From Planctomycetota bacterium (GTDB lineage: Bacteria > Planctomycetota > Phycisphaerae > FEN-1346), in NCBI GenBank assembly GCA_016872895.1, contig VGYT01000003.1, positions 1 to 50,013 of the forward strand: a stretch of DNA of 50,013 nt, given 5' to 3'. Positions 1 to 50,013 of the stretch are shown here, one piece after another (position 1 is the stretch's first letter; every line of letters begins with the position of its first letter). Below the pieces are notes generated by a model. The model was not told the origin of the DNA and did no database searches. It worked only from the letters and a program-made list of their open reading frames with translations. The position numbers were made by a program, and so were the translations under genes.

Positions 1-282
1 CGGGCCGAGAAGTACCCGTGCTCGAGCGCCGCGGCGCATTGCGGGCGTCGGAAGGACCCGCTTCCGGCCGGGGACCTGGAAACGCGCGGCGTGGTGAGCG
101 ACTGGTCGGCCTGGCTGCGCGTCGCGGACGACAGGGAGGTGCTGAAGGTGCTGCGCATGACGACGCGGACGGGCCGGCCGGCGGGGGATGCGGCGTTCGT
201 CGCGCGGCTGGAGGAACTGAGCGGCCGATTCCTGTCGCCGCGCAAAAGCGGCCGGCCGAGGAAACGGGCAAAACCTGGGTAG
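1..282 (+). pseudogene. C-terminal part of a REP-associated tyrosine transposase (Y1_Tnp/RAYT-like), cut by window edge
   Basis: The frame is open from base 1 and ends at TAG 280-282, giving about 93 residues. It begins with AEKYPCSSAAAH, which matches the 'E-x-Y-x-W/C-S-S-x-x-x-H' stretch near the C-terminus of RAYT/IS200-like single-strand transposases. It is followed by the usual Trp-rich helix (SDWSAWL) and a basic tail (RKSGRPRKRAKPG). The catalytic HUH motif and tyrosine would lie upstream, outside the window, so activity cannot be judged. The stop codon lies inside a hairpin (273-297 region), a typical place for the REP-like hairpin that accompanies RAYT genes. The family call is from recalled sequence similarity and is fairly secure; whether the gene is whole upstream is unknown. 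Confidence 0.7.
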
Positions 283-404
283 CGTCCCCAGGTTTTCCCA
301 GGTTTTCCCAGGTTTTCCGGAGGAACTGAGCGGCCGATTCCTGTCGCCGCGCAAAGGCGGCCGGCCGAGGAAACGGGCAAAACCTGGGTAGCGTCCCCAG
401 GTTT
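211..404 (+). repeat. Tandem duplication of the transposase 3' end with its hairpin
   Basis: Bases 211-295 recur at 320-404 with one difference (aaaagc versus aaaggc), a period of 109 bp. Each copy ends in the inverted repeat AAACCTGGG / CCCAGGTTT around a 7-nt spacer that contains the TAG stop in copy 1. Between the copies is a 10-bp tandem unit, ggttttccca, present about three times (291-320). The first copy holds the last codons of the transposase; the second is not translated. The arrangement suggests slippage or duplication at the hairpin. Confidence 0.85.
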
Positions 405-668
405 CTTGCTCGAGCAGTTGCACGGACGGACCGGCAGTACCGGCCCGTGTCGCCCGTGATGCGGACCGGACGTGGCGCGGCGAATGCCCCGTCTGCGTCT
501 TCCTGAAGTCCTTTCACTCTCGTGACGTAGGGGCACGGCCGGTTTCGGTCCCTCTTGGCACCACGATAGAGGCAACGCCCCGGGCTGACGCCCCCACTCC
601 TCAGTCGCCCTGCTGGTACGTCGCCAGCGCTCGGGCTCCCCCCGCGGTCCTTCCTTCGTCGTAACTTT
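405..668. other. Intergenic, nothing recognised
   Basis: Bases 405-668 contain no convincing reading frame and no RNA gene that I recognise. The stretch separates the transposase repeat from the palindromic repeat at 669. Confidence 0.5.
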
Positions 669-715
669 GGCATGGTTCAAAGCCCCCGGCACCGCCGGGG
701 GCTTTGAACCATGCC
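669..715 (-). repeat. Palindromic dispersed repeat family 1, copy A (internally deleted)
   Basis: This is a perfect 22-bp inverted repeat around a 3-nt loop (ACC). The outer 13 bases GGCATGGTTCAAA and TTTGAACCATGCC are identical to the ends of the full-length copy at 48201-48291. Read on the minus strand it equals left end + hairpin 2 (CCCCCGGC-GGT-GCCGGGGG) + right end, so it looks like a derivative that lost hairpin 1 and the linker. Its right arm supplies the ATG at 711 of the next gene. Confidence 0.9.
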
Positions 716-1601
716 GGCCTTCTCATCGCCGGTTGACCCGCATTCGCGGGCCGACTTCTTCGTGCACATCCATGAGCACGACGGCGAGTGGCACGCCGGC
801 CTGTGCGAGGGGTACCTCACGCTTCTGACCCTTCCCCATGATCTCCAGGCGCGGATCGGCAAGTTTCGCTCCGCCTTCGGCAAGGCCAACCAGTTGCACA
901 CGCACAACATGCCCTGGGTGGACCGGCCCAACGTCATCACCAACTTCTTCGGCGAGGAAGGCCTGAACGAGGAAGGAGCGGAACTCTCGTGGCTCATCCC
1001 GAACCCGTGGAAGAAGTACATCGAGTGGACGCTCAACGTCCAGAACAACGAGAACCCGCAGAGTTTCGCCGGCGGGGAGTCCGACGACGTCATGTTCGTC
1101 AATCACCTGAAGTACTTTGAGAACCTCTCCGAGGCATCGACGCTGGAACTCGGAGCAAGTCACGCCACCGGCCCGAACGACGCCGGCCACGGCGGCAGCC
1201 GCACCCACGTCGGGGGCCTCGACATCACCTACAAGTGGCGGCCGCCGCGAGAAGGGCTCTACAAGTCGCTCACGTGGCAGACGGAAGCCCTCTTCTGCCG
1301 GAAGGACCAGCCGGACGGCTCGGCCGAGAACTCCTGGGGCGCCTACTCGTCGCTCGAGTACCAGTTCGCCCGCCAGTGGAGCGCCTTTACGCGCTGGGAC
1401 TACTCCCAGTTCCCCGACGACGCCGGCTCGCACGAGCACGCCGGCAGCGTCGGCCTGACGTACGCCCAGAGCGAATACTGCTTCTGGCGGCTTTCGTACA
1501 AGTTCACCGACGCCTCCGGCCCCCTGGCCGCGAGAGACCGAAGCGAGGTCTGGCTTCAGTTGAACATCGGGCTCGGCCCGCACCGGGCACACAAATACTA
1601 A
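711..1601 (+). CDS. Outer-membrane beta-barrel (porin-like) protein, probably 5'-truncated
   Basis: The 296-residue product is rich in alternating aromatic/polar strands (for example FARQWSAFTRWDYSQF and SEYCFWRLSYKF) and ends in a short basic tail, as expected of a Gram-negative outer-membrane channel. There is no signal peptide: the protein starts abruptly at mature-looking sequence (FSSPVDPHSRADFFVHIHEH). The only early ATG (711) lies in the right arm of repeat copy A, and an in-frame TGA sits at 705-707 within the same repeat, so the original 5' end appears to have been removed at the repeat boundary. The GGGGG run of the repeat could act as a weak ribosome site. The gene lies 27 bp upstream of the metal ABC transporter genes on the same strand, so a role in metal passage across the outer membrane is plausible by context only. 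Confidence 0.65.
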   Translation: MPAFSSPVDPHSRADFFVHIHEHDGEWHAGLCEGYLTLLTLPHDLQARIGKFRSAFGKANQLHTHNMPWVDRPNVITNFFGEEGLNEEGAELSWLIPNPWKKYIEWTLNVQNNENPQSFAGGESDDVMFVNHLKYFENLSEASTLELGASHATGPNDAGHGGSRTHVGGLDITYKWRPPREGLYKSLTWQTEALFCRKDQPDGSAENSWGAYSSLEYQFARQWSAFTRWDYSQFPDDAGSHEHAGSVGLTYAQSEYCFWRLSYKFTDASGPLAARDRSEVWLQLNIGLGPHRAHKY

Positions 1602-1628
1602 CCTACATCTGAGCGAAAGGAACATACC

Positions 1629-2693
1629 ATGAATCGCACCGCAATAGCCGTCATGGGCGCGGCAGCCTGGGCGGCCACGGCACTCCCGGCATCGCCATGT
1701 AACGCGCCGTCGGGCCCGCTGGCGGTGGTTACAACGACCACGGACCTGAAGTCCCTCGTGGAAGCCGTCGGCGGCGACCGCGTCCGCGCCACGAGCATCG
1801 CGTGCGGCTACGAGGACCCGCACTTCGTCCAGGCCAAGCCCAGTTACATGATGACCGCCCGGGAGGCGGACCTGTGGGTCCGCATCGGCATGGAACTGGA
1901 GATCGGCTGGGAGGAACTCCTGCTGGACGGGTCCCGGAACCCGCGCATTCGCATCAGCACCCCGGGCCACCTGGACGCCTCCGAGGGCGTCCTGCGCCTG
2001 GAGGCGCCCTCCGTGCGGGTCACGCGCGAGTTGGGCGACATCCATCCCCTCGGCAACCCGCACTATTGGCTCGACCCGCTGAACGGGCGCATCGTCGCCA
2101 AGGCCATCGCCGACAGGCTCGCGCAACTCAGGGCCCCCGACGCCGACACGTTCAGAAAGAACCTGGCGGCGTTCACAGCGGCCCTGGACACCCGCATGTT
2201 CGGCCCGGAACTGGTCCGCACTGCCGGCGGCGACAGCCTGTGGGCGATGGCCGTCAAGGGCAACCTCGGGGATTTTCTCAACCAGCACAACCTGACCGGC
2301 AAACTGGGCGGCTGGGCCGGCCGTATGCGACCGTGGCGCGGCACGCGGATCGTAACGTATCACCGCAGTTGGTCTTACTTGGCTAACCGCTTCGGCCTGA
2401 CCGTGGCGGCGGAGTTGGAGCCCAAGCCCGGCGTTCCGCCCAGCCCGGCGCACTTGGCCACCGTCGTGGAGCGCATGAAGGCCGACGGAATCAAGGTTGT
2501 TCTGATGGAGCCCTTCTACAGCCGCAAGAGCGCCGACTTCGTGGCGGCCAAGACAGGAGCAACCGTCCTGGTCTGCCCAAACTCCGTCGGCGGCGAGAAG
2601 GAAGCGGCCGACTACCTGGCCCTCATCGACCTGATCGTGGACCGGCTGGACCAGGCGCTCCGCGGCCAGGCCCCGGCCCAGGGAAAGGGGTGA
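1629..2693 (+). CDS. Metal ABC transporter substrate-binding protein (ZnuA-like, cluster 9)
   Basis: A 354-residue periplasmic metal-binding protein. A Sec signal peptide occupies about residues 1-25 (hydrophobic AAAWAATALPAS). Cluster A-I features are visible: VVTTTTDLKSLVEAVGGD at the start of the mature domain, a ligand His in DPHF, a second in GNPHYWLDP, a third in TYHRSW, and an acidic C-terminal ligand region (LMEPFYS). The His-rich loop common in ZnuA is missing, so the metal could be zinc or manganese. The ATG follows GAAAGGAACATACC, a good ribosome site. It is first in a tight operon with the ATPase and permease. Confidence 0.88.
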   Translation: MNRTAIAVMGAAAWAATALPASPCNAPSGPLAVVTTTTDLKSLVEAVGGDRVRATSIACGYEDPHFVQAKPSYMMTAREADLWVRIGMELEIGWEELLLDGSRNPRIRISTPGHLDASEGVLRLEAPSVRVTRELGDIHPLGNPHYWLDPLNGRIVAKAIADRLAQLRAPDADTFRKNLAAFTAALDTRMFGPELVRTAGGDSLWAMAVKGNLGDFLNQHNLTGKLGGWAGRMRPWRGTRIVTYHRSWSYLANRFGLTVAAELEPKPGVPPSPAHLATVVERMKADGIKVVLMEPFYSRKSADFVAAKTGATVLVCPNSVGGEKEAADYLALIDLIVDRLDQALRGQAPAQGKG

Positions 2694-2698
2694 GGCCC

Positions 2699-3445
2699 AT
2701 GCCCGTGGCGGCACTTCGCGCCGAACCGATCATCGTGTGCGAGCATGTCAGCGTCGCCTACGGTCTCCAAGAGGTCCTGCACGACGTATCGCTGGAGATT
2801 CCTGGCGGCGCCTTCGTGCCTTTCATCGGCCCTAACGGTGCGGGCAAGACCACCCTTCTGCGGGCCATCCTGGGGTTGCTGAAGCCGCGGCGGGGCCGCA
2901 TCCTGGCCCCCTTTGGCCGCGCCCCGCCCGGCTATGTCCCGCAGCAGAAGTCCATCGACCCGCTGTACCCGGTCTCGCTGCGCCAGATCGTGGTGATGGG
3001 GCTGTACCCCCAGTTGGGCTGGTGGCGGCGCCCCGCCGGGAAGCAGCGGGCCGCCGTGGAAGCGGCGCTGGAGCGGCTGGGCCTCGCCGACCATGCGTAC
3101 AAGCGGTATTCGGAACTCTCCGGCGGCATGAAGCAAAAGGTTCTTGTCGCCCGAGCGCTGGTAAACGGTCCGGAGGTGATCGTCATGGACGAGCCGACAA
3201 GCGAGTTGGACCAGGCGTCGGAACGAGACGTCCTTTCGCACCTCTTGCGCCTCAGCCGCGAGGATGGCAAGACGGTCCTCCTTGCACATCACGGTCTCGA
3301 TGCCATCGCCGGGACGGCCGACAGGATATGCCTGGTGGACCGCGGCCGGGTACGTGTGACCAGCGCGAAGGATTTGGCCTGCCCAGGCGCTCGCCCCCGG
3401 AGCGGAGAACCATCGGGGCGGGCGGCCGGAGGGAACAAACCATGA
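2699..3445 (+). CDS. Metal ABC transporter ATP-binding protein (ZnuC/MntB-like)
   Basis: This is the cytoplasmic ATPase of the metal importer, about 248 residues. Walker A GPNGAGKTT is near residue 44, Q-loop YVPQQK follows, then ABC signature LSGGMKQKV, Walker B VIVMDEPTSELD, and the switch histidine in LLAHHG. Start choice: ATG 2699 lies 8 nt after AAGGGG; a GTG at 2690 overlapping the previous TGA is the alternative. Its stop overlaps the permease start in ATGA (3442-3445), indicating translational coupling. The C-terminal Gly/Arg/Pro-rich tail is unremarkable. Confidence 0.92.
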   Translation: MPVAALRAEPIIVCEHVSVAYGLQEVLHDVSLEIPGGAFVPFIGPNGAGKTTLLRAILGLLKPRRGRILAPFGRAPPGYVPQQKSIDPLYPVSLRQIVVMGLYPQLGWWRRPAGKQRAAVEAALERLGLADHAYKRYSELSGGMKQKVLVARALVNGPEVIVMDEPTSELDQASERDVLSHLLRLSREDGKTVLLAHHGLDAIAGTADRICLVDRGRVRVTSAKDLACPGARPRSGEPSGRAAGGNKP

Positions 3446-4311
3446 TCGAGAACCTGCGAACGCTCGTCGAGATGTTTCCGCAGGCCATCCTGGGCGGCCT
3501 GCTCATTGCCTGCGTGTGCGCCCTGCTGGGCGTCTTTGTTATCCTGAAGCGCGTTGTCTTCATCGGCATTGCGCTATCGGAGGTGGCGGCGTGCGGCGTC
3601 GCGGCGGCCTTGCTGCTCGGGGTTCATCCCGTTCTCGGTGCCAGTATCCTGACGCTCAGCACCGTGGCGCTGCTGGCGTATCCGTTCGAACAGGAGCGGA
3701 TTCCCCGCGACGCCATCCTGGGGGTTGTTTTTGTCCTGGCGGCGGCCTTGAGCATCCTCCTGGTTGCTAAGAGCGGCTTCGGCCTTCAGGACGTCAAGGC
3801 CCTTCTGTACGGCGACCTCATCCTGACGAGCGACGGCGACCTGGCTGTTCTGGCCGCCACGCTCTTGCCCCCGCTGGCCTACGTGCTTCTCTTTCTGCGG
3901 CCGACGCTCTATACTTTCCTGGACCGTGACGCGGCCAAGGTCTTGGGGATTCGCGCGGCGTTGTGGGAGTTGCTCTACTTCCTCGCGCTGGGGCTGGCGG
4001 TGTCGGCCGCCTCGAAGATCGCCGGGGCGCTTCTGGTCTTCTGCTACCTTGTGGTGGCGCCTGCGGCAGCGCTGCTCCTCGCGAAACGGCTCGGCTTGTG
4101 TCTGCTGGCAGCCGCGGGCATCGCCGCCCTGTGCACTGTGGCGGGGCTTTACTTATCGGTGAGCCGCGACCTCCCCACGAACCAGACGATTGCCGTGGTG
4201 AGTTGCGGTTGTTTCGGCATCGCTCTGGCGTGGCACGGCCTGCGCCGACTTCTCTTCGGGCGCCGCGGGTTTCGCATCGTGGACGGAGGGAGTGCGACGG
4301 GTCGTGGCTGA
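3442..4311 (+). CDS. Metal ABC transporter permease (ZnuB/MntC family, ABC-3)
   Basis: A 289-residue integral membrane protein with about eight to nine hydrophobic segments, starting with AILGGLLIACVCALLGVFVIL. The ABC-3 hallmark region is present (FIGIALSEVAACGVAAALLLG, and later KIAGALLVFCYLVVAPAAALLLAKR). It forms the transmembrane channel with the preceding ATPase. The start ATG is embedded in the ATPase stop (ATGA). A longer frame runs upstream but overlaps the ATPase gene entirely and is not expected to be translated. Confidence 0.92.
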   Translation: MIENLRTLVEMFPQAILGGLLIACVCALLGVFVILKRVVFIGIALSEVAACGVAAALLLGVHPVLGASILTLSTVALLAYPFEQERIPRDAILGVVFVLAAALSILLVAKSGFGLQDVKALLYGDLILTSDGDLAVLAATLLPPLAYVLLFLRPTLYTFLDRDAAKVLGIRAALWELLYFLALGLAVSAASKIAGALLVFCYLVVAPAAALLLAKRLGLCLLAAAGIAALCTVAGLYLSVSRDLPTNQTIAVVSCGCFGIALAWHGLRRLLFGRRGFRIVDGGSATGRG

Positions 4312-4410
4312 TGTGCGACATGGAGGGCGGTCCGGCTCGACCTGGCTCAAGACCCTGTTTTCGGGAATCGCTATCATGTGATGGTCGCGGGCAGACGGCA
4401 GGAGACGTGA

Positions 4411-4575
4411 ATGATACGCAAGAACCGTCCCGCCGACGTGGCGCCCAAGGCCACCGAGGCCATACTCGAAAGCATCTCCGACGGCGTGTTCACGGTGGAC
4501 CACGAGTGGCGGATCACGTCGTTCAACCGGGCCGCCGAGGAAATCACCGGCGTGCCGCGCGGAGAAGCCGTAGCG
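4411..4575 (+). pseudogene. 5' fragment of a PAS-domain regulator
   Basis: About 55 residues from the ATG resemble the start of a PAS sensor domain: a short basic lead, then AILESISDGVFTVD, WRITSFNRAAEEITG and VPRGEA. This arrangement is typical of PAS domains that precede sigma-54 activator or histidine-kinase modules. The ribosome site AGGAGACGTGA precedes the ATG. After about base 4575 the similarity stops and the DNA is instead the reverse strand of a transposase gene, so only the first half of one PAS domain survives. The frame continues to 5127 through unrelated DNA and is not a real protein there. Confidence 0.65.
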
Positions 4576-4704
4576 GGCCGCAAACCGCTCGTCGTAGACC
4601 TGCTGGAAGGTCTCGAAATGCTGATCCAGCAGCCGCCACGGGTCGGAGGCCTGCGGATCGCGAGGGCGGTACAGCGGCAGAGGCTCGACGCACGCGACAG
4701 CCAT
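4573..4704 (-). mobile_element. N-terminal fragment of an IS91-family transposase
   Basis: Reading leftward from ATG 4704 gives about 44 residues, MAVACVEPLPLYRPRDPQAS then LLDQHFETFQQVYDERF and ARYGF. The 'YRPR-P...S-W-LL-HF--F...YE-RF...YGF' pattern is that of the zinc-binding N-terminus of IS91/IS1294-type transposases. It ends abruptly against the PAS fragment at about 4575. Upstream of the start is a small inverted repeat, GATGGT-ATACAC-ACCATC (4728-4745), which could belong to the element's terminus; that last point is inference. Confidence 0.6.
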
Positions 4705-4785
4705 GATAGGGAAGGCACGCGGCCAGAGATGGTATACACACCATCACTGGAACGCATGTACACTTCCCGTCAAGCAGACGCCCGC

Positions 4786-5266
4786 CCCCCGCGCCAGAAC
4801 TGCTCAAGGGGCGCCACATCCTTGGCGTCGCGGTCGCGCCAAGCCGTCACCCAGCAGACCTCCTTACCTCCCAGGCCTTCCGGGTCGTCCTTTTCCGGGT
4901 CAACGATGATGCGCAACTGCAGGCGTCGCCTTGGAATCCGTGATCACCAGCTATCGATCCGGCGTGGTTCAGCGGCGTATCGTCAGCAAAGCGGGCCAGC
5001 ACGTAGAGGTTGTCGGCGTCGTACATGGCGTGGATCCAGACCGCGATCTTGTCGCGGAGATTCTCCACGTCGCCGCAGACGAACACGCCGCCGGAGAGGT
5101 CCCAGTCGGCGGCCTTCCCGTCAATGACCATCTTGCCCGGCGTGGGCAGGATACGGATGTTGAGGTTCTCGGTCTCGGTGGCCTGCGCTTGCGCGCAGAA
5201 AGCCATTATGAACGCGGTCGCCAGTGTGGTGAGATGGCGGTAGGTGCTTGATGGGTTAGATGTCAT
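4786..5266 (-). pseudogene. Frameshifted, 3'-truncated CBM9-like secreted protein
   Basis: The start is ATG 5266, 8 nt after AAGGAG. A signal peptide (TLATAFIMAFCAQAQA) leads into a carbohydrate-binding family 9-like domain: PTPGKMVIDGKAADWDLSGG, WIHAMYDADNLYVLARFADD and HGFQGD. At about 4925 one base is missing: restoring it gives GFQGD-CLQLRIIVDPEKDDPE, then WVTAWRDRDAKD, matching the expected continuation in the adjacent frame. Similarity ends near 4786, where the upstream region of the IS91 fragment begins. The intact ancestor was probably a much larger secreted protein. Inactive as it stands. Confidence 0.7.
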
Positions 5267-5320
5267 GTTCCGAGCTCCTTCTTTTGGTCTACTTTGTTTA
5301 CGCATCCAGATCGACGCCTA

Positions 5321-8300
5321 CTAAGGCGTCTCGACCCCGTAGCGTTTGAGCATCAGCCGGGCGGTGCTGGCGTCGGCGGTATTCGGATATTTTGTCAGCA
5401 AAACACCTGCGGCCTTGCGCATGGCCGCCAGCGGCTCGGCATTGATCTGGTGGAAATCCTCCGCAAATTTCCCCAAAGCCGGGCGTTTCTGCAGCTGCAT
5501 CTCGGCAAACCACATTTGTTTGAGCTGTTCGCGCGCGCTGGCCCGGGTCATGAGATCGGGATCTTTCAGTCGTTGAGCAGCCTGCTGCGCAAACTTCGTA
5601 TCTGCGAATGTGGCGTAGGCGGCAGCGGCGGCGCTGGCATCGGTTGCCTCCAGCCGCTGCGCCTGCTCGAAACGTTCCTGCAGCGTCATGCCCTGCGGCT
5701 CCAGCGGCTCGGACCACCGGGGCAGCCTGCCCGTCATGCAGAACTCCTGGACCTTGCGGGCGTATCCTTCGGTCGGATACCAGGAGGCCAGCCCCTTGTC
5801 CCCCGGATAATCGGCAAAAGGCGCAATCTCAAGTTTCCGTTTGACATCAGTCGGCTGTTCCCAGTCCCCCTTAACATCCCGCGAAGGTCTGACTCGGACA
5901 CCGTCAATGGTTTGCCCCAGCCAGCCCTGCGGTTCCTTCAACTGGACCAGGGGTACCGGCCCCTTCCTCGGGTCGGCGTCGGCAGGCACCCTCACATTGA
6001 AAGCGACCTTCATGAATGCCATCATCATCTCATACGAACCGGGTTTTTTCTCCCCATGCCCGGCGTCCGGTTCAACAATCATGTGCATCAGTGTGCGATG
6101 CTGGTGACGCAGCCGGCGCACGGTAAAAAGCTGACCGCTGAAATAGTCGCCATCGTGCTCGCCGGAAATCACCATTCCTGGAATGGTGTATGCCGGCGGA
6201 AGAGAAATATATCCAAAGCCACCGGCCGACCTGAACGCAATCCATCCGATGGTACGTTCCGGCTCACCAACGGTAAACCCGGCGGAAAACCTAGTGGCGT
6301 TCGAGTGACCGAATGTGAAAATGGGCGCATGGGCGACCTCGGGATGACCGCAGGTCGCCGCCAGGTCCTTCAATGCGTCCAGGAGGACGCTGGTGGGGAC
6401 GTCCTCATCACCAGGATAACCGTAATATTTGTCAAAGCCCACAATCCCGCAGCCCAGTTCGGCGGCCAGCGCCCGCATGTCGGGATACTCGGCAAAATCC
6501 CGACCGCAGCCATGGAAGACAAAGGCGAACAGCCCGCGAATAACAGGCGCATTTTTCGCCTTCCACAGGTGAAAATGCTTGTCCTTGCTGGAATACGGCC
6601 ACAGCGCGGCGTCAACCTCCACCGTATATTCAGGCCTGGTTTTGATCTCAGGCTGCGTCGTGGCGGCCGCGGCCGACGCAGGGCGAGATGCGGGCGAGGC
6701 CCTGGCGGCTTTCGGCTGGCCGGCCGGTACGGCGTCCTTGGCGCAGGACGGCAGGGGTTCCTCGGGGAACCATCGGCTCTCGCGGCGTTTGGCGTCGACG
6801 GCTGTCACGAAGTAGACCTGCCCGGCCTTGCCGGATGCGTCGGTGTAGCTCGTGCCTTCCACCAGCGTACCGGGCGGCTGCACGTAGGGCGAGTTGAGCA
6901 GGATCCAGGGGCCGCCCATCTGGTTGGCTCGATAGACCCGATAGCCGGCGATGCTCTCGCCAGCGGCGGCCTGCCAGCGGATGGTGTTGCCGCTATCGCC
7001 CTTGTCCACGCGGACGCCGTCGGGCAGCGCCGGGGCGGGTTCGGGCGCGTATTGACGCAGCCCCTTGTTCAGGGCCCACACGGATGTGACCAGTGCAGCG
7101 GAGTCGAAGGCTTTGTATGGGTTTCCCTGATTCAACACGTGACGGGCGAAGTAGTGCGCCTCCGTTAGACCGATCTGTCCGCCATCCCTGGCGTGCGCCA
7201 GGAGGCCCAGAAACGGCTCGGACTGCCAGCGCTCCCAACGGTGGTCGTGGCCCTGGATGCGGAACAGGTTTGCTCGCGGCGAGGTCAGATTGCCTCGCGC
7301 GGGGCTCTCGGGGTCGCGATGGTACAGATCGGCGTTGACGTCGATGCAGTCGTAGTAGCGGCCGTAGACCGCCGGGTGCAGCCAGAGGTCATCGTTCGCG
7401 CAGATCTCGGCCGCCCGAAGGCGGATGTCGCTGTTGCCCATGTAGAGCACGTCGCTGTTGCCGCCCCCGCCATAGATGTTTCCAGTGTACGCCCGCTGCC
7501 CGTGACCGTAGATGTCCAGCATGCCCGGCGAGCGGGCCAGGTCGCGGCAATACTGGACCAGATCCCAGTCCTGTGCCTTCTTGGCGGCGGCCAGACCGAC
7601 CAGGGTCGTGCCGACCTGCATGTTGGCCGCCGAGTAGAAGCAGTCGATGTAGGGGAAGGCCTGGGGGTTGACGCGGCCGTTGAACTCGCGTTCCGCACGG
7701 GCCAAGGTCAGACAAAGTTGGTCCAGGCGCGGGTGGGGGCCGGCAAACGTGGCGATCGCCGGGATGCCGTAGTATTGATAGGAGATCTGGTAGGGATCGA
7801 GTACGCCCGAGGCCGAGTTTTTTTCGTGCTCCAGCAGGGGGCGGCCCAGCCTGGCCAGTCGTGCGGCCATCGTCTTGCGAGCCGAGGCCACCCAGGTCTC
7901 AACGACCAGGTCCTGCTGCCGCGGTTGCGTCTCCAGCAAACGGGCGAGGTCGTCCGTCCGTCCGGCGGCGTAGAGCATCGCCGCCTTACCGGCCCAGCCC
8001 CAGTCATTGTGCGTCAGTGCAACCAACTCGTCGGTGAACATCTCGGTGGTCAGCCCGGGCTCGTCGACGATGGCAGTCGGCGGCTGGAAGCACCGGCGAC
8101 CGAGCTTCCACAGACCCTCGTCATCGGTGGTGGAGGTAAAGACCAGGCGCACCTGGCCCCAGAAGGCCCGCAGCGTCTGGCTTTTGGCGTCGGTCGTGCG
8201 ATGGAAGTTGTCCGTGCCCAGCAGCGCGAAGTTCCCATCCGCTCCGGCCACGATGCCCTTCACGCCGGTCTGCAGCAGGGGAACCGGAAACAGGGCCAGG

Positions 8301-9364
8301 CCGGCTTTGCGGTTGACCAGGGCGTCGTTGGACATGCCATGACTCGACCGCGTCAGGCGGCGCAGACCCGCGGGGATCTTCACGATCTGCTGGTCGGCGG
8401 GGCTTTGGCCGAGGATCAGTCTGCCGGTCAGGAGGTCGTTGTCGGCCGCCCCGACGGTTTCGATGCCCTGCGGATCGCCCGGGAACAGCCGCTGCGACTG
8501 GATGAGTTCGGCGCCGTTACGGGGCAGCAGGTAGGTGAACTCGACGTTGTCGTCGATGCCCTTGGGACCGACGCGGACCACGAGTTTCGCCAGCAGGGGT
8601 CCGCTTCCGTATCGCAGGTCGCGGACCTCCCAGTTGCCGCCGGGCCCGGGGGCGACATCGGTCGATCGAACGAGCTCGATGGGCTTGCCGGGCGTCTCCT
8701 TCTGCCGCAGGAGCTTGAGCCGCGGTGCCAGCAGTCCGTCGGGAATCGAAACGGTCCCCAACGGCGTTGCAATGGCGGCGATGGCACCGGCCTTGTCGCC
8801 GCCGGTCCAGAACGTCACAGCCAGGTCGTCGCCGGCAAGCGTCACCTGGTCGCCCTTGCTCGTCACGGCAAGATCGCTCATGCCAGCCGACGCGTTCGTC
8901 CCTCGGATCAGGCAGAACTGCTTTCGCTGCCAGGGATCGAGGTCCGTCTGGAAGTACAGGTGCATGCGGGCGACGCGCCCGGAGGCGTCGCGGCGGATGT
9001 CGTCGGCCTGATAGGGAATGGGGCGCAGCCTCTTGCCGTCGGCGGCGTCGTAGATCGCGAAGCTGTTGGGGTCCGTGCATTCGCCGTCGTGCAGGAACAG
9101 GGGCACGCGGACCAGTTCATTCTTCCGGGCCTCGCCCACGCGTTCCTCGACGGTAAGGATGCGCAGCGGGCGGTCGCGGTCGCCGCTGCGAACTCCCGCC
9201 CGGATGCGCCAGTAGGCTTCGGCTGGGGAACCGTCGAATACGCTCCGCGGCTCGGCCGCCGTCTTGGGGTCGGGTGCCGGCTCGGCGGCGAACGCGGCGC
9301 AGCCGGCCACGAATAGGGCCGCCGTGCATAAGGCCATCCTTCGAGATGTGTTCACACTGTTCAT
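5321..9364 (-). CDS. Large secreted multidomain protein with fibronectin III and alpha/beta-hydrolase (esterase-like) domains
   Basis: A 1347-residue protein read from ATG 9364, preceded by GAAGGAG; a longer frame to 9493 lacks a ribosome site. The signal peptide contains a possible lipobox (VAGC, Cys about residue 22). Residues about 40-760 are a large region I cannot name with confidence; its start (RPLRILTVEERVG, VRVPLFLHDGE, YDAADGKRLRPIPYQ) resembles the RIFT-barrel part of PcRGLX/YetA-type rhamnogalacturonan lyases. A fibronectin type III module follows at about 780-860 (IRWQAAAGESIAGYRVYRA). Then comes an Ala/Ser-rich linker and an alpha/beta hydrolase, with nucleophile elbow GHSNA near 1020, Asp in GEHDG near 1070 and His in AGHGE near 1100. 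The tail is helical and TPR-like. Probably acts on an extracellular polysaccharide, combining a chain-processing domain with a deacylase; this is inference. Confidence 0.7.
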   Translation of the reverse strand: MNSVNTSRRMALCTAALFVAGCAAFAAEPAPDPKTAAEPRSVFDGSPAEAYWRIRAGVRSGDRDRPLRILTVEERVGEARKNELVRVPLFLHDGECTDPNSFAIYDAADGKRLRPIPYQADDIRRDASGRVARMHLYFQTDLDPWQRKQFCLIRGTNASAGMSDLAVTSKGDQVTLAGDDLAVTFWTGGDKAGAIAAIATPLGTVSIPDGLLAPRLKLLRQKETPGKPIELVRSTDVAPGPGGNWEVRDLRYGSGPLLAKLVVRVGPKGIDDNVEFTYLLPRNGAELIQSQRLFPGDPQGIETVGAADNDLLTGRLILGQSPADQQIVKIPAGLRRLTRSSHGMSNDALVNRKAGLALFPVPLLQTGVKGIVAGADGNFALLGTDNFHRTTDAKSQTLRAFWGQVRLVFTSTTDDEGLWKLGRRCFQPPTAIVDEPGLTTEMFTDELVALTHNDWGWAGKAAMLYAAGRTDDLARLLETQPRQQDLVVETWVASARKTMAARLARLGRPLLEHEKNSASGVLDPYQISYQYYGIPAIATFAGPHPRLDQLCLTLARAEREFNGRVNPQAFPYIDCFYSAANMQVGTTLVGLAAAKKAQDWDLVQYCRDLARSPGMLDIYGHGQRAYTGNIYGGGGNSDVLYMGNSDIRLRAAEICANDDLWLHPAVYGRYYDCIDVNADLYHRDPESPARGNLTSPRANLFRIQGHDHRWERWQSEPFLGLLAHARDGGQIGLTEAHYFARHVLNQGNPYKAFDSAALVTSVWALNKGLRQYAPEPAPALPDGVRVDKGDSGNTIRWQAAAGESIAGYRVYRANQMGGPWILLNSPYVQPPGTLVEGTSYTDASGKAGQVYFVTAVDAKRRESRWFPEEPLPSCAKDAVPAGQPKAARASPASRPASAAAATTQPEIKTRPEYTVEVDAALWPYSSKDKHFHLWKAKNAPVIRGLFAFVFHGCGRDFAEYPDMRALAAELGCGIVGFDKYYGYPGDEDVPTSVLLDALKDLAATCGHPEVAHAPIFTFGHSNATRFSAGFTVGEPERTIGWIAFRSAGGFGYISLPPAYTIPGMVISGEHDGDYFSGQLFTVRRLRHQHRTLMHMIVEPDAGHGEKKPGSYEMMMAFMKVAFNVRVPADADPRKGPVPLVQLKEPQGWLGQTIDGVRVRPSRDVKGDWEQPTDVKRKLEIAPFADYPGDKGLASWYPTEGYARKVQEFCMTGRLPRWSEPLEPQGMTLQERFEQAQRLEATDASAAAAAYATFADTKFAQQAAQRLKDPDLMTRASAREQLKQMWFAEMQLQKRPALGKFAEDFHQINAEPLAAMRKAAGVLLTKYPNTADASTARLMLKRYGVETP

Positions 9365-9596
9365 GGATTTCTCCTTCGTTATTCGGCCCGCAACCGGTGC
9401 GGACCTGGGTTTCGTGAGTAGCTGATAGGCTCGTAGCCGTTCAACCCCTGGCGCGCGCCAAGGAGTCAAGTCGAACGGTACGACCACAATCATGATCTGC
9501 CCCTGCGGAAAAGTAAATCACCCAGCGAGAATCTCCAAGTTGGTGATGAAGCTACTCGGGATGGGTGCTAGCTATATCATTGAGGGGGATGTCGCT
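9365..9596. other. Upstream region of the large secreted protein; no gene recognised
   Basis: No supported gene. The stretch next to 9364 carries the ribosome site of the minus-strand gene and presumably its promoter; I could not pick out a convincing -35/-10 pair. Confidence 0.4.
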
Positions 9597-9815
9597 ATCC
9601 GTCCGGCACGGGAATCACGCGGTCCAGCAACGACGGGCGGCCGTCATCGGAAAGCCCGCGCCCGGTCAGCCCGAGTTTCTCCGCCCAGCGGGCGAAACAA
9701 CTGCGGCCGGTCACGGCCCAACGCTGGATTTCCTCGATCACGCTCGATAGCGTAAAGCTGGAAAGGTGTTGACGGAGCGACTCCAAAACGCTCACGATGA
9801 CCGTCTGACGCCGTG
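9597..9815 (-). pseudogene. Probable transposase C-terminal remnant
   Basis: The minus frame carries about 70 residues, starting with RRQTVIVSVLESLRQHL, then FTLSSVIEEIQRW, GRSCFARWAEKLGL and ending LLDRVIPVPDG before a TAG. This looks like the C-terminal tail of an IS66-like transposase found in planctomycete genomes, but I recall the family only loosely. No start codon belongs to it: upstream (rightward) the frame runs into repeat copy B. It appears to be a leftover from an insertion that decayed or was cut by the repeat. Confidence 0.4.
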
Positions 9816-9854
9816 CGCCTGCCGCTGTCTTGTTGGTGCGGCCCGTGTCCCGGG

Positions 9855-9927
9855 CCCCACGCACCGCGTGGGGATGGATGGTGCGGGCCGTTTATCCCCC
9901 GGCGGCGCCGGGGGCTTTGAACCATGC
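9855..9927 (+). repeat. Dispersed repeat family 1, copy B (left end missing)
   Basis: The copy contains hairpin 1 (CCCCACGC-ACC-GCGTGGGG, 9855-9873), the linker ggatggtgcgggccg, hairpin 2 (CCCCCGGC-GGC-GCCGGGGG, 9896-9914) and the right terminal repeat TTTGAACCATGC (9916-9927). The left terminal repeat is absent. Its right end fuses directly to the middle of a NifX-like coding sequence. Confidence 0.85.
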
Positions 9928-10080
9928 GCCAACTGCGGGCCGAAGGCGTTCCGCGTCCTGGCGGCGGCCGGCATCAAGGTCTTCCTCGGGGCGACGGGGA
10001 CGGTTGGCGAGGCCGTGGCGGCATTCAAGGAAGGGCGGCTCGCCGAGGCCGCCGAAGCCAACGTCGAAGGGCATTGGTAG
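9928..10080 (+). pseudogene. C-terminal half of a NifX/NifB-type cofactor protein, joined to repeat B
   Basis: About 50 residues survive: NCGPKAFRVLAAAGIKVFLG, ATGTVGEAVAAFKEGRL and the terminal VEGHW. This is the standard C-terminus of the small dinitrogenase iron-molybdenum cofactor biosynthesis family (COG1433). The N-terminal half is replaced by repeat copy B. The frame stays open leftward through the repeat (to ATG 9766), so a chimeric peptide could be made, but the conserved N-terminal strand is missing. In related genomes such genes sit next to Mrp ATPases, as here. Confidence 0.75.
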
Positions 10081-10111
10081 CGGGGCAAACGAGCACCAAC
10101 ATGGAGAAATG

Positions 10112-10653
10112 ATGGACACCGAACACAGCCACCGCGGGGGAACGTGCGAGGCCGATCCGCGCAAGGAAACCGAGCGCCGCCGCAATGAGAACCTGCGGCG
10201 CATCCGCCGCGTCATCGCCGTCATGAGCGGCAAGGGCGGCGTCGGCAAGAGCACCATCGCCGCCTCGCTGGCCATCGGGCTGGCGCGGCAGGGCCTGAGG
10301 ACGGGCCTGCTGGACGTGGATTTCCACGGTCCCAGTGTTCCGACGCTCCTGGGCCTGGTCGGCCGGCGGGCCGTGTCCGATGGCGAGACGCTCCAGCCGT
10401 TTGAGGTTGCGCCCGGCTTGCGCGTCATGAGCCTGGGCCTCCTGCTGGGCGGCGGCGACGAGGCCGTCATCTGGCGCGGGCCGATGAAGATCGGCGTCAT
10501 CGATCAACTCCTGGGCGAGGTCGCCTGGCCGACTTCCTGGCTTCCGACGGCCCTGCGGCCCGGCGCTTGCTGGACCTCGCCGGGCAGATCGCCGGAGGCG
10601 CAACCTCACAGAAAGCGCCGGAGCAAACCGCTTCGGCAAACAAGAACCAATGA
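10112..10653 (+). pseudogene. Mrp/NBP35-type P-loop ATPase with an internal deletion
   Basis: The N-terminal part (10112 to about 10521) is a clear Mrp/ApbC iron-sulfur carrier ATPase: deviant Walker A MSGKGGVGKST, then GLLDVDFHGPSVPTLLG, and IWRGPMK. Immediately after GEV the reading jumps: the next bases, in another frame (10522-10653, ending TGA), encode RLADFLASDGPAARRLLDL, which fits the C-terminal tail of the same family. The middle third, including Walker B and the CxxC motif, is gone and the two parts are out of frame. The start ATG 10112 follows GGAGAA by a short spacer. Not functional as an ATPase. Confidence 0.75.
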
Positions 10654-10662
10654 GACCCCCGC

Positions 10663-10995
10663 ATGCGTTATGCACTGCCCACCGCCGATGGCCTTCTCGC
10701 CGCGCACTTCGGCCATGCCGACCAGTTCACGTTCGTGGACGTGAAGGACGGCGCGATCCAGAACATCCAGGCGGTCAAACCGCCGCCGCATGCGCCCGGC
10801 GTCCTGCCGGCATGGTGCAAGGAGCACGGCGTGGACATCGTCATCGCCGGCGGCATGGGGTCCCGGGCCCAGTCGCTCTTCGCCGAACAGGGCATCCAGA
10901 CAATCGTCGGCGCGCCGTCGGAGCCGGCGGACGAACTCGTCCGCAAGCACCTGGCCGGCACGCTGGCAACCAGCGATAACGTATGCGACCACTGA
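10663..10995 (+). CDS. NifX/NifB-family small cofactor-binding protein (COG1433)
   Basis: An apparently complete 110-residue protein of the dinitrogenase iron-molybdenum cofactor family: FGHADQFTFVDV near the N-terminus, VDIVIAGGMGSRAQSLFAEQGI in the core, and a C-terminus ending ATSDNVCDH. Such orphans occur in many anaerobes without nitrogenase and are thought to bind iron-sulfur or molybdenum-type clusters. It lies 9 bp after the end of the broken Mrp gene, in the same direction, suggesting a former operon for cluster trafficking. It is the only intact member of that group here. Confidence 0.82.
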   Translation: MRYALPTADGLLAAHFGHADQFTFVDVKDGAIQNIQAVKPPPHAPGVLPAWCKEHGVDIVIAGGMGSRAQSLFAEQGIQTIVGAPSEPADELVRKHLAGTLATSDNVCDH

Positions 10996-11072
10996 TCAAG
11001 AAGCGCCTGGCATGATGGGATGCGATTTCGGTATGAGGCGTAAGGAACTCGCATCAGGGGAAACGGAAGACC

Positions 11073-11139
11073 ATACCGACCTATGAGTACGAATGCACGG
11101 TATGCAGCCACCGGTTCGAGGCCCGCCAGGCGATGACGA
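11073..11139 (+). pseudogene. N-terminal scrap of an FmdB-type zinc-ribbon protein
   Basis: Bases 11073-11139 encode IPTYEYECTVCSHRFEARQA, the FmdB zinc-ribbon start (normally MPTYEYEC-xxC-G/S-H-x-F-E). The initiation codon is ATA where ATG is expected, and the second half of the ribbon is missing because the sequence changes at about 11136 to a NifU fragment. Confidence 0.65.
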
Positions 11140-11275
11140 GGCGGCGCGGCTCGAACAACAAGACATCCTGGACGCCCTGGGCGGCCTGCCGGAAGGGGCC
11201 CGGCATTGCGCGCTTCTGGCCGCCAACGCGCTTAAGGCCGCCATCGAGAGTTTCAAAAACCGGCGGGCGGAGTGA
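11136..11275 (+). pseudogene. C-terminal fragment of a NifU/IscU-type scaffold
   Basis: About 46 residues, DEAARLEQQDILDALGGLPE followed by HCALLAANALKAAIESF and TGA 11273-11275, match the C-terminal helix region of NifU_N/IscU scaffolds, including the conserved Cys-bearing LPE...HCALLA motif. It is fused out of frame to the FmdB scrap just upstream; the two cluster-binding N-terminal cysteines are lost. Confidence 0.65.
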
Positions 11276-11352
11276 TGGCGAGGGCCGTGCGGCAAGTGGG
11301 GGGCGCGGCCCAGCGGTTGGCGCCGGGCCGGGCATCGCGTGAGGGTAACGAC

Positions 11353-11488
11353 ATGCCTCTTGACGAAGTCGAGATCGCCAGGGCGATTCTGGACCGGTAT
11401 CACGAGGTCGTCCCTGGGGCATCAGGAACTGGGGCGCCAACGGCTGGCGGGCACCCTCAAGCCGGGCGCTGGCGTCTGTGACCGCTGA
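11353..11488 (+). pseudogene. Possible Thi4-like N-terminus joined to an unidentified tail
   Basis: After GAGGGTAACGAC, ATG 11353 starts MPLDEVEIARAILDRYHE, resembling the first helix of archaeal/bacterial sulfide-dependent thiazole synthases (Thi4). The FAD-binding GGGPSG motif that should follow is absent. At about 11412 the sequence changes to something else; an adjacent frame reads QELGRQRLAGTLKPGAGVCD before TGA 11486-11488, which I do not recognise. The Thi4 identification rests on about 18 residues only. Confidence 0.35.
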
Positions 11489-11552
11489 CGGCCCGACAAG
11501 GCGCCGTGGTGGCTTCGGAGAAGGGGGTTGACCGGCGGAGCCAGAATGCGTA

Positions 11553-11572
11553 TTACTATCAGGTAGTAGTAA
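11553..11572. promoter_or_regulatory. Candidate Fur/PerR operator
   Basis: An AT-rich palindrome TTACTA-N8-TAGTAA stands out from the GC-rich background 22 bp before the Fur-family start. Position and symmetry suit autoregulation by that protein; the sequence differs from the classical Bacillus PerR box. Confidence 0.5.
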
Positions 11573-11593
11573 GTCCTATTATGGAGCGCGTCC

Positions 11594-12070
11594 ATGACGG
11601 TCTCGCGGGCGGAGACCCGGCGACGTGTGAGCCGATTCACCGAAACATGCCGCCGCAGGGGGCTGAAGGTGACGCACCAGCGCATGGAAGTCTTCCGCGA
11701 ACTGGCGGCCAGCGACGAACACCCCGACGCGGAGACTATCTATGAGCGGGTGCGCGCGCGGCTGCCCACGGTCTCTCGCGATACCGTGTACCGCACACTC
11801 TCGGCCCTGGAGGCGCAGGGCCTAGTAAGCCGCACGGACGTGCTCGGCGGTCCGGCCCGGTACGACGCCAACACGGCCCCCCACCACCACTTCGTCTGCA
11901 CGGCGTGCGGCAGGATCAGCGACTTCCGCAGCGAGGCGCTGGACGCTCTGCCGATCCCCCGGTCCGTTGAGTCCCTGGGCCGCATCGAGTCCGCCCATGT
12001 CCAGGTTCGCGGAGTCTGTTCCACCTGCGCGGCCCGGAAACGCAGGGCCGGACGCCGCCGGAGACGATGA
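11594..12070 (+). CDS. Fur-family transcriptional regulator (probably PerR-type)
   Basis: A 158-residue protein with the Fur winged helix (KVTHQRMEVFRELAASDEHP, then TVSRDTVYRTLSALEAQGLV) and a metal-binding dimer domain: HHHF-x-C-x-x-C near residue 97 and a second CSTC near 142-145, the structural zinc site. PerR and Fur differ by ligand details that cannot be assigned safely here. The call to PerR rests on the catalase gene immediately downstream (69 bp, same strand). It likely represses itself and catalase through the palindrome at 11553. A small hairpin ACGGGC/GCCCGT (12070-12088) follows the stop. The C-terminus is an unusual Arg run. Confidence 0.85.
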   Translation: MTVSRAETRRRVSRFTETCRRRGLKVTHQRMEVFRELAASDEHPDAETIYERVRARLPTVSRDTVYRTLSALEAQGLVSRTDVLGGPARYDANTAPHHHFVCTACGRISDFRSEALDALPIPRSVESLGRIESAHVQVRGVCSTCAARKRRAGRRRRR

Positions 12071-12139
12071 CGGGCCGGGTGTGCCCGTGAAGCGTGAAAA
12101 CCCGAGAAACAGGAACCTTCAGACGCAAAGGAGCAACCC

Positions 12140-13648
12140 ATGGCAGAAGACAAGAGATTGACCACCGCCTCTGGAATGCCCGTTGACGACGATCAGAACA
12201 CGGTGACCGCCGGGCCGCGCGGGCCGGCCCTCATGCAGGACGTGCACCTGATGGAGAAACTCGCCCATTTCAACCGCGAGCGCATCCCCGAACGCGTGGT
12301 GCACGCCAAAGGGGCGGGGGCCCACGGGGTCTTCGAGTGCACGGCCGACATGTCGAAGTACACCCGGGCCAAGTTCCTTTCCAAGGCGGGGAAGAAGACC
12401 GAGGTGTTCGTGCGGTTCTCGACCGTCGGCGGCGAGAAGGGCTCGGCCGATGCCGCGCGCGACCCTCGCGGCTTCGCCGTGAAGTTCTATACCGAGGAGG
12501 GCAACTACGACATGACCGGCAACAACACGCCGGTCTTCTTCATCCGCGACCCGCTGAAGTTCCCCGACTTCATCCACACGCAGAAGCGCGACCCGGCCAC
12601 CAACGCCCCCAACCCCGACATGTTCTGGGACTTCCTCTCGCTTACGCCGGAGTCGATCCACCAGGTCACGATCCTCTTCTCCGACCGCGGTACGCCCAAA
12701 AGTTACCGCCACATGAACGGCCACAGCAGCCACACCTTCAAGTGGTACAACGCCAAGGGCGAGTACTGCTGGGTGAAGTACCATTTCAAGACCGGGCAGG
12801 GCATCCAGAACCTCACGCGGGAAGAGGCCACCCGCATGGCCGGCGAGAACCCGGACCACGCCACGCGCGACCTGCACGACGCGATTGAGCGACGCCAGTA
12901 CCCCGCCTGGCGGGTCTGCGTCCAGATCATGCCGCCCCAGGCCGCCAAGACCTACCGCTGGAACATCTTCGACATCACGAAGGTCTGGCCGCACGCCGAC
13001 TACCCTCTCATCGAGATCGGGCGGATGGTTCTCAACCGCAACCCCGCCAACTACTTCGCCGAGGTGGAGCAGTCGGCCTTCAGCCCGGGCAACTTCGTGC
13101 CGGGAATCGCCTCCTCCCCCGACAAGATGCTTCAGGCCCGGATCGTCTCCTACCACGACGCCCACCTGTACCGTCTGGGCCCCAACTACCAACTCCTGCC
13201 CATCAATGCGCCAAGAGCCTGCAAGGCCGGCAACTACCAGCGGGACGGCTACATGCGGCTGGACGATAACGGCGGCGGAGGGCCGAACTACTGGCCCAAC
13301 TCCATGGGCGGCCCCGCACCCGATCCGGCCGTGGCGGAGCCGCCTATCGACCTGGAGGGCCACGCCGCGCGGCACCCGCAGGAACTCACCGACGACGACT
13401 TCTTCCAAGCCGGGGAGTTGTACCGCCGCGTCATGACCGACACCGACCGTGAACACCTGGTTGGCAACATCGTTGCCCATCTGGGCAACGCCCAGAAGCG
13501 AATCCAACTTCGCCAGACCGCGCTGTTCTTCAAGGCCGATGCGGATTACGGGCGTAGGGTGGCTGCCGGCCTGGGCCTGGATGTCAAGGAGGTGCAGCGC
13601 CTGGCGGCGATGTCGCAGGCGGAGCGAGTCAAGGCGACCTCGGCCTGA
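12140..13648 (+). CDS. Haem catalase (small-subunit, clade 3-like)
   Basis: A 502-residue monofunctional catalase that decomposes hydrogen peroxide in the cytoplasm. The distal catalytic His55 is in [12 protein letters not shown], the active-site Asn about 128 in GNNTPVFF, and the proximal haem-ligand Tyr about 338 in [16 protein letters not shown]. The length matches small-subunit catalases without the extra flavodoxin-like domain. ATG 12140 lies 6 nt after AAAGGAG. With the Fur-family gene just upstream it forms a peroxide-response unit. Its stop is 14 bp from the convergent stop of the SWIM gene. Confidence 0.96.
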
Positions 13649-13662
13649 TGGGTTGCCGAGCC

Positions 13663-14622
13663 CTAACGAGGCTGTTTTGATTTCGACGGCTTCTTCGCGG
13701 GCGTCGCCGGTCCTCGGGGTTTTTTCATGGCCTTCTTGCGGGAGGCTTTCCCGGCCGCCGCCTTTCGCAGGGCAGGACGCTGGGGGGCGGAGCCCTCTCG
13801 CCCGCCCGTCTTGCGGGGGGCCACGGTTTTCCGGGCGGCGCCCGCCCCGGCGGCCGGTGCTTGAGGCGCGGGTTTCCGCGCCGGGCTTGCCGCGGCGTCG
13901 CCCTGGCAAGCCGGGCCGATCTCAATGCCGAAGACGTCGGCCACGTCGTCCTCATCGAGGGTCCGTGCGCCGGCCGACCGCCTGGCCGCCACCTCCTGGG
14001 CGGCCTCCTCGCACACGAGTTCGGCGTGGTCCACGCCGCGCAGTTGGAACAGCAGTTCCGGCCGCTCGTCCAGCCGCGCGCCCACGCCGTACAGCACGGC
14101 CGCCACGTGCTTGCACATGTGTGCCCAGTCGGGGCAGGAGCACTCGAAGTCCATTTCCTTCGGCAGGGGGAAGAGGCCCCCCTGCCTGTCGGTGACGATT
14201 CCCATGACGTGGTCGGAAAGGCGGCCCTGAAGGAGTTCCAGCAGCGAGCCGACCTGCCCGCCGCAGCGGCTCTTGAGGTTGTTCCACCTGGCCGTTGGCA
14301 GCGTCTTGATGGAGACGCGGACGCTGTAGATCTCGGACCCGCTGACGACGGCCGCGACCTCGCCCCTGCCTATGGCCAGGTGGCAGACGGAGCCGTTGCG
14401 GACGTAGGTGCGTCCGCGCGGCAGGCGGTTGGCGAAGTCGCTGAAGGCCTCCAGGTGGTTGCACCAGGCCTCGCCCCAGAAGGTGGAGGCGATCTCGCGG
14501 CCGGCGATCTCGACCGGCTGCACGGCGACGCCCTTGCGGCGGAGTTTCTCCAGGTGCTTCCGCGCCTGGGCGCGGCGCTCGGCCATCGACACGTACGGTC
14601 TCCAGCCCCAGTCCCAACCCAT
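13663..14622 (-). CDS. SWIM zinc-finger protein
   Basis: A 319-residue cytoplasmic protein. The SWIM motif CSCPDWAHMCKH (CxC-x6-CxH) lies at about 160-171. Residues 1-150 (GWRPYVSMAERRAQA, ASTFWGEAWCNHLE) are typical of the SWIM proteins encoded next to SNF2 helicases. The last 80 residues form a Lys/Arg/Pro/Ala-rich disordered tail, probably binding nucleic acid. The ribosome site AAGGAG overlaps the stop of the upstream SNF2 gene (13 bp apart), indicating one transcript. Function of the pair is unknown; involvement in DNA transactions is inferred from the helicase partner. Confidence 0.87.
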   Translation of the reverse strand: MGWDWGWRPYVSMAERRAQARKHLEKLRRKGVAVQPVEIAGREIASTFWGEAWCNHLEAFSDFANRLPRGRTYVRNGSVCHLAIGRGEVAAVVSGSEIYSVRVSIKTLPTARWNNLKSRCGGQVGSLLELLQGRLSDHVMGIVTDRQGGLFPLPKEMDFECSCPDWAHMCKHVAAVLYGVGARLDERPELLFQLRGVDHAELVCEEAAQEVAARRSAGARTLDEDDVADVFGIEIGPACQGDAAASPARKPAPQAPAAGAGAARKTVAPRKTGGREGSAPQRPALRKAAAGKASRKKAMKKPRGPATPAKKPSKSKQPR

Positions 14623-14635
14623 GTTCTCTTCTCCT

Positions 14636-17338
14636 TTACTCTTCCTGAACGCGATGAACGTCGAGCCGCACGAGATTCAGTATCTCGCGGTCGCTCAGTT
14701 CTGTCAGCACGGCGGCGCCGCCGCCTTCGAGGAGGTCGGCGGCCAGTTGGACCTTGCTGCGGATAAGTTCATCGATGTGTTGCTCCACCGTGCCCTGGCA
14801 AACGAACTTGTGCACCAGGACGTTGCGGCGCTGGCCAATGCGGAACGCCCGGTCGGTGGCCTGGTTCTCGACGGCGGGGTTCCACCAGCGGTCGAAATGG
14901 ATGACGTGGCTGGCGGCCGTCAGGTTCAGGCCCGTGCCGCCGGCCTTCAGCGAAAGGACGAAGAACGGCGGGCCGTCCTCCCGCTGAAACGCCTCCACCA
15001 GGGCCTGGCGCCGGCGCACGGGCGTGCCGCCGTGAAGTACCGCGCCCGGCCGGCCGAAGGTCCCGCCCAGGAAACCGGCCAGCGGCTCGGTCATCTCGCG
15101 GAACTGGGTGAACACGAGGGCCTTTTCCTGGCGCGAGGCGATCTCCTCGGCAACCTCCCGCAAGCGGGCGAACTTGCCGCTCGCCGCCGGGTCGTACGTC
15201 CCGCCCCCCGACCACTGGTCCGGATGGTTGCAGATCTGTTTGAATCGCATCAGGAAGGCCAGGACCGCCCCGCGGCGCTCGATGCCGGCGACTGTCTCCA
15301 GGACCCGCGCCAACTCCCGCACCGACTGCTCGTAGAGGGCCGCCTGCTTTTTCGTCAGCGCGCAGTAAGCGTACACCTCGGTCTTCTCCGGCAGGTCGGC
15401 GATGACCGACCGGTCGGTCTTGAGGCGCCGCAGAATGTAGGGCGCCACCAGCCGCCGCAGCGGCCCGTACCGTCCGGCCGCGCGGTCCTCAAGGCGCTTG
15501 ACGAACTGCTTGAACGCGGCGGCGGAGCCCAACAGGCCCGGGCACAGAAAATCGAAGATCGACCACAGGTCCGACAGGCGGTTTTCGACCGGCGTGCCCG
15601 TCAGGACCACGCGGGCCTTGGCCCGGAGTTTCTTGACGGCCCGCGTCTGCCGTGCGGCAGGGTTCTTGACGGCCTGGGCTTCGTCGAGAACGGCCAGCAT
15701 CCAGGCCGTTTCGGTCAGCCACGGCTGGCGCAGCAACATGCCGTAGGTGGCGACGACAATGTCGGCGCCCCGGACAAATCGGGCGGGGTCGCTCGCGGCG
15801 GCCTGGAGTTCGTCGCCGTCGGTCTGCGACGGGTGCGCGAACCGCACGACCAGCGACGGCGCGAACCGCTCCAGTTCCGCCTTCCAGTTGGCCAAGAGCG
15901 ACGCCGGGGCCACCACCAGCGAGGGCGCGCCGGCGCCCTGCCGCTTCAAGAGGAGCATGAGCGCGATGATCTGGATGGTCTTGCCGAGGCCCATGTCGTC
16001 GGCCAGGCAGGCGCCGAGCCCGAGTTCCGTTAGAAGGCGGAGCCACTTGACCCCGGTCTGCTGGTAAGGCCGAAGCATCGCGCACAGTTCCGGCCCGGGC
16101 AGGTCGGCGGCGCCAGCCTCGGGTTGCCTCAGGGCCCGCAGCCGCTGCTCCAGCCACGGCCCGGCCTTCACCTCGGCCCAGGCGGCCGTCGCGTCGCTGT
16201 CCAACAGGGCCGCCTCGCCGGCCTCGATGGGCGCTCCTGCGAGCAAGCGCATGCCTTCCAGGAAAGAGACGCCGTCGCCGGCCTGCCGCTGGATGCGCTT
16301 GAAGTGCTCAAGGGCGTCCTGAAGTTTCCGGCGGTCGACCTCGACCCACCGACCCTTGAGGAACACCAGGCCGTCGTCACCGTTCAGGAGGTCGCGCCAC
16401 TCGCTTTCGGAGAGCGTTTCTCCGTCGAGCGCCACATCGACGCGGAAATCCAGGAGGGCATCGGCGCCCAGCGCCGTCTTCGGGCGGCCGCCCACCGAGA
16501 CGCTCACCCTGACGCGCGACGGCCTCTTGGCCCACCAGTCCGGCACGCGGACCAGAAGGCCGCTTTCTTCGAGCGCGGCCGCATCGCTGAGGAACCGCCA
16601 CGCCTCGCGCGGAGTCCACCGCAAGGGGTGGAACACGTCGCCGGAGTCCGCCAGCGCCTTCACCCAGTCGCACCGCTCGGCGGCCCGCTGGACGGGCGCC
16701 AGTAGGCGGACCAGCGCAGGCCGGTTCCTGGCGCCCGCATATTCCTCCAGTGCCCGCCCCAGCGGCTGGTACTGGACGCGGCGTCCGTCCAGAAGGCGGG
16801 GGGCGTATGTCGCGAGGAATGCGAAGGGGCACTCCGGGTCCCGCTTGTTCTCCGCCAAGTGGAAGCAGACCCGCCCCACGCGATGCCAGAGCGGACTTTG
16901 CTGCTTGAGCCATGCGGACAGGCCGCCTTCGGTGACGCTCACCTGCGCGCGGACTGCGCCGCCCAAGTCAGTCCAGAGCCGCCGAAGCGCTTCGGCCGAC
17001 AGGTACTCGCCCCCGCGCATCGGCGGGGCGCTGTCGGCAAGAGTCGCCAGGTCGTCCGGCGGCGACAGCGGTTCGAGGGCCGCCGCCTCGGAGGTTTCCG
17101 GGACGTGGCACAGGGCAGTCAGGTATCGTCCGGCGAAATCCCGCCAGTAGGCCGCCGCCGCACCCAAGGTTGCGGCTTCGCCCTGGGCGAGGCGAAGCAG
17201 ACCTTCCGGCGTCCCTTTCTGGAACGCCTCGCGCAGCCGGATCGCCTGTGCGTCCTCATGCGGCGCCGCTTGACCGCTCTCAACAGAAACGTCGACTGGC
17301 GCCAGGCGGCCGCCGGGAGTCAAGCCAAGATCGAACAC
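14636..17338 (-). CDS. SNF2-family DNA helicase/translocase
   Basis: A 900-residue DEAD/DEAH-like superfamily 2 ATPase. The N-terminal 420 residues are the bacterial SNF2-associated region (DGLVFLKGRWVEVDRRKL, FLEGMRLLAGAP). The ATPase core holds Walker A DDMGLGKT near 446, a DEAQ box near 549, the GTPVENRLSDLWSIFDFL motif, and helicase C motif QATDRAFRIGQ near 828. GTG 17338 is chosen because GGAAGGAAG precedes it; no in-frame ATG is better placed. It is somewhat short for the family (often over 1000 residues), the N-terminus being the variable part. Cotranscribed with the SWIM protein. Confidence 0.93.
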   Translation of the reverse strand: MFDLGLTPGGRLAPVDVSVESGQAAPHEDAQAIRLREAFQKGTPEGLLRLAQGEAATLGAAAAYWRDFAGRYLTALCHVPETSEAAALEPLSPPDDLATLADSAPPMRGGEYLSAEALRRLWTDLGGAVRAQVSVTEGGLSAWLKQQSPLWHRVGRVCFHLAENKRDPECPFAFLATYAPRLLDGRRVQYQPLGRALEEYAGARNRPALVRLLAPVQRAAERCDWVKALADSGDVFHPLRWTPREAWRFLSDAAALEESGLLVRVPDWWAKRPSRVRVSVSVGGRPKTALGADALLDFRVDVALDGETLSESEWRDLLNGDDGLVFLKGRWVEVDRRKLQDALEHFKRIQRQAGDGVSFLEGMRLLAGAPIEAGEAALLDSDATAAWAEVKAGPWLEQRLRALRQPEAGAADLPGPELCAMLRPYQQTGVKWLRLLTELGLGACLADDMGLGKTIQIIALMLLLKRQGAGAPSLVVAPASLLANWKAELERFAPSLVVRFAHPSQTDGDELQAAASDPARFVRGADIVVATYGMLLRQPWLTETAWMLAVLDEAQAVKNPAARQTRAVKKLRAKARVVLTGTPVENRLSDLWSIFDFLCPGLLGSAAAFKQFVKRLEDRAAGRYGPLRRLVAPYILRRLKTDRSVIADLPEKTEVYAYCALTKKQAALYEQSVRELARVLETVAGIERRGAVLAFLMRFKQICNHPDQWSGGGTYDPAASGKFARLREVAEEIASRQEKALVFTQFREMTEPLAGFLGGTFGRPGAVLHGGTPVRRRQALVEAFQREDGPPFFVLSLKAGGTGLNLTAASHVIHFDRWWNPAVENQATDRAFRIGQRRNVLVHKFVCQGTVEQHIDELIRSKVQLAADLLEGGGAAVLTELSDREILNLVRLDVHRVQEE

Positions 17339-17597
17339 GCCGATCTTCCTTCCTCATGCCGCGGCATCGTACCTGGCTCTTGGCCAGCCGGCAATAGCGC
17401 ACAAGAGGCCCCGCCTGGGTCGCGTCCGTGGACTGACCCGTTGACTGCGCACACCTGTGGGAGTGGTCCGCAGGCCACTACCCCCAGGGCATGTACGAAC
17501 TCACCGCGACAAGATGGACGTCGAGATCGAGAAGGCGGATGGCCGGGAATTGCTGTCCCGCCGGGTGACCGGATAATGCTGACACTTGGCCACTCAC

Positions 17598-17657
17598 GGT
17601 TGAACCATCGACGACCAGTCCCTTGAGCGTGATGTAGGAATGGTCGGCGTCCACGAT
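17598..17657 (-). pseudogene. Remnant of a beta-helix protein gene
   Basis: Directly after the stop of the Gfo/Idh gene the minus strand reads IVDADHSYITLKGLVVDGST, one rung of a right-handed beta-helix protein and very like KGKCYITLRGLILDG in the gene at 19093-21834. Nothing else of that gene remains. The rest of 17339-17597 holds only a short open plus frame ending MDVEIEKADGRELLSRRVTG (TAA about 17577) that I do not recognise. Confidence 0.55.
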
Positions 17658-18992
17658 CTAGAGCGTCCAGGCGCTGCGGTACTCGCGGCGAACGAATTGC
17701 TGCGCCTCCGGACAGTTGGTCACTTTCAGGTTGGGGCCGTCCCAGTCCAGTTTCTTCCCCGCCCGGAACGCAACGTTGCCCAGGAGGACCGTCTCCGTCA
17801 TCGGGCCGGAATAGCCAAAGTGGCACCCCGTGGGGCTGCCCGTCCTGCACGCCGCGACCCATTCGGCCCAGTGGCCGATCGAATCGGGAATGCTCTTCTC
17901 GGGCGGCTTGTAGTCCGCGAACTTGTCCTCGGGGAGCAGCACGAACTTCTGGGGGCTTACGGCCATTAGCCCCTTGTCGCCCACGAACAGGTAGCAGAGG
18001 GGCCATTCCTCCACCTTTTGGCCCTTGATGCGCGGCGACGACCGCCCCCAGTACCACGTGAACTTCAGCGGCGGTAATTCGCCGCGGGCGGCAAACTCGT
18101 ACTTGATGGTCATCCTGGCCGGCGTGCGCTCCGGATTCAGAAGGTCGCCTTCCGCCTCGACCGCCGTCGGGTTACGCAAGTCCAGGGCCCAGAATGGCAT
18201 GTCCAGGTAGTGGCAGCCGACGTTGCCCAATTCGCCGCCGCCGAAGTCCCACCAGAAATGCCATTCCCGGGGGAGGTAGCAGGGATGATAGGGGCGCATC
18301 GGCGCCGGGCCGATCCAGAGGTCCCAGTTCAGCGTCGGCGGCACCGGCGGCGTGTCGGCGGGCCGGCCTTTCCCAACTTTGGTCGAGTAGGGCGTGGGCG
18401 CTTCGCCATGTGTGGCGCCCCCCGCGGCCCACATGTCCAACTCCCGAGCCGTGCCGATCGCGCCTGAGCGGAGAACCTCGATCGCGCGGCGGTAGTTGCC
18501 GCTGGCGTGCATCTGCGTGCCCATCTGCGTCGCCACCTTCTTCTCGGCGGCCAGTTGCGCGAGCACGCGCGACTCATAGACCGAATGGGTCAGCGGCTTC
18601 TCGCAGTACACGTGCTTGCCCATGCGCATGGCCATCGCGCTGGCCGGCGCATGGATGTGGTTCGGGGCGCTCACGACCACCGCGTCGATTTCCTTGTTCA
18701 TCTCATCGAGCATCTTGCGGTAGTCCTGGAACTTGCGGACGTCGGGGTACTTCTCGAAGGTGGCGGCGGCGCGCACCTGGTCCACGTCGCACAGCGCCGC
18801 GACGTTCTCGTCTTTCAACTGGGCGATGTTGGCCGCGCCCCGGCCGCCGGACCCGACATACGCAATATTCAACTTCTCGTTTGGGGATTTCTTTTCGGCT
18901 CCATACAAGCCGCGCGACGAGAGGATCACCGCGCCTGCGCCGGCCAAGGCCGTATCATGCAACATCTTGCGGCGGGTCATACGGTTCGTCAT
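17658..18992 (-). CDS. Tat-exported Gfo/Idh/MocA-family oxidoreductase
   Basis: A 444-residue NAD(P)-dependent sugar-type oxidoreductase. ATG 18992 follows AAGGAG; the N-terminus MTRRKML plus a hydrophobic Ala/Gly stretch is a twin-arginine signal, so the folded cofactor-bound enzyme is exported. The Rossmann nucleotide loop is GSGGRG, catalytic Lys lies in CEKPLTH, and the C-terminal sheet domain carries GGGELGNVGCHYLDMP. The substrate is unknown; this exported subfamily is abundant in planctomycetes and is linked with glycan breakdown. Downstream neighbour is a beta-helix remnant; upstream is an intact beta-helix gene 100 bp away in the same direction. Confidence 0.9.
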   Translation of the reverse strand: MTNRMTRRKMLHDTALAGAGAVILSSRGLYGAEKKSPNEKLNIAYVGSGGRGAANIAQLKDENVAALCDVDQVRAAATFEKYPDVRKFQDYRKMLDEMNKEIDAVVVSAPNHIHAPASAMAMRMGKHVYCEKPLTHSVYESRVLAQLAAEKKVATQMGTQMHASGNYRRAIEVLRSGAIGTARELDMWAAGGATHGEAPTPYSTKVGKGRPADTPPVPPTLNWDLWIGPAPMRPYHPCYLPREWHFWWDFGGGELGNVGCHYLDMPFWALDLRNPTAVEAEGDLLNPERTPARMTIKYEFAARGELPPLKFTWYWGRSSPRIKGQKVEEWPLCYLFVGDKGLMAVSPQKFVLLPEDKFADYKPPEKSIPDSIGHWAEWVAACRTGSPTGCHFGYSGPMTETVLLGNVAFRAGKKLDWDGPNLKVTNCPEAQQFVRREYRSAWTL

Positions 18993-19092
18993 GACTTGTC
19001 TCCTTAGTGTTCTCACTGGGCCCTCCTTCTTCCTCTTTCCCCCGTGAATACACGGCGGGCTGTATCTGAACCCTGAAATTTCATGTCTGAGA

Positions 19093-21834
19093 TTATTCGC
19101 CCTTGAACTCGTACGCCCCGATGTCGGTGGCTTTGCCCTGCGGGCGCACCGTGCCGTCCTTGTCGGCGGCGACCTCCTTCAGTGCGGCGCCGGCGTTGAT
19201 GGCCGGGCTGCCGGGCCGCAGGCGGGCATCGCCCGGCCCAATCAGGCCCGGATCAACGTATCTCGAATGGGCCTCGCCGGCAGCCTTCTGATACTCCGCA
19301 AACGTCGTGTACTCCTTGCCGGCGTGCTGCCACTTCGCCGATCCGCTCGTGCTCCAGTAGATGTTGTAGTCCAGCGCCTTCTGGGGCATTGCTTCCGCCG
19401 GCCAGTCGATGGACTGTTCGCAGTCCACGAAGATATTGTTGCGAACGTCGTTGTCCTTACTTTGCGGGCCGAAGCCGACGGCGACCGGGCAGCCGACCAG
19501 CGTGTTGTGGAAAACGAGGTTGGCGGACTGGGGCATGCTGATGGCCCGCTTCTTCCCCTCGCCGTAGAAGACGTTGTTGTACACCCAGTTCTCGTCCCGG
19601 GCCCAGAGGATCAGGTTGCTTTCGTATCTCTTTCGCGGGGTGTTGTCCCAGAACGGCACGGGCTTGCGGAAGGTGTTTCCGTAGATGCGGAAGCCGTCCT
19701 TGCCGGCGCTGCCGCCACCGGCGTACTGGTGGACAGCCGCCCCGCTGATCTCCTCGAACACATTGTGGCGCACCACCACTCCCGGCAGGCTCCCGTACAT
19801 GGCGTGGTTGAACTTGGTCGAGCCGATCTTCTGGAATGTGTTGCTTTCGATCACGCAGTTCTCGGGTATGGGAAGGATGCCCTGGCTGGCGATCGAGCGG
19901 ATGACACAATTGCGGATGGTGATATCGTGGGTCGGGCGATGCAAATGGAACCCGCGAAAGCCGTACTCAAGCGTCAGGCCGTCGAAGATGGTGTGATGGC
20001 AGGAGATCAGTCCGATGATGTTCACCGACGCGGTCCGCATGTCGGAGTTCTTGGGATCGGAGCCGTCCGCCAGCCAGACGTACACGGTCGAGGCGTCCTT
20101 ATCCTCGTAAAATGAGTTCGGATACATCTGATCGGCCGACGGCACGGGGTGATTCGGCCCGTGGCCAACCAACGGCAGTCCGTTGCAGAAGACGTTCAGG
20201 ACACCGGCCTTCGGGTCATAGGGCATGGAGTAGATGGCGCCCTTGACATGTTTCCAACTCGCGGGAGGGACGACCTCGCCGGCCGTCAACACCACCTCGC
20301 CGTCGCCGTACGCCTTGTAAGTGATGGGGGCCTCCTTGGTGCCGGCCTTGCTGAAGGTGAAGGCCGACTGGCTGGGGCCGGTCCTCGAATACACGCCGGC
20401 CCTGATGCGGACCGTGTCGCCCCGCTCGACGGAGTCGGCCGCCTTCTTGAGCGTTGCCCAGGGGCGATCTTCGGTTCCGGGATTGTCGTCATTTCCGTTG
20501 GGCGCGACGAAGTAGGTGACCGGATCGCGCGGCGGCAACGGCTGTTCTATTTCCGTCGGGTCGTTGGCAACGAAGGCCCCGACCTGGAATTCCGGCCGCC
20601 GCGCCCAGGACTCGGGGGCGCGGGGACGCGCTACGCCGTCCTTGCCCGCCTCCATCACGGCGCCGACGCCGGCCGGAACGGGGCTGCCGTCCTTCAGACG
20701 GAAGTCGCCCTTCTCCGGATCGACGAACATCGGATCGCCCTCGGTGAAGTTGTTGGATACGACCGGATCAGTGTTGGTTGCGGCGCGAGCCCCGCCTCGT
20801 CCGCCCGTCGCGCCGCCTCGTCCGGTCGGCTGGCCACCCCTTTCGGTGCTCTTGTCTCCCTGTTCGGGTTTCCTATCCCCGAACTCTGCAATCCCGCTGT
20901 TTCCGCCGACAATGATGTTGTTCTTGATCTCGGCGTTTGCAGTGTACTGGACATCGAGCCCCAACTTATTGTTGTGGAGGGTGTTGTTGTAGAACTTGGT
21001 GCCCGCGCCGCGGACCCAGCAGCCGATGGGATTGTCGGTAAAGACGTTATTGTAAGCCACGTTGCGGTTCCCGGTGCCGATGATTCCTCCCGCGGTCTCG
21101 TTGTGGTGCGAGTAATTGTTGCGGATGATGCTGTTGTCGGCGCGCTTGGGAGCCGTTGCGTAGATGTGGATGCCGAACCCCTTATTGTAGGAGAACTCGC
21201 AGCCGTCGATGACGTTGTTGTCCGTGCCGGTGTAAATGCCGTGGTGCAGGCGGGTCGTGCCGTTGTGGTGGACCTTCAGGTTGATGAACTCGCACTGATT
21301 GCCCGACGACAGGACGCCGGAACAGTAGCCGTTCGTCATCGTGCAATTCTCGACGCGGATGTGGTGCGGCACCGGGTCGCTGCCCCAGATCACCAGCGTG
21401 TGCTGGTGGATCTTGGCGTCGCCGTTGTGCCCGTCGAGGATCAGCCCCCGCAGCGTGATGTAACATTTCCCCTTGATGCTGACGACGCTGTCCTGACTCG
21501 TACCCGATTGCGGGGCGGGCCGGATGGTAACAACCTCATCCTTATAGTTCGACACCGTGACGCGGGCCTCGGGCGCGCCCGAGGGGATGGTGTCTTTGGG
21601 ATATTCGGCGTAGGCGCCGCCGCGGATGTAAAGCGTGTCGCCGGGCTTCAGTTGCTGCGTGGCATGGATGAGCGTCAGCCACGGCGAATCGATCGTCCCC
21701 TTGTTGGCGTCGTTTCCGCCATCGGCCAGACCATCGCCGCCCTTGTCATCGACATAGTAGTCGGCGGCAGGCGCCGGCGCGGCAAGGCAGAACATCAGCG
21801 ACAGCGCGGTTAAGGCAATCGCTCTCACGTACAT
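19093..21834 (-). CDS. Secreted double right-handed beta-helix protein (DUF1565-type)
   Basis: A 913-residue protein with a Sec signal peptide (LTALSLMFCLAAPAPAA). Two beta-helix modules follow in tandem: the first (about 25-400) opens with YYVDDKGGDGLADGG and PGDTLYIRGGAY, the second (about 445-910) with YFVAPNGNDDNPGTEDRPWATL and GDTVRIRAGVYS. Each contains repeated N-rich rungs such as IRNNYSHHNETAGG and IRNCVIRSIASQGI. A Gly/Arg-rich linker (GRGGATGGRGG) splits the first module. The C-terminus ends in the common AGSPAINAG...DIGAYEF seal. The fold is that of polysaccharide lyases and glycan epimerases; no catalytic set can be assigned. The second module is closely related to the protein at 23136-24632. 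Confidence 0.85.
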   Translation of the reverse strand: MYVRAIALTALSLMFCLAAPAPAADYYVDDKGGDGLADGGNDANKGTIDSPWLTLIHATQQLKPGDTLYIRGGAYAEYPKDTIPSGAPEARVTVSNYKDEVVTIRPAPQSGTSQDSVVSIKGKCYITLRGLILDGHNGDAKIHQHTLVIWGSDPVPHHIRVENCTMTNGYCSGVLSSGNQCEFINLKVHHNGTTRLHHGIYTGTDNNVIDGCEFSYNKGFGIHIYATAPKRADNSIIRNNYSHHNETAGGIIGTGNRNVAYNNVFTDNPIGCWVRGAGTKFYNNTLHNNKLGLDVQYTANAEIKNNIIVGGNSGIAEFGDRKPEQGDKSTERGGQPTGRGGATGGRGGARAATNTDPVVSNNFTEGDPMFVDPEKGDFRLKDGSPVPAGVGAVMEAGKDGVARPRAPESWARRPEFQVGAFVANDPTEIEQPLPPRDPVTYFVAPNGNDDNPGTEDRPWATLKKAADSVERGDTVRIRAGVYSRTGPSQSAFTFSKAGTKEAPITYKAYGDGEVVLTAGEVVPPASWKHVKGAIYSMPYDPKAGVLNVFCNGLPLVGHGPNHPVPSADQMYPNSFYEDKDASTVYVWLADGSDPKNSDMRTASVNIIGLISCHHTIFDGLTLEYGFRGFHLHRPTHDITIRNCVIRSIASQGILPIPENCVIESNTFQKIGSTKFNHAMYGSLPGVVVRHNVFEEISGAAVHQYAGGGSAGKDGFRIYGNTFRKPVPFWDNTPRKRYESNLILWARDENWVYNNVFYGEGKKRAISMPQSANLVFHNTLVGCPVAVGFGPQSKDNDVRNNIFVDCEQSIDWPAEAMPQKALDYNIYWSTSGSAKWQHAGKEYTTFAEYQKAAGEAHSRYVDPGLIGPGDARLRPGSPAINAGAALKEVAADKDGTVRPQGKATDIGAYEFKGE

Positions 21835-21857
21835 GGCACTGCGCTCCTAAACAGGGT

Positions 21858-22058
21858 TCATTCGGGGGCGACAGGCACGCGCAGGGATTTCACAACGCCC
21901 TCGTCCGCATCGCTCCAAGCCTGCGGAACGAAGTTCGGTGCCGAATAGCGCGGCACAGAGAGTCTGGGCATGGCACGGAGCTCCTCCATCGTAAACTCCG
22001 CGACGACCGGAGTCGGGCCTTCCCATCGACCAGCGAGAGAAGTCGTTTGACGGAGAAC
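21858..22058 (-). other. In-frame open extension after a Gfo/Idh stop codon
   Basis: The reading frame of the Gfo/Idh gene ending at 22059 stays open for another 66 codons beyond its TGA, to TGA 21858-21860. It encodes for example RWEGPTPVVAEFTMEELRAM and ends SLRVPVAPE; an internal ATG (21989) could start a 43-residue peptide. No family is recognised. It may be a remnant of another gene, a separate small gene, or a chance open frame in GC-rich DNA. Confidence 0.25.
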
Positions 22059-23087
22059 TCATTCTTTTGATCCCGCGGGCGACGTTTTCGTGGCGCTCTT
22101 GCCTCTGATTCTGATAGGCTCCGCGTAGGTCGATGCAGGCGGCTTCCGCACTTCCTCAAGCGTCACTTCCGCCCCGCTGCGCTCTCTGCTGAACTGGGCG
22201 GCAACCATGAACTCGATGATCTCGACGGCCACCTCCGGCTCGACGGGCGGCTTGCCGGTGTGGAAGAACTCCGCAGTCGCCCGTATCAGGGCGTCGTAGA
22301 CGCCGCCGCTGTCAACGTAGTCGGCCTTGCCGTCCGTGCCGACGACCTGGATTCTCGGGGCCTTATCCCCCATTTTCGTGGCGCCGACGATGCCAAGCCG
22401 CCCGTCCTTCCACTTGCCGACGTAACCTTCTTCCGTCTTCGTCACGCTGATGCACCCCGTCCCCATCACCGTGAACAGCATCTCATTCTCGTGGATGCCG
22501 TAAGCGCCGTTCATCAGGCCGGGCCCGCCGCGAGGCATCTGGACCTTCAGGACCTTTCCCACGCCCGGATTGTCGCGCAGTTGCGCCAGGTTGCCGCGGA
22601 ACCGCATCGTCGAGGAACTGAAGTACGGCGTTCCCGTCTGTTTCGACAGTTCCATGATGGCATGGGCGTCGGCCACGGTGGCGGCCAGGGGCTTGTCGAT
22701 GAACAATCGCTTGCCGGCCTTGAAGACCGGCGTTGCCTGCGCGAGGTGCGGCCGGCCGTCAACGCTATGTAGATGAACCACATCCACCCTTTTGAGCAGT
22801 TCCTCGATGGAATCGACGAACTCGACGCCGTTTTCCCGCACCTTCGCGGAAATCCCCTCTATGCGGTCGGCGCTGAAAGGCATATCGGGGCTGCCGCCCT
22901 TGTAGGCCACTACGGTCTTGATTCGCCACTCCGGATGGCCCTTGAACGCGCCCGAGAATGCCACCGCGTGGCCGTTGTCCGTGCCGATGATGCCCGCTCG
23001 AAGGTCCTTGGTCGCCCACGAGGGCGACTCGGCCGCACACGCTGCCGAAGCGGCGAGCAGGGCCCACACAAGCGCACAGATTCTCAC
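22059..23087 (-). CDS. Sec-exported Gfo/Idh/MocA-family oxidoreductase, short form
   Basis: A 342-residue protein. GTG 23087 lies just after AAAGGAGAGAACC. A Sec-type signal (ALVWALLAASAACAA) replaces the twin-arginine signal of its neighbours. The Rossmann motif is degenerate (GIIGTDNGH instead of GxGxxG), and the catalytic-lysine motif is DKPLAAT. The C-terminal domain is shorter than usual. The degenerate nucleotide loop and Sec export raise the question of whether it still binds NAD(P). It sits between two beta-helix genes in one direction, 48 bp after the gene at 23136-24632. Confidence 0.82.
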   Translation of the reverse strand: MRICALVWALLAASAACAAESPSWATKDLRAGIIGTDNGHAVAFSGAFKGHPEWRIKTVVAYKGGSPDMPFSADRIEGISAKVRENGVEFVDSIEELLKRVDVVHLHSVDGRPHLAQATPVFKAGKRLFIDKPLAATVADAHAIMELSKQTGTPYFSSSTMRFRGNLAQLRDNPGVGKVLKVQMPRGGPGLMNGAYGIHENEMLFTVMGTGCISVTKTEEGYVGKWKDGRLGIVGATKMGDKAPRIQVVGTDGKADYVDSGGVYDALIRATAEFFHTGKPPVEPEVAVEIIEFMVAAQFSRERSGAEVTLEEVRKPPASTYAEPIRIRGKSATKTSPAGSKE

Positions 23088-23135
23088 GGTTCTCTCCTTT
23101 CACAAGAAACCGTCAAACCCTGTCTTATCCGGCTT

Positions 23136-24632
23136 CTACTTCGCATTCGCTCGGTATTCATACGCCCCGATGTCGCAGGCGGCGCCCTGCGGCCGGGCGG
23201 CGCCGTCCTTGTCGGCGGCGACCTCTTTCAGCGCGACGCCGGCGTCGATGGCCGGGCTGCCCGCCTTCAGGTGCGCATCGGCTGGACCCGCAAGGAGGGG
23301 ATCAACGCAGCGCGAATGAGTCTCGCCGGCGGCCTTCTGATACTCGTCGAACGTCAGATACGCGGCCCCGTCGCGCTCCCACCTGGGCGCCCCGGAGGCG
23401 TTGTAGTAAAGGTTGTAGTCCAGCGTCTGAGGCATCGCGTTGGCGGGCCAGATCAGGAAAGACCTCGGAGCATCCTGAACGATGTTGTTCAGCACACGGT
23501 TCCCCGCCTTGCCATTGTGGAATGAGACGGCACTCCTGGAACCTATGAAGGTGTTGTGGGTGACAAGGTTGTTGACCGAATTCAGGCTGATGCCGGCGCG
23601 CTTCCCCTCGCCGTAGAAGACGTTGTTGAAGATCCTGTTGCCGCCTTCGCCCCACGCGATGATGTCAACGTAGTAGGCGCCGCCGGAAGGACTGGATCGC
23701 TGGGTCATGCGTCGGGGCTTGCGGAAGACGTTGCCCGAGAACTCGCAGCCCCCGCCCGCCGGCGGTTCGCCCTGGTGGAACTGATGGATGCCCGCCCCCG
23801 CGATCTCCTCAAACACGTTGTTGCGGATGATGGTCCCCGGCCGCGAGCCGTAGATGCCGTGCTCGTACTTATTGGAGCCGATCATCTGGAACAGGTTGTT
23901 CTCGATGACGCAGTCCCCGGCCACCGGCTGTATGCCCTGGGAGGCGATGGAACGGATGATGCATCTTCTAATGGTGATATGGTGGGTCGTTTTGCCCTGG
24001 TCCTTGATCCCGTTGAAGCCGTACTCCACGGCCAGGCCGTCGAAGACGCTGTAGTGGCATTCGCGCAGGCTGATCACGTGCCCCGGCGCGACCCGCATCC
24101 GGGAGTTTTTCGGGTCCGAGCCGTCCTCGAGCCACACGTAAAGCGTCTGGCCCGACACGTAGAAAGAGTTTGGAATCATATCATCAACCGAGAATATTGT
24201 GGCCCGGTCGCCCGGCGCGTGCAGCGGCGCGGCGTTGCGGAACGCGGCCACGGCCCCCCGGCTGATGGGGGTGGAGTAGATACTGCCCTTCACGTGCGTC
24301 CAGCCGTCGGCCGGGAGCGCCGACGAATTGGTGATTCGCACCTCGCCGTCGCCGTACGCCTGGTAGGTGATGGGCTTCTCCGCCGTGCCGGCCTGCCTGA
24401 CGGTCAGCGTCGGCCCGACGAAGTACTCGCCCGCCTTGATCCGCACCGTGTCGCCCTCTTGAACGGACGCCACAGCCTTCTGGAGCGTTTTCCACGGCGC
24501 CGCCTCCGTGCCGGGGTTGGAGTCGTTGCCCCCCGGCGCCACGACGTAGGTGGCGGCAATGGCCGCGTGGCCCGAAGCCAGCAGGAAGAGAATCACGGGC
24601 AGTACTGTGCAAACTGGGGTTCTTTTCAGCAT
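23136..24632 (-). CDS. Secreted right-handed beta-helix protein (DUF1565-type)
   Basis: A 498-residue protein with a Sec signal peptide (VILFLLASGHAAIAA), followed by TYVVAPGGNDSNPGTEAAPW and GDTVRIKAGEYF, the DUF1565 entry motif, then N-rich beta-helix rungs (IRRCIIRSIASQGI, IIRNNVFEEIAGAGI). It ends in AGSPAIDAG...DIGAYEY. ATG 24632 is preceded by AAGGAGG. It parallels the second half of the protein at 19093-21834 almost segment for segment, indicating duplication, and like that gene it is followed by a Gfo/Idh gene. A short open frame upstream (MKTLLDPAQGDNQ..., ending across this start codon) has no recognised homolog. Confidence 0.85.
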   Translation of the reverse strand: MLKRTPVCTVLPVILFLLASGHAAIAATYVVAPGGNDSNPGTEAAPWKTLQKAVASVQEGDTVRIKAGEYFVGPTLTVRQAGTAEKPITYQAYGDGEVRITNSSALPADGWTHVKGSIYSTPISRGAVAAFRNAAPLHAPGDRATIFSVDDMIPNSFYVSGQTLYVWLEDGSDPKNSRMRVAPGHVISLRECHYSVFDGLAVEYGFNGIKDQGKTTHHITIRRCIIRSIASQGIQPVAGDCVIENNLFQMIGSNKYEHGIYGSRPGTIIRNNVFEEIAGAGIHQFHQGEPPAGGGCEFSGNVFRKPRRMTQRSSPSGGAYYVDIIAWGEGGNRIFNNVFYGEGKRAGISLNSVNNLVTHNTFIGSRSAVSFHNGKAGNRVLNNIVQDAPRSFLIWPANAMPQTLDYNLYYNASGAPRWERDGAAYLTFDEYQKAAGETHSRCVDPLLAGPADAHLKAGSPAIDAGVALKEVAADKDGAARPQGAACDIGAYEYRANAK

Positions 24633-24732
24633 GGCACGTCCTCCTTACCCGGCTTCGTCCCACTGCCGCCGCCATCGGCAGGAGAATCCAGGGTCGCCTG
24701 GTTGTCTCCCTGCGCAGGGTCAAGCAGGGTCT

Positions 24733-25471
24733 TCATTCGTTTTCCTTCCCGGCGCGTATGGCCACCCGATGGCGGCCGACGCCCGGTGGAATTGCGATGG
24801 TCGCGGCCTGCCGCCGGATGAATTCCAGGGCGGCCTCCGTGACAATCTCGCAAGGCTCTCCTTGGAAGGTCTGCGGGGGGCCGCCGCTACGGCTGAGCGG
24901 CGGGTCGAGATCAAACCAGTTGTCATGCGAGAGGCTCTCGTCTAATCCCAAGGCCCCCGGACAGAGGGGCGACTCGGCCTTGACCGGGCCGACGTGCCAC
25001 TTGCCGAAATGGCCCGTGGCGTAACCGGCGGTCTTAAGGACCTTCCCGATCGTGACCTCTTCGGGCCGGATCGACATATTGGCCTGGAAGCATCCGTAGC
25101 GGTTGGGGTGCCGGCCCGTGAGCACGCTTCCGCGCGTGGGCGAGCACTGCGGATGGGCCGCGTAGAAGCGGTTGAAGCGCAGCCCCGACGCCGCCATCGC
25201 GTCCAATTCGGGCGTCTTGAGGACCTTGCGTCCGTTGTAACTGGTGTCGCCCCAGCCCTGGTCGTCGCTCATGCAAAGGACGATGTTGGGGCGCCCTTGC
25301 AGCAGATCGGCGGTGGCCGCAACAGCAGGCGAAGCGGATGCTCCCAAGGCGAAAGCCCCGGAAACCGAGAAGGGGACAATCGCAGGCGCGGAGCATAGGG
25401 CCGCTGCTCCGCATGCAGCCCGCTTGAGAAACTCCCGACGAGTCGCCGCTGCCCGCCCACTTTGGGTGCAT
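24733..25471 (-). pseudogene. Sulfatase pseudogene (frameshift near start, 3' truncated)
   Basis: From ATG 25471 a one-base shift within about 30 bp is needed to reach the Tat motif TRREFLKRAACGAAAL. The rest is a type I sulfatase N-terminal half: RPNIVLCMSDDQGWGD, the formylglycine signature QCSPTRGS, and [12 protein letters not shown]. Similarity ends at about 24800 after EAALEFIRRQAA, where the residual C-terminal half (including the metal-binding DNG region) is missing. A short unrelated tail ends at TGA 24733. Confidence 0.8.
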
Positions 25472-25475
25472 ATAG

Positions 25476-25728
25476 TTATCTCTTTTCCTCCGATCCAAGG
25501 TTGGCGATGGATTGCCGTTTATCGCGCGGCGGGTCTGCAAACGCCGGCACGTGGGAGGCGTCGGCGCCGATGACGCCCGCGCGAAGGTCTTTGGCCGCCC
25601 ACGAAGGCAGCGCCGGCGGGCGCGGACTCGGAGGCCGATGAGCACCGGCAGGCCCCGATGCCTGCGGCGCCGAGCGCGAGCGCGCCGGGCAGGAACTCCC
25701 GGCGCGCGGGCGGGTCCGGAAGGGCCAT
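25476..25728 (-). pseudogene. 5' fragment of a Gfo/Idh/MocA gene
   Basis: ATG 25728 begins MALPDPPARREFLPGALALG, a twin-arginine signal. After a frameshift near 25620 the sequence continues LPSWAAKDLRAGVIGADASH, which closely resembles the opening of the intact gene at 22059-23087 (SWAxKDLRAGxIGxD). It then stops within about 20 residues. It lies just downstream of the intact Gfo/Idh gene that ends at 25736. Confidence 0.65.
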
Positions 25729-25735
25729 TGTGTGC

Positions 25736-26989
25736 CTATCCTTCGCGGATTTCGCGTTTCGCGGCGTCGTATACCTGCCTGCGGCCGGTGTCGGACGCCT
25801 TCACCGCCATGATGCAGGCCACGGAGTGCTGGTATCCGGCATCGATCGGGGCGAGGCCGGCCTTGCGGCTGCGGATGCACTGGAGCCATTCCTGGAAGTG
25901 GTTGGTCATCTCCACAGGATTCACGGGGTTGCGGCCGCGGATGACGCCCTTGTTCCTGCTGCCGCCCTCGGCCGTCAGGTAAGCCTCGCTGCTCCAACTG
26001 GGTATGTCAAGCGTGCCCTGGTCGCCGAAGAACTTGAAACTCCGGCCGGCGCTGTTCGAGAGATTCTGGGAGTAGTTGACCATGAAGCCTTCGGGGTAAA
26101 TCCACGAGGCCTCGACCTGGTCAGGGCACGTGAACTTGTGCTCATCTTTCCACACGAAGACACCGCCCTGGCAGACGGCGCTCGTCGGGAACTTGGCGCC
26201 CGTGATGTAGTGCACCAGGTCGATGTAGTGGACGCCCTGCTGCGGCACGGGGCCGTCGCAGAACTCGCGGTATCCGTACCAGCCGGTCAGCAGTTCGGCG
26301 CTGAACGGCCGCATGGGCAGGTCCGCCAGGAACTCGGGCCAGTCAACGTCCTTCTCCTGGGCATCCTTCAGGTAGTGGTACCACCAGGGCTGCCCGGCGT
26401 TGCGGGCCTGCTCGACGCGGTGGACCTTGCCCAGGATGCCGGTCTTGTAGAGTTCGCGGCAACCGGCCAGAATCGGAACAGCCCTCAGTTGCGTGCCGAC
26501 CTGGCAGACGACGCCGGCGGCCTTGACGGCGTCGCAGGCCGACTTCAGTTTCTCCATGTCCCTTCCGACGGGCTTCTCGACGTAGACGTCCTTGCCGGCC
26601 TTGGCGGCGGCCTCAAGTTGCGTCGTGTGCACGTGGTCGGGCGAGGCGATCATGACCGCGTCCACGTCCTTGAGGGCCAGGACATCGCGGTACGAGGTGA
26701 ACTGGCGGGCTTCGCGGCCGTACCATTCCTTGACCAGGGCGGCCGCGTTTTCGCGCGCCACGCGCCACGGATCGCACACGGCCGTGAACTCCACCTTCTC
26801 CTCTTTGTCGAACTTGTGGACCTCCGCCATGTGCGTGCCCACGCCGCGGACGCCGCAGCCGATGAGGCCGAGCGAGATCCTCTCGTTCGCTCCGACTATG
26901 CGGCCGTAACTGGCTGCCGACATGGCGAGCGTCGCGGCGGTCGCCGTGGCGCCTTTCAGGAAACGGCGGCGGGAGCAGGTATCCGGCAC
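25736..26989 (-). CDS. Tat-exported Gfo/Idh/MocA-family oxidoreductase
   Basis: A 417-residue enzyme. GTG 26989 is preferred because AGGAGG lies 7 nt upstream; frames extending to 27016 or 27061 lack ribosome sites. The Tat signal is SRRRFLKGATATAAT. Nucleotide loop GLIGCGVRGVG, catalytic Lys in VEKPVGRD, and QQGVHYIDLVHY in the C-terminal domain are intact. By its sequence it is the most conventional of the three Gfo/Idh proteins here. It is first in the minus-strand series that runs to 17658. Substrate unknown. Confidence 0.9.
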   Translation of the reverse strand: MPDTCSRRRFLKGATATAATLAMSAASYGRIVGANERISLGLIGCGVRGVGTHMAEVHKFDKEEKVEFTAVCDPWRVARENAAALVKEWYGREARQFTSYRDVLALKDVDAVMIASPDHVHTTQLEAAAKAGKDVYVEKPVGRDMEKLKSACDAVKAAGVVCQVGTQLRAVPILAGCRELYKTGILGKVHRVEQARNAGQPWWYHYLKDAQEKDVDWPEFLADLPMRPFSAELLTGWYGYREFCDGPVPQQGVHYIDLVHYITGAKFPTSAVCQGGVFVWKDEHKFTCPDQVEASWIYPEGFMVNYSQNLSNSAGRSFKFFGDQGTLDIPSWSSEAYLTAEGGSRNKGVIRGRNPVNPVEMTNHFQEWLQCIRSRKAGLAPIDAGYQHSVACIMAVKASDTGRRQVYDAAKREIREG

Positions 26990-27169
26990 GGCGAATCCTC
27001 CTCTCCAAGATTGCATGGCACGGCGCAACGGGCAATCATGCTTGCCTGATTGCAGGGACAAGTCAAGGTGAAAACGCGGGAGTGCGAAAACGCGGGACGA
27101 CCGCCTCCGACCGTGCCGGCGAGGTGCCGCCGTCCCCGGCGTCCGGCCGCGCAGCGTGGCGCCGCAGGA

Positions 27170-27245
27170 CTACTTGCACATCGTCTTCATCGCTTCGGCG
27201 CAGCCGTAGCCGATGGCCTCCCTGATGCTACCGTCAAGAGGGCCG
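27170..27245 (-). pseudogene. Unidentified C-terminal coding scrap
   Basis: The minus strand reads GPLDGSIREAIGYGCAEAMK and then TMCK before TAG 27170-27172. It looks like a real protein C-terminus by composition, but I cannot name the family. The surrounding region 27017-27573 holds no intact gene; several short overlapping frames on both strands appear to be chance. Confidence 0.3.
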
Positions 27246-27573
27246 AGAGTCCATAACCGGGTCCACCGGCAACCGGGCGCCAAGTGGTTCATCCGCTCTC
27301 CATCTGTATCGCCTGAGCAGCGAGGGCGAGTTCATGGACATGGCCGACCGCCGTGCGGCCAAGCCTGTGGCGGACACCTCGATGCCTTGTCGGCGCGCCA
27401 GCGGCTCGGCACCACGGTCAAAGAACTCCGCCGCAACCTGGCACCGCGTTAGAGTGGAGAGACGCACGCGGAGCCAGGTCAGGTCCATCGCAAGACCCGA
27501 TGGAAGCCCGGAGGGTTCCACGCCGCTTGAAAACCATTTCATCGGACCGGATGGCCGGAAGTAAGTCATCTCC

Positions 27574-27726
27574 ATGGGACCGACGACGAGCATGCAACTG
27601 GTGCGCGGCGTCTTCAACGAATGTATCCAGGCCGGCGAGATTCTCAGCCTCGACGAGGCGTTCCGCGCGAAGGTCGCGGCCGCCGGAGGTGGCGCGCCAC
27701 CAAACGCCGAGTCAAGACAAGAGTGA
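27574..27726 (+). CDS. Short open frame, unknown
   Basis: A 50-residue frame starting MGPTTSMQLVRGVFNECIQA, then GEILSLDEAFRAKVAAA, ending TGA 27724-27726. No ribosome site is visible and no family is recognised. Its amphipathic composition is protein-like, and it lies beside the recombinase remnant on the opposite strand, so it may be a fragment of an accessory gene. Confidence 0.25.
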   Translation: MGPTTSMQLVRGVFNECIQAGEILSLDEAFRAKVAAAGGGAPPNAESRQE

Positions 27727-27737
27727 CCGCTGGCCGG

Positions 27738-28000
27738 GCGACGGCGTAGAGCCGGTCGATGCCGCCCAGGTCAATGACCTTCCGTAGTTTGCGCATGGCC
27801 GGTCGGCCGAGGGTTGCAGCGGAGCAGCCTTCGTCGTCGAACCGCTGGCCGGTCCAACGAAGGTTCGCCTCGCCCGTGGCCCGAGCATGGTCGCGGCAGG
27901 TGATGAACTAGACTTCGCACGAACCGAGGTCGTCGATCTTCTCGACCGACTGGCGGGTGTAGATGGCGTAGCGGATCACATTGTTGGCGCGCCCCGGCAT
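27738..28000 (-). pseudogene. Serine site-specific recombinase remnant
   Basis: From ATG 28000 (GGAG 9 bp upstream) the frame reads VIRYAIYTRQSVEKIDDLGS, with the resolvase-domain catalytic Ser in YTRQS, then CEV and an in-frame TAG (probably CAG in the ancestor). Beyond the stop it continues FITCRDHARATGE, QRFDDEGCSAATLGRPAM and IDLGGIDRLYAVA, all expected of large serine recombinases. Similarity ends near 27738. Nonsense mutation plus 3' truncation make it inactive. Confidence 0.75.
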
Positions 28001-28149
28001 GGACTGTATGCTCCTGCGGCAATCATAGGTATCGGCTGGTGCCGCGTGCCGCTTGATTCTGTTGGACTTGGCGCCACAGTTGGGCCCGGGCGGATGTGAT
28101 GCGCGGAGAGAGGTCAGCCCCTATACCAGTCTGGTGCAGCGGATTCTGC

Positions 28150-28178
28150 TTGACAGGGCCAAGGCTGTAAGGTATGTG
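28150..28178 (+). promoter_or_regulatory. Possible promoter for the SPL-like gene
   Basis: A perfect TTGACA (28150-28155) is followed after 17 bp by TATGTG, a weak -10. It lies 44 bp before the GTG start. The -10 match is poor, so this is tentative. Confidence 0.3.
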
Positions 28179-28221
28179 TTAGGTATCCGTTGCCCAGGAC
28201 ATCGGAGACGGGAGTCGGCCA

Positions 28222-29364
28222 GTGAGAGACTTGTTCTCCGCCTCGGACGATGCCGGTTACACGCCACTGCCCGCCCCAGGATTCAGACCAGAGCGGATAG
28301 TTCTCGCGCGCGGCAGCCGGACCACGCCCGCCCGACGCATGTTGGCCGAGCGGATACGCCAAGCCTACCCGGAGGCAGAAGTCGTTGACCAAGCCGAAGT
28401 TCCGCACAACCGCGTCGACCTGGGCGAGGCCGATGCGGCTGCCGCCCTGCGGCGGGGAAAGCGGACCCTTGTGCTCGGCGAACATCGCAGTGCCGTCCGC
28501 CAGAGCCGCGAAGAGGGAAACACCTGCCCCAACTACTGGCATTTCTCACCTTACGGTTTCTGCCCTTATGGGTGCCAATACTGTTACCTGGCCGGGACGC
28601 CGGGCGTCCGTTTCTCGCCGACGGTTAAGGTCTTCCTTAACCTGCCCGAGATCCTCGCCGGAATTGACCGCATGGCGACGCGTCTGGCCGAGCCAACGGC
28701 ATTCTACCTCGGAAAACTCCAGGACGGCCTTGCCCTGGACCCGCTGACCGGCTACTCGCGGACGCTGGTTCCCTTCTTTGCGGCCCACCGCTATGCCCGG
28801 ATGGTGCTGCTGACGAAGTCCGCCAGCGTCGGGAACCTGTTGGACCTCGATCACGGGGGACACACCATCTTGTCCTGGTCGCTCAATCCGGCCGAAACAA
28901 TCACGGTCTTCGAGGCAGGCACGCCGCCCCTCGCCGAACGTATCGAGGCGATGAAGCGGTGCGCCGAAGCCGGTTACCCCGTCCGCGCGGTCGTCATGCC
29001 CATCATACCGCTACCGGGCTGGGAGGAGGCCTATAAGAGGTTTCTTGGGGAGATTCTGGCCGAAGTCCCGTTGGACCGTATCACCCTTGGCGGCATCTGC
29101 TCCTACCGGGCGGCACGGGGTCTCATGGAACACCGCCTCGGGCGGTCAAACGCCATTTCGGATGCGTTCGACCCGACCGGCCCCTCATCGGACGGCCGGT
29201 TGCGTTACCCCGCACACCTTCGGGTCAAACTGTACCGGCGTCTGATCGCGATCATCCGCAGCCGCACGCCGAACCTAAACGTCAGCCTGTGCCTCGAAGA
29301 GGCGAGCGTCTTTCAGGCGCTCGGCCTGGCAGAGGCCATCGGCCGATGCAACTGCATTTTGTGA
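28222..29364 (+). CDS. Spore photoproduct lyase-like radical SAM protein
   Basis: A 380-residue radical SAM enzyme of the SplB-like group. The 4Fe-4S motif is CPYGCQYC (Cys 114, 118, 121), preceded by NYWHFSPYGF, and followed by LGKLQDGLALD and LLTKSASVGNLL, typical of SPL-type proteins. The C-terminus ends in a Cys-containing GRCNCIL. Start GTG 28222 is set by GGGAG 7 nt upstream. True spore photoproduct lyases repair thymine dimers; in a non-sporulating lineage the homolog may repair DNA or do something else. The next gene starts 32 bp later, in the same direction. Confidence 0.82.
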   Translation: MRDLFSASDDAGYTPLPAPGFRPERIVLARGSRTTPARRMLAERIRQAYPEAEVVDQAEVPHNRVDLGEADAAAALRRGKRTLVLGEHRSAVRQSREEGNTCPNYWHFSPYGFCPYGCQYCYLAGTPGVRFSPTVKVFLNLPEILAGIDRMATRLAEPTAFYLGKLQDGLALDPLTGYSRTLVPFFAAHRYARMVLLTKSASVGNLLDLDHGGHTILSWSLNPAETITVFEAGTPPLAERIEAMKRCAEAGYPVRAVVMPIIPLPGWEEAYKRFLGEILAEVPLDRITLGGICSYRAARGLMEHRLGRSNAISDAFDPTGPSSDGRLRYPAHLRVKLYRRLIAIIRSRTPNLNVSLCLEEASVFQALGLAEAIGRCNCIL

Positions 29365-29396
29365 CTGTGGTTTATTTCAAAGCGAGGAGGTCGGCT

Positions 29397-29927
29397 TTGG
29401 CACCAGAGAATCGCGATACGGGAGAACCGCTATCGGTCCCTACGGATGACCGGCTCTTCACGCTGGAGGTCTGCATCATCGGCGGTCCCATGACCGAGAA
29501 GTTCATCAAGCAGAACAGGGTCATCTGCCGGACGATCCAGATTCGCGGCGACCAGACGCTCAAAGACCTGCACTACGCCATCTTCGACGCCTTCGGGCGC
29601 GAGGACCAGCACATGTACGAGTTCCAGGTCGGCGGCAAGGGGCCGATGGACTCGAAGGCGCAAAGGTACGTGTTGTCCGGCGAGTTCGAGAACCCGATCC
29701 CCGGAAGGCGGAGGGCCGCGGGCGACGTGACGCGCACGTCCATCGGCTCGCTTGGCCTGAAGAAGGGCGACGCCTTCGGCTACTGGTTTGATTTCGGCGA
29801 CGACTGGTGGCACCAGATCAACGTTACGGACATCAAGGAGAAGGCTGGGGCCGGCAAGTACCCGAAGGTCACCAAGCGCGTGGGCAAGAGTCCGCCTCAG
29901 TACGTGGACCGGGACGAGGAAGGATAG
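29397..29927 (+). CDS. Plasmid pRiA4b ORF-3-like protein
   Basis: A 176-residue protein. TTG 29397 is chosen because AGGAGG lies 6 nt upstream; a longer frame to 29289 overlaps the SPL gene. The family pattern is clear: VICRTIQIRGDQTLKDLHYA, FDAFGREDQHMYEFQ, then FGYWFDFGDDWWHQI. These proteins are widespread, often near mobile or DNA-repair genes, and have no established biochemical role. Here it probably shares a transcript with the SPL-like enzyme. Confidence 0.82.
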   Translation: MAPENRDTGEPLSVPTDDRLFTLEVCIIGGPMTEKFIKQNRVICRTIQIRGDQTLKDLHYAIFDAFGREDQHMYEFQVGGKGPMDSKAQRYVLSGEFENPIPGRRRAAGDVTRTSIGSLGLKKGDAFGYWFDFGDDWWHQINVTDIKEKAGAGKYPKVTKRVGKSPPQYVDRDEEG

Positions 29928-29992
29928 AACGCCTGCGATGGCCGATACGGCAGGTCGCGACGGCCACTTCGCGGCATGGAAGGGAGCCACCT

Positions 29993-31798
29993 ATGTCAGC
30001 ACGACCCTGGATGGTGTCTCTGGCGGCCTGGGCGGCCGTCCTCGTGGGCGCGGCCGCGGCTTCCGCGCGGGAAATCCACGTCGCCAAGACGGGAGACGAT
30101 GCCGCCGCCGGCGACCAGACCCGACCCTACCTCACCATCAGCAAGGCGGCGGCCGCCGCCCAGCCCGGAGACACGGTGACGGTCCACGCCGGAACGTACC
30201 GCGAATGGGTGAAGCCCGCCCGCGGCGGCACGAGCGAGCAGAGCCGCATCACCTACCGGGCGGCTGCGGGCCAGGAGGTCCTGATCAAGGGGTCCGAGCG
30301 CATCACGTCGTGGGCGCCGGAAGGCGGCGGCGCTTGGAAGGCGGAGTTGCCCAACGCCTTCTTCGGCGATTACAACCCCTACGCGCTGACCCTCTCGGGC
30401 GGCTGGCTCGAATACGGGCAGTGGCACCGCCGGGGCGACGTGTACCTGAACGGCGAGGCGCTGGCCGAGCAACAGGCTCCGGAGGCGGTCAAACAGCGGG
30501 AAGGCACGTGGCATTGTCAAGTGGTGCAGCAGACGACCATCATCCGGGCCAACTTCGGCCGGGCGAACCCCAACCGCGAACTCGCGGAAATCAACGTCCG
30601 CGAGAGCGTGTTCATGCCGACGGAGAGCGGCCTCAAGTATATTACCGTCGAGGGGTTTCACCTGATGCACTCGGCGGAGAACTGGCAGCCGCCGGGCCTG
30701 GCGGTCCAGATGGGGACCATCGGCCCGCGGATGGGCAAGCACTGGATCATCCAGAACTGCCGGGTCACCAACGCCCGCTGCGTGGGGATCGTGCTCGGGC
30801 ACGCCCCGGGCGTGGACTACGACGACATCGACGCCTTCGGCGACCACGTCGTCCGCCGCAACTGGATTCGGCGGTGCGGCGAGGCGGGCATCGCCGGCCA
30901 GAAGGGCGCGACGCGGTGCCTGATCGCCGGGAACCTCATCGAAGACACCAACTACCGCAAGGAGTTCGGCGGATGGGAGACCGCCGCCATCAAGTTCCAC
31001 GAGTCCGTGGACACGGTCATTGCCGGGAACCTGATCCGGCGCGTCGATCACCAGTCGCACGGCGCGTTCGGCATCTGGATGGACTGGGGCAACCAGGGCA
31101 CGCGCATTACGGGCAACATCATCTACGACACGAAGGCGGCCGCCGTCTTCCTGGAAATGGACCACGGGCCCATCCTGGCGGACAACAACGTGCTCGTCGG
31201 CCAGGGGGTCCGCAGCAACTCCGAGGGGACGGTCTTCGCCCATAACCTCTTCGCCGACTGCGCGTTCGAGATGGTCTCGGACACCCGGCGGCGGTCGCAG
31301 TACTACCGGCCGCACACCCGGACGACCGTTGACCGCAAGGTCGGCATCCCGCAGGATGACAAGTGGTACAACAACATCTTCATCCGTCGGGGGCTGGAGA
31401 AGGTGAAGGAGGCATCAGGGTACGCCTCGGACGGCAACCTCTTCCTGGAAGGCGCCGGCAAGAGCACCTTCGGTGATGGCCGCAACGTGGTGGACCCCTT
31501 CAAGACGGACCTCCGCCGCGAGGAGACCCCGTTGGGCGTCACGTTCACCTTCGCGGTGGGCAAGGCGGCGGGGCTGCGCGGCCCGCGCGTCGACGCCGCC
31601 CTGGTAGGGGTGCTGCCCACCGTCGGGCAGACCATCGAGGACCGCTACGGCAAGGCCATTTCCGTGGATACGGACATCCACGGGCTGAATCGTCAGGAGC
31701 GCGTCCCGGGTCCCCTGGCCGGCCTGAAGCCGGAGCGGAACACCATCACGTGGTCGCTGGAACCCGCGCGGCCCGATGAGGGGAAACCGGCCCCGTAG
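29993..31798 (+). CDS. Secreted right-handed beta-helix protein
   Basis: A 601-residue protein. ATG 29993 follows GGGAG; the signal peptide is WMVSLAAWAAVLVGAAAASA. The mature start EIHVAKTGDDAAAGDQTRPY with QPGDTVTVHAGTYRE is the DUF1565-like entry, followed by beta-helix rungs such as HWIIQNCRVTNARCVGI, NWIRRCGEAGIAG and IAGNLIRRVDHQ. Unlike the two minus-strand beta-helix proteins it lacks the AGSPAI...DIGAYE end and has a distinct C-terminal sheet region. Probably acts on, or binds, an extracellular polysaccharide. It is convergent with the sulfatase array. Confidence 0.83.
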   Translation: MSARPWMVSLAAWAAVLVGAAAASAREIHVAKTGDDAAAGDQTRPYLTISKAAAAAQPGDTVTVHAGTYREWVKPARGGTSEQSRITYRAAAGQEVLIKGSERITSWAPEGGGAWKAELPNAFFGDYNPYALTLSGGWLEYGQWHRRGDVYLNGEALAEQQAPEAVKQREGTWHCQVVQQTTIIRANFGRANPNRELAEINVRESVFMPTESGLKYITVEGFHLMHSAENWQPPGLAVQMGTIGPRMGKHWIIQNCRVTNARCVGIVLGHAPGVDYDDIDAFGDHVVRRNWIRRCGEAGIAGQKGATRCLIAGNLIEDTNYRKEFGGWETAAIKFHESVDTVIAGNLIRRVDHQSHGAFGIWMDWGNQGTRITGNIIYDTKAAAVFLEMDHGPILADNNVLVGQGVRSNSEGTVFAHNLFADCAFEMVSDTRRRSQYYRPHTRTTVDRKVGIPQDDKWYNNIFIRRGLEKVKEASGYASDGNLFLEGAGKSTFGDGRNVVDPFKTDLRREETPLGVTFTFAVGKAAGLRGPRVDAALVGVLPTVGQTIEDRYGKAISVDTDIHGLNRQERVPGPLAGLKPERNTITWSLEPARPDEGKPAP

Positions 31799-31917
31799 CG
31801 GCGCCTTGCCAATTCCCCCGCGCCCTCGGGAAACGCAAGATGACGCCCTGACCACATTGTCCGGAACATTCCTTTTCCCAGCCGCCCCCGTTGGTTGACG
31901 CAAGCGCGTTACCCGCC

Positions 31918-31951
31918 GTTCAGCGGGGCCGCCGCCCGCAGGCGGCTGAAC
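31918..31951. terminator. Possible bidirectional hairpin between convergent genes
   Basis: GTTCAGC-gggg-CCGCC / GGCGGCTGAAC forms an 11-bp stem with a 4-nt bulge and 7-nt loop between the beta-helix gene and the sulfatase array. No T-run follows, so terminator function is uncertain. Confidence 0.35.
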
Positions 31952-31982
31952 ATGCAGGGGTCCTGGCCGCCGCGAGAAAAGC

Positions 31983-32035
31983 AAGGAGAATGTTGAATAT
32001 TGAATATTCAATATTTCACATTCAACATTCTCCTT
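31983..32035. repeat. AT-rich palindromic repeat, copy 1
   Basis: Outer 16-bp arms (AAGGAGAATGTTGAAT and its complement) flank an inner palindrome ATTGAATATTCAAT. It is strikingly AT-rich in a GC-rich genome. The sulfatase gene ending at 32008 finishes inside it, the repeat encoding the last residues MLNVKY and the stop. A second copy is at 38795-38842. Confidence 0.85.
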
Positions 32036-33615
32036 CTCTTTTCCCCCTGCACGCCGGGGCCGTAAGCGGGGTTGGGCTTCGGGAGGACCGCACCGGAGTC
32101 CTTCAGGAATCCTTCGATGAGGGCATCGAGTTCCTTCACCCGGTCGGGCATCTCGTCGGCGAGGTTGGCGGTCTCGCCGACGTCGGTCTTGAGGTTGTAC
32201 AACTCGTAACGGTGGGCGAAGTTCGGGCCGTCGTGGAAGATGCGGATGAGTTTCCAGTCGCCCTTGCGCACATAGACCGACGGCAGCGCCCCCGTGGCGG
32301 GCGTTGAGTGGGGGAAGAAGCAGAAGATAGCCTCGCGCGGCAGGCGGTCCGCCCCGCGCAGCACGGGCACTATGCTCGTGCCGTCGAACTTCAGCCCTTC
32401 CCTGGCCTTAAGGTCGAGCATGTCGAGGATCGTCGGGTAGAAGTCGATGCTCTGGATAACGGCGTCGCTCTTTGCGCCGGGCTTCACCTGGCCGGGCCAG
32501 ATGACGATGCACGGCACGCGTGTGCCGCCCTCGTAGATCGTGGCCTTCCCGCCGCGGAGGGGGGCGTTGCTCGTGATCGGGATGCGCGTGAGTTCGTCTT
32601 CGTTGCCCGTGCCCTTGTGCCCGGTCCAATGGACGCCGCCGTTATCGGAGAAGAAGACGACGATGGTGCTCTCGGCCAGGCCGAGTTCGTCGAGCGCGTC
32701 GAGGAGGCGCCCGACGGCGTCGTCCATGCTCCGGACCATGGCAGCATAAAGCGCGTTGCGCTGGGGGTTCTTCGGGTCGGCCTTAGTGCGATATTTCTCG
32801 ATATACTCCTTCTTGGCGTCGAACGGCGAGTGGACCGAGAAGCACCAGTAGGTCATGAAGAACCGGCGGTCCTTGTTCTCCTTGAGGAACTTCACGGCCT
32901 CGGCGGCCATGCGGTCTTCGATGTGCTCGCCCGGCGGGCCCGTGAAGTTCAACCTGGCCGGGAACTTCCACGGCGCGATGTAACTTCCGGCGGGGCCGGG
33001 GCCGCCCCAGTGCGGCACGTCCGCGTCGTAACCCTGGTGGAGCGGGTCGTACGGCTCCTGCCCCAGGTGCCACTTGCCGAAGTGGCCCGTGCGGTAGCCG
33101 GCATCGTGCAGGGCCTCGGCCAGGGTGCAGTACTCGTGCTTCAGGCGCGTGGCGCTCGCGCAACTGAGGACCTTCACCTCGGGCGAGCCGCGCTCGCCGA
33201 CGGTTTCCTCGAACTTCTCCTCCGGCAGATGGCAGGCCGGCGCGGTGATGCCGATGCGGGCGGGCCAAAGGCCCGTCTGGATGCTCGCCCGGGTGGGCGA
33301 ACAGAGCGGGTTGGCCGCATAGGCGTTGGTGAACATCATGCCGCGCTTGGCCATGCGCTCGACGTTCGGCGTTTCGTAGAACGTGCTGCCGTAGAGCGAC
33401 GTGTCGCGCCAGCCGAGGTCGTCGGCAAGGATGAAGAGAAGGTTCGGCCTGCTCGCGGGCGGCGCGGCGGCCGCGTCGCCGGGGGGTGCTGTGCTTTCGC
33501 TTGCGAAAGCATGGGCCCGGCGCCCGGCGACCATGCTTTCGCGAAGGCGCGAAAGCATGGCCCCCGCGGCGGCCGCCGCTGCGCCCGCCGCGATGAGAAA
33601 TTCGCGTCGGTCCAC
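32008..33615 (-). CDS. Secreted type I sulfatase A
   Basis: A 535-residue sulfatase (Cys-type, needs formylglycine). GTG 33615 begins [16 protein letters not shown], a Tat signal, 1 nt after the stop of sulfatase B; GGAGG lies 11 nt upstream. Active-site landmarks: [11 protein letters not shown], formylglycine signature [27 protein letters not shown]. The segment after the Tat hydrophobic stretch (about residues 19-45, [20 protein letters not shown]) is encoded by a dispersed hairpin repeat (33492-33560) and has no counterpart in the other sulfatases. The C-terminus is also altered, the last residues coming from the AT-rich repeat. The core domain itself looks intact. Confidence 0.92.
33492..33560 (-). 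repeat. Dispersed twin-hairpin repeat family 2, copy 1, inside sulfatase A
   Basis: Two hairpins: TGCTTTCGC-tt-GCGAAAGCA (33492-33511) and a 13-bp stem CCATGCTTTCGCG-aagg-CGCGAAAGCATGG (33531-33560), separated by a GC-rich spacer. The second copy (38698-38768, opposite orientation) has the same two stems. The repeat is translated in frame in the sulfatase. Confidence 0.88.
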
Positions 33616-33616
33616 G

Positions 33617-35071
33617 TTACGGATTGCCTCCGCCCTTTTTCTGTTTCGCCTTGGCCGCCTTGGGCTTTTCACCTTGCGGCTGCCTGGAGAAAAAGTCCAG
33701 GTTCACTTCCGCCGGCCTCGGATTGGCAACTTCCAGCGGCAGCGTGTCGCCGAACCGCTTCTGCTCGGCGGCCATGAGCGCCATCAGTTCTTTCACCTTC
33801 TCGGCGTGGGCCGGGGCGCCGGCGAGGTCCTTGATCTCGCGCGGGTCGGCCTGGAGGTCGAAAAGTTGGGTCTTGTTGACCTGGGGGTACCGGATGAGTT
33901 TCCACTGCCCGCGACGGACGGCGCGCTGGAACTCCTTGTACCCGAGGAGGACCGCGTCGCGGACGCCCTCGGCCTTGCCCTGCATGACGGCAAGGAGGCT
34001 CTTGCCGTCGATCTGGGCGGGGGCCTTTGCGCCGGTGAGTTCGCAAATCGTCGGGTAGATGTCGAAATGGTACGCGAGGGCGTCGGACGCCTTCCCCTGC
34101 GGCACGCCCGGTCCCGCGAAGATGACGGGCACTTTCATCGAGTCCTCGTAAAGGTTCTGCTTGCCCATGAGGCCGTGGCTGCCGATGGCCACACCCTGGT
34201 CGCCGGTGAAAACGAAGATGGTGTTGTCGAACTCTCCGACGTCCTTAAGGGCCTGGAAGATGCGGCCGATCTGGGCGTCGAGGCAGGTGATGTCGGCGTA
34301 GTAGTCGCGGAGTTCGCGGCGGACGGCATCCTCGGTGCGCGGCCAGGGCAGGAGCCTCTCGTCGCGGACGAGAAGTTCGCCGTTATCGAAGGGGTGGAAC
34401 GGCAGATAGTTCGGCGGCAGGGGCATCTTCGCCACATCGTACCTGTCGAGGAACTCCTTCGGGGCGACCCGCGGGTCGTGCGGATGAGGCGGCGCAAGGT
34501 GCATGAAGAACGGCTGCGCTGCGCCGGCGTCCCGCTGCTTCTTCCACTCCTGGAGGTAGGCGATGACGCCGTCGGCCATCTCCTTGCCGGGAACAACGCC
34601 CTCCCCCTTGCGGTTGTCGAAGTTCTCCGACTCGAAGACCTTCAGGACCGGCGTATCGTTGTTGCCGGCCTTGCCGAGGAAGAACGTGGCGTAGCCGGCC
34701 TCGTTCATCGTCTTCGGGAAGTTCTGCTCCTGCCACTGCTCCCTGAATCGCGGCGCAAGCCAGGAGCGGCCCCTGAGGATCATCTGCCGCGCGGGCAGGC
34801 ACACCGCCCCGCTGTATCCGCCCTGGCAGTAGGCCTGGCGGAAGGTGAAGCCGCGGTTAACGAGGGCGTCGAGGTTCGGCGTCTGGATGTGCGGGTTGCC
34901 GAGGGCGGCGATGGTGTCGCCGCGCTGATCGTCGGTCAGCAGCACGACGACGTTCGGCCGCCGGCGCGGGCCGGCCTCCGCCCCGCGGAGCGCTCGCGGC
35001 AGCGCCATCGCCGCCGCACCCATGCCGAGGCGCTTCAGGAACTCGCGCCGCTTGACGTTCTGGATATCCAT
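33617..35071 (-). CDS. Secreted type I sulfatase B
   Basis: A 484-residue sulfatase; ATG 35071 follows GGGAG. The Tat signal is [19 protein letters not shown]. Landmarks: [12 protein letters not shown], signature VCLPARQM (CxPxR), [17 protein letters not shown], and FTGDQG where most family members have SDNG. The usual GKWH is FLGKAGN, so one catalytic-region histidine is not in its usual place. This pattern is closer to choline- or iduronate-type sulfatases than to arylsulfatases. The C-terminal tail is Lys-rich. Its stop abuts the start of sulfatase A by one base, so translation is probably coupled. Confidence 0.9.
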
Positions 35072-35190
35072 GCGTTCTCCCTTCTTCCAGATGACTCCGT
35101 AGCGCTGCCCATCCTCGCCGGATAGAACGGCCCGTTACGCTCCGTGTCGGCCGGGCCGACGGTTGCCGCCCTGCGGCCGCGGACGGGGCG

Positions 35191-36693
35191 TCACTGCTTT
35201 CTCTTCGCCTTGGCCTTGGCCGGCTTGTTCGCCTGGCCCTCGACCTTCTCGTCGGAGGCGTCTTCGCCGCGCCCCGACCCCTGGCGCGACTTGGCCTTGA
35301 GTTCCGTTTCCATGCCCTTGTCGCCCTGCTGCGCCATCCAGGCATCGAGTTCGCGGGCGAGGCGGGCCTTGATGTCGGCGAACTTCGGGTCCTCGGCCAG
35401 GTTCTTCATGTCGTACGGGTCGGCCTGGAGGTCGTAGAGTTCCTCGGCGGGCCGGTGCGAGAGCCACTTGACCCATTCGGCCAGCCGCGGGTCTTTCACG
35501 GCATCCTCTTCCCAGGATTTGAAAATGGCCGTGCCGTGGATTCCGGCAATCCAGTACGTGTTGCTCGGCGCAAGGTTGCGAACCAGTTTGTAGCGCCCAT
35601 CGCAGACCGAGCGCATCGGGTACGGCTCCTTGTAGCCGATGATGCCCACGGTGGTGTGCTGCGCGAAGACGTAATCGCGGAGCCTGTCGGCCTTGCCGAG
35701 CAGCACCGCCAGGAAACTGCGGCCGTCGAAGCCGCGGCTGCCGTTGGCGTCGGGGCAGCCGGTGTCGATCTTCGTCGGGTCGGCGCCGGCGGCTTCGAGG
35801 AACGTTGGCGGCACGTCAACGTACTGCATGAGCGCATCGCTGGCGGAGCCGGGCCTGATCTTGCCCGGCCATCGGGCGAATGTGGCGACCCGGATGCCGT
35901 TGTCGTAGAGCGACCACTTGCCGCCGCACGGGAACGAACTGCCTTGCTCGCTCACGAAGAGAACGAGCGTGTTATTGGCCTGGCCGGATTCCTCGACCGC
36001 CTTCAGACACGCGCCCACTTGCGTGTCGAGTTGCGTGATCTCGGCGTAATATTCCGCGAGGTTCTTGCGGGTCACGGCGTTGTCGTGCAGGTACGGCGGG
36101 ATCTTGAGGACGTCGGGCCTGTGAAGGTCCCGCGGACCGCGGGTCCAGGGCGAGTGCGGGTCGTGCGACGCCAAGACCGCCAGCCAGGGCTGCGATCTGT
36201 CGCGCGTGATGAAGGCGGCAAAGGCCTCGGCGTTGTCGGGGCTGGAGTGGATGTACTCCCACGGAAACGTGGCCGGCGGCCCGACGTGCGTCTTGCCCTG
36301 CAAGCCCACGCGGTACCCCAGCGCCTTCAGGTGCGTGAAGATGCTGGCCGTGCCGTCGTAGGCCCGCGTGTGGTTCGGGTACGCGCCGCTTCGGACGGGG
36401 AACAGGCCGGTGTAGAGCGCGTGGCGGCAAGGCGAGCAGGTGGGCGCCGGCGTGTACATGGCGCGCAGCGTCATGCCGTCGCGCGCCAGGCGGTCGATGT
36501 TCGGCGACTTGACGTCGGGGTTGCCCATGCAGCCGAGGTCGTGCAGGTTCAGGTCGTCGGCAATCAGGAGGAGAAAGTTGGGCCGCGCGCCCGTCGGCGC
36601 TGCCGCCCGGGACCACCGCGGGAGCACGAGCGCCGCCGCGCCCACGGCCGCATATCTCAGGAAGTCCCGCCGCTTGACGGTTTGGGCACCCAT
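35191..36693 (-). CDS. Secreted type I sulfatase C
   Basis: A 500-residue sulfatase. ATG 36693 (AAAGGAG upstream) starts MGAQTVKRRDFLRYAAVGAA, a Tat signal. Landmarks: LLLIADDLNLHD, signature TCSPCRHA, LQGKTHVG, SHDPHSPW and VSEQGSSFPCGGKW. It belongs to the sulfatase group with EQG instead of DNG, often called heparan-N-sulfatase-like. A highly charged 45-residue C-terminal tail (KAKSRQGSGRGEDASDEK) may be disordered. Substrate unknown. Confidence 0.9.
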   Translation of the reverse strand: MGAQTVKRRDFLRYAAVGAAALVLPRWSRAAAPTGARPNFLLLIADDLNLHDLGCMGNPDVKSPNIDRLARDGMTLRAMYTPAPTCSPCRHALYTGLFPVRSGAYPNHTRAYDGTASIFTHLKALGYRVGLQGKTHVGPPATFPWEYIHSSPDNAEAFAAFITRDRSQPWLAVLASHDPHSPWTRGPRDLHRPDVLKIPPYLHDNAVTRKNLAEYYAEITQLDTQVGACLKAVEESGQANNTLVLFVSEQGSSFPCGGKWSLYDNGIRVATFARWPGKIRPGSASDALMQYVDVPPTFLEAAGADPTKIDTGCPDANGSRGFDGRSFLAVLLGKADRLRDYVFAQHTTVGIIGYKEPYPMRSVCDGRYKLVRNLAPSNTYWIAGIHGTAIFKSWEEDAVKDPRLAEWVKWLSHRPAEELYDLQADPYDMKNLAEDPKFADIKARLARELDAWMAQQGDKGMETELKAKSRQGSGRGEDASDEKVEGQANKPAKAKAKRKQ

Positions 36694-36737
36694 GCGTTGT
36701 CGCTCCTTTAAGGCGGCTCCGCAACAGCGCCGATCCC

Positions 36738-36875
36738 AGTGCTCTGTCATACGTCAACTGAGGGGCGGCATGGTCACCCTGTTGGGTGACCATGTGGCGC
36801 CCTCGGTGCACATGGCCACGCAACAGCGTGGCCATGCCACCCGGCCACTCATCGTTTCACGTTTGACAGAGCACT
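36738..36875. repeat. Twin-hairpin element with 12-bp outer inverted repeats (family 3)
   Basis: Outer arms AGTGCTCTGTCA (36738-36749) and TGACAGAGCACT (36864-36875) are perfect complements. Inside are two 11-bp hairpins: CATGGTCACCC-tgtt-GGGTGACCATG (36769-36794) and CATGGCCACGC-aaca-GCGTGGCCATG (36811-36836). The loops TGTT and AACA are complementary to each other. It fills the gap between sulfatases D and C. Confidence 0.88.
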
Positions 36876-36942
36876 CGCCTGGTGGAACGGCCTGCCGCGC
36901 CCGCTATTGCCCGCGCCGGCCTTGCCCGCCTTGCCGCGGCTC

Positions 36943-38598
36943 TTATTTGCCGGCTGCCGATGGCGCCGCATCGCCGGTGGCCGTGATACGGAACTCCTCC
37001 GCCGCGCGGGTCCAGCGTTCGGCCAGATCCCGGACCTTCTCGGGCTGCTTGTCGGCCAGGTTGCTGGATTCCGAGCGGTCGTAGCGCAGGTCGTAGAGTT
37101 CCCACGGCCCGGCAGCGCCGTCGGCCACGAGTTTCCAGTCGCCCACGCGGATGGCGCGATTGCCCGAGTGGCACCACCAGAGATACTCGTGCGCAACCGC
37201 CCCGTCGCTCGCCAAGGCCGGCACAAGACTTACGCCGGGCGGCGGCGGAACGGGCTTGCCTTCCCACTGCTCCGGCCGGCGGCCGCCGGCCAGTTCCAGC
37301 ATCGTCGGCGCCAGGTCGATGAAGTGGCACACGTCGCGACGCCACTCGCCGCGCGCCCGGATGCCCGCGGGCCAATGGACGATGAGCGGCGACGAAATGC
37401 CCCCCTCGTGCACCCACACCTTGTGGAGCCTGAGCGGCGTGTTGCACGCCGTGGACCAGCCCGGCCCGAGGCAGAGATACGACTTCGCCGAGCCCGGCGT
37501 CGCGGCGGGGTCGTGCCCGTCGCCCCGGATCATCTGTTCGGCGCTGGCCCCGTTGTCGGAGACGAAGAAGAGGACCGTGTTCTCGCAGGCGTTCATCGCC
37601 TTGAGTTGATCCAGGACGCGGCCGATCTCGCGGTCGACGCGGTCGATCATCGCGGCGTGGATGGCCATCTTGGTCGCCTGAAACCGCTTCTGCTCGTCCG
37701 TCAGTTGCTCCCACGGGATCGCCTTCGGGACCTCGCCCGGCCCAATCCGTTTCTGCATGTCTTCCGGCTTGAGGTTCCAGCCGGGTATGCTGTCCGGGTC
37801 GGGCTTCGACAGCGGGCAGTTGATGAGGCCCAACTCGGTCATCCGCTTCCAGCGCTTCTGGCGGATGGCATCCCATCCTTCCAGGTAGCGGTCGCGATAG
37901 CGGTCAATGTCCTCCCGGAGCGCCTGGATGGGGAAGTGCGGCTCGGTAAATGCCAGGTACTGGAAGAAAGGACGGTCCGCGTGATTCTCGGCGTGCTCCT
38001 TGAGGTAACGAATGGCGTGGTCCGCAATGGCCGTGCTCGCGTAATAGCCCTCCTCAGGCTTGATGGGTTGGAGCGGCGGGTCGATTGCCGCCATCTTCCT
38101 GGCCGGCAGAAAGTGATGGTCGCTATCGCTGTACTCAAACGCGCGGTCAAAGCCGCCCTGCTGCGGCGTGCCGTCCACATGCCACTTTCCGGAGTGATAG
38201 GTCCGGTAGCCCAGGGGCTTGAGCATCTCCGGCAACAGCCGCGCCCACGCGGGGCGCTTCCCGCCCGCGCCCCCGGCCAGGCCCGGCATCGCATCGCGGC
38301 GGACCTGCTGCGCATAGTAGCCGGTCAGGATGCAGGCCCGCGAGGGCCAGCACCGGGCCGTGGAGTAGCACTGCGTGAACCGGATGCCGCCGGCCGCAAG
38401 GCGGTCCAGATTGGGCGTGGCAATCTCGCCGCCGTAGCAGCCGGCGTCGGAGAATCCCATGTCATCCATCACGATCACGAGGAAGTTCGGCTTGCGGGAC
38501 GGGGCCGTCCCGGCCGCCGCCCGCAGCGCCCACGACGGCACCGCCACCGCGCACGCCCCAAGGCCGGCGAGTTTCAGAAAGTCGCGCCGCGTGGTCAT
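36943..38598 (-). CDS. Secreted type I sulfatase D
   Basis: A 551-residue sulfatase; ATG 38598 begins MTTRRDFLKLAGLGACAVAV, a Tat signal. Landmarks: LVIVMDDMGFSDAG, signature RCWPSRAC, YHSGKWHVDG, TEPHFP and FVSDNGAS. The layout (DDMGFSD-GCYGGEI-TPNLD) matches arylsulfatase A-like enzymes of marine planctomycetes. The frame runs further right to 38820 through repeat DNA, but only this ATG precedes the signal peptide. Ribosome site weak (AAGGGAATCC). Confidence 0.92.
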   Translation of the reverse strand: MTTRRDFLKLAGLGACAVAVPSWALRAAAGTAPSRKPNFLVIVMDDMGFSDAGCYGGEIATPNLDRLAAGGIRFTQCYSTARCWPSRACILTGYYAQQVRRDAMPGLAGGAGGKRPAWARLLPEMLKPLGYRTYHSGKWHVDGTPQQGGFDRAFEYSDSDHHFLPARKMAAIDPPLQPIKPEEGYYASTAIADHAIRYLKEHAENHADRPFFQYLAFTEPHFPIQALREDIDRYRDRYLEGWDAIRQKRWKRMTELGLINCPLSKPDPDSIPGWNLKPEDMQKRIGPGEVPKAIPWEQLTDEQKRFQATKMAIHAAMIDRVDREIGRVLDQLKAMNACENTVLFFVSDNGASAEQMIRGDGHDPAATPGSAKSYLCLGPGWSTACNTPLRLHKVWVHEGGISSPLIVHWPAGIRARGEWRRDVCHFIDLAPTMLELAGGRRPEQWEGKPVPPPPGVSLVPALASDGAVAHEYLWWCHSGNRAIRVGDWKLVADGAAGPWELYDLRYDRSESSNLADKQPEKVRDLAERWTRAAEEFRITATGDAAPSAAGK

Positions 38599-38697
38599 GG
38601 TTGGATTCCCTTTTTTCGATGATCGTGCTGATTGGCCGGAACCGGCACGCTCCGTTTCGGCATGCGAATCTCGCGGCATCCGCGTCGCCGGAGGGTG

Positions 38698-38768
38698 CCA
38701 TGCTTTCGCGCCTTTGCGAAAGCATGGCCGCCGGCCGCAGGACTCATTCTTTCGCAAGCGAAAGCATG
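38698..38768 (+). repeat. Dispersed twin-hairpin repeat family 2, copy 2
   Basis: Hairpins CCATGCTTTCGC-gccttt-GCGAAAGCATGG (38698-38727) and CTTTCGC-aa-GCGAAAG (38749-38764). It is the inverted counterpart of the copy in sulfatase A, here in the gap between sulfatases E and D. Confidence 0.88.
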
Positions 38769-38794
38769 TCACCGGCCGGGTGCAAAAAGGCAAT

Positions 38795-38842
38795 GAGAAT
38801 GTTGAATATTGAATATTCAATATTTCACATTCAATATTCTCC
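38795..38842. repeat. AT-rich palindromic repeat, copy 2
   Basis: GAGAATGTTGAAT...ATTCAATATTCTC with the same inner palindrome as the copy at 31983. It lies 31 bp beyond the stop of sulfatase E. The two copies differ at one base within the right arm (ACATTC versus ATATTC). Confidence 0.85.
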
Positions 38843-38872
38843 TTGCCGTTTGCCGGCCCACGGCGGCCGGGA

Positions 38873-40675
<1,803 letters not shown>

Positions 40676-40721
40676 TTCTCTTCTCCTGGCTGATGCTCGC
40701 GCGGCGATGCGGCCCCTGCCG

Positions 40722-42152
40722 TCATCCGGCCTTCTTGCGTTTCCTGGCGCCGCCTTCGCCGCCTTCTTCGCCGGCGCCCCCGGCAACGGGCTTGGGCAGC
40801 GCGAAACCGATGCCGTTCTTCTGCGGCGCGCCCGGCGTGCTGCGCCCGTTGTCGATGTACTGCTGCATGAGTTTCGCCAGGCGCTCGACCTCGTCGGGGT
40901 TCGCGGCCAGCACGTCCCTGGTCTCGCTCAGGTCGTCCTTCAGGTTGTAGAGTTCGCGTTTGCCGCTCTTGAAGAAAATGAGTTTCCACGGCCCCTGGCG
41001 GATCGCAAGGTCGCCCGCCGACGACTGGTGGACGGTGGCCTCGCGGACGGGCCCCTTCGCGGCGCCCAGGAGGTGCGGCAGGAAACTCACGCTGTCTTCT
41101 CCGGCGCCGTCGGGCAACTTCTCGCCCACGATCTCGGCGCACGTGGCCAGGAGGCCGTTCAGGCAGACCGTGTCCTCGCAAACCGTGCCCGGCCTGATCT
41201 TGCCCGGCCAGCGGGCGACAAACGGTTCGCGGTGCCCGCCCTCGTAGATGCTGCGCTTTGAGCCGCGCAGCGGGGGATACTCGCGGCCCTCGGCGCCGTT
41301 GTCGCTGGAGGCGATGATGAGAGTGTTTTCGGCGAGGCCGCTGCGCTGGAGCGCACCGAGAATCTGGCCGACTACCCAGTCGCCCTCGAAGATCCAGTCG
41401 CCGTAAACGCCCTGGCCGCTCTTGCCTTCGAACTCCTTTGCGGGCACATGCGGCACGTGCGGGATGCTCAGCGGCTGGTAGAGGAAGAACGGCTTGCGGT
41501 CCTTCGCCCGGTCGCCGATGTACTCGGCCGCCTTCCTGGCCATCAGGGGCTGGACCTCGACCGGCTCGAACGTGCCCAGGACGCGGTCATTCTCGATCAC
41601 CGTGCGGATGCTCCGCGCCTCGGTGTAGCCGCAGAAGACGTCGAACCCGCGCGTCGTCGGGCCGTCGGCCACGGGCGCGGCGGCCTTGGCGGCGGCCTCG
41701 GCCTTCACGTCCCCCCAGTTCATACCAAGATGCCACTTGCCAAAACAGGCGGTGTGATAGCCACGCGCCTTGAGCATCGAGGCCACGGTCATGCGCTGCT
41801 TCTCGATGATGGGCTTGGAATTGAAGTTCAGCACGCCGAACTGCCCGATACGGAACGGATAGCGCCCCGTGAGCACTCCGTAGCGCGTGGGCGTGCAAAC
41901 GGCCGCAGCGCAGTGGGCATCGGTGAACCTGACGCCCTCCTGGGCCAGGCGATCCAGGTTCGGCATCTTCAGCGGCGAGTCCTTGCGGAACGTCGGCGGT
42001 TCGCCGTAGCCGAGGTCGTCGAACAGGATGAAGATGATGTTCGGCTTGCCGGCCGCGACACCCTCCGCCGCCGCGAGCCATCGCGGCAGCGCCAGGGCCG
42101 CAGCCCCTGCGGCGGACCACTTCAAGAACTCGCGGCGATTGACGGCGTTCAT
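40722..42152 (-). CDS. Secreted type I sulfatase F
   Basis: A 476-residue sulfatase; ATG 42152 begins [20 protein letters not shown], a Tat signal. Landmarks: [13 protein letters not shown], signature [25 protein letters not shown] and IASSDNGAE. First gene of the six-sulfatase series; sulfatase E follows after 46 bp. The C-terminus is Gly/Lys-rich. Upstream extension to 42416 is not supported by a ribosome site. Confidence 0.92.
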
Positions 42153-42412
42153 GGTTTCCCTTGACACCTTCGGCATCCGGGTTCCGCCGCCCCGCGTCAG
42201 CCGGCTTGCTGCGGCGCCGCCCCTGGCACGGCCCGCCCAAGGCGGGACGGCTGGCGAGCCGGGACCCCCTTGAACGGGTCGCCGGCTGGCGGGCTTTCGT
42301 CCGCCGCAGACGGCAGGATGGCCGACGGCGATTATCCACCAACTCGACCGCTCCTGCAACCGTCCTCTGCATGGTCTTCCGCCCTTCTTTCTGCTCATTC
42401 CGGTTTTACACT
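42153..42412. other. Upstream region of the sulfatase array
   Basis: No gene recognised. GC-rich with several short inverted repeats (for example cgggc/gcccg types). It should contain the array promoter, which I could not identify. Confidence 0.4.
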
Positions 42413-44845
42413 TCAATCATCCGGCGCCGGTGCCGCAGGCGCGGGCGACCCTGGCACAGCCACCACCACCCGAAACCCGTAGATGGCGGTGCGCTTGCTC
42501 GGGGGGTCGAGAACCCGAAGCCCGCAGCGGTCCACACTCGGCGCAGTGAGCACACAACCGCCGCGCAAAACGCGATACGTTCCGGACGCCGGCCCCTGGG
42601 GGTCCGTCGCCGGGCCATCGGGATACGCGCCGTACCAATCCGCGCACCATTCGCACACGTTCCCGTGCATGTCGTAGAGGCCCCAGGCGTTCGGCTCTTT
42701 TCGGCCGACGGGATGCGTCGTGCCGCCGCTGTTGGCCTCGGTCCACGCATAGTCGCCAAGGACCTCATCGGCATCGCCGAAACAGAACCTGGTGCTGCTG
42801 CCCGCGCGGCAGGCGTATTCCCACTCGGCCTCGGTCGGCAGGCGGACGGTCCGGCGGGTTCTCACGGAGAGTTTCTTGCAGAACTCCGTGGCGTCAGTCC
42901 AGGAAACGTGCTCCACCGGATTTAACTCGCCCTGGAAGAAACTCGGATTCGTACCCATGATCGCCTGGTACTGGGCCTGGGTCACTTCCGTCGCGGCCAT
43001 GTAGAACGGTCTTGAGATGGTCACCTCGTGTTGCGGGCCTTCGTGGGGCACACGCCCCTTCTCGGAATCCGGCGACCCCATCATGAACCTGCCGGCCGGG
43101 ATGAGAACCAGTTTCATCGTGACCCCGCCGCCAAGGTCGAGTTGGTTCGGCTGCGACAGGCCCGTATCTATAACCCCCACGATACGGGTGTCCGCCTCCC
43201 CTGATGTCCGCTCCAGGCGGCCGGGTGCCCGGAGGAACAACGCCAGACTGCCGCCAATTATGGAAATTGCCGCCAGGAGCAGGACGCCGCCGACGATGAT
43301 TCCCGCCACAACAATCGCGACAATCCACGCCGTCCTTGTCTGCCGCCCTTTGCCGGCATGCTGCGCTGGGGCCTGCGGCGGCGGGGGCGCTGAAATCCCG
43401 GGCGCCGGCTTCGGCTTCGCCCGCGCGGCCGCGAACGCCCGTTGCACCTCCGGCCGGCGGAGGAGCACGAGCGCCCAGATGCCCATGACCACCCCAACCG
43501 GGAACCCCAGTGTGCACGGCAGCATCGCCAGCATACTGCTCGCCACGGCTAGACCGTACGACTTGAGGCGCAGCATCTTCGCCGCGCCCACGATCACCAG
43601 GATGCCGCTGGCCGCCATGCAGCACAGGATGATCGTTTCCGCAGGCGCCAGGAACAGATGCCCCCCACGAGCCCCTCTGCGTAACATTCCCTCTGCCGCC
43701 AATTGGAGGATGGCCCCCCCAAGGAACACCGGAAGACCCAGACACGCCAGCGCGCCCGCCACCATGAGGCCGATGGCCGGTATGCGCAGACGCTGCCGGA
43801 CGGCTTCCGCCTCGCCTAGGGCGACCGCGGCCGGCGCACCCGCGGCGGGCGCGGCGGCGGGCGCCAGCGCGGGCGGCGCCTGCGGCGCGCGGCTGATTTG
43901 CTCCACGTCGGTCTTGACCTGGCTGGCCTGCTGATAGCGGCGGGCCGGCTCCTTCTCCAGCGTCTTCAGGACCACCTCGTCCAGCCGCACGTCCACCTGG
44001 ACCTTCTGCGACGGCGCGGCAAAGCGGCCCAGCGGCAACTCGCCCGTCAGCATCTCGTAGAACACCACGCCCAGCGAGTAGATGTCGGCCCGCTGGTCCA
44101 CCTCGGCCGGATGCTCCACCTGCTCCGGGGCCATGTAGGCGGGCGTGCCCATGACCTGCTGCGGCTGAGTCAGGGCGAAGTCGGCCGGGGCCTTGGCGAG
44201 CAACTTGGCCAGGCCGAAGTCGGCGATCTTCACGCGGCCCTTCTTATCGAGCAGGATGTTCTCGGGCTTTATGTCGCGGTGGACGATCCCCTCGTCGTGG
44301 GCGTACTGGAGGGCCTCGCACACCTGGACCACGATGCCGAGGGCCTCGCGGGGCGCCAGGCGCTCCGTGCGTTCCATCTGCCGCAGGTTCACCCCGTCGA
44401 CGTATTCCATGACGAAGTAGAACAGGCCGGCGGCCTCGCCGAAATCGTACACGGCGACGATGTTCGGATGGTTCAGGCGCGCCAGCGACCGTGCCTCGCG
44501 CTTAAATCGCTCGGCGAACGCCGCATCGTAGCCGATGCCGGGCGGCAGGACCTTCAGGGCCACCAGCCGGTCCAGCCCCGGCTGTCGGGCCTTGTACACC
44601 GCCCCCATGCCGCCCTGGCCCAGGAGTTCCAGGATTTCGAGGTTCGGAAAGTGCGGTGCGAGGTCCGCGGGCGCGGGCGGCGTAAACGCAGGCGCGGAGG
44701 CGGCCTCTTGCGGCCCCGAGGCTGAATCCGCCGTCGGACGCTGGCTTTCCAGGCCGCGCTCCAGCAGGCACGCCGGGCACAGGCCTTCGGGCGTGTTGGC
44801 GGGCAGTTCGCCCCCACATTGCGGACATCGCTTCTCCTGGCTCAT
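42413..44845 (-). CDS. Membrane Ser/Thr protein kinase fused to a SUMF1/FGE-like domain
   Basis: An 810-residue protein. A zinc ribbon (CPQCGG...CPACL) is at residues 8-26. The Hanks-type kinase spans about 70-330: [28 protein letters not shown] near 188, DFGLA near 210, APE. A membrane section of several hydrophobic segments follows (about 350-550), then a SUMF1-type domain (about 570-800): [41 protein letters not shown] and RVLRGG. The copper-binding Cys pair of true formylglycine-generating enzyme (in GGSxMCHxxYC) is replaced by [14 protein letters not shown], so maturation of the sulfatases by it is doubtful; a ligand-binding role is likelier. RBS AAAGGAG. Lies 78 bp after the sigma factor gene. 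Confidence 0.92.
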
Positions 44846-44923
44846 GGCCGTCTCCTTTCACCCATGCGGCTTCCACCCTTTACAGAAGGAAACCGGCCGG
44901 TGGGTTACAGGAAAACCGATCGT

Positions 44924-45676
44924 TCAGGACCGGAAGGCCCCAAAGAGATGGCGGATCTCTTCATCCACCTCCCTGGGCCCGGCCACGGTCTGAGCGATCT
45001 GGTCCCGTAAGAGCCGGCGGTATCGCCGGCGCAGGCGATGCACGGCGACCTTCGCGGCCCCCTGCGTCATCCCCAGGCGGCACGCCGCCTCGGCGTAGCG
45101 ACACGCGCCTTCGGCCTGCGTCAGGAATCCCTTGAGTTCCTCGAAGAGTCTTTGCGTTCCGGAGGCGACGTGTTCCGCCTCCAGCCCACGGAGGACTTGC
45201 CCGAGCAGCGTGAGGGCCCACTGCCGGTCGAAGTCTTTCTCCGGGGTCACCTCGTGCGAGGGTTCCAGGCGGTAGCGGGTCTCGGCCTCGCCCCGGTCGA
45301 AGGAGAGCATGGTTTGACCACCGCCGCGTTTCCTGGCCCTGGCCCGATCCCGCTCGTTGGCCAGAAAATGCCTGAGCGATGCCAGCAGGAAGGAGCGGAA
45401 CTTGCCCTTGCTGCGATCCACGGAAGCCAGGTAGTCCTTGTCCAGCAAGCGGGCGAAGAACTCCTGGGTCAGGTCCTCAGCGTCGTGGCTTTCATAACCG
45501 CAGCGCCGCACGTAGGCATAGAGGGGATACCAGTAGGTTTCGCACAGCGTCGCCAGGGCGGCCTGGGCGTCGGGCCGGCTGCCGTGGGCTGCGGCCACCA
45601 CGATGCTCCAGTGCGTCGTGGCGAACGACCGCCGGCCGTGTTGGCCGGACCCGGAGGATTGGCCGGGACATGACAT
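44924..45676 (-). CDS. ECF-type RNA polymerase sigma factor
   Basis: A 250-residue sigma-70 family protein of the planctomycete type: region 2 with DAEDLTQEFFARLLDKDYL and FRSFLLASLRHFLANE, region 4 with RLGMTQGAAKVAVHRLRRRY. It directly precedes the kinase gene on the same strand, a common pairing in which kinase signalling may control the sigma factor. ATG 45676 has no ribosome site, but TACAAT lies a few bases upstream, so a leaderless transcript is possible. A small hairpin GCGTACA/TGTACGC is at 45730-45750. Confidence 0.9.
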   Translation of the reverse strand: MSCPGQSSGSGQHGRRSFATTHWSIVVAAAHGSRPDAQAALATLCETYWYPLYAYVRRCGYESHDAEDLTQEFFARLLDKDYLASVDRSKGKFRSFLLASLRHFLANERDRARARKRGGGQTMLSFDRGEAETRYRLEPSHEVTPEKDFDRQWALTLLGQVLRGLEAEHVASGTQRLFEELKGFLTQAEGACRYAEAACRLGMTQGAAKVAVHRLRRRYRRLLRDQIAQTVAGPREVDEEIRHLFGAFRS

Positions 45677-45928
45677 GCGGGTATTGTATCAGAGGCAAAC
45701 TTAATCGGCATGGTGCTTTCGCTTCAGGCGCGTACAATGCCAGTGTACGCTACGGCAGGGGCGCGGCAGTTTGTCGGGGAGATGCCGGGCCCCTCGGATA
45801 GCCGATAACAGGAGTACCAGGAAGCGGCACGCAACCGCGCGGTGGGTCTCCGCACACACCGCGCTACGCGCGGCAAGGCGCCCTTGCGCGTACGGCCGGT
45901 CTGCCGCCCACAACCGCGCGGCGAGTAC
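45677..45928. other. Divergent intergenic region
   Basis: No gene recognised between the sigma factor and repeat copy C. It contains the sigma factor's upstream region, including the 7-bp inverted repeat GCGTACA/TGTACGC at 45730-45750. Confidence 0.4.
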
Positions 45929-46002
45929 GGTTCAAACAAGCCCCACGCACCGCGTGGGGATGGATGGTGCGGGCCGATCATCCCCCGGCGGTGCCGGGGG
46001 CT
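45929..46002 (+). repeat. Dispersed repeat family 1, copy C (right end degenerate)
   Basis: Contains GGTTCAAACAAG, hairpin 1 (45941-45959), the linker, and hairpin 2 (CCCCCGGC-GGT-GCCGGGGG, 45982-46000). The right terminal repeat is degraded (ctcaaggc in place of ctttgaaccatgcc). It lies 15 bp before the TMTC-like gene. Confidence 0.85.
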
Positions 46003-46016
46003 CAAGGCAACGCGAA

Positions 46017-48185
46017 ATGGGCAAGTCGGCCGTTCAATCCGCACTCCGCAATCCGCACTCCGCAATCCATGGATGGGCAGTGGCCGCGGCCGCGATCGTC
46101 CTGGCGGCCGCCACGGTCCTGGTGTTCCTGCCCGCGCGGAACTTCGACTTCGTCGGCTACGACGACAACGAGCATGTGCTGGAGAACCCGCATATCCGGG
46201 ACCTCGGCCCGGAGAACCTGGCGTGGATGTTCACGCACTTCTGGGTGACGAGTTACTACCCCGTCCGGCTGCTCTCGTTCGCCATCGACTACCGCTTCTG
46301 GGGCGCCAGCCCCGAGGGCTATCACCTGACGAACATCTTGCTGCACGTCGCCAACGTGACGCTGCTGTTCTGGCTTCTGCTGCGGCTGGCGGCGGGTGGC
46401 ATGCGACCCCACTTGGCGCCCGCCGAAGGGCTGCGGCCCGCAGACGGGGCCTGGCAGGTCGGGGCTGCGGCCGCAGCGGCGGGGCTCCTGGCGCTGCATC
46501 CGCTGGTCGTGGAGCCTGTGGTATGGATCTCGGGGCGCGAGGAACTGCTGATGCTGCTGTTCGCCCTCGGGACGGTGCATCTGCATGTTTCTGCGCGGCG
46601 TGCGGCGGAGGGGTCGGCCCCCCGGCGGCGCGTGGCCATGCTGCACGGCCTGGCCGGGGCGTCGGCCGCGATGGCGTCCATGGCCAACGTGGGGGCGGCG
46701 GCCATCCCGCTTATCGTCACGGCGTACGACCTGGCGGTGGCGCGGATGCGAAGCGTGCGGCGGATCGTGGCGGGCACGTGGTTCCTCTGGGCGCTGGCCG
46801 GCGGCGCCGTCGCGCTCAAGTTCATCTGCGCCAGCCTGGCTGCGCCCGGCCTTGTGCATACGAGCGGAGTCAGCCCGTCTGCGTGGCAGAGGGCGGCGCT
46901 GGCGCTGGAATGGTTCCCGCTGAACCTTCGGACGGTGGTGTGGCCGGCGGACCTGACGCTGCTGTACCCCTGCCTGCTGCCGGAGACGTTCTTTTCGGCG
47001 GAGTCGGCGGCAGGAATCGCGGCGCTGGCGGCAACGGGCGCCGTGCTGTGGCTTCTGCGGCGCACGCGCGCCCTGCTGTTCGGCCTGCTGTGGTTTGTGC
47101 TGGCGCTGGGCCAGACGTCGCCGCTCGTCCCGCACCCGATATACCGTGCGGACCGGTACCTGTACCTGCCGCTGGCAGGGCTGGCGGTGGCCGCAGGGGC
47201 GGCCTTGAGCACCCTGGTCCGCCGCGGCCTTGCGGGGCGCGCCGCGCTGGCGCTGGCGGCGGCCGTGGTGGCGGCCCTGGGTTTCCTCAGCACCAGGCAG
47301 GTGCCGTTCTGGCGAGACGGGATGACCCTGTTTACGCACTGCGTCAGACTCACGCCGGACAACAGCGAGGCCCGCGCGAACCTGGGCATCGCACTGATCG
47401 GGCAGGAGAACTACCCGGCGGCGGCGGCCGAATTGCGGGAGGCCCTGCGGCTGATGCCGCTGGACCCCGTCATCCATTACCACCTCGGCGTGGCGGCGTA
47501 CCAGCAGGAACAGGTGCAGGAGGCGGCCGGACACTTCGCCGAGACGGTGCGCCTGAATCCCCGGTTTGCCGAGGCCCACCACAACCTGGGCATCGCCCTT
47601 GCGCGGCTGAGAGATACCGAGGGGGCCGCACGCGAGTTCCGGGAGGCCATCCGCCTCAAACCGGAGTTGGCGGAGGCGCACGGCAACCTCGGCTGGGCAC
47701 TGCTGCGGCAGGAACGCTATGGCCCGGCCGTGGAGGAACTGCGGGAGGCCATACGGCTTAAGCCGGACTACGCCGAGGCCCGGCGGATGCTCGCCACGGC
47801 CTACGCTCTGGACGGGCGCATCGACGAATCGCTGCGAGAGTTTGCCGAAGCGGCCCGGCTGGACCCCGCTGCCGCCGCCCAGCAGGTGAACCGGGTCGCG
47901 CGGCTGCTGGCGGCGAGCGCGCTTGAACGGTTCAGGAACGGCCCGGCGGCGGTGCGCCTGGCGGCCGCGGCCTGCCGCATGGCAGGGGCGGCGCCCCCTG
48001 AGTTCCTCGACACGCTGGCGGCGGCGTACGCGGAGGCCGGGCAGTTCGAGCGTGCCGCAGAGGTCGCCCGCCAGGCGCTCGATGCCGCCGCAGCCGCCGG
48101 CCGGACCGGCCTAGCCGAGGCGATCCGCTCGCACCTGGAGGCGTTCCTGGCCGGGCGCCCCTGGCGGGAGCCGATGTCGCTCTGA
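46017..48185 (+). CDS. TMTC-like membrane protein with C-terminal TPRs
   Basis: A 722-residue membrane protein. The N-terminal part has about ten hydrophobic segments; its first loop carries the acidic motif FVGYDDNEHVLENPHI, typical of GT39/TMTC-type O-mannosyltransferase-like proteins, and YRADRYLYLPLAGLAV follows later. From about residue 440 come at least six TPR units (ANLGIALIGQENYPAAAAEL, HHNLGIALARLRDTEGAARE and similar). It could transfer sugars to proteins across the membrane, by analogy. ATG 46017 is only 15 bp beyond repeat copy C. The first 17 codons include a 14-bp tandem unit, atccgcactccgca, twice (46037-46064), so the true start may be further in. Confidence 0.78.
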   Translation: MGKSAVQSALRNPHSAIHGWAVAAAAIVLAAATVLVFLPARNFDFVGYDDNEHVLENPHIRDLGPENLAWMFTHFWVTSYYPVRLLSFAIDYRFWGASPEGYHLTNILLHVANVTLLFWLLLRLAAGGMRPHLAPAEGLRPADGAWQVGAAAAAAGLLALHPLVVEPVVWISGREELLMLLFALGTVHLHVSARRAAEGSAPRRRVAMLHGLAGASAAMASMANVGAAAIPLIVTAYDLAVARMRSVRRIVAGTWFLWALAGGAVALKFICASLAAPGLVHTSGVSPSAWQRAALALEWFPLNLRTVVWPADLTLLYPCLLPETFFSAESAAGIAALAATGAVLWLLRRTRALLFGLLWFVLALGQTSPLVPHPIYRADRYLYLPLAGLAVAAGAALSTLVRRGLAGRAALALAAAVVAALGFLSTRQVPFWRDGMTLFTHCVRLTPDNSEARANLGIALIGQENYPAAAAELREALRLMPLDPVIHYHLGVAAYQQEQVQEAAGHFAETVRLNPRFAEAHHNLGIALARLRDTEGAAREFREAIRLKPELAEAHGNLGWALLRQERYGPAVEELREAIRLKPDYAEARRMLATAYALDGRIDESLREFAEAARLDPAAAAQQVNRVARLLAASALERFRNGPAAVRLAAAACRMAGAAPPEFLDTLAAAYAEAGQFERAAEVARQALDAAAAAGRTGLAEAIRSHLEAFLAGRPWREPMSL

Positions 48186-48200
48186 CAACTGACAAAAACG

Positions 48201-48291
48201 GGCATGGTTCAAACAAGCCCCACGCACCGCGTGGGGATGGATGGTGCGGGCCGATCATCCCCCGGCGGTGCCGGGGGCTTTGAACCATGCC
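48201..48291 (+). repeat. Dispersed repeat family 1, copy D (full length, with apparent target duplication)
   Basis: Perfect 13-bp terminal inverted repeats GGCATGGTTCAAA / TTTGAACCATGCC enclose hairpin 1 (CCCCACGC-ACC-GCGTGGGG), a linker, and hairpin 2 (CCCCCGGC-GGT-GCCGGGGG). The 91-bp element is flanked by CAAAAACG on both sides (48193-48200 and 48292-48299). Confidence 0.92.
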
Positions 48292-48303
48292 CAAAAACGA
48301 ATG

Positions 48304-48415
48304 TCACTTGCCACTTGCCACTTGCCACTTGCCACTTGTAAACTGGCCACTTGCTACTCGCCACTTGCAGTTTCTGTTGCCTTTACCAGTGGCCAGTGAC
48401 AAGTGGCCAGTGACA
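48304..48415. repeat. Short tandem repeats (7-bp and 14-bp)
   Basis: Five adjoining copies of (t/c)cacttg at 48304-48338, a few scattered copies after, then agtggccagtgaca twice (48388-48415). The two motifs are partly complementary (CACTTG/CAAGTG), so the stretch can fold. It lies in the 5' region of the radical SAM gene. Confidence 0.85.
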
Positions 48416-48435
48416 AGTTGAAGGGTCGGATACCC

Positions 48436-49935
48436 ATGAGAGTAGCGCTGGTGTTCAATCCGTTTGCCTACAAACTGCACGAGGAGAATCTGAGGATCGT
48501 GCAGCGGTATTTCGGCCTGTTCCCGCCGCTGTCGCTGGCCTGGGTGGCGGCCATCGCCGAAAAGGCCGGCCACGACGTCACAATCATCGACGCAAGGACG
48601 CTGCGGCTGACGCCGGACCAGGTGCTGGCGCACCTGAGGCGGTGGAAACCCGACATCCTCGGATTCATGATGACGACGTACATGTTCCGCGAGACGCTCG
48701 ACTGGATCCGGTATCTTCGCGGCGGGCTGAAGAACACGCCCGTGATGGTCGGCGGCTATAACCTGCGGGTGTACCCGAAAGAGTCGGTCACGCCGCCGGA
48801 GATCGACTTCGGCTGCTTCAACTCCGCCTACCGCACCGTGCCGCGCCTGCTGGAGGAACTGGAAGGCGGGCGGCACTTCGACGCCGTCCCGGGCCTCATC
48901 TACAAACGCAACGGCCAGATCATCCAGACCGACTACGGCGAGGACCCGGACTTCAACCTGTATCCGAACCCCGCGCGGCACCTGCTGCCGAACGAACTCT
49001 ACGCCGAGTTCCCCACGGAGCGCAAGAACTTCACCGTGATGGTCACGAGCAAAGGTTGCCCGATGGGGTGCCTGTTCTGCGAGGCCGGACAGACGCGGTA
49101 CAACCCGCGCAGCCCGCAGGTGGTCGTGGACGAGATGCAGGAGTGCTGCGAGAAGTACGGCATCCGCGAGATCGACATCTTCGACTACGAGTTCCTCATC
49201 AACCGCAAGCGGGCCCTGGCGATCTTCCAGGAGATGAGGCGGCGCAGGCTGGACCTCACATGGGCCTGCCGCGCGAGAATCGACTCCGTGGACGACGAAC
49301 TTCTGCGCGAAATGGCCGCCGCAGGCTGCGGCCGCATATACTACGGCATCGAGTTCGGCATCCAGGAGATGCTCAACAAGGTCAACAAGCGCATCACCAT
49401 CGAGCAGGTGCGCGAGTCCATCCGCCTCACGCGCAAGCACGGCATCCGCAGCCTGGGGTTCTTCCTGGTGGGCGGCCCGGGGGAGACCCGCCAGTCCGTC
49501 GCTCAGACGCTGAAGTTCGCCAAGTCCCTCAACCTCGACTACGCGCAGTTCTCGAAGGTAACGGCCAAGCCGCTCACGCAGTTGTGGTGCGACCTGGTGC
49601 GCCAGAGCGGTTACGACTACTGGCGCGAGTATATCCTCGGAAACGCCCAGGAACAGGCCCTCCCCAGGCCCTGGACCCAACTTACCAACGACGAGATCGA
49701 CCAGATCGCCCGCAGCGCCTACATCAAGTATCACAGCCGCCCGTTCTTCCTGCTGCGGCATACGCTGAAGGTCCGCTCCTGGGCCGAGTTCAAGCGCAAG
49801 TTCTTCGCCTACCTCGAAATGGCCTTCAAGCAGGAGAAAGTGTCGAAGCCCGACCACGCCTTCAAGTGCTACGGCGAAGACAAGGGCAAACTGGAGTGGT
49901 ACAAGAAGATCTCCAAGTGGAGCACCCCGTTCTAG
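48436..49935 (+). CDS. B12-binding-type radical SAM protein (BchE/hopanoid-like)
   Basis: A 499-residue protein. An N-terminal Rossmann-like domain (FPPLSLAWVAAIAEKAGHDV, VMVGGYNLRVYPKE) resembles cobalamin-binding domains, but the DxHxxG cobalamin motif is absent. The radical SAM core has CPMGCLFC (Cys about 208, 212, 215), FFLVGGPGET, and WACRARIDSVDDELLREM. The C-terminal helical region contains WKEYILGNAQ-like WREYILGNAQEQALPRPWTQ, typical of BchE-type methyltransferase/cyclase relatives. Substrate cannot be inferred. ATG 48436 is chosen as the first Met of the family start MRVALVFNPF; a longer frame (48403) covers repeats. Confidence 0.85.
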   Translation: MRVALVFNPFAYKLHEENLRIVQRYFGLFPPLSLAWVAAIAEKAGHDVTIIDARTLRLTPDQVLAHLRRWKPDILGFMMTTYMFRETLDWIRYLRGGLKNTPVMVGGYNLRVYPKESVTPPEIDFGCFNSAYRTVPRLLEELEGGRHFDAVPGLIYKRNGQIIQTDYGEDPDFNLYPNPARHLLPNELYAEFPTERKNFTVMVTSKGCPMGCLFCEAGQTRYNPRSPQVVVDEMQECCEKYGIREIDIFDYEFLINRKRALAIFQEMRRRRLDLTWACRARIDSVDDELLREMAAAGCGRIYYGIEFGIQEMLNKVNKRITIEQVRESIRLTRKHGIRSLGFFLVGGPGETRQSVAQTLKFAKSLNLDYAQFSKVTAKPLTQLWCDLVRQSGYDYWREYILGNAQEQALPRPWTQLTNDEIDQIARSAYIKYHSRPFFLLRHTLKVRSWAEFKRKFFAYLEMAFKQEKVSKPDHAFKCYGEDKGKLEWYKKISKWSTPF

Positions 49936-50013
49936 TACCCGTCGTCTTTTGATGTTGTTAGTTTGTGTGAATAGCCGATTCTCACACGGGGGTCAGGATA
50001 CCGGGGAGGATCG
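49936..50013. other. Downstream end of window
   Basis: 78 bp after the radical SAM gene. GTGTGAAT-agccg-ATTcTCACAC is a weak imperfect stem-loop (about 49963-49985). No gene recognised. Confidence 0.35.

Follow-up and report, generated by a model that had tools for sequence, protein, structure and literature searches.

The window analysed here, a stretch of 50,013 nucleotides from the genome of a planctomycete, contains two co-oriented sulfatase genes on the reverse strand, located at positions 35191..36693 (PF00884, 5.6e-37) and 36943..38820 (PF00884, 7.8e-53) and separated by a gap of 249 bp. Inside this gap lies a repeat of 138 bp (36738..36875), which has no coding capacity and is found ~45 bp from the start codon of the former gene and ~68 bp from the end of the latter. 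It is bounded by two outer arms of 12 bp, AGTGCTCTGTCA (36738-36749) and TGACAGAGCACT (36864-36875), which enclose two hairpins with 11-bp stems on the forward strand, namely CATGGTCACCC-TGTT-GGGTGACCATG at 36769..36794 and CATGGCCACGC-AACA-GCGTGGCCATG at 36811..36836. As the stem of a perfect hairpin is identical on both strands, its orientation is visible in the loop only; the loops TGTT and AACA thus reveal the second hairpin to be an inverted, diverged copy of the first. The arms, stems and loops had been described in the initial annotation and are confirmed by direct reading of the sequence. They are also far from what is expected by chance: the fold of the 144-nt strand has a z-score of -10.2, with none of 200 shuffles being equally stable, and when the region was shuffled 2000 times with its dinucleotides preserved, a perfect 11-bp hairpin appeared just once and two such hairpins never did.

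The 12-bp outer arms turned out to be the tips of longer terminal inverted repeats (TIRs) of ~26 bp (24-26 bp), GTGCTCTGTCRNANGTSAAWTGATGG, and can be extended imperfectly to 37 bp with 76% identity. The left TIR, GTGCTCTGTCATACGTCAACTGAGGG (36739..36764, forward strand), agrees with the TIR consensus in 22 of 26 positions and the right TIR, GTGCTCTGTCAAACGTGAAACGATGA (36849..36874, reverse strand), in 23 of 26. At their outer ends, CTA has decayed to CCA and TAG to TCG, which leaves flanks (CA and TC) that are one base off CTA and TAG, and a perfect TA duplication is absent. With the pattern GCTCTGTCRNANGTSAAWTGATGG, allowing up to three mismatches, we found 48 TIR matches in genome G024, 21 in G042, 13 in G004 and 6 in the genome of origin (G000; two in the window, two on contig C252 and one each on C166 and C115), compared with three matches of the reversed control pattern across all 61 genomes. 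In G001, a relative from the same family, the same TIRs bound a complete insertion sequence of ~1.2 kb (locus L213), which is flanked by CTA on the left and TAG on the right and encodes a DDE_3 transposase (E=1.6e-25). They also bound dozens of MITEs in other relatives, mostly between the same flanks, and many of the TIRs in G024 and G042 are paired, 130-270 bp apart, with CTA and TAG on their outer sides.

Insertion of the IS630/Tc1 type takes place at a TA target. Given that TA flanks are found on both sides in 12 and on one side in 5 of 20 TIR pairs, these elements carry the signature of such insertions, and because their TIRs are common to the autonomous IS630 element and to the MITEs of the relatives, we identify the repeat at 36738-36875 as an old MITE. 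The genome of origin harbors a second full-length homolog with both TIRs and core (C252:108-234) as well as two contigs, C166 and C102, on which one TIR each has been retained. Genes for DDE_3 transposases are present in 29 of the 61 genomes, including G001, G004, G005 and G024, and none was found in the assembly of the genome of origin, which is 88.7% complete; such a gene is not strictly needed, since a fossil copy or cross-mobilisation could account for its absence, and the assembly is incomplete. What speaks against the MITE reading, besides this absence, the imperfect TA flanks and a left foot and left hairpin that deviate from the core consensus, is that neither an empty site nor a transposition event was seen among the sequences compared. 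As a side observation, G042 contains near-identical MITEs of 268 bp with the same TIRs and with CTA and TAG flanks (L242-L252), and several contigs terminate within them; no DDE_3 gene was found in this genome either.

Between the TIRs, the two hairpins form a core of 80 bp (36763..36842), an inverted hairpin doublet with a degenerate left foot, GGGGCGGCATG, and an intact right foot, CATGCCACCC. A search of the genome of origin (5.07 Mb in 579 contigs) yielded 49 matches to the target, about a dozen of which follow the same plan, and the consensus of these target-like copies is GGGTGGCATGCCC-hairpin-~20 nt-hairpin-GGGCATGCCACCC. We refer to the wider group with this design as the GGGTGSCATG superfamily. 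Its paired-foot pattern, GGGTGSCATGN{50,80}CATGSCACCC, occurs in 12 of the 61 relatives, with 66 copies in G001, 48 in G049, 38 in G051, 23 in G000, 22 in G004 and 19 in G024, and its reversed control has no match in any of the 61 genomes. Among named genomes, it is found in at least 118 stretches; of the 80 stretches among the matches listed, 78 carry titles of Planctomycetota groups, the other two coming from Hydrogenophaga flava and an unplaced bacterium. Among the matches listed, the one in Hydrogenophaga flava (L350) is the single one assigned outside the Planctomycetota and could be due to chance, transfer or contamination. The genomes used here are mostly fragmented metagenome assemblies, and the loci described here are a sample that was read as stretches of about 1.9 Mb in total.

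What is conserved in this superfamily is shape rather than stem sequence. Both hairpins, each with 9 or more of its 11 pairs formed, are present in 135 of 200 distinct cores with exact feet and in none of 4000 versions with shuffled interiors. Likewise, Watson-Crick pairing reaches about 90% or more at each of stem positions 5-11, with 3-4 pair types per position, although this is the weaker test, as the hairpins in it were chosen for pairing and those in the shuffled-interior test were unselected. Two sets of doublets contain 73 and 81 distinct arm sequences; the hairpin shape is thus maintained through compensatory change, while the arms are diverse. The doublet, not the singlet, is the unit, with 101 paired units as opposed to 45 that are truly solo. 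At least one TIR accompanies 9 of 12 cores in G024 and 3 of 8 in G004, but none of 8 in G001, none of 5 in G049 and none of 5 in G051. Since cores exist both with and without TIRs, the core is a separate repeat that is also carried as MITE cargo. The feet read GTGG in the GGGTGG copies, including the right foot of the target, and GTGC in others; the left foot of the target reads GCGG and, together with the left hairpin, deviates from the usual consensus. Within this superfamily, whose inverted doublets usually come without TIRs, the core of the target is a divergent representative.

That this core is mobile in its own right is suggested by two features, its copy number and its sharp edges. A search for an autonomous parent, in the form of facing hairpin units 160-5000 bp apart, returned 17 pairs with irregular spacing, which by eye are largely adjoining doublets. 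For family D, a regular expression with a fixed arm gave no pairs, because the stems vary, and foot-anchored parsing was used instead. At four loci (L090:7489, L096:15300, L129:3590 and L032:17419), the core hairpins contain a nested repeat, an inserted short palindrome that reads GGCCCGCCGCGGCGGGCAGGC or GCCTGCCGGCCGGCGGGCAGGC. In the literature that we searched for planctomycete palindromic repeats in connection with MITEs, IS630, REPINs and RAYTs, the GGGTGSCATG family is undescribed. The suggestion that the element may represent an undescribed class of planctomycete repeats appears to hold, and the recurring paired-hairpin architecture and its place in a mobile repeat are supported as well.

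The stable fold (z=-10.2), the co-oriented flanking genes and the compensatory changes in the stems are also what one would look for in an intergenic regulatory RNA or terminator that is retained between the sulfatase genes for its function in the host. However, the family is scattered over many unrelated places and genomes, some of its copies have MITE ends, and no Rfam family was matched in a search of the window, so that we regard a host-retained RNA as quite unlikely.

The target is one of several paired-hairpin families in this genome. Two others had been recognised in the initial annotation, family 1 (CCCCACGC-ACC and CCCCCGGC-GGT) and a second one, here family B (CATGCTTTCGC, loops tt and aagg); both occur in the window and are abundant in the genome of origin. 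Family B has two copies in the window, at 33479..33582 and, inverted relative to it, at 38676..38779, and belongs to the same superfamily as the core: its foot is that of the target family in the form GGGTGCCATG. The proposal of three sequence-unrelated families with one architecture is therefore upheld for the architecture, but not for the lack of relatedness, as foot and loop motifs are common to family B and the target family. Family 1 is a highly conserved repeat of ~98 bp with about 20 copies in the sample (e.g. L044:11724-11850, L078:16971-17300 and window positions 9855, 45941 and 48218), and is also found in tandem arrays with a period of 98 bp. A further family, A (e.g. L080:3750), has the foot ATGTGG + CACGGCCGG and the loops CTTGT and ACAAG. 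It may belong to the same superfamily as well, given that locus L214 in G004 combines the foot GGGTGCCACGG and the loop ACAAG inside MITE TIRs.

The complementary loops of the target had been taken to hint at kissing loops needed for function, that is, at an element in which loop-to-loop pairing, as RNA or single-stranded DNA, is under selection. Complementarity is indeed exact in the target copy, and in family A, the loops of 34 of 35 pairs are closer to being complementary, in the inverted sense, than to being identical. Within the GGGTGSCATG family, however, loops are exactly complementary in 8 of 74 doublets and, in a larger set, in 24 of 106, and the loop agreement within elements (0.48 in the 74 doublets) shows no excess over that obtained by re-pairing loops within genomes (0.51, p=0.82). 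Complementary loops in other copies and genomes were the yardstick that the initial annotation itself had set, and by it the kissing-loop reading is largely refuted. Family A shows no loop covariation (p=0.21) and has common C-A mismatches, the loops of family B (CGCCGTTG and CAAG) are not complementary, divergent copies of family 1 have lost their complementarity (e.g. ACC/AGT and GCC/CAT), and many copies in G001 have two recurrent, differing loops, for instance CGCTGTTT and CGTCCGTT in foot-inward reading. For family C, a covariation of loops was obtained (p=0.0005), but it was rejected as evidence for kissing, since subfamilies and both orientations are mixed in this set.

The origin of the complementarity becomes apparent when adjacent hairpins are compared (327 pairs in 1.68 Mb of sequence): where the stems are similar, the loops are more complementary than permuted ones (p=0.001), whereas hairpins with dissimilar stems show no such excess (p=0.27), in permutation tests that, like the others used here, count related copies as independent. 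As complementarity is confined to hairpins that are inverted copies of one another, complementary loops arise as a by-product when a hairpin is duplicated in inverted orientation; they follow from mirroring, and there is no conserved loop-to-loop contact. A selected kissing interaction is thus highly improbable.

The initial annotation further proposed mobilisation by HUH/RAYT transposases. An inverted hairpin doublet with GT[AG]G-like feet and many copies does resemble a BIME or REPIN, in which case the outer arms would be part of the REP unit. REPINs are REP doublets that form hairpins, and their linkage to RAYTs is a defining feature (PMC3116915). The genome of origin has three Y1_Tnp genes, one of which, a gene for a protein of 222 aa on contig C62, is followed directly after its stop codon by a family-B hairpin and preceded by a D-type end; this hairpin seems to be located within the apparent 3' end of the Y1 element itself. 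Yet C62 is the only case with D/B ends nearby among 21 Y1 genes whose flanks were read. Of 29 further Y1 loci, none has the foot motif close to the gene, the single foot observed being located at the outermost end of a locus of 3.3 kb; this amounts to 1 of 50 Y1 genes overall. From the opposite side, neither of two Y1 query proteins has a match in any of the 118 core loci (0.84 Mb). By these counts, a linkage of the family to RAYTs is not supported. Moreover, the outer arms are TIRs of a DDE (IS630) element, and the foot in many family members is GTGC, not GT[AG]G. Mobilisation by a RAYT is therefore unlikely, if less so than a retained RNA. Separately, we noted an IS200-like Y1_Tnp gene on contig C276 (L119:5051-6116), which lies amid three repeats of ~110-145 bp with GTAGCCCCGGCG-type hairpins and resembles a classic GTAG REP system.

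With REPINs (PMC3116915) and BIMEs, the family shares an inverted pair of palindromic units separated by a short spacer, a total length of 70-95 bp, a high copy number and the doublet as the unit; it differs from them in its foot, GGGTGSCATG in place of GTAG/GT[AG]G, although some copies do read GTGG, in that each unit forms a long hairpin and loop by itself, and in that no RAYT linkage was detected. In the part of PMC3733652 considered here, GTAG- and CGTC-tagged palindromic repeats are described that include Planctomycetes and are likewise short stem-loops with a tag, frequently facing in opposite directions, and some RAYT genes are placed between long TIRs without REPs; the target family has neither tag, and this part does not describe a GGGTGSCATG group. 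The structures associated with class 3 TnpAY1 (PMC6006769) are also found in Planctomycetes, and their atypical secondary structure next to a Y1 gene is a further point of agreement, but their foot, CnGA, is not seen in the target family. Finally, the target resembles the MITEs of the IS630/Tc1/mariner group (ISY100, PMC2170065) in having the TIRs of an autonomous DDE_3 element, a TA target within CTAG, as seen in the relatives and presumed for this copy, and a non-coding body in the range of 130-270 bp. Unlike these, it encloses an inverted hairpin doublet, which is also found as an independent repeat, and its TA flanks are decayed.

Taken together, we consider it very likely that the target is an old, non-autonomous MITE of the IS630/Tc1 type, with a separate REPIN-like hairpin doublet as its cargo and with complementary loops as a by-product of mirroring. 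Its TIRs of ~26 bp (GTGCTCTGTC...TGATGG) are those of an autonomous IS630-family element, whose DDE transposase would have moved the copies in trans by a cut-and-paste mechanism. Insertion would have occurred into CTAG with duplication of TA, as seen from the TA flanks in the relatives and presumed for the target, where the flanks are CA and TC. The doublet would have been captured by the MITE, its two inverted hairpins with the outward foot GGGTGSCATG being of the kind found by the hundreds in Planctomycetota, mostly without TIRs. It seems to behave in a REPIN-like manner, with foot and hairpin structure being kept, stems changing compensatorily and halves being mirrored, and may have been moved in trans by an enzyme that recognises single-stranded hairpins. 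The target copy is probably immobile now, given that no DDE_3 gene is present in the assembly of its genome. Once transcribed, it would fold into a stable double hairpin located between the sulfatase genes, which may affect the stability of the sulfatase mRNA or read-through.

More tentatively, GGGTGSCATG doublets could be the phylum-typical palindromic mobile DNA of Planctomycetota, mobilised by a non-RAYT enzyme whose recognition depends on foot, hairpin shape and short loop motifs (GCYGTT or CTTG) and ignores the sequence of the stems, and they could also ride inside IS630 MITEs; we see this as possible rather than probable. In any case, one abundant class of repeats in planctomycete genomes consists of paired hairpins that keep their shape and foot, with stem sequences free to drift, and IS630-type MITEs have taken up such doublets. 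Their study illustrates how a simple control corrects a tempting functional reading, that of kissing loops. For counting such elements in any genome, the GGGTGSCATG foot pattern suffices.

Two further repeats were observed alongside these families. The commonest 14-mer family in the sample from the genome of origin (1.68 Mb), TCAGAGCCGCGACCGTAAGGGAGCGGTGCC, has 91 copies without a long hairpin (e.g. L103:6003) and is located inside family-B hairpins in places (L060:6099 and L092:5591). An AT-rich repeat, AATGTTGAATATTGAATATTCAATATTTCACATTCAACATTC, adjoins the sulfatase genes in the window at 31977-32057 and 38786-38866, and a similar copy is found on contig C62.

Follow-up and report, generated by a model that had tools for sequence, protein, structure and literature searches.

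A 91-bp structure in the window, by which we mean the whole 50,013-nucleotide stretch analysed here, raises the question of what kind of mobile DNA carries transposon-like ends around a pair of small hairpins. The sequence-only reading had described perfect 13-bp inverted ends enclosing 65 bp, with CAAAAACG on both sides. Re-reading the letters reproduced this arrangement exactly and placed the element itself at 48201-48291. The features of the locus are as follows, with the basis of each in brackets.

48193-48200, no strand: left target-site duplication CAAAAACG, 8 bp (sequence; 8-bp duplications at 32 of 49 copies)
48201-48213, plus strand: left terminal inverted repeat GGCATGGTTCAAA, 13 bp (sequence, end search)
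48215-48238, plus strand: REP-type hairpin 1, AAG CCCCACGC ACC GCGTGGGG AT (pattern search; free-standing relatives)
48239-48256, no strand: spacer between the two REP units (sequence; sister-family comparison)
48257-48280, minus strand: REP-type hairpin 2, AAG CCCCCGGC ACC GCCGGGGG AT, inverted relative to hairpin 1 (pattern search)
48279-48291, minus strand: right terminal inverted repeat, TTTGAACCATGCC on the plus strand (sequence, end search)
48292-48299, no strand: right target-site duplication CAAAAACG (sequence)

The element lies 15 bases past the stop codon of a TPR-protein gene and ahead of a radical-SAM gene. This copy matches the consensus at every base and its flanking duplication is perfect, so a recent insertion is probable.

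The abundance of the element was evaluated in the window's own genome (G000; 5.07 Mb in 579 contigs, 88.65% complete). The 13-mer end occurred 86 times as an exact match and its reversed control pattern not at all, so the structure is not a chance arrangement. Matches to the whole element were found at approximately 45 further places at 96-100% identity, together with weaker matches. Allowing up to eight substitutions defined a set of 49 full-length places, 22 of which are identical to the window copy. Perfect 8-bp flanking repeats were present at 32 of the 49, and at 37 when one mismatch was accepted. By comparison, pairing left and right flanks across different copies gave perfect 8-bp matches in 0.34% of cases, and each of the other repeat lengths (4-7 and 9-13 bp) yielded at most 4 perfect cases among the 49. 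The duplicated octamers vary from site to site around a palindromic, A/T-centred consensus, SRAWWTYS. Copies lacking a duplication mostly have mutated ends or are rearranged, as in an array on contig C37. At two places (C8 and C378), the order element-duplication-element-duplication forms a tandem pair.

The element is thus short, with perfect 13-bp terminal inverted repeats over 91 bp and no coding capacity, and is present in many dispersed, near-identical copies with duplications of fixed length that vary between sites. These copies and duplications, together with a sister family in another genus, support the original interpretation of a non-autonomous transposed element (MITE). A check proposed with it, that other full copies be inspected for duplications, had the expected outcome: each site has its own repeated sequence, nearly always of 8 bp. 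No empty site was directly observed.

The sister family was found in a genome from another genus of the same family (G004), in answer to a second proposed check, on related planctomycetes. This genome holds six full copies of 90 bp, with 8-bp duplications at four of them; one duplicated octamer, CGAAAATC, is also used in G000. The ends are alike over the first 11 bases, which are those of the left terminal repeat in the window, with point changes in some copies. The sister copies have the same pair of stem variants as G000, AC/GT and CG/CG, while the spacer, 22 bases in both families when counted from the GGGG to the CCCC of the stems, has diverged in sequence. Among the 61 genomes searched, the element with GGCATGGTTCA ends was confined to these two genera of one family. 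In a collection of contigs from 84,980 species, the exact left end of the window's element gave no match, and the sister family was present in a single Planctomycetota MAG, LacPavin_0920_SED3_MAG_68_11, which is G004 by sequence. A looser pattern of the end plus AAGCCCC retrieved 47 stretches from the same collection, 5 of them in the sister-family MAG; of the others, three were read and had no doublet, while the rest were assessed solely by source organism. No match to the element was obtained in a plasmid collection. Separately, G006 contains a repeat family of the form GGGTGGCATGGTTCACGCGAAGCGTGACCATG...GCCACCC (L221, L223, L225, L233, L234 and L235, around 1500) with two hairpins inside inverted outer repeats; it has GGCATGGTTCAC in common with the ends of the G004 element.

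The interior had been flagged as unusual for a MITE, with two 8-bp hairpins whose loops, ACC and GGT, are complementary. Judged by its sequence, this interior is an inverted pair of REP-type hairpins, that is, a REPIN-like doublet, which accounts for both features. Read on its own strand, each half of the element is AAG-CCCCxxGC-ACC-GCxxGGGG-AT, one half having AC/GT and the other CG/CG as xx/xx. The loops are complementary because the same loop lies on opposite strands of an inverted arrangement. Similarly, because the stems differ by paired changes, the small hairpins stay perfect and a hairpin formed by the whole element acquires internal loops at these positions. The two small hairpins are possible as a fold; the minimum-energy structure of the single strand, however, is one long imperfect hairpin in which the two halves pair (-37.2 kcal/mol, z -7.9 for DNA). 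The fold of the corresponding RNA is likewise very stable (z -8.6).

Hairpins of this type also occur without the inverted ends, singly or as inverted pairs, in G000 and at least four relatives. Matches to the 24-mer hairpin pattern numbered 119 in G000, a count that comes from pattern search, 46 in G001, 35 in G006, 20 in G045, 5 in G025 and 1 in G003; reversed-pattern controls gave none. In 84 of 92 end-less hairpins that were fetched, all four free stem positions are paired, in eight paired types (CGGC, CAGC, ACGC, CCGC, CTGC, GCGC, TCGC and TGGC). Only these free positions count as evidence of pairing, since the loci were partly found with a pattern that fixes CCCC, GC and GGGG. An inverted partner lay on the AT side of 52 of the 92 hairpins and on the AAG side of 6, the preferred arrangement having the AT sides inward. 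In G000, free doublets without ends were found on C67, C24, C32 and C9, and the C67 doublet has CCGATCATCCCCCGGC in common with the spacer and hairpin of the MITE. The spacers of free doublets vary from 4 to 69 bases, and no residual ends are visible. Outside G000, no GGCATGGTTCA ends were found beside REP hairpins in the flanks inspected. The interior therefore has several properties of REP sequences: short tagged hairpins (AAG-hairpin-AT) dispersed in six genomes, and inverted doublets in one preferred orientation. The tag departs from the known ones, being AAG preceded by a variable base rather than GTAG or CGTC. The hairpin family extends across several families of the class. Since G001, G006, G045 and G025 have the hairpins and no full-length MITE match, the REP family is more widely distributed than the MITE. 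A separate observation is a head-to-tail series of five REP-type hairpins with a 34-bp period near a contig end of C75 in G000 (L245, 460-620).

We next consider the enzyme. The sequence-only reading had noted no transposase with these ends in the window; no transposase domain was detected in 30 of the 32 genes predicted there, and no pair of ends encloses one. A larger element sharing the ends, whose search had also been proposed, was not found in G000 or G004. Widely spaced end pairs in G000 were absent among the matches listed, at up to one mismatch, and all eight exact 11-mer ends in G004 were located, with those that were read marking no larger element. The ends look similar to those of IS26, and MITEs derived from insertion sequences with 8-bp duplications exist, such as those of the IS6 family. 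These normally carry remnants of the insertion sequence rather than a REP doublet. An IS6 partner, suggested by the ends and the duplication length, was rejected: the duplication is alike, but no IS6 transposase (PF13610) was detected in G000 or its family. Partners of the IS1595, ISL3, IS256 and DDE_Tnp_1 groups were likewise set aside for want of a gene or of such ends. Specifically, PF12762, PF01610 and PF00872 had no match in G000, none of the four DDE_Tnp_1 genes (PF01609) in G000 has such ends, and the single ISL3 gene in G004 is not accompanied by a pair of them. A lone exact end on C362 (GGCATGGTTCAAACAA) was treated as a coincidence rather than a transposon end, as it lies within an open reading frame with no opposite end; by eye, the encoded protein resembles the C-terminus of a serine recombinase. 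The search comprised five Pfam families and the end searches. The lack of a partner carries little weight because of the incomplete and fragmented state of the assembly. The partner may be absent from the assembly, lost, or of a family beyond those searched.

Based on these data, the element is very probably a non-autonomous DNA transposon (MITE) with a REP doublet, or REPIN, as its cargo. The duplications and ends point to a DDE transposase acting in trans: encoded elsewhere, the enzyme would bind the GGCATGGTTCA ends and carry out strand transfer into target DNA with a stagger of 8 bp, the repair of which would generate the 8-bp duplication. With respect to origin, the ends of an insertion sequence may have come to enclose a free-standing REP doublet of the host, for instance after the doublet had inserted into such a sequence and an internal deletion had followed. 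This enclosure would date to an ancestor of the two copy families now in separate genera. The hairpins may be passengers, or they may have been kept because hairpin DNA suits the transposase or the host REP machinery. A further reading, in which the doublet stays competent for single-strand processing by the host REP system while inside the ends used by a DDE transposase, so that the unit could move in two ways, seems to us unlikely. If it held, the hairpins would be under selection, as their stems are alike in two genera and the spacer has diverged, and the unit would connect two types of miniature mobile DNA that are otherwise distinct.

The order of events bears on a simpler proposal, in which the element is simply a MITE with structured ends, and the free hairpins are truncated descendants of it, their ends lost. 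Truncated copies do occur, in the window at 9854-9928 and 45929-46002 and elsewhere in G000, and the direction from MITE to REP has been argued for QMITE2 of Coxiella burnetii (PMC5896051). However, the four relatives without a full-length MITE have many other stem types, and the free doublets, with their variable spacers, bear no trace of ends; we regard this proposal as quite improbable. The doublet preceding the transposon ends is the most economical order, a conclusion that rests on phylogenetic breadth and not on an intermediate, and the opposite order, MITE first, is less likely. The element might instead be kept as a functional RNA or DNA signal, such as a terminator, a stabiliser of mRNA 3' ends or a protein-binding site, with its spread secondary. 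The stability of the RNA fold and the conserved stems beside a diverged spacer are in keeping with such a role, as is the position of 43 of the 49 copies outside genes predicted with a rough codon-usage caller. But no U-run follows the hairpins, and flanking genes occur in all orientations, with only 3 copies between convergent genes versus 12 between divergent ones, which does not favour a terminator. Moreover, 22 copies are identical and have fresh duplications, which points to a burst in the recent past and not to selection over a long period, and all Rfam matches to the element fell below the curated cut-offs. We therefore consider a retained signal very unlikely. Hairpin 1, which we take to resemble a CRISPR type I-E repeat, was dismissed as such a repeat on the grounds that the element's copies are scattered and flanked by 8-bp duplications; regular arrays were seen just twice, as a 98-bp tandem amplification of one copy on C37 and as the 34-bp hairpin array on C75.

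Least probable of all, and in our view close to negligible, is that the whole unit is a REPIN mobilised on single-stranded DNA by a RAYT (Y1 tyrosine transposase), with the outer repeats simply extending the hairpin. The REP doublet inside, the folding of the strand into one long hairpin, and the presence of RAYT genes in G000 (three) and in most relatives are compatible with it. Against it, 8-bp duplications are the rule for this element, and HuH/Y1 transposition is not known to duplicate its target. In addition, none of the three RAYT loci in G000 is flanked by AAGCCCC..GGGGAT hairpins. Extending the scan to 20 RAYT loci in G000, G001, G006, G045, G025 and G004 revealed no AAG-hairpin-AT beside any gene, the nearest MITE-type hairpin being approximately 2.7 kb away (C9 of G025). 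One RAYT gene in G000 (C276; L144, 1059-2092) has GTAG-tagged hairpins around it, GTAGCCCCGGCGT-TTT-ACGCCGGGGATG. We regard this locus as a candidate REPtron: its tag and stem call the MITE hairpin to mind, although its hairpins differ from the AAGCCCC..GGGGAT type.

As a rule, REP doublets and MITEs are assigned to distinct classes of miniature mobile DNA, served by HuH/Y1 and DDE enzymes, respectively. Here, the same hairpin doublet occurs both free and boxed in a DDE-type transposon whose 8-bp duplications are well supported, within a single genome as well as in a sister genus. This offers a natural experiment on two questions: how a MITE can arise from a REP doublet instead of through reduction of an insertion sequence, and whether selection acts on hairpins carried within a transposon. 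The element is a variation on known small mobile DNA, not wholly new, and our literature search found no paper describing it in planctomycetes. QMITE2 is a REP-containing MITE that has terminal inverted repeats and direct repeats of 7-11 nt; its smaller forms are REP elements that lack these ends (PMC5896051). The present element likewise combines terminal inverted repeats, direct repeats and an internal REP, but is 91 bp long with an inverted AAG..AT doublet and 8-bp duplications, whereas QMITE2 measures 150-190 bp and its REP has a GTAG tag. REPINs consist of two inverted REP units, are mostly extragenic, and depend more on spacer length and hairpin capacity than on spacer sequence (PMC3116915). 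The two inverted units with a spacer and the mostly extragenic copies are similar here; REPINs, however, have neither DDE-type ends nor target duplications and are associated with a RAYT, while no cognate RAYT was found for the present REP at the 20 loci. According to the portion of the source available to us, GTAG-15 of Anabaena variabilis and CGTC-1 of H. neapolitanus also enclose a REP dimer in a longer palindrome, as the present element does; they are tagged GTAG or CGTC, and that portion does not describe target duplications, whereas the present element has both an AAG tag and 8-bp duplications (PMC3733652). As far as these accounts go, QMITE2 and the REP dimers inside palindromes are the closest precedents (PMC5896051, PMC3733652).

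Three derivatives of the element were also identified in the window.

669-715, no strand: 47-bp derivative in which the two terminal repeats enclose one hairpin-2 unit (end and sequence searches)
9854-9928, plus strand: truncated copy without the left terminal repeat (end and sequence searches)
45929-46002, plus strand: truncated copy with a partial left end and without the right terminal repeat (pattern search)

The first is a near-perfect palindrome without an 8-bp flanking duplication; recombination or template switching within a full copy is its probable source. The second adjoins a shortened Nitro_FeMo-Co gene that matches only profile positions 59-93 (9854-10080), which suggests a rearrangement at the element. 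The longest frame of the TPR-protein gene has a 5' extension in which the third copy sits; this gene therefore probably starts downstream, at about 46080. Elsewhere in G000, the C37 array (L048, 16940-17340) consists of four 98-bp units in tandem; every unit combines a right-truncated MITE with the flank GCAGGTTGTTCGCG, and the array is a local amplification of one insertion. Finally, the window contains six consecutive sulfatase genes on the minus strand (32008-42152).
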